Assembly: GCA_913052275.1 (NCBI GenBank)
Contig: CAJXDX010000003.1
Location: forward strand, 1-36,078
Source of the DNA: an uncultured Pseudomonadota bacterium
GTDB taxonomy: Bacteria; SAR324; NAC60-12
Direction of reading: 5' to 3'
DNA: 36,078 bases
Below are positions 1 to 36,078 of the stretch, piece by piece (position 1 is the first letter of the stretch; every line of letters begins with the position of its first letter). The notes beneath the pieces are model-generated. The model was not told where the DNA came from, made no database searches, and worked only from the letters and a program-made list of their open reading frames with translations. Made by a program: the position numbers and the translations under genes.

Positions 1-1
1 G

Positions 2-850
2 CTGATATTTTTTGCCAGTATGGCTTTTCTCTTAGCAGGTTGTCCTCCAAAAGAACCACCTGCACCCGATCCTACTCCGCCTGAACCTGCATGTGAGGGA
101 GAAGAATGTCCATGTGAAGGAATGGAATGTGATGAAGAAGAAGAGGAGAAGGAGAAGGTTGAAGACAAGAAGGATGATCCACCTGATCCTCCACCTCCGC
201 CACCACCTGGACCTCTTCCTTGTGATGAAGATCCAAACAGAGACGAAAGGGAGGAATGTAAGGTTGAAGACAAGGAGGATGATCCACCAAAAGGTGATGG
301 ACTAGCATTTGTAAATAGAAATGAGGCTCAACCTGTGGAAGAAGAACCTAAACAAAAAGGTGATGGACTAGCATTTGTAAAGAGAAATAAAGCTCAAGCT
401 ATAGAACAGAAAAAAGAAGAAGAGCTAATTATAGAAGAAAAAGACGCAGATGAAAGTGTCCAACCACCGAAAGCTGAAGAAATCATGATCTTGCCTCCTG
501 AAGAATCAGATGCAGCCTTCAGTGAAATGGGAATGGTTTATTTTGCCTATGACAAGAGTGAAATAACTGCCGATTTTGAGGAAGTTATCCAGAAAAATTA
601 TGAATGGATCTATCAAAATCCAGATGTCCAGATTCAACTGGAAGGCCACTGTGATGAAAGAGGTACAAACGAATACAATCTGGCTTTAGGTGAACGGAGA
701 GCAAAAGCAGTCTTTGACTACCTTGTCAGCCTCGGAGCCAATCCTTCACAGTTTACAATAGTGAGTTTTGGTGAAGAAAGGCCAGTGGCTTATGGCAGCA
801 ACGAAGCTTCCTGGCGTCAAAATCGCAGAGTAGAGTTCACCCAATTGTAA
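2..850 (+). CDS. pal: Peptidoglycan-associated lipoprotein (Pal), OmpA-family C-terminal domain; 5' end truncated by window edge
   Basis: Frame stays open upstream of the reported ATG (LIFFASMAFLLAGC = lipobox). C-terminus MVYFAYDKSEITADFEE...LEGHCDERGTNEYNLALGERRAKAVFDYL...SFGEERP...RQNRRVEF is a classic Pal/OmpA-C domain. tolQ-tolR follow directly. Confidence 0.93.
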   Translation: MIFFASMAFLLAGCPPKEPPAPDPTPPEPACEGEECPCEGMECDEEEEEKEKVEDKKDDPPDPPPPPPPGPLPCDEDPNRDEREECKVEDKEDDPPKGDGLAFVNRNEAQPVEEEPKQKGDGLAFVKRNKAQAIEQKKEEELIIEEKDADESVQPPKAEEIMILPPEESDAAFSEMGMVYFAYDKSEITADFEEVIQKNYEWIYQNPDVQIQLEGHCDERGTNEYNLALGERRAKAVFDYLVSLGANPSQFTIVSFGEERPVAYGSNEASWRQNRRVEFTQL

Positions 851-893
851 ATACTTTGGAGCTACATCAGTAACTTTGATAACCCCTTGAATC

Positions 894-1622
894 ATGCTCA
901 CCGAATGGCTAGGCGAAACGAGCATAGTCGGACTGGTACTTGGTGGAAGTTTCATCGCGAAACTGGTGTTGTTCATTTTGGCTTTAATGTCGGCCCTTTC
1001 CTGGGCCGTCATAATTATAAAGGCCCTTCAGTATTTTAGTATCCGCAAACAGGATCAGAAATTCTACCGGCTTTACCTCAACGAATCCAACCTTAATCAA
1101 ATCAAAAATATATCAGCAGAATATCCCTATTCTGCTTTCTCATTCATGTTTACTGCAACCTATAAGGAAGCAGCCAGAATGATTCAGCGAATACAGCGAT
1201 CTTCCCCTGATATTTCTGAAAGCAACTCAATGCTTCCTCATCTCAGCACACAGTTGCAGCGAGTGATAGAGCAGAGTATCAATGAAAGATACTCCTTGAT
1301 TGAAAACAGATTGAATATTCTAGCAACAATATCCAGTGCTGCTCCATTTGTAGGGCTCTTTGGAACTGTCCTTGGAATTATCAACTCCTTTCAGAGCATA
1401 GGAACTACTGGCGTGACGAGCTTAGCTGCTGTTGCTCCGGGAATTTCGGAGGCACTGGTTGCCACCGCTGCAGGCTTGCTGGCCGCAATACCTGCACTTA
1501 TGGGCTACAATTATTTTCGGAATCAGTCTCGTGTCTTAACTAATACCATGCGGAATTATGGCATGGAACTTACTAATCGATTTGAATGGATTGTACATGG
1601 GAGGCTCCTGGGAAGAGAATGA
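894..1622 (+). CDS. tolQ: TolQ proton channel subunit (MotA/TolQ/ExbB family)
   Basis: ISSAAPFVGLFGTVLGIINSFQSIG...VAPGISEALVATAAGLLAAIPALMGYN is the TolQ/ExbB signature; followed by tolR. Confidence 0.93.
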   Translation: MLTEWLGETSIVGLVLGGSFIAKLVLFILALMSALSWAVIIIKALQYFSIRKQDQKFYRLYLNESNLNQIKNISAEYPYSAFSFMFTATYKEAARMIQRIQRSSPDISESNSMLPHLSTQLQRVIEQSINERYSLIENRLNILATISSAAPFVGLFGTVLGIINSFQSIGTTGVTSLAAVAPGISEALVATAAGLLAAIPALMGYNYFRNQSRVLTNTMRNYGMELTNRFEWIVHGRLLGRE

Positions 1623-2031
1623 ACCTCTGAGTGAAATCAATGTGACGCCTTTCGTTGACGTCCTGTTGGTGCTATTAATCATCTTCATGGTAACTGCACC
1701 AATTGTCAACCATGTGATTCAAGTGGACCTCCCCGAAGACAGTTACAACAAGGACGTAATGAAACCTCTGCAGGAGCCCCTTAAATTGGTGATAGACAAA
1801 TCTGGAGTATTATATATTGGAAAAACGCGTATTGGAGATAGTGCCGAAGAAGAAAGTCAAATTGTGCTGAAGGATAGAGTACAACAATGGACCAGAGGAA
1901 AGAAACAGCCCTGGCTAGTTGATGTGGAAGCTGATGAAAAAGTTGATTACGGATCTATTGTTCCGGTAATTGCCAGGCTTAAAGAATTGGATGTAAGCAT
2001 GAACCTGGTTATTCGCCCAAAACCCAAATAA
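1597..2031 (+). CDS. tolR: TolR (ExbD/TolR family); start likely at 1597 rather than 1558, overlapping tolQ by 26 nt
   Basis: PLSEINVTPFVDVLLVLLIIFMVTAPIV is the ExbD/TolR N-terminal TM signature; the internal Met (MGGSWEENEPLSEIN) is the better start. Confidence 0.92.
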   Translation: MGGSWEENEPLSEINVTPFVDVLLVLLIIFMVTAPIVNHVIQVDLPEDSYNKDVMKPLQEPLKLVIDKSGVLYIGKTRIGDSAEEESQIVLKDRVQQWTRGKKQPWLVDVEADEKVDYGSIVPVIARLKELDVSMNLVIRPKPK

Positions 2032-2046
2032 ATCTATCTTTTCTTT

Positions 2047-2286
2047 TCAGCTGTTTTCTTTATTCGCTATAGTGGAATCTTCCTTGATAACGGTATTATC
2101 TTCTGCGTTTGCAGCAGAATTATCATCTATTTTAACCTTCTCTTCTTTATTTTTCTTCGTTGCTTTTTTGAAATTGGTTATCATTCCACCAAGTCCTTCG
2201 CCAATCAGGGGCAAGCGTTTTGCTCCAAATAAAACTACTACGATTGCTAAAACGATTAAAAGTTCCCAAACACCCAAACCAAACAT
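2047..2286 (-). CDS. tatA: Sec-independent protein translocase TatA/E
   Basis: MFGLGVWELLIVLAIVVVLFGAKRLPLIGEGLGGMITNFKKA is a TatA TM-hinge-amphipathic helix signature (FGxxxLP). Confidence 0.93.
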   Translation of the reverse strand: MFGLGVWELLIVLAIVVVLFGAKRLPLIGEGLGGMITNFKKATKKNKEEKVKIDDNSAANAEDNTVIKEDSTIANKENS

Positions 2287-2365
2287 TTTGAACGCTCCAT
2301 CTTTTTTTGTAATTTGTTATAAAAATATAGTAAAGTACAATAATATTACAGTCAAACTTAACCGC

Positions 2366-2390
2366 GAGATGATTGCATGATTATCATCTC
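2366..2390. promoter_or_regulatory. Dyad GAGATGAT-N9-ATCATCTC in the divergent tatA/fliN intergenic region
   Basis: Perfect 8-bp inverted repeat read directly (2366-2373 and 2383-2390), located between divergent genes. Confidence 0.35.
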
Positions 2391-2431
2391 ATGTCAACTT
2401 CTAAAATTCAGTTATCTTTAATATTGGAAAT

Positions 2432-2722
2432 ATGAGTGCCGAATCTTCAATACAGAACTCTTTACAGCACAAGCTGGATTTTTTGGCAGACGCACCACAA
2501 GTGATGCAGGCTGAAATTGCACGCTCTCAGGTTTCACTTTATGATGTTATGCTCTGGAAACAAGGCACCGTTGTGAAATTTGACAAAATAGTAGGCTCAA
2601 CGATTGATGTGTTAATAGGGGACCGTCTGATTGCCAGGGGAGAAGTTGTTGTTGTTAACGACCGCTATGGTGTGAGGATCAACGAAATAACTCATCCGGA
2701 TGAAAAACCTCATACAGAATGA
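2432..2722 (+). CDS. fliN: FliN/SpoA-domain protein (flagellar motor switch FliN-like), orphan
   Basis: VSLYDVMLWKQGTVVKFDKIVGSTIDVLIGDRLIARGEVVVVNDRYGVRINEI matches the SpoA domain consensus of FliN. Confidence 0.85.
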   Translation: MSAESSIQNSLQHKLDFLADAPQVMQAEIARSQVSLYDVMLWKQGTVVKFDKIVGSTIDVLIGDRLIARGEVVVVNDRYGVRINEITHPDEKPHTE

Positions 2723-2782
2723 AAATAATTCTTTGCTTTTTAAGATCAGTTTTAGGTCAAATTATCAACTCGAAAAAATTTG

Positions 2783-4063
2783 CTAGTCTTTAAAAGCCTT
2801 TCTGAACGCTGAGGCAGTTCTTTCCAGATCTTCATCTGAATGTGCAGTTGAAATAAAAAGGGATTCAAAAGCTGATGGTGGTAAATAAATGCCCTGCTTC
2901 AGCATATTCTGGAAAAATCTAGTAAACTTTTCCGTATCAGAATTAAGTGCTTCCTGGAAATTACGCACTGCATTTTCTGCAAAAAAATACCCAAACATAC
3001 CACCGATTGACTGTGTCTGAATTTGAATTCCGGCAGTCTCAGCTGCTGTTGTCAGCTCTTCACAAAGCCATGCTGTTTTTTGGCCAAGCTCAGGATATGG
3101 ATTCTGCTCTTTCAGTATTTCCAAAGTTGTTAAACCTGCTGTTACCGCAAGTGGATTTCCAGACAAAGTTCCTGCCTGATATATTGGTCCTGAAGGTGCA
3201 ACCTGAAGCATAATATCCTGGCGTCCACCGTATGCTCCTACAGGCAGACCTCCACCAATAACCTTTCCAAAAATACTTAAGTCTGGAACAATGCCAAACA
3301 GTGATTGTGCTCCTCCAAAATCAATACGAAAACCACTCATCACCTCATCAAATATCAGCAAAATTCCTTCACGATCGCATAAATCACGCAGACCTTGCAG
3401 AAATCCATGTTCCGGAGGTATCATGCCCATATTCCCTGCTACAGGTTCAAGAATAATGGCGGCGATATCCTGAGAGTTTTCTTCTGTAATTCTGATAACA
3501 GAGTCCAGATCGTTGAATTTAGCCTGAAGTGTATGTTCGACAAAAGAAACTGGAACTCCCGGAGAGTCTGGAATTCCTAATGTCATTGCTCCGGAACCTG
3601 CCTTTACAAGAAGAGGGTCAACGCTGCCGTGATAGCAGCCCTCAAATTTAATTATTTTATCACGTTTAGTATAACCGCGAGCCAAACGCAGAACTGCCAT
3701 TGCTGCTTCTGAACCGGAATTTACCAGGCGAATCATTTCCACACTGGGTACAGCTTCACATATCATTTCAGCTAACAAAATCTCACCTTCAGTTGGCGCA
3801 CCAAAAGAAGTGCCATTGTCCAGAGTTTCTTTAAGTTTGCTGACTACTTCCGGGTTGGCGTGTCCAAGAATCATTGGCCCCCACGAACCCACGTAGTCAA
3901 TATATTCGTTTCCATCCTTGTCAAAGAGTTTTGATCCCTGGCCCCTTGTAATGAATAAGGGAGTCATATTCACAGATTTAAAAGCACGGACAGGACTGTT
4001 TACTCCTCCAGGAAGTCTTTGCTGGGCTAGAGAAAATAACTTTGTAGATTGTGTGATCTGCAT
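2783..4063 (-). CDS. hemL: Glutamate-1-semialdehyde 2,1-aminomutase
   Basis: LPGGVNSPVRAFKSV N-terminus; class III aminotransferase; PLP-lysine region FGKVIGGGLPVGAYGG; GTLSGNPLAVTAGL. Confidence 0.96.
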   Translation of the reverse strand: MQITQSTKLFSLAQQRLPGGVNSPVRAFKSVNMTPLFITRGQGSKLFDKDGNEYIDYVGSWGPMILGHANPEVVSKLKETLDNGTSFGAPTEGEILLAEMICEAVPSVEMIRLVNSGSEAAMAVLRLARGYTKRDKIIKFEGCYHGSVDPLLVKAGSGAMTLGIPDSPGVPVSFVEHTLQAKFNDLDSVIRITEENSQDIAAIILEPVAGNMGMIPPEHGFLQGLRDLCDREGILLIFDEVMSGFRIDFGGAQSLFGIVPDLSIFGKVIGGGLPVGAYGGRQDIMLQVAPSGPIYQAGTLSGNPLAVTAGLTTLEILKEQNPYPELGQKTAWLCEELTTAAETAGIQIQTQSIGGMFGYFFAENAVRNFQEALNSDTEKFTRFFQNMLKQGIYLPPSAFESLFISTAHSDEDLERTASAFRKAFKD

Positions 4064-4192
4064 GAAGGTTGCACTTATTGTAAAGAAGAGTTTTTCAAGA
4101 GTTGATTAATTTTGTTGTATAAATGAGGCTTTCTTAAACTGGTAGTTTGTAGAACGAGCAGAATGTTGTCAAGACTTCACTAAAGAAAATTA

Positions 4193-4510
4193 ATGCGCAG
4201 CATACTTCTTTTAATTCTGTTTAGCTTAATTTTGATCATAGGCTGTGCCACGGTTCAGCAGAACTACCAAACATTTTATGATCCTGAATACAAGGTAATA
4301 GATCGTGGGGAGCTTGATGTCAAAGTATTAAGCCGTGCATGTTCAGGCACATTTGAGGACGCGTTGTCTGCAGCAAAGAATAACGGGAAATTTCACCTGC
4401 GCAGTGTTGTTGGGAATCAAAACCATAGGATAAAATATAAGGAAGTTCGCAGCTACAACAAACAGGACAAAATCTGTGTGGAAATGAGTGCATCATCTTT
4501 TCCTCCTTAA
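4193..4510 (+). CDS. Small putative lipoprotein
   Basis: Signal peptide with lipobox LILIIGCATVQ; no recognised domain; good ORF in a gap between hemL and lon. Confidence 0.65.
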   Translation: MRSILLLILFSLILIIGCATVQQNYQTFYDPEYKVIDRGELDVKVLSRACSGTFEDALSAAKNNGKFHLRSVVGNQNHRIKYKEVRSYNKQDKICVEMSASSFPP

Positions 4511-4616
4511 TATCAAAATCTAATACCAGGGAAGCTGATCTTTGATTTCTTGATTTTTTGTAAAGTCATCGATAAAGTAAAATATCATTCTCTGAACTTG
4601 GCAGTTTTCTTGTTTA

Positions 4617-4631
4617 TGTAATAATATTACA
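4617..4631. promoter_or_regulatory. Perfect palindrome TGTAATA-A-TATTACA upstream of lon
   Basis: 15-bp perfect dyad (7-1-7), about 80 bp upstream of the lon start. Confidence 0.35.
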
Positions 4632-4709
4632 AAAAGCAGGCATTTTCATTTTGATCACAGTACAAGAATTATCATTTTCTTAAACACATAGTCAAATTCA
4701 AGGTAGTTC

Positions 4710-7172
4710 ATGCCCGGAGAAGTCCAAGACAAATCTACTGCTCCAAAACAGTTAGCTCTTCCAATGTTGCCAATGAGAGATATTGTGGTGTTCCCCCACA
4801 TGACTGCACCATTTTTCATTGGGCGTACACTCTCAATAGCCTCTCTGGAAAAAGCCCTTGCGGGAGACAGGCAAATTTTTGTTGTTGCTCAAGAGGATCC
4901 ACTGGTTGAAGAGCCTGAAGCAAAGGATTTGTTTCGTGTAGGCACTATTGGCCAGGTCCTGCAGATCATGCGACTCCACAATGGAACCATTAAAGCTTTG
5001 TTTGAGGCAAAAACAAGGGGACGTCTGATTGAGGCGCATATGGAAGAACCACATTTTGCCGCAGTTGTGGAACCAATTCCTGAAAATGTTTCAAGGGCAC
5101 CCGAATTGATTGCTCTCAGCAAAAATGTTCGTACCGAGTTCAAGCGTTATCTTAAGGACGTCAAGCGCCGTACTGAGGGAATTGAAAAATTGTCCATAGA
5201 CTCAGACGAACCGCTTATCCTTGCCGACAGAATTGCTCCGCTTTTAAACATGGAATTGAGAAAGAAGCAGGATTTGCTGGAAAATGCTGATCCAAAAAAA
5301 CGTCTGGAAATAGTCTACGGACGAATGCTTGAGGAAAAAGAATTTAAAAAAGTAGAAAGGAAACTGAAGGAAAGAGTTCAGGGACAGATTGGAAGGACTC
5401 AAAAAGAATATTACCTCAATGAACAAGTCAAGGCTATTCAAAAAGAGTTGGGGCATGGGGAAGACGGCAAAGCAGAAATGGAAGAGTATGCTAAAAAGAT
5501 TGAGGAGGTTAAGCTTTCAGCTGAAGCCAAAGAAATGGCGGAAAAAGAACTGAAAAAACTCAAAATGATGCCTTCCATGTCATCTGAAGCAAACGTGGTA
5601 CGCAACTATCTTGACTGGTTGATTTGTATGCCATGGGACGAAAAGACTGAAGATAATTTTGACTTGGGAAAAGCCGAAAAAGTTTTGGATGCGCGGCATT
5701 ATGGTTTGGAAAAAGTAAAAGAACGTATTATTGAGTATCTTGCAGTCGCACAGCAGGTGGGGAAAATGAAAGGACCGATTATTTGTCTGGTAGGACCGCC
5801 TGGTGTAGGCAAAACATCTCTTGCTCGCTCTGTTGCAGAAGCGTTAGGAAGAAAATTTGCCCATGTAAGTCTTGGAGGGGTACGTGACGAAGCTGAAATC
5901 AGAGGACACCGCAGAACTTACATTGGTGCTATGCCCGGGAAAGTGATTCAGTCTCTGCGCAAAGTGAAATATAAAAATCCACTGCTGCTCTTTGATGAAA
6001 TTGACAAAATGACTTATGGGGTGATGGGAGACCCAGCTGCAGCCCTGCTTGAAGTACTTGACCCTGAACAAAACCACACTTTCATGGATCATTATTTAGA
6101 AGTAGAGTTTGATGTCTCGGATGTACTGTTTTTTTGCACTGCAAATGTTGCGCAGAACATTCCACCAGCGCTAAAAGATCGAATGGAAGTTATCATGCTT
6201 TCAGGCTACACAGAGTTGGAAAAAGAACATATTGCTCGTGAACATCTGCTTCCAAAACAAATGGATGAAAATGGTCTCACAGTTAAAAAGATTCAGTTTC
6301 AGCAAAAAGCTATCCTTGACATTATTCGCAGTTATACCAGAGAAGCCGGAGTCAGGAACCTGGAAAGGGAGATCGCAAAAACATGTCGTAAGGTTGCAAC
6401 ACAACTGGTTAAGAAGACAAATCTCAGCAAAGTAGTGGTTACATCAAAACGTGTACAGAAATTCTTGGGAGTACCACGTTACAAACATGCAAAAGCTGAA
6501 GAACAAAACGAAATTGGCACTACATGTGGATTGGCATGGACACAGGCAGGCGGGGAACTCCTTGTTACCGAAGTGAATATCATGAAAGGTACGGGAAAGT
6601 TACAGTTGACCGGAAAGCTTGGAGATGTGATGAAAGAATCAGCACAGGCTGCGCTGAGTTATGTGCGAACGAATGCAAACAGGCTGGGAATTTTTTCTTC
6701 AGTATTTGAAAAAACAGATATTCACATTCACGTACCGGCAGGAGCTGTACCCAAAGACGGTCCCTCTGCCGGGGTTACAATAGCGACTTCTTTGGTCAGT
6801 GCATTTACCAGTATCCCGGTTAGGAATGAAGTTGCTATGACCGGAGAAACAACTTTGCGGGGCAAGGTACTGGCAATAGGAGGATTAAAAGAAAAACTTC
6901 TTGCTGCAAAACGAGGTGTCATTTCCACTGTAATTATTCCGGATAAAAACAAGAAAGATCTTAGTGAAATTCCGGAAGAAATCCAGAATGGGCTGGAAAT
7001 AATCCCGGTAAATACAGTGGAAGAAGTATTAAATATATCACTTGAGCGTTTCCCCAGCCCGGTAATTGATCCTGTATCTGAAGATGAAGAAGGTTCCAAT
7101 AAAGAAAGTCCGGGAGCAACCATCTTACCTGAAACTGAATCCTCAGATTCCCCCAGAACTTATGATGCATAA
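4710..7172 (+). CDS. lon: ATP-dependent protease Lon
   Basis: LPMLPMRDIVVFPHM N-domain; GPPGVGKTSLARSVAEALGR Walker A; KDGPSAGVTIATSLVSAFT catalytic Ser motif; LKEKLLAAKRGV catalytic Lys region. Confidence 0.97.
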   Translation: MPGEVQDKSTAPKQLALPMLPMRDIVVFPHMTAPFFIGRTLSIASLEKALAGDRQIFVVAQEDPLVEEPEAKDLFRVGTIGQVLQIMRLHNGTIKALFEAKTRGRLIEAHMEEPHFAAVVEPIPENVSRAPELIALSKNVRTEFKRYLKDVKRRTEGIEKLSIDSDEPLILADRIAPLLNMELRKKQDLLENADPKKRLEIVYGRMLEEKEFKKVERKLKERVQGQIGRTQKEYYLNEQVKAIQKELGHGEDGKAEMEEYAKKIEEVKLSAEAKEMAEKELKKLKMMPSMSSEANVVRNYLDWLICMPWDEKTEDNFDLGKAEKVLDARHYGLEKVKERIIEYLAVAQQVGKMKGPIICLVGPPGVGKTSLARSVAEALGRKFAHVSLGGVRDEAEIRGHRRTYIGAMPGKVIQSLRKVKYKNPLLLFDEIDKMTYGVMGDPAAALLEVLDPEQNHTFMDHYLEVEFDVSDVLFFCTANVAQNIPPALKDRMEVIMLSGYTELEKEHIAREHLLPKQMDENGLTVKKIQFQQKAILDIIRSYTREAGVRNLEREIAKTCRKVATQLVKKTNLSKVVVTSKRVQKFLGVPRYKHAKAEEQNEIGTTCGLAWTQAGGELLVTEVNIMKGTGKLQLTGKLGDVMKESAQAALSYVRTNANRLGIFSSVFEKTDIHIHVPAGAVPKDGPSAGVTIATSLVSAFTSIPVRNEVAMTGETTLRGKVLAIGGLKEKLLAAKRGVISTVIIPDKNKKDLSEIPEEIQNGLEIIPVNTVEEVLNISLERFPSPVIDPVSEDEEGSNKESPGATILPETESSDSPRTYDA

Positions 7173-7246
7173 AGTTGATGCAGCAGGTTTGACAGATGAA
7201 TCTCAGTTATTCCTGCCGACATCACAAGTAAAATTATGTTGGAGTG

Positions 7247-7276
7247 TAAAACTGCTGACTTATGCATGCAGTTTTA
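7247..7276 (+). promoter_or_regulatory. Hairpin TAAAACTGC-N12-GCAGTTTTA between lon and the R3H gene, with an overlapping alternative partner AACTGC (7276-7281)
   Basis: 9-bp perfect inverted repeat; the 3' arm can instead pair with the following AACTGC. Confidence 0.4.
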
Positions 7277-7296
7277 ACTGCAAAGTTATTTAAAAA

Positions 7297-7749
7297 ATGC
7301 CCGTGTTTGATGATATGGAATTGAGCAGTTCTGATGTGGAACTGATTGCTGAGATTAATGATGCACTTGTGCGATTTGTCAAATCTGAAGAGACTCATCT
7401 GCAACTGGAACCTATGAATTCATTTCGCAGACGAATGGTTCATAAAATAGGTACAAAATACAAACTAACTTCTGAATCAACAGGAGAAGGAATAAATCGT
7501 TCAGTTAGTCTGAGGAAAACAGAACTTACAGAAATCCCGGAAAATATAATACAAAATAATGTTATTGATCGGGGAATAGAAATATTTTACGCAAAGCCGG
7601 GGACAGAAATTGTTTTGAGAAAAGACGGCAGCTTCGGTATAGCGCTTAATGAGCGGGAACCCCGGATTCTGGACAGACGTCCTGTTGAAGATGGAGAATT
7701 CCGCATACGTCAAAATAAAATTGTATGCAGGCATGACAGCAACTGGTAA
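7297..7749 (+). CDS. R3H single-stranded nucleic-acid-binding domain protein
   Basis: LEPMNSFRRRMVHKIGTKYKLTSESTGEGINRSVSLRKT matches the R3H consensus (L.PMN..ERR.VH.....Y.L.SES.GEG.NR.V...). Confidence 0.75.
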   Translation: MPVFDDMELSSSDVELIAEINDALVRFVKSEETHLQLEPMNSFRRRMVHKIGTKYKLTSESTGEGINRSVSLRKTELTEIPENIIQNNVIDRGIEIFYAKPGTEIVLRKDGSFGIALNEREPRILDRRPVEDGEFRIRQNKIVCRHDSNW

Positions 7750-7988
7750 GAACCGGGGATTCTTTCCAAATTGTATCTTTCCTTAATCTAACGTACTCCT
7801 TCCTTCCAAATGTAAATATTAGATTTTGTGAATGATTGTCCATTTGCGAATTACATAAAAAATTCACATAACTTCTGAAAAACATTAAATAGCTGATTTT
7901 AAATTCAGACTGTTCAAAACTGCTTATGTTAATAATCATTTGAATGTCTGAACTTTGAAAAAACTTAAATAAAGTACTTTAACCGGTC

Positions 7989-8258
7989 ATGATTTGGACA
8001 TTCGCTGTAATTGTTATCTTGGGGTCAGTAGGAGTGATCTCTTATCCACTGTTCAGGAGCAAACTCCAGAAATATGAGATTCCTGAAAATTATCAACTGG
8101 ATTCCAGTCAAGCTGATTTTTGCCTGACCGCGTTATCTGATTTGGAGGATGATTATGCTCTTGGGCGTTTGTCTGAATCAGATTATCATCAGCAAAAAAT
8201 TTTTCTTCAAAGAAACTATCTTAAACTGCAGAAAAAAGAAGCAGTGAATGAAGATTGA
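7989..8258 (+). CDS. Small membrane protein resembling the N-terminal segment of CcmI/CycH
   Basis: One N-terminal TM helix then ALSDLEDDYALGRLSESDYHQQKIFLQRNYLKL, like the CcmI-type 'L.DLE.D...GKLSE.DY' segment. Confidence 0.5.
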   Translation: MIWTFAVIVILGSVGVISYPLFRSKLQKYEIPENYQLDSSQADFCLTALSDLEDDYALGRLSESDYHQQKIFLQRNYLKLQKKEAVNED

Positions 8259-8268
8259 CAGTTATTTT

Positions 8269-11200
8269 TCAGTTTTTGATTTGGTTATAAAGTTTTAGAG
8301 AATTGTAGCTGAGATTTTTTCCATAATCGGTTGCCGCTAATGATTTCGCAAAATACATTGTCCCCTCCACAGTAGTGAAATAAGGCAGGTTGTGAAGCAA
8401 AGCGACTCGCCTGATATGTGTTGCATCAACTATGCGTTTCCTCCTGCGGGTAGTGTTCACAATCAGAGATACCTCATTTCTTGCAAGCGATTCAAATATG
8501 TTGTCCGGAACATTCCGGTCCAGACTTGTTTTTTCAATTTTTGTGACACCGGCATTTTTTAATACTTTAAATGTTCCGTCAGTTGCCAGGATTTTCATTC
8601 CGGCCTTCTCAAATTCTTTTGCGGCTGGAATCATACCTTCTTTGTCCTGATCAGTAACACCCATGAACACATGCCCTTGTTTAATTTCTGCTTGATATGC
8701 AGCAAACTGAGATTTCATGAAAGCTTCTTCCAGGTTTTCACCGCATCCCATTACTTCGCCTGTTGATTTCATTTCAGGCCCAAGTTCTGTATCCGCACCA
8801 GAAAAACTTACAAAAGGAAAGACTGTTTCTTTTACAGATACCGTATTCGGTGTCTGATAGATAAATCCGATTTCACTCAATTGCTCTCCCAGCATTAACC
8901 AGGTGGCATATTTTGCCAGAGGATGGCTTATAGATTTACTGACAAACGGAATTGTCCTGGAGGCACGGGGATTGACTTCAATCAGAAAAATCTCATCATC
9001 TTGAACAGCGAACTGTATGTTGATTAAGCCTTTAACTTGAAGTTCTTCTGCCAGTACTTTCCCCTGTGCTTCTAATTTTTCCAGTGTATCAGAATGAAGA
9101 TTTTGCGGAGGTAAAATGCATGCACTGTCACCGGAGTGTATTCCTGCACGTTCCACATGTTCCATAATTCCTCCCAACTCAGATTGATTACCATCACTGA
9201 GCAAATCCATATCTATTTCAACTGCCCCTTTCAGAAACTGATCGATCAATACGGGATGCTCCTTCGAGACTTCCACTGCTTCCTTAAAGTATTCAGCAAG
9301 TTGTTCTTTTGATTCTGCAATCATCATAGCTTGTCCTCCCAGCACATAGGAGGGACGTACTAAAAGAGGATATCCAAGTTTTTCGGCAATTTTTTCTGCA
9401 TCATTTAGAGAACGGGCTGTACCATTTTGAGGTTGCCTGAGATTTAATTTTTTTAACATTGCGGCAAACTGTTCTCGATCTTCTGCACGGTCAATACTTT
9501 TGTATGGTGTTCCCAGGATTCTTACACCAGCTTCATGAAGCTGTTTAGCCAGTTTAAGAGGGGTTTGTCCGCCGAGCTGTACTATCACTCCAAGAGGGCA
9601 TTCTAAGTCGATTACATGCATAACATCTTCAAACGTTACGGGCTCAAAATACAGCCGATCTGAAGTATCATAGTCAGTACTAACTGTTTCTGGATTACAG
9701 TTGAGGATTATTGCTTCAAAACCACGTTCTCTTACAGCCCATGAGGCATGAACGCAACAATAATCAAATTCAATTCCCTGACCGATACGATTAGGGCCGG
9801 AGCCCAGAATTAGTACTTTTGCTGTTTCTGTAGGAATAGACTCATTCTCCTCATCGTAAGTTGAATAAAAATAAGGAGTTTCAGATTCAAATTCTGCGGC
9901 ACATGTATCAACCTGTTTGAACACAGGCAGTATATTCCACTCATAACGGAGGTTCTTGATATGGTTTTCGCTTACATTCAATAATTCCGAAATACGCATG
10001 TCAGAAAATCCAAGTCGTTTCCAATTTCTCAATTTAATTGGAGTTATTTCCGACAACTCACTTTTCATGATGACTTTTTCTTCTTCAATCAGGCTTCTGA
10101 TTTGCCGTAGAAACCAGAAATCTATTCCAGTTTGTTCATATAGAGCTTCATCGGACCATCCTCGCCTGACAGCGTCTGCAACATACCAAATACGTTTGCT
10201 GCTTACTGTTTGAAGTTCATGATCCAGGATTTCTTCCGGAGTTTTGTCAGCAGCAGAGTAATCAGGAGGGTTGAGTCCGGAATGTCCTGTTTCCAATGAT
10301 CTGAGAGCTTTTTGAAAAGATTCCCTGAATGTTCTTCCTATTGCCATGACTTCTCCTACTGATTGCATCTGTGTGCCAAGATGGTCATCAGTAAGAGGGA
10401 ATTTTTCAAAGGCAAACCTTGGTATTTTGGTTACTACATAATCAATGGATGGTTCAAAACAGGCAGGAATTTTTTTTGTGATATCATTAGGTATTTCGTC
10501 CAGCGTATAACCAACAGCTAACTTTGTGGCAATTTTTGCAATAGGGAATCCAGTAGCTTTGGAAGCAAGTGCGGAACTTCTTGAAACTCGTGGGTTCATT
10601 TCAATTACTAGAATTTTTCCATCATCTGGGTTAATGGCAAACTGAACATTTGAACCTCCAGTATCAACACCAATTTCCCGCATGATTTTGATCGACAAAT
10701 CCCTCATATTTTGATATTCAAAATCAGTCAGTGTCTGTGCGGGTGCAACAGTAATACTGTCGCCGGTGTGTATTCCCATAGGATCAAGATTTTCTATTGA
10801 ACATACGATGACTGTGTTATCTTTATGATCTCGCATCACTTCAAGTTCATATTCCTTCCAGCCTATAACGGACTGCTCAACCAATACTTCATTCGAAGGT
10901 GATAAGGCCAGTCCATGGGAAACAATTTGTTTTAATTCCTTTTCATTGTGAGCGATTCCTCCTCCGGCACCTCCAAGAGTGAAAGATGGCCTGATAATAT
11001 AAGGAAAAGGAGTTGTTTCGGTAAAAGCTAATGCTTCTTCTACTGAATGCACAATAATGCTTGATGGCATTTCAATGCCGATTTTTGCCATAGTGTTTCG
11101 GAAAAGCTCTCGGTTTTCTGCTTTATTTATTGCTTCAATTGAAGCACCGATCAGCTCTACACCATTACTTTTAAGCACACCTCTTTCGTTAAGTTTAATT

Positions 11201-11496
11201 GCCATATTGAGTGCTGTCTGTCCACCCATCGTTGGCAAAATAACCTCCGGCTTTTCCATACTGATGACAGATTCAAGAGTATTTATGGTGATTGGCTCTA
11301 TATAAGTTGCATCGACCAGTCCTGGGTCTGTCATAATGGTGGCAGGATTACTGTTGATCAAAACCACCCTGTACCCTTCTTCTTTGAGAGCTTTACAAGC
11401 CTGAGTTCCGCTGTAATCAAATTCACAGGCTTGACCAATCACAATTGGACCGGACCCGATGATAAGAACTGTCTGAAAATCAGTGCGTTTAGGCAT
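8269..11496 (-). CDS. carB: Carbamoyl-phosphate synthase large subunit
   Basis: 1075 aa; [37 protein letters not shown]; duplicated ATP-grasp halves; C-terminal MGS domain. Confidence 0.97.
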
Positions 11497-11517
11497 AACT
11501 TTATTATCGTGTGATTA

Positions 11518-12267
11518 TCAGATTCGATTTGAGTATTTGTAAGACAGGAGCCCTAAATATTCATGCACAATGGTCTGGAGGCGATTAAAATTTGCCCAGT
11601 CAAAGTAACGCCACCAGGGGATTGTTGTTTTTAGATAAGACTGGTTTGCTGCATATGCATAGGCCTCAATACCCAGTTTTTTAAAAACAGAAACAAGGCG
11701 CAACAAATGATAATCATGTGATACAAGAAGCACAGTTTTCAATTTTAAACGCTCAAGTATTTTGGCGGTCTCTATTCCATTCTTGTATGTGTCTGCAGAG
11801 CGATTTTCGATGATAATGTCATGTGAAGGTACTCCCATGCCTTGTAGAATGATGGCAATACCTTTGATGTTTACCGGGTGAAGATATGGTTCAGTAACAC
11901 CGCCGGTTATAATTACAATCGGAGCCAGTCCTTCTAAATATAATTTTGCAGCCGCATGTGCTCTCAGGGTTGAACCTGGTGTTGGAGCACCTGACTTGTG
12001 TACACCAGCAGAAGCTACAACAATCGCATCACTTGGATGTTTTGTACTTTCTGGAGTCAAATATTTTAATGGATATGAAACGAGCTGGAAAAACAGTGTG
12101 TTGCTGCCAAGCATAAGAACAACCCAACTTCCTAAAAGTGTTCTGAATGAAATTTTTGAGTTTTTCCTTTGCTTGAACATCAACAGGAGGGTGCATGTCA
12201 ATAACGTTAAAAGAAACAATGGTCCAAATACAATGTCTTCAAGTATGAATTTTAATGGGCGTTCCAT
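11518..12267 (-). CDS. DUF218 / YdcF-ElyC family membrane-anchored protein
   Basis: SDAIVVASAGV...LYLEGLAPIVIITGG...IIENRSADTYKNGIETAKIL...KTVLLVSHDYHLLRLVSVFKKLGI pattern of DUF218; N-terminal TM helices. Confidence 0.82.
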   Translation of the reverse strand: MERPLKFILEDIVFGPLFLLTLLTCTLLLMFKQRKNSKISFRTLLGSWVVLMLGSNTLFFQLVSYPLKYLTPESTKHPSDAIVVASAGVHKSGAPTPGSTLRAHAAAKLYLEGLAPIVIITGGVTEPYLHPVNIKGIAIILQGMGVPSHDIIIENRSADTYKNGIETAKILERLKLKTVLLVSHDYHLLRLVSVFKKLGIEAYAYAANQSYLKTTIPWWRYFDWANFNRLQTIVHEYLGLLSYKYSNRI

Positions 12268-12829
12268 TGTATGTTCTGTATCGGCAGGTTGCTAAAGTAT
12301 TTTTTAGCTTTTAACTGTTTATAAATTCTCATATCAGTTAAACATAGAAAAATTAAATCTTAAAATTACAGTCATTCCAGACTGAGAAAACAATTTTTTG
12401 CATTATAATCGGGAATTTTCTGTGATTTTTCGGTTAAAATCAAACTGCATCGTTTCACCTACTCATTAAAGCACTTTAAGATTAGAATCATTGGATGAAC
12501 TAATTTCTTAAGTGTTCTTTTATTTTTCTATTTCAGTTTCGCAATTTCTTAACTATTTAAAGGATTTTTTTATGCTCCTTTACAGCATGGCACATAGTTT
12601 TTGCTATCTTTACTGTGATTCGGTCCAATTTAAAAATTAATTTATAAGGACAAATGATGTTAAAGCAAACCCAATAATTATTTTTATTCATTTATTAGTC
12701 TACAGTAGTTCTTTACAAAGAAAATGTTCATCTTGAACGTTGAAGGTCTTTTCCTTAGTATAAATTAGTTTTTTCCCTGTTTCCCTCAATTTTCCCCCTG
12801 TAAAAAATGTACTTTCTGTTTGCCGTTTT

Positions 12830-13345
12830 ATGCTGAAACTTTTTATCGCAGTTGTCGCTGTGGCCCTGATATACTGGATTTGGACAAAAAAAAATCAAAT
12901 TTTGCCAAAAAGAAACGATGAATCAGAACCCTTCATCACAACAATTGAGGCAATTGAACTGAAAACGTTTTTAGATTGGGACACACCAGTGTCTTGCCTT
13001 GAAAGTGATGGAACACGTTATGGCCGGCAATTTAAGCAAAAAACGCCTCCTGAATTACCACATGAGCAAGGTTGCAGATGTGAAACCACAAAGTTATTTT
13101 ATACCTCTGAGGATGTTTTTCAAGGAACTTCACCTGTTACAAAACACAAGTCAGCATTGGGGGATCTTTGTTCAAAAGACGCTTTGTTGCTTAAAAACAT
13201 ATTGCTGGAAATTAAGAAAGAATCTTCGAATGGGAGTTTCGCGGAATTGATGGATAAATTTGAGGTAAATGACTTTTCTGATGAGATACGTACCAAGGCA
13301 ATTTCGCTGGCAGAACAAGCATACCAGCAATCGCAAAGTAAGTGA
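12830..13345 (+). CDS. Hypothetical membrane-anchored protein with a C-x3-DG...P..PH...CRC motif
   Basis: N-terminal TM helix LKLFIAVVAVALIYWIW; Cys/His constellation VSCLESDGTRYGRQFKQKTPPELPHEQGCRCET; ORF fits the gap before the PBP. Confidence 0.6.
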   Translation: MLKLFIAVVAVALIYWIWTKKNQILPKRNDESEPFITTIEAIELKTFLDWDTPVSCLESDGTRYGRQFKQKTPPELPHEQGCRCETTKLFYTSEDVFQGTSPVTKHKSALGDLCSKDALLLKNILLEIKKESSNGSFAELMDKFEVNDFSDEIRTKAISLAEQAYQQSQSK

Positions 13346-13443
13346 TAATTTTTTTGTCCATCAAATAAATTCATCAGAAAGTGGAAATATTCTTTTGCAG
13401 AATTTTGGTTAATGTGACCTGAATCTATCGGGAAAAGAAAGTA

Positions 13444-15828
13444 ATGAAAATACTGGCAGGGTTTTTCAAAGCGATATTCTGGATACTGGTAATAACTGGA
13501 GTTGTTTCCGGAACAGCTCTTGGAGTTTATCTGTATGAACTGAGTAAAACGTTGCCTCAAAATCTTGAAGATGAGCTCCACAAACGTAATGACGTTTTAC
13601 CTACTGTTCTGTATGATCGCGAAGGAAATCAAATTTATGAACTGTTTATTCAACGAAGAATTGTAATTCCGTATGAACAGTTCCCGCCTCATCTGGTGCA
13701 TGCTTTAATTTCCAGTGAAGATGCACGATTTTTCTCTCACCTCGGAATTGATCCGCTGAGAATACCCAAAGCATTTATGGCAAATCTGAGGGCAGGAAGA
13801 ATAGTTCAAGGTGCAAGCACACTCACTCAGCAAACAGCAAGGCTGTTTTTGTTGAGCAGGGAAAAACAGATTGTTAGAAAGCTTAAAGAAATGCTTCTTG
13901 CTTTTCGTATGGAAATGCAGTTTTCCAAGCAGGATATACTTTCGCTTTATCTAAACAAAGTATTTTTGGGAAATGGTGAAGGTGTTGAGGCTGCGGCTCA
14001 GGGTTATTTTGGAAAACATGCCTCGGAGCTGAATCTTGCAGAAAGTGCTCTTTTAGTCGGTATACTTCCGGCGCCATCACGTTACGCTCCTCATATTAAT
14101 CCTGAATTTGCCAAGCAAAGACGGAATGTTGTTTTACGAAGAATGAGAGAAGAAGGTTTTATATCGGAGCAGGAATTACAGGATACAATTGTCAAGCCAA
14201 TCAGCCTTATTCGTGTCCATGATTCAACCACCGAAGCCACATCATATTATGTGGAACATGTACGTCGTTACCTGATAAAGAAATATGGTTCGAAAGTTCT
14301 ATATCAGGGTGGCTTGAAAGTTTATTTGGCAATGGACCTGAATTTTCAGACAAATGCCCATGAAGCACTGAGAAAAGGAATTTTGGAGTTAACAAAACGT
14401 CAGGGTTACCGGGGTGCACAAAATCAGGATATTCCTGATAACAACAGTTTGATGAAAGAAACAGTTGATGAAAATTTATTACAGTTTGATTCAATGTTTC
14501 TGGAGAACATTGTTTCTGGTGTTGTAAATGAAGTCAGTGATGAAAAAGTGACAGTGAAACTGGGGGATTCTGTCGGAATACTTGAATGGAGCAATATAAG
14601 TACCTGGAAAAATGGTGAGCTAATAAAAAATGAAAGACCTACACCCATTACCAATCCGTCAGAAATATTTGCCAAAGGCGATAAAATTCTAGTAAGGCTG
14701 GAAGATTTTGATGCAAAAAGAAATTACTTTCGTCTGCAGCTATATCAGGAGCCTTTAGTTAATGGAGCTTTGCTTGCTATGGATCCAAAGACAGGTGAGG
14801 TATTTTCAATGTCAGGCGGTTATCGTTTTGGAGAAAGTGAGTTCAACAGAGCAATACAGGCTCGAAGACAACCAGGGTCATCGTTCAAACCAATAGTCTA
14901 CTCAGCTGCCCTTGATGCAGGATTTACACTCAGCAGTGAGTTAATAGACAGCCCTAGAGCTTATGCTACTGGCACACAGACTGCAGGAGATGCAGAAATA
15001 TGGACACCAAAAAATTATGGAGACAAGGTAATTGGAAAAGTGACCTTTCGTACGGCACTCGTTAAAAGTTTAAACCTGCCTACAATTGGGCTTTGTGAAG
15101 AGTTAAAACCGGAGCAGGTTATATCATACAGCAGACGATTTGGAATCTCAGCTGAGATGATGCAAAATTTAACAACTTGTCTTGGATCGTTGTCTGTCAC
15201 ATTGCAGGAAATGTTAAGCGCATACGGAGTATTTGCAAACCAGGGACGTTTAGTTAAACCAATCTACGTTTTGAAAGTTGAAGATCAAGATGGAAATATT
15301 TTGGAATCAAGTGTTCCGGAGTTACAGCAAGTTACGTCAGAAGAAACAGCATTTCTTATGAGCAATTTATTACAAGATGTAGTTCAGCGTGGAACAGGAC
15401 GGCGGGCACGGGCAATTGGACGACCCTCAGCAGGTAAAACCGGGACTACCAATGACAGCGTAGATGCATGGTACATAGGTTATATACCGCAATTGCTAAC
15501 TGGTGTTTACGTTGGCTTTGACCAACCAAGAAATATGGGGAAATCAGAAACTGGCTCAAGAGCTGCAGCTCCGATCTGGATCAGCTTCATGAAAAATGCT
15601 GTTGCAAATTTACCAACGGAACAGTTTCCGCAACCACCCGGAATCACAACAATAAAAATTCACAAGTCCGGAAGAAGGGCTACTGCTTGTGACAATAATG
15701 ATGATATTTTTGAAGAACATTACAAATCCGGAACAGAACCTGTTTTGGATCTATCAGTTTCCGGAAATTGCATGATGGCTGTAAAGTCAGCCGAGGAGGT
15801 AAAAGAGGAAAGTGAAACTGAGCTATGA
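13444..15828 (+). CDS. Penicillin-binding protein 1A family (bifunctional transglycosylase/transpeptidase)
   Basis: GT51 motifs SSEDARFFSHLGID, GASTLTQQ, LYLNKVFLGNG; transpeptidase SxxK QPGSSFKPIVY and KTGTTND. Confidence 0.94.
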   Translation: MKILAGFFKAIFWILVITGVVSGTALGVYLYELSKTLPQNLEDELHKRNDVLPTVLYDREGNQIYELFIQRRIVIPYEQFPPHLVHALISSEDARFFSHLGIDPLRIPKAFMANLRAGRIVQGASTLTQQTARLFLLSREKQIVRKLKEMLLAFRMEMQFSKQDILSLYLNKVFLGNGEGVEAAAQGYFGKHASELNLAESALLVGILPAPSRYAPHINPEFAKQRRNVVLRRMREEGFISEQELQDTIVKPISLIRVHDSTTEATSYYVEHVRRYLIKKYGSKVLYQGGLKVYLAMDLNFQTNAHEALRKGILELTKRQGYRGAQNQDIPDNNSLMKETVDENLLQFDSMFLENIVSGVVNEVSDEKVTVKLGDSVGILEWSNISTWKNGELIKNERPTPITNPSEIFAKGDKILVRLEDFDAKRNYFRLQLYQEPLVNGALLAMDPKTGEVFSMSGGYRFGESEFNRAIQARRQPGSSFKPIVYSAALDAGFTLSSELIDSPRAYATGTQTAGDAEIWTPKNYGDKVIGKVTFRTALVKSLNLPTIGLCEELKPEQVISYSRRFGISAEMMQNLTTCLGSLSVTLQEMLSAYGVFANQGRLVKPIYVLKVEDQDGNILESSVPELQQVTSEETAFLMSNLLQDVVQRGTGRRARAIGRPSAGKTGTTNDSVDAWYIGYIPQLLTGVYVGFDQPRNMGKSETGSRAAAPIWISFMKNAVANLPTEQFPQPPGITTIKIHKSGRRATACDNNDDIFEEHYKSGTEPVLDLSVSGNCMMAVKSAEEVKEESETEL

Positions 15829-15853
15829 AGTTAAGTTTAGATGAACTCATGCT

Positions 15854-15896
15854 GCAAGGTTCAAGGCAGAATTAATGTTAAAACCTTGAACCCTGC
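15854..15896. terminator. Probable bidirectional terminator between convergent PBP and hup genes
   Basis: Arms GCAAGGTTCAAGG (15854-15866) and CCTTGAACCCTGC (15884-15896), 12 of 13 pairs, 17-nt loop, between convergent genes. Confidence 0.6.
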
Positions 15897-15907
15897 AAAT
15901 CTCCTTT

Positions 15908-16183
15908 TTAGTTTAAAGCTTTTTTCAATGCGCTGCCTGCTTTGAATTTAGCACTTTTCGATGCAGGAATGTTGATAACTTGAGATGGGTTTTGGGGATT
16001 ACGTCCTGTACGTGCAGCACGGTTAGAAACTGAGAATGTGCCAAAACCAATCAATGTGAGAGAATCACCCCTTTTAAGAGCTTTTTCAACATTGGATGTG
16101 AATGATTTTAAAAAACGGTCTGCATCAGCCTTTGTCAGGCCGGTATCTGCTGCGAGAGCATCAATAAGGTCAGCTTTTGTCAT
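15908..16183 (-). CDS. hup: HU/IHF family nucleoid DNA-binding protein
   Basis: MTKADLIDALA..TGLTKADADRFL...GDSLTLIGFGTFSVSNRAARTGRNPQNPSQVINIPASKSAKFKAGSALKKALN. Confidence 0.95.
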   Translation of the reverse strand: MTKADLIDALAADTGLTKADADRFLKSFTSNVEKALKRGDSLTLIGFGTFSVSNRAARTGRNPQNPSQVINIPASKSAKFKAGSALKKALN

Positions 16184-16374
16184 TGTATTTTCCCTATTTA
16201 AAGATTAGCAAACAGATAGTTTGTCCGGTAAGACATAACTATCAGCAAAATTTCGAACTCTGAGATGCTGAGTGCAACTCAGTTACTATCAATGATTTGC
16301 CAACAAAATTTATCATCGACGCTACAAGAATTATAATCATTTGAAAAATTTGTCAAGGTACTAAAAGAAAAAAA

Positions 16375-17619
16375 ATGAATTTTTTTCAATATATAAGAAA
16401 TATAGTAGGTTTTCGAAGTCATCCAGCAGTTTTGGCTAATTCTTCAGGAAATCTCAGCATTTTGGAAAAACTGCTTTTTTTTCATGATCAAGGAATTTTT
16501 TCATTGCTGTTTGTTGGCTCCTTGTTGCTGCATGTAATGCTGGTGATAATGGTTGGCATTCTCTCTGAGTTTTTGAAGCCTGAACCGCCTCCTATTCGAG
16601 CAAAAATTGGTGTACGCTATGCCGAGCTGCCAGCTAAGCCCACTCCAGTTATTAATGCTAAAACTGAGATTCAGAAGCCGGTATTGCAAAAACTTGAGTC
16701 CAAACCCCTTGAAAAGTTGATAACACCTGAACCAAAACAACCAGTGCTGAAAAAACCAATCCTTCAAGATACAATTAAAAATTCAGTACTTTCAAAACCA
16801 GCTTTGCCTCAGCCGGAAGCACCACGCCTGAAAATGCCTCAACCAAATAAGATCCCTTTGTTGAGCGAAGGGAAGAAACCTGATTTTAAAAAAACACAAA
16901 TTATAAAGATTCCTGAGAAACCACTATTGTCTACTCCTGATTTACCAACCTCGATACCGAAACTACCGAAAGTTAAAAATGACCCAGTGTCACTAACTCC
17001 TTTGACTTCAAAGAAATCCAGGCTTTCACCTAGCCAGATTGATTTACCGAAGATCGAAGTGAAAAATATGCTGCCAAAAAAATTAAGCACTCCAGAATTT
17101 TCCAAGCCCAAAGATCCTGATTTTGAGAAGTTGCTAAAAATTTTAACTCCCTCATCATCCGAGGTGCCTGGAATTAAACCGGATCAACCTGCAGAGAAGC
17201 CTGAATCTTTGTTGGAGGAAATGCCTGCGGATCAAATGAAAATTGATGATGACCTTCCAGAAATAGGAATTTTTGAGCAGACTGAAGATCAGGAATTAAA
17301 TCAAATCCCCAATATGAGTTATTTGCAGCGAAAAAAGTTAGCTCAACTTGCCGGAGAGGAATATAATCTGCACATCAGAACACGTATTAATCCGAAATTT
17401 GGCAGCAATTCACCAAATTTGTTTGTCAGAATCCTGCTCAAAATTAATGAGGCAGGTGAAATAGTTTACCATGAAATAAAAGACTCCAGTGGATCTACCG
17501 CATTTGATAAGGCTGCTGAACTGGCTGTGCGCAATGCAGTCCTCGATCCCCTACCAAAAGCATTGGCTGAGAATCCCCCTTATATTGTTTTGATCAGGAT
17601 TCAGTCTCCGCAAAATTGA
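16375..17619 (+). CDS. tolA: TolA/TonB-like energy-transducing protein
   Basis: Single N-terminal TM helix, long Pro/Lys-rich linker, C-terminal TonB-type domain (LFVRILLKINEAGEIVYHEIKDSSGSTAFDKAAELAVRNAVLDPLP); directly upstream of tolB. Confidence 0.82.
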   Translation: MNFFQYIRNIVGFRSHPAVLANSSGNLSILEKLLFFHDQGIFSLLFVGSLLLHVMLVIMVGILSEFLKPEPPPIRAKIGVRYAELPAKPTPVINAKTEIQKPVLQKLESKPLEKLITPEPKQPVLKKPILQDTIKNSVLSKPALPQPEAPRLKMPQPNKIPLLSEGKKPDFKKTQIIKIPEKPLLSTPDLPTSIPKLPKVKNDPVSLTPLTSKKSRLSPSQIDLPKIEVKNMLPKKLSTPEFSKPKDPDFEKLLKILTPSSSEVPGIKPDQPAEKPESLLEEMPADQMKIDDDLPEIGIFEQTEDQELNQIPNMSYLQRKKLAQLAGEEYNLHIRTRINPKFGSNSPNLFVRILLKINEAGEIVYHEIKDSSGSTAFDKAAELAVRNAVLDPLPKALAENPPYIVLIRIQSPQN

Positions 17620-17641
17620 GTTGAGGATGCTAAATTAGCAC

Positions 17642-18991
17642 ATGCCTTTTTTTATAAAATTGTTTGTAGTTCGATCGCTTCGTTTTTTCTTACCTGTATT
17701 CATATTTTTTGTCTCTTCTGATACAAGAGCGCAAACATACTCCAGTGAGGAAATAGTTATAAGTGGATTGGGTTTCGCGAGATTTAGTGTAAGTTTGATT
17801 GCCGAAGACAGCTTCTCTGAACACCCAGCGGCAAGTCGATGGCTAAGAATTTTTGATCGAAACCTTTGTTGGAGTGGTGTTTTCATGGTGACTGATTCAA
17901 GATACCGGAGTTGTCGAACAACAGGCGGGGCTGATGTGGATATGAAAATTATCCTTAAGATTAATCAAAGTAAAACAAACTCAGGCAAATTAATCTCAAA
18001 ACAGCTGATGTTGATAGTTGCTGATAACAACGGAGTTCCGCTGTTTCCTCTTGCACTGAGCCTGCGTAAAGGCCGTTTCCGTGAATCAGACTTGATGGAG
18101 TTAATTAACGATTTGTCTGCTCAGCTGACCGGACTAGAAGGAGTTATGGGCAGTACAATCGCTTTTACACTTAAACAACCCAAGCGTCGGAAAATTATTG
18201 CAAGAGTTAATACCCATGGAAAGAAACTTGCCGCAATATCCCGTAATCCTAATATCAGTTTACTGCCTAAATGGAATCCTCAAGGTGATGCGATAGTCTA
18301 CACTACATTAAGCCGAAGAGGGACATCTATCATTTACGATGATCTTAATCTAAAGAAACAACCTGTAGTATTGCTAACTTCAAACAACTCAGGAGCTCGT
18401 GTTTCAAGTAATTTTCTAAGTGTAAGCGGGGGTTCATGGTATTCCAGTGGCCAAAAGCTGATTGTGACGCTCAGTCGGAAAGGCAACACCGATTTGTATA
18501 TCTTTGACAGACATAATAGAAAGGAATACCGGCTGACATCTCACAAGGCTATTGACACAGTTCCAGATTTATCACCTGACAATCAGAATTTGATTTTTGT
18601 TTCTGACCGCTCAGGTAATGAACAAATATATTTTTTAAAGCTGGGCACAAAAATCCCCTTCCAGCTTACATTTGGAAGAGGCAGCAACAGTGATCCTGTC
18701 TGGTCTCCAGACGGGACCCTGATAGCTTATTCCAGATTCAGATATGGTATTAGTCAAATACATTTGATGGATCCGTTTACTGGTGAAGATCATGCTTTAA
18801 CTCGTGGGCGCTATAATTCCGAACAACCTGCATGGTCTCCTGATGGACGTCAAATCGTTTATGTTTCTTCTCCAACAGGAATTAATAAATTATATGTAAT
18901 GTTTGTTGATGGAACTGGACGCAGGCGTTTGACACGTACACCAAAAGATTTTGAAGAAGGTTCCCCCAGCTGGACACCTAGAAAGTTTTAA
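17642..18991 (+). CDS. tolB: TolB periplasmic beta-propeller protein
   Basis: Repeated propeller motifs PKWNPQGDAIVYT, SPDNQNLIFVSDRSGNEQIY, WSPDGTLIAYS, AWSPDGRQIVYVS. Confidence 0.92.
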   Translation: MPFFIKLFVVRSLRFFLPVFIFFVSSDTRAQTYSSEEIVISGLGFARFSVSLIAEDSFSEHPAASRWLRIFDRNLCWSGVFMVTDSRYRSCRTTGGADVDMKIILKINQSKTNSGKLISKQLMLIVADNNGVPLFPLALSLRKGRFRESDLMELINDLSAQLTGLEGVMGSTIAFTLKQPKRRKIIARVNTHGKKLAAISRNPNISLLPKWNPQGDAIVYTTLSRRGTSIIYDDLNLKKQPVVLLTSNNSGARVSSNFLSVSGGSWYSSGQKLIVTLSRKGNTDLYIFDRHNRKEYRLTSHKAIDTVPDLSPDNQNLIFVSDRSGNEQIYFLKLGTKIPFQLTFGRGSNSDPVWSPDGTLIAYSRFRYGISQIHLMDPFTGEDHALTRGRYNSEQPAWSPDGRQIVYVSSPTGINKLYVMFVDGTGRRRLTRTPKDFEEGSPSWTPRKF

Positions 18992-19287
18992 TGCAAATTG
19001 AAGATTGGCATTCGGAAGCTGACCAGCAAATAATCCGACGAGAAAAACAGAAAGCCAGAGAACTCCGTCAATCCCAATGGTGGAAAAACAGAAGAGCCTG
19101 TAACATTTGTTATTACTGTAAAACTGACACTCCTGCCAGAAAACTTACAATGGATCATGTTGTACCTCTGGCTCGCGGCGGTCGCAGTATAAAATCGAAC
19201 TTAGTCCCCTGTTGCAAGTCCTGCAATAATCTGAAAAAAAATTTACTCCCTGTAGAGTGGGAAAAATTTTTAAATAATTTCAGATAA
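18991..19287 (+). CDS. Small HNH endonuclease-family protein, start overlapping the tolB stop (TAATG)
   Basis: CNICYYCKTDTPARKLTMDHVVPLARGGRSIKSNLVPCCKSCNNLKKN: HNH fold with CxxC pairs and DHVVPLARGG. Confidence 0.88.
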   Translation: MQIEDWHSEADQQIIRREKQKARELRQSQWWKNRRACNICYYCKTDTPARKLTMDHVVPLARGGRSIKSNLVPCCKSCNNLKKNLLPVEWEKFLNNFR

Positions 19288-19378
19288 AACTGAGCTAACA
19301 TATTGAATTAACGTACATAATTATAATTTAGTTACAAGAAGTAAATTAATATGATATTCATCACCCTGTAATTTTTTC

Positions 19379-19407
19379 TTTACAAAATCAGCAATTCCTG
19401 ATAGTAT
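19379..19407 (+). promoter_or_regulatory. Candidate sigma-70 type promoter TTTACA-N17-TAGTAT
   Basis: Near-consensus -35 and -10 with exact 17-bp spacing, about 50 bp upstream of the 19459 ORF. Confidence 0.35.
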
Positions 19408-19424
19408 ATCCGCCGAAATAATAA

Positions 19425-19454
19425 GATTAATTATAGGAGGATTAATTATAGGAG
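19425..19454 (+). repeat. Perfect tandem 15-bp repeat GATTAATTATAGGAG x2, each with a GGAG Shine-Dalgarno core
   Basis: 19425-19439 and 19440-19454 identical; second copy lies 4 nt before the ATG at 19459. Confidence 0.9.
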
Positions 19455-19458
19455 TGAG

Positions 19459-19767
19459 ATGAATAAAACATTTAATAGACAAAGTAACCGTTTTGGATCA
19501 GGCGGTAAAATCAAAGGTAAGAGTGGTAAAAATTCGTCCAAAGGACTTCCGACAAGCGAGGATATTGAACTTGCCACAAAGGCATTCCTTGCAAAAGGAG
19601 GTGAAATTGAAAAGTATTCACAAAATGCTGAAAATGCTCATAAAGATGTCTTTCGGGCGAACGTAGAACCTGACTCCCGTCTAGGTATGGGGTCATTGGT
19701 GGACGATTCATGGGATTGCTGGGAAAACAAGGATTACGAAACTAATCCTGGTGGATCAGTGTCCTGA
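19459..19767 (+). CDS. Small protein with SutA-like motif (FLAKGGxI...PDSRLGMGS); function unknown
   Basis: ORF with strong double SD; DIELATKAFLAKGGEIEKYSQN...NVEPDSRLGMGSL resembles the conserved helix and C-terminal tail of the RNA-polymerase-associated SutA family. Confidence 0.6.
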   Translation: MNKTFNRQSNRFGSGGKIKGKSGKNSSKGLPTSEDIELATKAFLAKGGEIEKYSQNAENAHKDVFRANVEPDSRLGMGSLVDDSWDCWENKDYETNPGGSVS

Positions 19768-20576
19768 TTAGAGAAAAATTTTTACTTTCAAATGTCAGGA
19801 ACCTTCTGAGGTTCATATGCTATGAGGAGCAGAATTCAGAGGTATAATTTAAGCAATGTTTTTTCTTGTTTAGATTAAAGCTTAGTTCGTGTTTTATCGG
19901 CAGAGTTTTAAGAATCCCTTTGTTTCTTGGTTCATTTCAAAAAATTAATTACTGATCCATCAGTAACGTGCCGTAATATTTGTGAAGATACCTCTGGCAT
20001 CCAATAATTGCCTCCTCATAATTTGTTTAAGCAAAGTGGAAATATGTTTTGCATTTATTTCCAATTGAAATTCCCCCCAGACCTGCCCATTAACTAAGAA
20101 GTTTTTTCTGGAAATAATTTAATTGCTGGAACTTATTAGATAATGATAATTTCCAAAAAAACAACCGTCCTTCTAAAAACTGACCTGATTTTCAACTAGC
20201 TGTGAAGTAATATGCTGGCTTATCTCAGAACAAGTCTGACTCACACCTGCTCAATAATTACCAAGAGAGATTACTTCTTGAAAACCTCAAAGTTGGTTAA
20301 TAAATTTAACATAAAAACTCTCATAAAAAATTTTAATTATCCGGACTTCTTGACAACTAAATATTTTCCTGTCCCCCCACCCTTTTAATACCTTAATACT
20401 TCTTTTTCAGATTTCATATAGTTCTCCATCAGGGCTGTTTTCAGTTGAATAAACAACTGGCACAGTTTTTGTTGTAAATAGAGTAATTACTTCTTTATAT
20501 AACAAAGACTTAATTTACAGATGTTGTAAGGGACACACCAGAATTTAAATATTACAACGCGATATCCGCTGATACT

Positions 20577-21581
20577 ATGTTAGTTAAAAAATACCTAGCT
20601 GCAATTACAGGATCCTTTTTGCTATTAAACTTCCATGGTTTTTCAACCATTCAGTCTGCAGAATTTAATCAGGCACAAATAGAGATTCTTCCGCTGACAT
20701 CATTTTTATTCGCTAACCGAGATCCTATGAGGGCAGGGTGGCATCGAGAGCCCATCAGCAAAGGTGTTAAAAATCTAAAATCAGTCACTGAAAAACCTGT
20801 GGGATCTTTATTTGTACAGCTCAAGCCCAGACTGAATGAAGGGGAATATCAGCTGGCTTTGCGTGTTTTGAGGGACGGTTCTCATCAATTCCTGCGGCTA
20901 CGTGAATTTACTGGCGGGAAACCACTTAATCATAAAGTTTACTTAACAATCCCATTTGAATTTTTGATTGGTGTTATTCAGGGTGAGGCAATTCGCTCTC
21001 TTTTCCCAAATGATCGTGTTGAAGCAGGGGGTTGGTTGCATCAAGTCACCTATGCCTGGGAAACTCCGGAATTACTTGAAAAAGTTTTTACCACTTCCGG
21101 AAATAACACTTTCCATCAGGAAGCTTTTAAACAAGGGGTACAATTTACTATTCCATGGAACAGTTTGAGTTCTGATCTGGAACTTGAACCATTAGCCGTC
21201 CGTGACCCACTTGTTATCAGAAAAGACGATTCAGGTCTGCGTTACGCTTTTTATCAAATTAAACCCGGAGACACATTATATTCTTCAGTGGTAATACGTT
21301 TTATTGGTGAAACAAAGCACTATGCACGAAGTCAAAATGCAAGTGATTTACTGGTCTTGAATGGACTCGCTGATGCACGGCACCTTTCACCCGGTCAATA
21401 CATAAAAATACCTTTGGAATGGATAAGACCAGAATATTTATACCATGTGCCGAGTATTTATCGATCTTCTGAGGAATTCAATTCTGAAAAAAAAGTGAAA
21501 TCCCAACAGTACTTGCCATACCACATTCTCCAGCCTGAATCTGGTAATTCTAACGGCATAGATATCATTAGTCAGCGTTAA
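20577..21581 (+). CDS. Secreted LysM-like protein; amidase-less paralogue of the adjacent amidase N-terminus
   Basis: Signal peptide; YQIKPGDTLYSSVVIRF...LLVLNGL...LSPGQYIKIPLEW LysM-like; collinear similarity to residues ~50-270 of the next ORF. Confidence 0.75.
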   Translation: MLVKKYLAAITGSFLLLNFHGFSTIQSAEFNQAQIEILPLTSFLFANRDPMRAGWHREPISKGVKNLKSVTEKPVGSLFVQLKPRLNEGEYQLALRVLRDGSHQFLRLREFTGGKPLNHKVYLTIPFEFLIGVIQGEAIRSLFPNDRVEAGGWLHQVTYAWETPELLEKVFTTSGNNTFHQEAFKQGVQFTIPWNSLSSDLELEPLAVRDPLVIRKDDSGLRYAFYQIKPGDTLYSSVVIRFIGETKHYARSQNASDLLVLNGLADARHLSPGQYIKIPLEWIRPEYLYHVPSIYRSSEEFNSEKKVKSQQYLPYHILQPESGNSNGIDIISQR

Positions 21582-21585
21582 AAAT

Positions 21586-23430
21586 ATGAAATTAAAATTC
21601 ATAATATTCTCAATTTTGCTGCTTTGTTTAACAGCTCTTGCAGATAATGGTGCTGCAAAATCTGAGAAAAAATCGAATTGGAAAAGCTTTAGTTTACCCG
21701 ACCAAACTTCCAGACAGTCAAAGATGCTGGTTGGCTGGAATGGAAGTCGATTGGTGGTAAAACTTAAGCCGCAAGCAGGAGAGGGTGGTTATAGTCTGGC
21801 TAAAAGAGTTCTTGTACCTGAATATCGTAGCCTGAAAACCATAAGGAAATACAGTAAAACCCGCAGTTTATACCAGCACAGATACATTACTTTCCCGCTT
21901 AAGGTTATTAATGGAAATATCCGCAGTTCAGCTCTCAAGGCCTCATTTTTCAATGATAAAGCTACAAATAAATACTGGCAGCACCATGTTACTTATAACT
22001 GGGAAACAACCAGCATGATTGCAGGCCTTTTTACAAAAAAAGGAATCAAGGCAGGCAATTTAGTGCGTTTCAATAAAATGCGCAAGAATGGGAACGTTCT
22101 CCAAATTGGTGACATTATTAAAATTCCCTGGAAGTGGATCAGTCCTGAATTGAAACTTCGGAAGTTTGCAGTCAAACCACCTTTGAAACTTATCCAGGAC
22201 AAATCAGGGAACCTGTTTGCACAATACCAGATGCAAACTGGAGATACGTTATACTCTTCAGTTGTAATCCAATTTACAGGACGTCTATTAAATGATGAAG
22301 TCAACCAGATTGCAAATGAATTGCTGAAATTGAACAATATTTCTGAGGCCAGACTTATTCAAAATCGCCAGAAGATTAAAATTCCTCTGGAGTTGTTGAG
22401 CGAAGAGTATATTGGAAGTCGGAAAAAAAAGAATATTCCAAGGAACATATCCAGTACCCCCAAAAATGCTGAGAAAATTGAGGCACAAAAAATCAATTCT
22501 TTAAAATCCGTTTCCAATGCTAAGAAAGATAAAAAAATAAAGAAAAAGCAGAATACCATCACAAAGAAATCAAATTCTTCTGATAAAAAAAATGTTCATA
22601 AAATACATGTTATTCTTGATTCAGGTCATGGAGGTGGTGACCCTGGAGCAACTGCAGGAACTAAAAAAAATAAGGATCTGATTTACGAAGATGAAGTGGT
22701 TTACGATATTAGTAGACGAGTAACCGAATTACTGAAAAATCATGGGATAATTGTACATAATACACTGGCAGATCCTAATCAAAAAAAGCCGATTCGATTT
22801 CTTTCACATAAGCATGATCAGGATGAACAACTCCTTGTTACTCCCAGATATTTGAATCGCAATTCCCGTACTGGGGCAAATATGCGCGTTTATCTTGTAA
22901 ACCATATATTTCATAAATTGAAAAAGAAAAAAGTACCTAAGAAAAATATCTTATTCATCAGTTTGCATGGTGATGCGCTTCATTCTTCTTTAAGAGGAGC
23001 AATGGTATATTATCCAGACCGACGTTTGCGAAGAGGCATGTTTGGATTAAAAAATAAAATATATCGCCAGCGAAAGGAGTATAATCCCAGTTTAACTTTC
23101 AAACCAAGTGATAACCTGTATTCTGAAAAACTCAGTAAATCTTTTGGCAAAATAGTTATCAATGAATTTCGCAAATTAAAGCTGCCCACACACCGGGTTT
23201 CTTCAGCAGTCAGAGGTTATCTGTATCGAAAAGGCAGAAAAACTCTTCCTGCTGTTTTACGCTACAGTAAGGTGCCTACATCGGTTTTAGTGGAAATAGC
23301 AAATCTTAACAATAAACATGACAGACGTAGTCTTTTAAAGTCAAAATCTCGTCAGCAAATAGCTCTCGCAATATCTAATTCAGTAGTTGCTAACTTTGGT
23401 CGAACAAGCGGTCTTGTGGCGAAGCTGTAA
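21586..23430 (+). CDS. N-acetylmuramoyl-L-alanine amidase (Amidase_3) with N-terminal LysM-like region
   Basis: VILDSGHGGGDPGATAG, YEDEVVYDISRRV, LFISLHGDALHSS, VLVEIANLNN are the Amidase_3 zinc/catalytic motifs; N-terminal YQMQTGDTLYSSVV LysM-like. Confidence 0.88.
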   Translation: MKLKFIIFSILLLCLTALADNGAAKSEKKSNWKSFSLPDQTSRQSKMLVGWNGSRLVVKLKPQAGEGGYSLAKRVLVPEYRSLKTIRKYSKTRSLYQHRYITFPLKVINGNIRSSALKASFFNDKATNKYWQHHVTYNWETTSMIAGLFTKKGIKAGNLVRFNKMRKNGNVLQIGDIIKIPWKWISPELKLRKFAVKPPLKLIQDKSGNLFAQYQMQTGDTLYSSVVIQFTGRLLNDEVNQIANELLKLNNISEARLIQNRQKIKIPLELLSEEYIGSRKKKNIPRNISSTPKNAEKIEAQKINSLKSVSNAKKDKKIKKKQNTITKKSNSSDKKNVHKIHVILDSGHGGGDPGATAGTKKNKDLIYEDEVVYDISRRVTELLKNHGIIVHNTLADPNQKKPIRFLSHKHDQDEQLLVTPRYLNRNSRTGANMRVYLVNHIFHKLKKKKVPKKNILFISLHGDALHSSLRGAMVYYPDRRLRRGMFGLKNKIYRQRKEYNPSLTFKPSDNLYSEKLSKSFGKIVINEFRKLKLPTHRVSSAVRGYLYRKGRKTLPAVLRYSKVPTSVLVEIANLNNKHDRRSLLKSKSRQQIALAISNSVVANFGRTSGLVAKL

Positions 23431-23446
23431 TCAAAAGATTAATTTA

Positions 23447-24055
23447 ATGATTCAGATCAATTCTGTTGTTTTTGACCTTGGTAACGTACTGATAGACTGG
23501 GATCCTCGTTATCTATATCGCAAATTATTTCAGACTGAAGCAGAAGTTGAATGGTTTTTGGAGAATATTTGTGATCATGACTGGAACCTAAAACATGATT
23601 CTGGCCAACTTTTTTCCAAAGGTATTTTGGAGAAATCTAAAAAATATCCAGAGTACAGTGAGCTTATTAATGCCTGGTATCAGCGCTGGGAAGAAATGCT
23701 TGGAGGTCCAATAGATGAATCAGTAGAGGTGTTATCTGAATTGAAAGAAAAAGGAGTGTTATTATATATACTAAGCAATTGGTCTGCGGAAACATATCCA
23801 ATCGCAGAAGAACGGTTTGATTTTCTAAGCTGGTTTGATGGCAAAATTATTTCTGGAGAAGCAGGAATTGTAAAACCTGATCTGGAAATATATAAATTAC
23901 TGATGAACAGGTATGAGGTCAAACCGCAACACACAGTATTTATCGACGATAAGGAAGAGAATATCAAAGCAGCAGAATTGTTAGGAATCCATGGGATTCA
24001 TTTTCAGAATGCCTCAAAACTCAGGAAAGATTTACAGATGCTGAAATTACTCTGA
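23447..24055 (+). CDS. HAD-superfamily hydrolase (haloacid dehalogenase-like); start likely 23447
   Basis: VVFDLGNVLIDWDPR motif I, LYILSNWS motif II, GIVKPDLEIY motif III, VFIDDKEENIKAAELLGI motif IV. Confidence 0.9.
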   Translation: MIQINSVVFDLGNVLIDWDPRYLYRKLFQTEAEVEWFLENICDHDWNLKHDSGQLFSKGILEKSKKYPEYSELINAWYQRWEEMLGGPIDESVEVLSELKEKGVLLYILSNWSAETYPIAEERFDFLSWFDGKIISGEAGIVKPDLEIYKLLMNRYEVKPQHTVFIDDKEENIKAAELLGIHGIHFQNASKLRKDLQMLKLL

Positions 24056-24115
24056 AGATATTAACTACCTCAAAATGTGTTTTCTGCACTTATGATCTAA
24101 TCCTTTTTCAAATTC

Positions 24116-24135
24116 AAGCATTTCCTGAAATGCTT
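24116..24135. promoter_or_regulatory. Perfect inverted repeat AAGCATTTC-CT-GAAATGCTT in the HAD/membrane-protein gap
   Basis: 9-bp arms with 2-nt centre; no adjacent T-tract, so terminator assignment is uncertain. Confidence 0.4.
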
Positions 24136-24163
24136 TAAAACAGTTGATTTATATCCGAAATCT

Positions 24164-24541
24164 TTGCGAAAACTTGTTGTTTTAAGCTGTGTTTTTTTAA
24201 TACTTTCCGGCATAATGCTAGCTTATCCGGAAATTTTTCCATGGGCTGAAGAATCTACAGCGGCGTCTTTACTGCATATTTGGGCCGGAATATTTTTTAT
24301 AGTCATTTTTCCTATATATTCCTGGGATCATATTAGAGGGCATTCGAATCGTCTGAAGAAAATTTCTGTAGTAACTGCAACAGGCATACTTCAGTTTTTT
24401 TCCGGCATGGGATTGATTTTTTCAGGAATCCCTTTGCTTCTTTACAGTGCAGATGTTCTTGATTTTCCCCGTGAAATTCATTTGATTCTGACGTTTGTTT
24501 TAGCCTTAAGTCTTATTTTACACAAAATATCCGAAAAGTAG
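24164..24541 (+). CDS. Small integral membrane protein (about 4 TM helices), TTG start
   Basis: Hydrophobic helices with HIWAG and HxILTFVLALSLILHK resembling small DUF4405/cytochrome b-like membrane proteins; family not certain. Confidence 0.55.
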   Translation: MRKLVVLSCVFLILSGIMLAYPEIFPWAEESTAASLLHIWAGIFFIVIFPIYSWDHIRGHSNRLKKISVVTATGILQFFSGMGLIFSGIPLLLYSADVLDFPREIHLILTFVLALSLILHKISEK

Positions 24542-24582
24542 TTTGTTAGAACTTTCTTATTTAGTCCATTTAATCCAGCATC

Positions 24583-26127
24583 ATGCCTGCTTTAAAAAAT
24601 AAAGTTCAGTTAATGGATACCACTCTGAGGGATGGTGAACAAACTCAGGGCGTTTCATTTACTCCCCCCGAAAAGGCCAATATAGCAAAATCTCTTTTGA
24701 AAAAGCTTCGTGTTGATCGCATTGAAGTAACCTCAGCTAGAATCTCAGAGGGTGAATTAAGTTCTGTACAAAACATTTCAGGTTGGGCCAGTGAAAATGG
24801 GTATTTGGACTCAATCGAAGTTCTGGGATTTATTGACCACAAAAAGAGTGTTGACTGGATAAAGGAAGCAGGCTGCAAGGTGATGAATTTATTGACCAAA
24901 GGCAGTGAGAACCACTGCAGGAATCAATTGCGTAAAACACTTAAAGAGCATGTTGCTGATATAAGGAAAACCATTAAATATGCTAATTCCAGGAATGTTA
25001 ATGTAAATGTCTATCTGGAAGACTGGTCAAACGGGTATCAAAACAGTCCCAAATATGTATTCCAGATGATGGATGCTTTAAAAGATGAAGGCATAAATCA
25101 TTTCATGCTTCCTGACACTCTAGGCGTTTTGTCTCCGGATCAGGTGTATTCCATGCTTAAAGACATGATAAAAAGGTTCCCCTGGGCAACTTTTGATTTT
25201 CATCCGCACAACGATTATGGCCTGGGAGTGGCTAATGTGCTGTATGCCGTCAAGGCCGGGGTAAGGAACGTACACTGCACAATGAATTGTCTTGGGGAAA
25301 GGGCAGGTAATGTTTCTCTTGCAGAAATTGCGGTAGCTCTGCATGACAAACTTGGCATGGAGCTTTCTATTGATGAGTCTAATCTTGCCCCGGTAAGTGA
25401 AATGGTAGAAAGCTTTTCAGGGAAAAGGCTCCCGGATAATGCCCCGATTGTTGGAGAAAATGTTTTTACTCAGACCAGCGGGATCCATGCCGATGGAGAT
25501 AAGAAGGCAAATTTATATCATAATCCAATTGTTCCAGAGCGTTTTGGTCGCAAAAGAAGCTATGCACTCGGCAAAATGAGCGGCAAAGCTTCACTCGCAA
25601 AAAACCTTGAGACACTGGGAATTCAGCTTGTTGAAGAAAATTTGAACAAAGTACTGAAACGTGTTGTTGAACTGGGCGACACAAAAAAATCAATGACAGC
25701 AGCTGACTTGCCCTTCATCATTACAGATGTTCTGGAAACAAGCGAAACTCAACGAATTGAGCTCCTGAATTGTTCTATTTCCAGTGGACTGAACCTGAAG
25801 GCAACTGCCACAATACACCTGAAAATTGATTCAAAGGAGTATCGTGAAGCTGGAAGCGGAAATGGAGGATATGACGCATTTATGAGTGCAGTTAACAAAA
25901 TATTGAAAAAGCTTAATCTTGAGTCACCTGAATTAGTTGATTATCAAATCAGGATACCAAGAGGCGGAAAAACAAATGCTCTGACAGAAGCAATTATCAC
26001 ATGGCAGGTGAATGGGAAACGTCTTCAGACAATCGGAATTGATTCTGATCAAGTTCTTGCTGCAGTGAACGCAACCCTTAAACTGCTGAATTTGCAATTG
26101 TTGCAAAAGGATGTTCAACAACAATAA
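24583..26127 (+). CDS. 2-isopropylmalate / citramalate synthase family protein with C-terminal regulatory domain
   Basis: LMDTTLRDGEQTQGVSFTPPEKANIAK; FHPHNDYGLGVANVLYAVKAGVRNVHCTMNCLGERAGNVSL; QTSGIHADGDKK; LeuA-type regulatory dimer domain. Confidence 0.88.
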   Translation: MPALKNKVQLMDTTLRDGEQTQGVSFTPPEKANIAKSLLKKLRVDRIEVTSARISEGELSSVQNISGWASENGYLDSIEVLGFIDHKKSVDWIKEAGCKVMNLLTKGSENHCRNQLRKTLKEHVADIRKTIKYANSRNVNVNVYLEDWSNGYQNSPKYVFQMMDALKDEGINHFMLPDTLGVLSPDQVYSMLKDMIKRFPWATFDFHPHNDYGLGVANVLYAVKAGVRNVHCTMNCLGERAGNVSLAEIAVALHDKLGMELSIDESNLAPVSEMVESFSGKRLPDNAPIVGENVFTQTSGIHADGDKKANLYHNPIVPERFGRKRSYALGKMSGKASLAKNLETLGIQLVEENLNKVLKRVVELGDTKKSMTAADLPFIITDVLETSETQRIELLNCSISSGLNLKATATIHLKIDSKEYREAGSGNGGYDAFMSAVNKILKKLNLESPELVDYQIRIPRGGKTNALTEAIITWQVNGKRLQTIGIDSDQVLAAVNATLKLLNLQLLQKDVQQQ

Positions 26128-26218
26128 TATGAATTTACAATGTGGAATTTGGGTTTAAGCCCACTATGCATGAATTCAACACCAGCAGGTTCTTTTGTGC
26201 TGGGGAGAATTAATATAA

Positions 26219-27520
26219 ATGCGCCTCTCAACTGCTGAAGGTAACCTGTCCGAAATTTATTTCCCCTTGACAGCAAACCCGGCGGGGTATAACCATTTGT
26301 TGCTGGCAGAAAGTGTTCTTTGGCAATTCCCGGAAACACAATCATTAGTATTCATACTTTCCAACGGCAGACATCCCGACCCATTTAAAACCGTCCAAAT
26401 TCCTCACGCCTCTTTACGTTATGAAATTTTAAGAAGCGCTCTATTAGACTGGTCTGATCCTGAAAATTCGCTTCCGGCCAGATATGCTGATGAATCCGGA
26501 GTTTTGCTTAAATTAGGAAGGAATAACTGTACTATTTCCAGGTGGGAATTATCGTTCAGCCGGCCTTTACGTCTTGCTGATCACGTTCAATATTTTTCAA
26601 CAGAACAAAAAATCGCTTTGATTGTAGGTGCAGATTTGATTCAGCGCATGCTAGATCCAAGAATTTTCACAGATACCGATTTAGCTCAAATAGAAAGTGG
26701 CTGTCTACTGATTGCTGCACCCCGTAATGATATTGATTTAAAACACACTTTACAGCTGATTAAACAAAAAAGAGGTGTGAAATTAACTGTCCTCCAAATC
26801 ACTCCAAGTGTGCTTCCGAAAAAACTGCAAAAATTTTATCAAATTTCATCCACACATATTCGCAAAGCAACACAGGCAGGACATTCGCTGGAGACATTTT
26901 TGCCAGCAAATGCCGCCAGGCATATTTCACAAAACTGTTTATATAACAGGCGGGAACAAATCACTGATTCATATTATTCACATTTAAATGAACACCAGCA
27001 TAGTTGTTTTGAATTGAAGGAACAACTGGAAGCAGCAGCCATGAAACTTCAAAAACATCTTGCACAACGAGCAAAAAACGGACAACCTCACCGCTTTTCT
27101 GTTTTGGAAACAAGCACAGGAGGACAAATTGCTCAAACCTTCACAAGTCTTCCCGGAGCTTCAGAGCACTTTCTTGACGGCAGAATTATCTATGGTCAGG
27201 AGGCTCAAAAGCAATTTTTAGCTGTTCAAGAATTTGAAGATTCAAGCGTATCTCAAACAAGAGCGCAGAATCTTGCCAGAGCAATGCAAAGACATTCTGG
27301 TGCAGATTGGGCTCTTGCAGAAACTGGTATGGCAGGCCCTCCATCAAAAGACAGACACAGCAGGAAAAACGGACAATGTTATCTTGGTCTGGTAATATCA
27401 ACTGAAGTAAGGTATAAGTTTCTTGAGTTTAATCCTTTTCTTACGCGAAAAGAGCATCAGCTGATGTTTGCGATCGAAGCATTGGCTTGGGCGGAAAAGG
27501 AACTACAAATAAAGCGCTGA
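26219..27520 (+). CDS. Fusion of a degenerate NadD-like nucleotidyltransferase domain and a CinA C-terminal (PncC-like) domain
   Basis: N-half: TANPAGYNHLLLAESV, ALIVGADLIQRML, ISSTHIRKATQAGHSLETFLPANAARHISQNCLY (NadD-like). C-half: LETSTGGQIAQTFTSLPGASEHFLDGRIIYGQEAQ...ALAETGMAGPP...GQCYLGL (CinA-C-like). Confidence 0.75.
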   Translation: MRLSTAEGNLSEIYFPLTANPAGYNHLLLAESVLWQFPETQSLVFILSNGRHPDPFKTVQIPHASLRYEILRSALLDWSDPENSLPARYADESGVLLKLGRNNCTISRWELSFSRPLRLADHVQYFSTEQKIALIVGADLIQRMLDPRIFTDTDLAQIESGCLLIAAPRNDIDLKHTLQLIKQKRGVKLTVLQITPSVLPKKLQKFYQISSTHIRKATQAGHSLETFLPANAARHISQNCLYNRREQITDSYYSHLNEHQHSCFELKEQLEAAAMKLQKHLAQRAKNGQPHRFSVLETSTGGQIAQTFTSLPGASEHFLDGRIIYGQEAQKQFLAVQEFEDSSVSQTRAQNLARAMQRHSGADWALAETGMAGPPSKDRHSRKNGQCYLGLVISTEVRYKFLEFNPFLTRKEHQLMFAIEALAWAEKELQIKR

Positions 27521-27529
27521 TTTAAAAAA

Positions 27530-28552
27530 ATGAAAGAATTACTGCAAAAATTGCTGGCATCAGAAGCGCTCAGCTTTGAAGAAGCACGAGATATGATACT
27601 ATGGATCATGAGTGAAGAAGCTGTGTCTGTTCAGGCGGCAGCACTTTTAGCTTTGCTGCAGGCTAAAGGAGTTACTGTTGAAGAAATGGCTGGAGCGGCT
27701 CTGGCCATGAGGGAACGCGCTTCTGGAATAAAAGCACCTGAAAATGCTATTGACACTTGCAGCACAGGAGGAAATGGAATCAGCACCTTCAACATTTCAA
27801 CATGTGCCGCAATAATCGCTGCCGGTGCCGGTGCGGTTGTAGCAAAACACGGCAACCGCAGCAACACAAGAAAAAGCGGGAGCGCCGAAGCACTGGAAGC
27901 GTTAGGAGTGAATATAACTTTGGAACTTGATGAAGTTGAAAAATGCCTTAAGGATTTGGATATTTGTTTTTGTTACGCGATCAATCACCATCCAGCCATG
28001 CGCTTTGCCGGACCAATACGCAAGGACTTGGGGGTTCCCACTGTATTTAATCTGCTGGGTCCCTTAACAAATCCTGCCGGTGCAAAAAGTCAGTTGATTG
28101 GAGTTCCAAATGTTGAGCTGACTTCGAAAATAGCTCAGGTCCTAAAGCGATTAGGCAGCGAACGTGTACTGGTAGTTCATGGACATGACGGTCTGTGTGA
28201 GCTGACAGTCACTTCCCCTACACATGTGGCAGAACTTAGAGAAGGCAATATCAAAGAATATGAAATAACTCCTAAGCAGCTTGGTCTCAAGACGGGAAAA
28301 TTGGAGGAGATAAGCATAGATACTCCTGAAGAAAGTGCCAGGATAATTGAGCGTATTTTTTCTGGAGATGAGAAAGGCACTGCACGTGAAATTGCTCTGG
28401 CAAATGCCGCCGGTGCGTTAGTCGTATCAGGTCAGGTTGAGAATTTGGAAGAAGGTGTAGATCTGGCAGCTAAGACAGTTGACAATGGAAAAGCAGCAGA
28501 AAAACTTAATGATTTAATCAAGTTTTCATGGGCAAACCATCAGGCTTCGTAA
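27530..28552 (+). CDS. trpD: Anthranilate phosphoribosyltransferase (TrpD) family
   Basis: DTCSTGGNGISTFNISTCAAIIAAGAGAVVAKHGNRS...KSGSAEALEALGV...HHPAMRFAGPIRKDLGVPTVFNLLGPLTNPA. Confidence 0.88.
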   Translation: MKELLQKLLASEALSFEEARDMILWIMSEEAVSVQAAALLALLQAKGVTVEEMAGAALAMRERASGIKAPENAIDTCSTGGNGISTFNISTCAAIIAAGAGAVVAKHGNRSNTRKSGSAEALEALGVNITLELDEVEKCLKDLDICFCYAINHHPAMRFAGPIRKDLGVPTVFNLLGPLTNPAGAKSQLIGVPNVELTSKIAQVLKRLGSERVLVVHGHDGLCELTVTSPTHVAELREGNIKEYEITPKQLGLKTGKLEEISIDTPEESARIIERIFSGDEKGTAREIALANAAGALVVSGQVENLEEGVDLAAKTVDNGKAAEKLNDLIKFSWANHQAS

Positions 28553-28625
28553 ACCAAGATTTTGTTAAACTAATATTCAGGTCCGTAGACTATTGATTTA
28601 TATCAAAAGCAGATGCTCTTAATAG

Positions 28626-29429
28626 TCATACATTACTTTTCAATTTCCGCAAAACTTTCCACATAAGTTCAGGCTCATCAGTGATGATCCCTGTAACCCC
28701 CCATTGAGCCAGCTGCTCAATACGTTTTTCATCATTAATCGTGTAAGCAATTGTTCTGAAACGGTTTGCTTTGAGGATTTCTATAAGAGAAGGAGTTACG
28801 AATCTTTCATCAGGGTGGAAAGAATATGCTTCTGTACCTTTACAGAGTTTTAGAACATTTTCTTCAGAAAATTCTGTTTCCTGGAGTGGGGCGGTTCTGA
28901 GTGAAGTTTGGTTGTTATGTTTGCTGTGCCACAATTTGATTCTGGGAAAGAAGGAGTGCTCAAAACTTGAAATCAGCACAGATTCAGCCATTCCAAACTT
29001 TTCAACCATTATGCATATCTGTTTTTCGATTGCATCGGCAGGACCAGCTGATTCATAGCTTTCCGGTTTGATTTCGATGTTAACTAAAATTTTACCTCTG
29101 ATTTGCAAAAGGATCTCCTCAAGAGTGGGAATTGATTCTCCTTTAAATTCTGGACTGAACCAGCTTCCGGCATCCAGCTTTTTTAATTCTGAGAGTGTGA
29201 CTTCAGACACCAGTCCATGACCGTCAGTAGTTCTTTCCAGGGTTTGATCATGGATTACAACAGGTACACGGTCTTTTGTCAGGCATACATCTAATTCAAT
29301 CATGTCTGCACCTGCTTCTATTGCAGCCTCAAAAGCTGAAACAGTATTTTCAGGATATCTCCCACTATATCCCCTGTGCGCAACTACCCACGGACGTTTT
29401 ATTTTTTCCAGTTTATTTATATTTTCCAT
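28626..29429 (-). CDS. Glycerophosphodiester phosphodiesterase
   Basis: WVVAHRGYSGRYPENTVSAFEAAIEAGADMIELDVCLTKDRVPVVIHDQTLERTTDGHG is the GDPD signature. Confidence 0.95.
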   Translation of the reverse strand: MENINKLEKIKRPWVVAHRGYSGRYPENTVSAFEAAIEAGADMIELDVCLTKDRVPVVIHDQTLERTTDGHGLVSEVTLSELKKLDAGSWFSPEFKGESIPTLEEILLQIRGKILVNIEIKPESYESAGPADAIEKQICIMVEKFGMAESVLISSFEHSFFPRIKLWHSKHNNQTSLRTAPLQETEFSEENVLKLCKGTEAYSFHPDERFVTPSLIEILKANRFRTIAYTINDEKRIEQLAQWGVTGIITDEPELMWKVLRKLKSNV

Positions 29430-29543
29430 AGATTGACAGGTTATGACGGTTGATATAGTATCAATTGAGATTTTTTCGATACATAAAAACTGCTCATGGA
29501 TGCTTTAAAATATTTCATTTAGTTTTGTAATGTCTGACTTTTT

Positions 29544-29966
29544 ATGTCATCTTCTACAAAAACTGGTTCAACTGACTTTGTAAAATCAAATTTTGAGAAT
29601 GAGGTTGAGTTTTCACAAGTGGTCAAAGATGGAAGACGCATTCTTGAAATTGAAGTTGAATATCAGACTGAGGAATGGGCCTGGACTGGTGATTTAGATG
29701 ATGCAGGAATTTTTATCTTTAGCTATCTATTATATGACTACAAGAAAAAAATTCTGTCTTTACGGCGCTTGAAAGAAAGCGTCTATACTTTGAACCTTTT
29801 ACGGCAAAAGATGATTCCTTCACATGAAAAAACGGGGCTTCCTCTGCTGGAAGATTTTCAGGTTATATTCACCCTTTATGAGAAACTGAAGCATGAAGAA
29901 ATGTCCTGGGAAGATTGTGAAGAATATGTCATGGAGCAAATTTCAGCACATCGCAGGTCCAACTAA
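29544..29966 (+). CDS. Hypothetical protein
   Basis: Clean 140-aa ORF filling the gap between GDPD and plsX; no recognised motif. Confidence 0.6.
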   Translation: MSSSTKTGSTDFVKSNFENEVEFSQVVKDGRRILEIEVEYQTEEWAWTGDLDDAGIFIFSYLLYDYKKKILSLRRLKESVYTLNLLRQKMIPSHEKTGLPLLEDFQVIFTLYEKLKHEEMSWEDCEEYVMEQISAHRRSN

Positions 29967-29971
29967 CATCT

Positions 29972-31009
29972 TCACACTTTTTCGACCAGTCTTTTTGCCT
30001 GATTGATGACATCCAGGTTTTCTGATACCTCAAGCGATATTTTTTCATTCAGTTTTTGTTCAGCACATTCCTGTGCGTGTTTAATTGCATTGCGGATTGT
30101 ATGTACTCTGGAGCTTCCGTGACAGATAATTACAATACCGTTTACTCCCAGCAAAGGAGCCCCACCTACTTCAGAGTAGTCAGCTCTTTGACGCAAAGCC
30201 CTGAATGGTCCTCTCATAGCCTGATATCCTATTTTGGCAAGCAAAGTGTTGTCAACTTCTTCTCGAAGAACACTGCGTACAAAATCGAAAGTTCCTTCTG
30301 CAACTTTAAGTGCAATATTCCCGATAAAACCATCACAAACTACTACATCCACAATATCCTTGAACATCGACTTTCCTTCAATGTTGCCTGTAAAGTTAAG
30401 TGTGCTTTGCTTCAGTAAATCATAAGTTTCTTTGAGTTGCAGATAACCTTTGCCTTCCTCCTCACCATTGTTTAGCAAGGCAACCCTGGGATTATCCAGA
30501 TGAAGCGAAGTGCGGGCGTAAGCATCTCCCATAAGTGCAAATTGAAAAAGGTACAGCGGTTTGCAGTCTGTGTTTGCACCTATGTCCAATAGGACGAAGG
30601 GGTGATTCCGATGAATGGAAGGCATGAGAGTGGCAATTGCAGGGCGCTCAATTCCTTCAACAGATTTAAGCACAAATTTCGCGGTGGCCATCGCTGCTCC
30701 AGTATTACCGGCACTTACTACAGCATCTGCTTCGCCTGTTGCAAGAAGATCTACTGCTACTTTGATGGAAGAATTTTTCTTTTGACGTAATGCCGTGGTA
30801 GGAGATTCGTTCATCTCCACTGTTTCAGTGGAATTTACGATGCGTAATTTGTTTTGATCGAAGCTGTGTTGTTTCAGTACTTCTTTGATTTGGTCTTCTG
30901 CTCCAACTAAAACAACTTCTGTACCCAGTTCAGATATTGCCTGCAGAGCAGCTTCAATTTGTACTGTTAAGGGGCTATCTCCTCCCATTGCGTCAACCGC
31001 AATTGCCAT
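29972..31009 (-). CDS. plsX: Phosphate acyltransferase PlsX
   Basis: IAVDAMGGDSP; VVSAGNTGAAMA; VVCDGFIGNIALKVAEG; GGAPLLGVNGIVIICHGSS. Confidence 0.96.
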   Translation of the reverse strand: MAIAVDAMGGDSPLTVQIEAALQAISELGTEVVLVGAEDQIKEVLKQHSFDQNKLRIVNSTETVEMNESPTTALRQKKNSSIKVAVDLLATGEADAVVSAGNTGAAMATAKFVLKSVEGIERPAIATLMPSIHRNHPFVLLDIGANTDCKPLYLFQFALMGDAYARTSLHLDNPRVALLNNGEEEGKGYLQLKETYDLLKQSTLNFTGNIEGKSMFKDIVDVVVCDGFIGNIALKVAEGTFDFVRSVLREEVDNTLLAKIGYQAMRGPFRALRQRADYSEVGGAPLLGVNGIVIICHGSSRVHTIRNAIKHAQECAEQKLNEKISLEVSENLDVINQAKRLVEKV

Positions 31010-31057
31010 ACTTTATCCTGGTTTGCTGTTGATGATTGAAAGAGCAGAAAAAACAGC

Positions 31058-31240
31058 TCAGGTTGCTGCTACTTCGATGACTTCAACACCCTTGTAAAAT
31101 CCACATTCGGGACATACGCGGTGAGGTCTGATCAATGCGTGACAATTGGTGCATTCAGATAGAGCAGTTTCCGGGATTTTGATATGTCCTCTCCTGTGGT
31201 CTCGTTGACTGCGTGATATTTTCCTTCTTGGTACAGCCAT
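31058..31240 (-). CDS. rpmF: 50S ribosomal protein L32
   Basis: MAVPRRKISRSQRDHRRGH...CTNCHALIRPHRVCPECGFYKGVEV; upstream of plsX on the same strand. Confidence 0.96.
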   Translation of the reverse strand: MAVPRRKISRSQRDHRRGHIKIPETALSECTNCHALIRPHRVCPECGFYKGVEVIEVAAT

Positions 31241-31377
31241 GGGTAGTTTTTGTAAGTCTTATAAAAAGTTATGAAATGTTATGTGAATTTAATTCTCTTA
31301 ATGTATAAAAATTATTTTTTTGTCAGCTTGCGCATTTATTAATTTTGAAAAATATAGTTTTTTACTGAATAAGATGG

Positions 31378-31689
31378 TTAACCTTCAGCAGCTTGTATTT
31401 CCTCAAGTGTGCGTGCTGTTGGGAGAGGATCTTTTGCTTCCAGAATGACCGGATATTCCTCACATTTTTCAGCATTTAACGGTGTATAATATTCCCATTT
31501 TTCAGGCACATCCACATCTGCGTAAATTGCCTCTACTGGACATTCCTCGACACAGGCATTGCAATCAATGCAGGTTTCCGGATGTATGTAAAGCATATCC
31601 GGACCCTCGTGAAATGCTTCCACCGGACATACTTCCACACAGTCAGTATATTTACATTTTTCGCAGTTTGCGGTTACAGTATAAGTCAT
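31378..31689 (-). CDS. fdxA: Ferredoxin (FdxA-like)
   Basis: CEKCKYTDCVEVCPVEAFHEGPDMLYIHPETCIDCNACVEECPVEAIYADVDVPEKW: two Fe-S cluster motifs in FdxA arrangement. Confidence 0.9.
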   Translation of the reverse strand: MTYTVTANCEKCKYTDCVEVCPVEAFHEGPDMLYIHPETCIDCNACVEECPVEAIYADVDVPEKWEYYTPLNAEKCEEYPVILEAKDPLPTARTLEEIQAAEG

Positions 31690-31826
31690 TTAAAGTTCTC
31701 TCTTGAATTTCAGTCTAAAATTTTTTAATTCACTTAGGATTTTCTACAGCAAATAATAACCTTTAATACTCACTTATTAACCCTTTAAATTCAAGCTTTT
31801 TATAGTACAAGAAAAATTCTAACGAA

Positions 31827-33116
31827 TTACTCATAACGCAGAGGGTCTACAGGATTGAGCCTTGATGCTTTTGTGGATGGATAAAGTGTAACCAGCATAC
31901 AAATTACAAAAGATGCCAGTGTAGTTAGAGCGACATCAAACCAGTCAATAAGAACTGGGATTCTGTTTCCTCCGGGATAAACACCGGGCGGAATGTCAAT
32001 AATTTCAAAGTTCATTAAAACCCAGCAGATAGCCAAACCCAGCAGTACTCCGCCGATTGTACCAAGTGACCCGATCACTAGTCCCTGAAAAAAAAAGATT
32101 TTCCTGATTCCTGAATCATTTGCACCAAGAGCCTTAAGGATTGCAATTTCTCTGGATTTCTCCAATACAAGCATGATAAGTGAACTGACAATATTGAACG
32201 CAGCCACAACAATTATCAGTGTGAGGATCAGAAAAAGACCGATTTTTTCAAGTTTCATTACCTGAAAGATACTTTTATTTTCGTCTGCCCAGTTGCCGAC
32301 AATATATTCATCACTGAACTCAGCAAATTCATGAGCAATTTCAGGGGCATTTTCAGGATTGCTTATTCGCACACCCAAACCTGTAATATGCTCATTCATG
32401 CGATAAATTTTCTGCAGGAGCCGGTAATCGATAAAGGCAAGCACTTCATCATATCCGGAAATTCCGGATTCAAAAACTCCGATCACCTCCAGTTTTTTAA
32501 TGCGTGGAACATCACCAATTGGAGTCATTCTCTGTTCTGAGGATACCAGTTTTACAGAATCACCCACGCTTGCTTCTAATTGCCTGGCCAGTTTTGCTCC
32601 CAGAATGATTCCGTCTTTGAGTTTTTTCCCCCGAGCTTCCCGGTGTGAGAGCCGCTTCAGAAGTTTTTCCGAAATCAGAGCCTGGTTTTTCTCGGTTGGT
32701 GTAAAACCGTAAACTTCTTCCCGCAGAAATGAAGATATATTTGTAACGCCTGGTTCCTGCTCAGGATCAATACCGCGGAGAAGTGCTCCTTTTGGCTGCT
32801 TTTTCCCTGTGAGCATTACCTGCTTATATATATATGGTGCAACTCCTTCTACTTTTGGATTATCCTCCAATCTTTCTTTCAGTCTGGAATAATCTTTCAT
32901 GCCATCATCCCAGGCAAAAATTGTGATGTGAGGCAACGAACCGGTTACTGCATTTTGTAAATTTGTTCGGAAACCGTTCATGACCGAAGTAGAAACAATC
33001 AGGGCAATCACTCCCAGTGCCACACCTCCTATGGAAATCCAGGTGATGACTGAAATGGAACGATCCTGACGTGGCGAAAACAGGTAGCGCTTGCCAATGA
33101 AAGTTTCGTATCCCAT
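31827..33116 (-). CDS. Lipoprotein-releasing ABC transporter permease (LolC/LolE family)
   Basis: FIGKRYLFSPRQDRSISVITWISIGGVALGVIALIVSTSVMNGFR; AAFNIVSSLIMLVLEKSREIAILKALGA; C-terminal YPSTKASRLNPVDPLRYE. Confidence 0.93.
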   Translation of the reverse strand: MGYETFIGKRYLFSPRQDRSISVITWISIGGVALGVIALIVSTSVMNGFRTNLQNAVTGSLPHITIFAWDDGMKDYSRLKERLEDNPKVEGVAPYIYKQVMLTGKKQPKGALLRGIDPEQEPGVTNISSFLREEVYGFTPTEKNQALISEKLLKRLSHREARGKKLKDGIILGAKLARQLEASVGDSVKLVSSEQRMTPIGDVPRIKKLEVIGVFESGISGYDEVLAFIDYRLLQKIYRMNEHITGLGVRISNPENAPEIAHEFAEFSDEYIVGNWADENKSIFQVMKLEKIGLFLILTLIIVVAAFNIVSSLIMLVLEKSREIAILKALGANDSGIRKIFFFQGLVIGSLGTIGGVLLGLAICWVLMNFEIIDIPPGVYPGGNRIPVLIDWFDVALTTLASFVICMLVTLYPSTKASRLNPVDPLRYE

Positions 33117-33119
33117 CAG

Positions 33120-35768
33120 TTAATTTGCCAGTTTTTCACGCACAATTTTCGTTGCCGCTGCTAATGCACCGGGAAGCTTTTCCGGTGCTTTGATACCTGC
33201 TTGTGCCATATTTGACTTACCTCCGCCTCGTCCATCCGCAAGCTGTGCAACCTCATTCACCATATCACCAGCCTTAATTCCCCGCTTAATCAGGTCATCT
33301 GAAACAACACAAAGCAAGGTGCTTTTCTCGTCCATCGTTGCAGCCAGCCAGGCAATCCCTGAAGAAATTTGTTCCCGAACAGAATGACCTATATTCCGGA
33401 GAGTGTCTGCAGAATCTGCCTCAATTTCCTTTGCAAGCACGGACACCCCTTCAACTTTTTCAGCCTGCGCCACCAGTTCTGATACGCCTGCAAGGGCGGC
33501 CTTGCTCCTCAAGGATTGAACTTCTTTTTCCAGCAGTCTTTTTTCTTCTGCAAGCTTTTCTGCCATTTCCGGAATTTGTGCCTCAGGAACATTCAGCAGT
33601 TGGCGCAGTGCACGAGCAACTCTGCCCTGCTCCTGAGCCATCAATTCTGCCTGTTTTCCAGTTACAGCAACAACCCTCCTGATTCCGGCGGCAATTCCCT
33701 CTTCAGAAACTATACGGAACTGTCCAATCTGTCCTGTAGCTTTTACATGGCAGCCTCCGCAAAGTTCTTCTGAAAAATCAGAGATTTTTACTACTCTGAC
33801 AACATCTCCGTATTTTTCACCAAACAATGCTATTATTCCGGAACTGATTGCCTCGTCAAAAGGTGTTTCATAAATGTCTGTGGTAATGTTCTGGCGGATG
33901 ACCAAATTGACTATGTTCTCAATTTCTTCCAGCTGTGTGTCACTCACTTTTTCAAAATGTGTAAAGTCAAACCTTACGATTTCCGGATTGACCAGAGAAC
34001 CCGCCTGAGTCACGTGTTCGCCTAATACCTGCCGCAGTGCTTCATGCATCAGGTGTGCGGCAGTATGATTGTTTGTTGTTGATAAGCGTGATTTTTCATC
34101 TACTGATGCAGTAATTATTGAATTATCAGGGACAATGTTTTTTAAGTTTTTATTTTCAACCTCACAGATATGAATAATTGAATCGCCCATTTTCTGAACA
34201 TCTACCACCTTCCAGGTATTATCATTCTGCTGCAGAATGCCATGGTCACCAACCTGACCGCCTGATTCTGCATAAAATGGAGTTGTGTCCAAAATAAACT
34301 GCCATTGCCCGGATTCATTTTGTGAAAAGCGACGCAGTTTAGATTCTGTTATGAAAGTATCATAGCCCACAAATTTTGAATCCGGGCCTTCAGAAATTTC
34401 ACTCCATTTGTCTGGAATTGTCTTAAACTTGCCAGCTTCGCGTGCCCGTTCCTGTTGCTCTTTCATCAATTTTTCAAAACCCTTTTCATCAACTTCAAAT
34501 CCATGTTCCTTGCTCATCAGGCGGGTCAGATCAACAGGGAAACCATAAGTGTCATAAAGCTTAAAAGCATCTTCACCTGAAATCATCTTTGAAGATTTTG
34601 TTTCAGAGCTTGAAACCATTTTCTGAAAAATTTCCAATCCGCGGTCCAGGGTCGAACCGAAACTGGTCTCTTCTGCCTGAATAACGTTTTGCACATGTTT
34701 CTGCTGTTTATTGATTTCCGGGAAAGCATTACCCATTACTTCTGCCAGAGTGGGAACCAGTTTATAAATAAAGGGCTCATGCATGTTTAAAACTCTTCCG
34801 AATCTCGTAGCACGCCGCAACATTCTACGCAGCACATAGCCTCGACCTTCATTTGAAGGCAGCGCTCCGTCCGCAACGGCAAAACTCAGTGAACGCAAAT
34901 GATCAGCAATAACTCGAAAAGCAACACTGGCATCGCCCCCTGAATCTGCCTGTCCAGTCACTTCACTGATTTTATCCATAATTGGTACAAAAAGATCTGT
35001 GCTGTAATTTGAATCAACTTCCTGAAGAACTCGGCAAATTCGCTCCAGTCCCATTCCAGTATCTACATGCTGAGCTGTAAGCTCTTCCAGATGTCCGTCC
35101 GCAAAACGCTGATATTGCATGAAAACCAGATTCCAAAGCTCTACAAACCGCCAGCATCCTTCAAGGTTGACTGCACACTCATGCTTGTCTGAGAGTGGGC
35201 ATGTGCCCTGTCCCAGATCAATATGCAGCTCAGAACAAGGACCGCACGGACCTACTTCACCCATTTCCCAGAAGTTGTCATGTTTGTCGAAACGCAGAAC
35301 CTGTTCTGAAGCAATATCTGTACAGGTCTTCCAGATGTTCTCAGCATCTTCATCAGCTTCAACACCATCTCCTCCAGCAAAAACCGTGGCCCACATTTTT
35401 TCTTTGGGCAGCCCCCATTCTTCAGTCATTAATTCCCATGCCCATTCTATGGCCTCTTTTTTAAAATAGTCCCCGAAAGACCAGTTGCCAAGCATCTCAA
35501 AAAATGTATGGTGGTAATTGTCATATCCCACATCCTCCAGATCATTGTGCTTGCCGCTGGCCCTTATGCATTTTTGCGAATTAACCGCACGGTTGTAATC
35601 CCGTATTCCAGTTCCTAAAAACACATCTTTAAACTGTGCCATTCCGGAATTTGAAAAAAGCAGAGTTGGGTCGTCATTTGGAACAACAGGGGCACTGCGG
35701 ACAAAACGATGACCGCGTTTTTCAAAAAAAGAGATGAATTCCTGTCGTATTTGCTTTGAATTTTTCAT
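33120..35768 (-). CDS. alaS: Alanyl-tRNA synthetase
   Basis: RQEFISFFEKRGHRFVRSAPVVPNDDPTLLFSNSGMAQFKDVFLG; HTAAHLMHEALRQVLG; CGGCHVKATGQIG; C-terminal DHHA1. Confidence 0.98.
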   Translation of the reverse strand: MKNSKQIRQEFISFFEKRGHRFVRSAPVVPNDDPTLLFSNSGMAQFKDVFLGTGIRDYNRAVNSQKCIRASGKHNDLEDVGYDNYHHTFFEMLGNWSFGDYFKKEAIEWAWELMTEEWGLPKEKMWATVFAGGDGVEADEDAENIWKTCTDIASEQVLRFDKHDNFWEMGEVGPCGPCSELHIDLGQGTCPLSDKHECAVNLEGCWRFVELWNLVFMQYQRFADGHLEELTAQHVDTGMGLERICRVLQEVDSNYSTDLFVPIMDKISEVTGQADSGGDASVAFRVIADHLRSLSFAVADGALPSNEGRGYVLRRMLRRATRFGRVLNMHEPFIYKLVPTLAEVMGNAFPEINKQQKHVQNVIQAEETSFGSTLDRGLEIFQKMVSSSETKSSKMISGEDAFKLYDTYGFPVDLTRLMSKEHGFEVDEKGFEKLMKEQQERAREAGKFKTIPDKWSEISEGPDSKFVGYDTFITESKLRRFSQNESGQWQFILDTTPFYAESGGQVGDHGILQQNDNTWKVVDVQKMGDSIIHICEVENKNLKNIVPDNSIITASVDEKSRLSTTNNHTAAHLMHEALRQVLGEHVTQAGSLVNPEIVRFDFTHFEKVSDTQLEEIENIVNLVIRQNITTDIYETPFDEAISSGIIALFGEKYGDVVRVVKISDFSEELCGGCHVKATGQIGQFRIVSEEGIAAGIRRVVAVTGKQAELMAQEQGRVARALRQLLNVPEAQIPEMAEKLAEEKRLLEKEVQSLRSKAALAGVSELVAQAEKVEGVSVLAKEIEADSADTLRNIGHSVREQISSGIAWLAATMDEKSTLLCVVSDDLIKRGIKAGDMVNEVAQLADGRGGGKSNMAQAGIKAPEKLPGALAAATKIVREKLAN

Positions 35769-35901
35769 GCAGTGATTATTAATAAAGCGGTATATGTATT
35801 CTATGAACAGATGCCCAGGGGCAGGAGGAGGGACTGGTCTTTTAAGCCAGCATTTACTGCCGAATTATGGCTATGGCATCCGGCAGTCTATTGTTCAAGA
35901 A

Positions 35902-36078
35902 TCAACGGGCCATGAATTCCACAACAAGGTGATCTTCAACATCAATTGGAATTTCCTCTCGTTCAGGTACCTCCACAAGTGTACCGGAAAATTTTTTGCT
36001 GTCTCGCTGAATATAAGCTAATGTTTGCTCAAAGAAATTGAACCAATCCTTGTATCGGTCCACTTTTTGACTTTTCTC
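35902..36078 (-). CDS. rpsD: 30S ribosomal protein S4, C-terminal part (truncated by window edge; absent from the ORF track)
   Basis: Minus-strand translation from the window end: EKSQKVDRYKDWFNFFEQTLAYIQRDSKKFSGTLVEVPEREEIPIDVEDHLVVEFMAR-stop, the S4 C-terminal signature (REKS... PEREEI... L.VEF..R). Confidence 0.88.
   Translation of the reverse strand, partial: EKSQKVDRYKDWFNFFEQTLAYIQRDSKKFSGTLVEVPEREEIPIDVEDHLVVEFMAR

Follow-up and report, generated by a model that had tools for sequence, protein, structure and literature searches.

The window analysed here, a stretch of 36,078 nucleotides from a 1.95 Mb SAR324 genome bin (82.8% complete), carries an open reading frame of 433 amino acids with an ATG start and an intact frame (26219..27520), located, as are all the window features described below, on the + strand. 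The encoded protein joins an N-terminal NMN/NaMN adenylyltransferase-like domain (residues 1-245, 26219..26953) to a CinA-C/PncC domain (residues 277-428, 27047..27502) through a variable linker (residues 246-276, 26954..27046), which shows low identity among congeners and falls within a long helix predicted at residues 252-286 in the structural model. The C-terminal domain matches PF02464 (CinA) over residues 277-428 with an E value of 1.1e-24 and 87.3 bits, above the Pfam gathering score of 23.5, and TIGR00199 (PncC) with 55.4 bits, below the cut-off of 68.9 bits. The N-terminal domain matches TIGR00482 (NadD-type) over residues 102-242 with an E value of 3.3e-13 and 50.1 bits, short of the curated cut-off of 112.45, and no COG1058 (MoCF) domain was found in this half of the protein by Pfam or NCBIfam search. 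An AlphaFold2 model built from five sequences reached a pLDDT of 55.7, too weak for an active-site overlay; when this low-confidence model was used in Foldseek, NMN/NaMN adenylyltransferases and CinA structures ranked top. The intact frame and every motif quoted in the initial annotation, which had described a NadD-like/CinA-C fusion with both catalytic motifs apparently degraded, are present in the translation.

Upstream of the fusion gene lies a cimA-like gene for (R)-citramalate synthase (24583..26127), a neighbour common to genera g1 (the genus of the window), g2, g4, g7 and g8. Downstream lies trpD, encoding anthranilate phosphoribosyltransferase (27530..28552; TrpD, 384.7 bits), whose start codon is 9 bp 3' of the fusion, in agreement with the tight spacing noted initially. 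trpD is the downstream neighbour in 16/16 g1 genomes carrying the fusion and is absent from the fusion flanks read in other genera. An operon logic with trpD was considered and rejected, as a neighbour confined to g1 tells little about function.

The N-terminal domain was aligned with E. coli NadD, 13 NadDs of related and control genomes and 37 fusion proteins. PLTANPAGYNH (residues 16-26, 26264..26296) is the family version of the NadD motif GGxFxPxHxGH, with GG replaced by PL or similar, F by A or G and the first His by Gly (Gly23) in all 37 fusion proteins. To our knowledge, the replacements of GG, F and first His together exceed those of any characterised NMNAT. Measured against the superfamily motif GxFxPx[H/T]xxH (PMC12599879), just the invariant Pro21 and the last His (His26) remain, the G, the F and the first H/T being changed in 37/37.

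Beyond this motif, His26, Lys57, Asp139 and Ser211 are invariant across the 37 fusion proteins. T/S11, D/N13, P14, His19 (His26 in the fusion), Asp109 and ISSTxIR are kept from E. coli NadD. Asp109 aligns with Asp139, the last residue of GAD (residues 137-139, 26627..26635), and the phosphate-binding motif is intact as ISSTHIR (residues 209-215, 26843..26863), S210, S211, T212, I214 and R215 of the general pattern ISSTxxR being invariant in a 24-sequence alignment. Lys57 occupies the position of E. coli NadD Arg46, a conservative change, with Lys also in 13/13 of the NadDs compared, those from its own phylum included. It closes a new family signature, SNGxHPDPxK, invariant in the 24-sequence alignment and read here as SNGRHPDPFK (residues 48-57, 26360..26389), at the position of NadD xxxPxHK/R. 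In this regard, the functionally decisive residues of E. coli NadD are His19, Arg46 and Asp109: H19A keeps 0.62% of the activity, H45A keeps 4%, and R46A is impaired more than any other active-site mutant (PMC1249556). The first position of the superfamily motif may be either H or T (PMC12599879), as also in the form H/TxGH, and in cyanobacterial NMNAT-C Ala at either His cuts activity substantially (PMC13036487). Because the first His is not universal in the superfamily, its loss does not by itself amount to a loss of catalysis, although Gly at this position is still unusual. The initial description of this motif as degraded was thus correct as to the replacement of the first His by Gly, but overstated for a domain in which His26, Lys57, Asp139 and ISSTxIR are invariant.

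When a 24-sequence N-domain profile was searched against the PDB, eukaryotic NMN/NaMN adenylyltransferases came first (Chaetomium 9iw1, 1e-11; human NMNAT1, 3e-11), with bacterial NadD at 1e-8 or weaker, and a search with the single window sequence likewise placed eukaryotic NMNATs ahead of bacterial NadD. The NadD-like identity first proposed agrees at profile level with TIGR00482, which all 24 members match (28-68 bits for the fusion among relatives), but eukaryotic enzymes are the best profile matches among solved structures and lie closer than NadD. With bacterial NadD the fusion shares this profile-level match, the second His, the Lys/Arg, the Asp and ISSTxIR, and it differs in its score below the cut-off and in having lost GG, F, the first His, Trp117 and SYT. 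With eukaryotic NMNATs it shares ISSTxIR and GADL...PxxW/F, including a 5-residue stretch that bacterial NadD is without; the family 'PxIF' falls, within this stretch, on the eukaryotic 'PxLW'. The Trp of 'PxLW' stacks on nicotinamide in eukaryotic NMNATs, and Phe150 (26666..26668), which aligns with it and is invariant in the 24-sequence alignment, is its plausible equivalent. Eukaryotic NMNATs are also without the first His, having Thr at that position. Unlike them, the fusion has Gly for the first Thr/His, no GxF, Phe for Trp, the SNGxHPDPxK insertion and a CinA-C partner.

The residues of the bacterial nicotinate pocket are altered in the fusion, the NadD Trp117 column being Pro and SYT being gone. 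These changes, the new SNGxHPDPxK signature and the retention of the fusion in genera with full NadD/NadE might point to an N-terminal domain that acts on another mononucleotide instead of NMN and serves some other cofactor or a modified nucleotide. We regard this as quite unlikely, since the family-level matches are all NaMN/NMN adenylyltransferases and the fused CinA-C domain belongs to an NMN-specific family (PMC3680494).

In the C-terminal domain, ETSTGG (residues 297-302, 27107..27124) places Thr298 at the position of the catalytic Ser31 of A. tumefaciens CinA, and YGQEAQ (residues 325-330, 27191..27208) places Tyr325 at the phosphate-binding Tyr58 and Gln330 at the catalytic Lys63 (PMC5384747). 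The catalytic dyad is replaced in the window protein, as the initial annotation had stated, and the binding positions are kept: Thr369 and Gly370, within ETGMAGP (residues 368-374, 27320..27340; TGMAGPP is 369-375), stand at the oxyanion positions Thr105/Gly106, and Arg410 (27446..27448), aligned with a conserved CinA-C Arg, is probably the counterpart of the phosphate-binding Arg145 (PMC5384747). Among the fusion proteins the Ser31 position is Thr in 32/37, Ser in 4/37 and Ala in 1/37, and the Lys63 position is divided between Lys (18/37) and Gln (19/37, comprising 16/16 from g1, both from g4 and the one from g6). Gly in the N-terminal motif is conserved throughout and Thr at the Ser position nearly so, whereas the change of Lys to Gln is not general, other genera having Lys. 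The phosphate-binding Tyr is retained in all fusions, and the oxyanion Thr-Gly pair throughout g1 except for one deletion.

Both S31A and K63A inactivate A. tumefaciens CinA (PMC5384747), and an alternative CinA mechanism that dispenses with the Ser still requires the Lys (PMC4246079). With the Ser/Lys dyad lost and both mechanisms in need of the Lys, the g1 domain should not deamidate NMN; given its retention of most binding positions, it would instead be a putative NMN binder devoid of deamidase chemistry. It could be argued that CinA-C retains amidohydrolase activity in g1, working through Thr298 and another base within a bifunctional protein, as its oxyanion Thr/Gly, Tyr and Arg are kept, it is the better conserved half and a mechanism without Ser has been described (PMC4246079). 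This appears very unlikely: K63A alone abolishes activity in the A. tumefaciens enzyme (PMC5384747) and the corresponding residue is here Gln, while NaMN would be of no use to cells without NadE. Lys331, adjacent to Gln330, was considered as a substitute catalytic Lys and rejected, being K, R or T within the genus.

Compared with CinA/PncC of T. thermophilus and A. tumefaciens, the fusion shares the PF02464 match above cut-off, the Tyr, the oxyanion Thr-Gly and the probable phosphate-binding Arg, and it differs in having Thr for Ser31, Gln for Lys63 and an adenylyltransferase partner in place of the COG1058 ADP-ribose pyrophosphatase. Two SAR324 relatives have full-length COG1058-CinA proteins (L171 in G018:C9 and L177 in G032:C70) whose CinA-C motifs, AEISTGG and VENLTGG, also look degenerate; we presume that they recall the inactive E. 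coli YfaY class. Fusion of an NMN adenylyltransferase with a domain for NAD recycling has a precedent in the bifunctional NadM-Nudix enzymes of the slr0787 type (PMC3680494), from which the present protein differs both in NMNAT type and in partner domain.

By N-domain profile search, the fusion occurs in 39/41 genomes of the SAR324 order and in 0/11 genomes from sister orders of the class. Its recurrence within the order, with matching substitutions, rules out chance or assembly error. One fusion ORF (L010, in G012:C88) has a single TGA between its domains, which may reflect a sequencing error, a split gene or read-through. Values of dN/dS of about 0.1-0.3 for both domains in most comparisons indicate purifying selection and, together with the intact frames, rule out a pseudogene. 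Between distant congeners, identity is 73% for the C-terminal and 57% for the N-terminal domain. The fusion evolves faster than its neighbours trpD and cimA (57-93% identity, against 81-97% for TrpD), and this rate, along with the deletion in CinA-C of one congener and the internal TGA of another, might suggest a redundant relic drifting towards loss. Such a reading is largely refuted by conservation and seems highly improbable, as the frame is intact in nearly all members across the order, dN/dS is low in both halves and the fusion is the sole NMNAT candidate. Strong purifying selection and the kept ligand positions make CinA-C look repurposed, not decaying. The open-access literature searched contained no earlier account of an NMNAT-CinA fusion or of NAD metabolism in SAR324; the novelty lies in the domain architecture, the motif and the pathway context, the fold itself not being new.

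The NAD genes of g1 were inventoried in 17 genomes (G000-G016, 51-92% complete). Canonical NadD, NadE, NadC, PnuC and NAPRTase were detected in none of the 17, NAMPT was detected in G016 only, and no convincing NR kinase candidate was found in the genus. Weak PF02540 matches were considered as possible NadE; the four loci read and the match in the genome of the window are all GuaA. Likewise, the PF01467 (CTP_transf_like) matches in the window's genome, considered as a possible second NMNAT, are CoaD, RfaE2, HldE-like and RibF, and no other NadD/NMNAT was found there or in the 16 other g1 genomes. With bins taken as independent, the probability that one gene is missing from all 17 by incompleteness alone is about 2e-13. 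The fusion is, from this inventory, the sole adenylyltransferase candidate left for NAD in g1. The initial annotation would be refuted, on its own terms, if this were the only nadD of the genome, and that is the outcome here: canonical NadD was found neither in the genome of the window nor in its 16 congeners.

NadD and NadE are also absent from g4 and g8, and are kept in g2, g3, g5, g6, g7 and most of the second family. The joint absence of NadC, NadD and NadE extends over G000-G016 (g1), G019 and G025 (g4) and G023 (g8), PnuC and NAPRTase also being missing from these genomes. Genera with canonical NadD carry the fusion as well, so NAD synthesis cannot have been the sole ancestral reason for it.

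NAMPT makes NMN. The single NAMPT (NadV; PF18127 and PF04095) of the 17 congeners, that of G016, is encoded at about 7577-8965 of G016:C52 (L120 / L219). In the same genome, NadD and NadE are absent, no other NMNAT was found, and the fusion (L017) has an in-frame deletion of roughly 45 residues that removes the ETGMAGP block of CinA-C. G016 is, for these reasons, a natural test case.

In the tree of the fusion proteins, g8 groups with g4 and g1 in a single clade (97/91), within which g4 and g1 are nested (96/92). NadD and NadE are absent across the whole clade, and within it the change of Lys to Gln is restricted to g4 and g1. Since the clade of the losses is wider than that of the substitution, the simplest reading is that the pathway was lost before the deamidase Lys, as would be expected if NaMN had become useless. 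However, g8 has neither NadD nor NadE and yet keeps the Lys, and g6 has Gln despite having both enzymes. The correlation thus amounts to one event and is suggestive only.

Taken together, these observations lead us to propose, with a probability of roughly 0.45, that the fusion is a SAR324-specific, eukaryote-like NMNAT converting NMN to NAD+, whose CinA-C domain is reduced in g1 to NMN binding. This reading, drawn from sequence comparison, is favoured by the gene losses, the eukaryotic-NMNAT profile match, the invariant residues, the purifying selection, the NAMPT of G016 and the tree. It is opposed by the nucleotide-binding motif, changed at GG, F and the first His in every member, by the loss of activity on mutation of either His in NMNAT-C, by the fact that no route to NMN is seen in g1 (NAPRTase, NR kinase or PnuC, with NAMPT in G016 only), by the retention of the fusion in genera with full NadD/NadE, by the behaviour of g6 and g8 and by the low confidence of the structural model. 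More tentatively, this free-living genus, with a reduced NAD metabolism that lacks NadC, NadD and NadE, may obtain NAD+ solely through this NMN-specific enzyme without the first His/Thr, coupled to a former deamidase turned NMN-binding domain, by scavenging NMN or another amidated precursor.

The same protein could alternatively be a non-catalytic sensor, both halves of which bind pyridine nucleotides and ATP in cells that import intact NAD+, and which regulates neighbouring biosynthetic genes or an enzyme. The loss of GG, F and the first His in one half and of the Ser/Lys dyad in the other, under strong conservation, is compatible with this possibility, as are the coexistence of canonical NadD and the fusion in other genera, where the fusion need not make NAD, and the precursor pathway not visible in g1. 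Nevertheless, the residues at which E. coli NadD tolerates mutation least (PMC1249556) are here invariant, and a pure sensor would have no need of them; NAD-consuming cells without an NMNAT would need to import NAD; and G016 would have NMN made by NAMPT with no other NMNAT to use it. We consider the sensor unlikely. Of the two roles suggested initially, that of a repurposed protein suits CinA-C, with its dyad lost and its ligand positions and selection kept, and in the form of a dead sensor suits the N-terminal domain less; altered chemistry in NAD metabolism fits better, the fusion being the only NadD/NMNAT candidate.

Under the proposed NMNAT reading, the N-terminal domain would catalyse the ATP-dependent adenylylation of NMN to NAD+ by means of His26, Lys57, Asp139 and ISSTxIR, in a eukaryote-like nicotinamide pocket with Phe150 replacing Trp. 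The ancestral CinA-C would have been an NMN-binding deamidase that supplied NaMN to NadD and NadE, and the ancestral fusion would in this way have decided the fate of NMN. Once NadD and NadE had been lost in the lineage of the window, NaMN would have become a dead end; the deamidase Lys would then have changed to Gln. What is left would be an NMN-binding domain whose role may be to hold NMN, to sense it or to channel it to the N-terminal half.

Very few cells can do without NMNAT/NadD, a textbook marker in genome-based reconstruction of NAD pathways. The present findings describe an ocean genus without detectable NadC, NadD and NadE, whose sole candidate is scored below cut-offs by the standard models. 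If the fusion is active, the first His/Thr of the adenylyltransferase motif would be dispensable and eukaryotic NMNATs would have a bacterial relative in SAR324. An active fusion would also exemplify how the disappearance of NadE can be followed by loss of deamidase chemistry in a still-conserved domain, and would indicate a marine dependence on scavenged NMN-type precursors.
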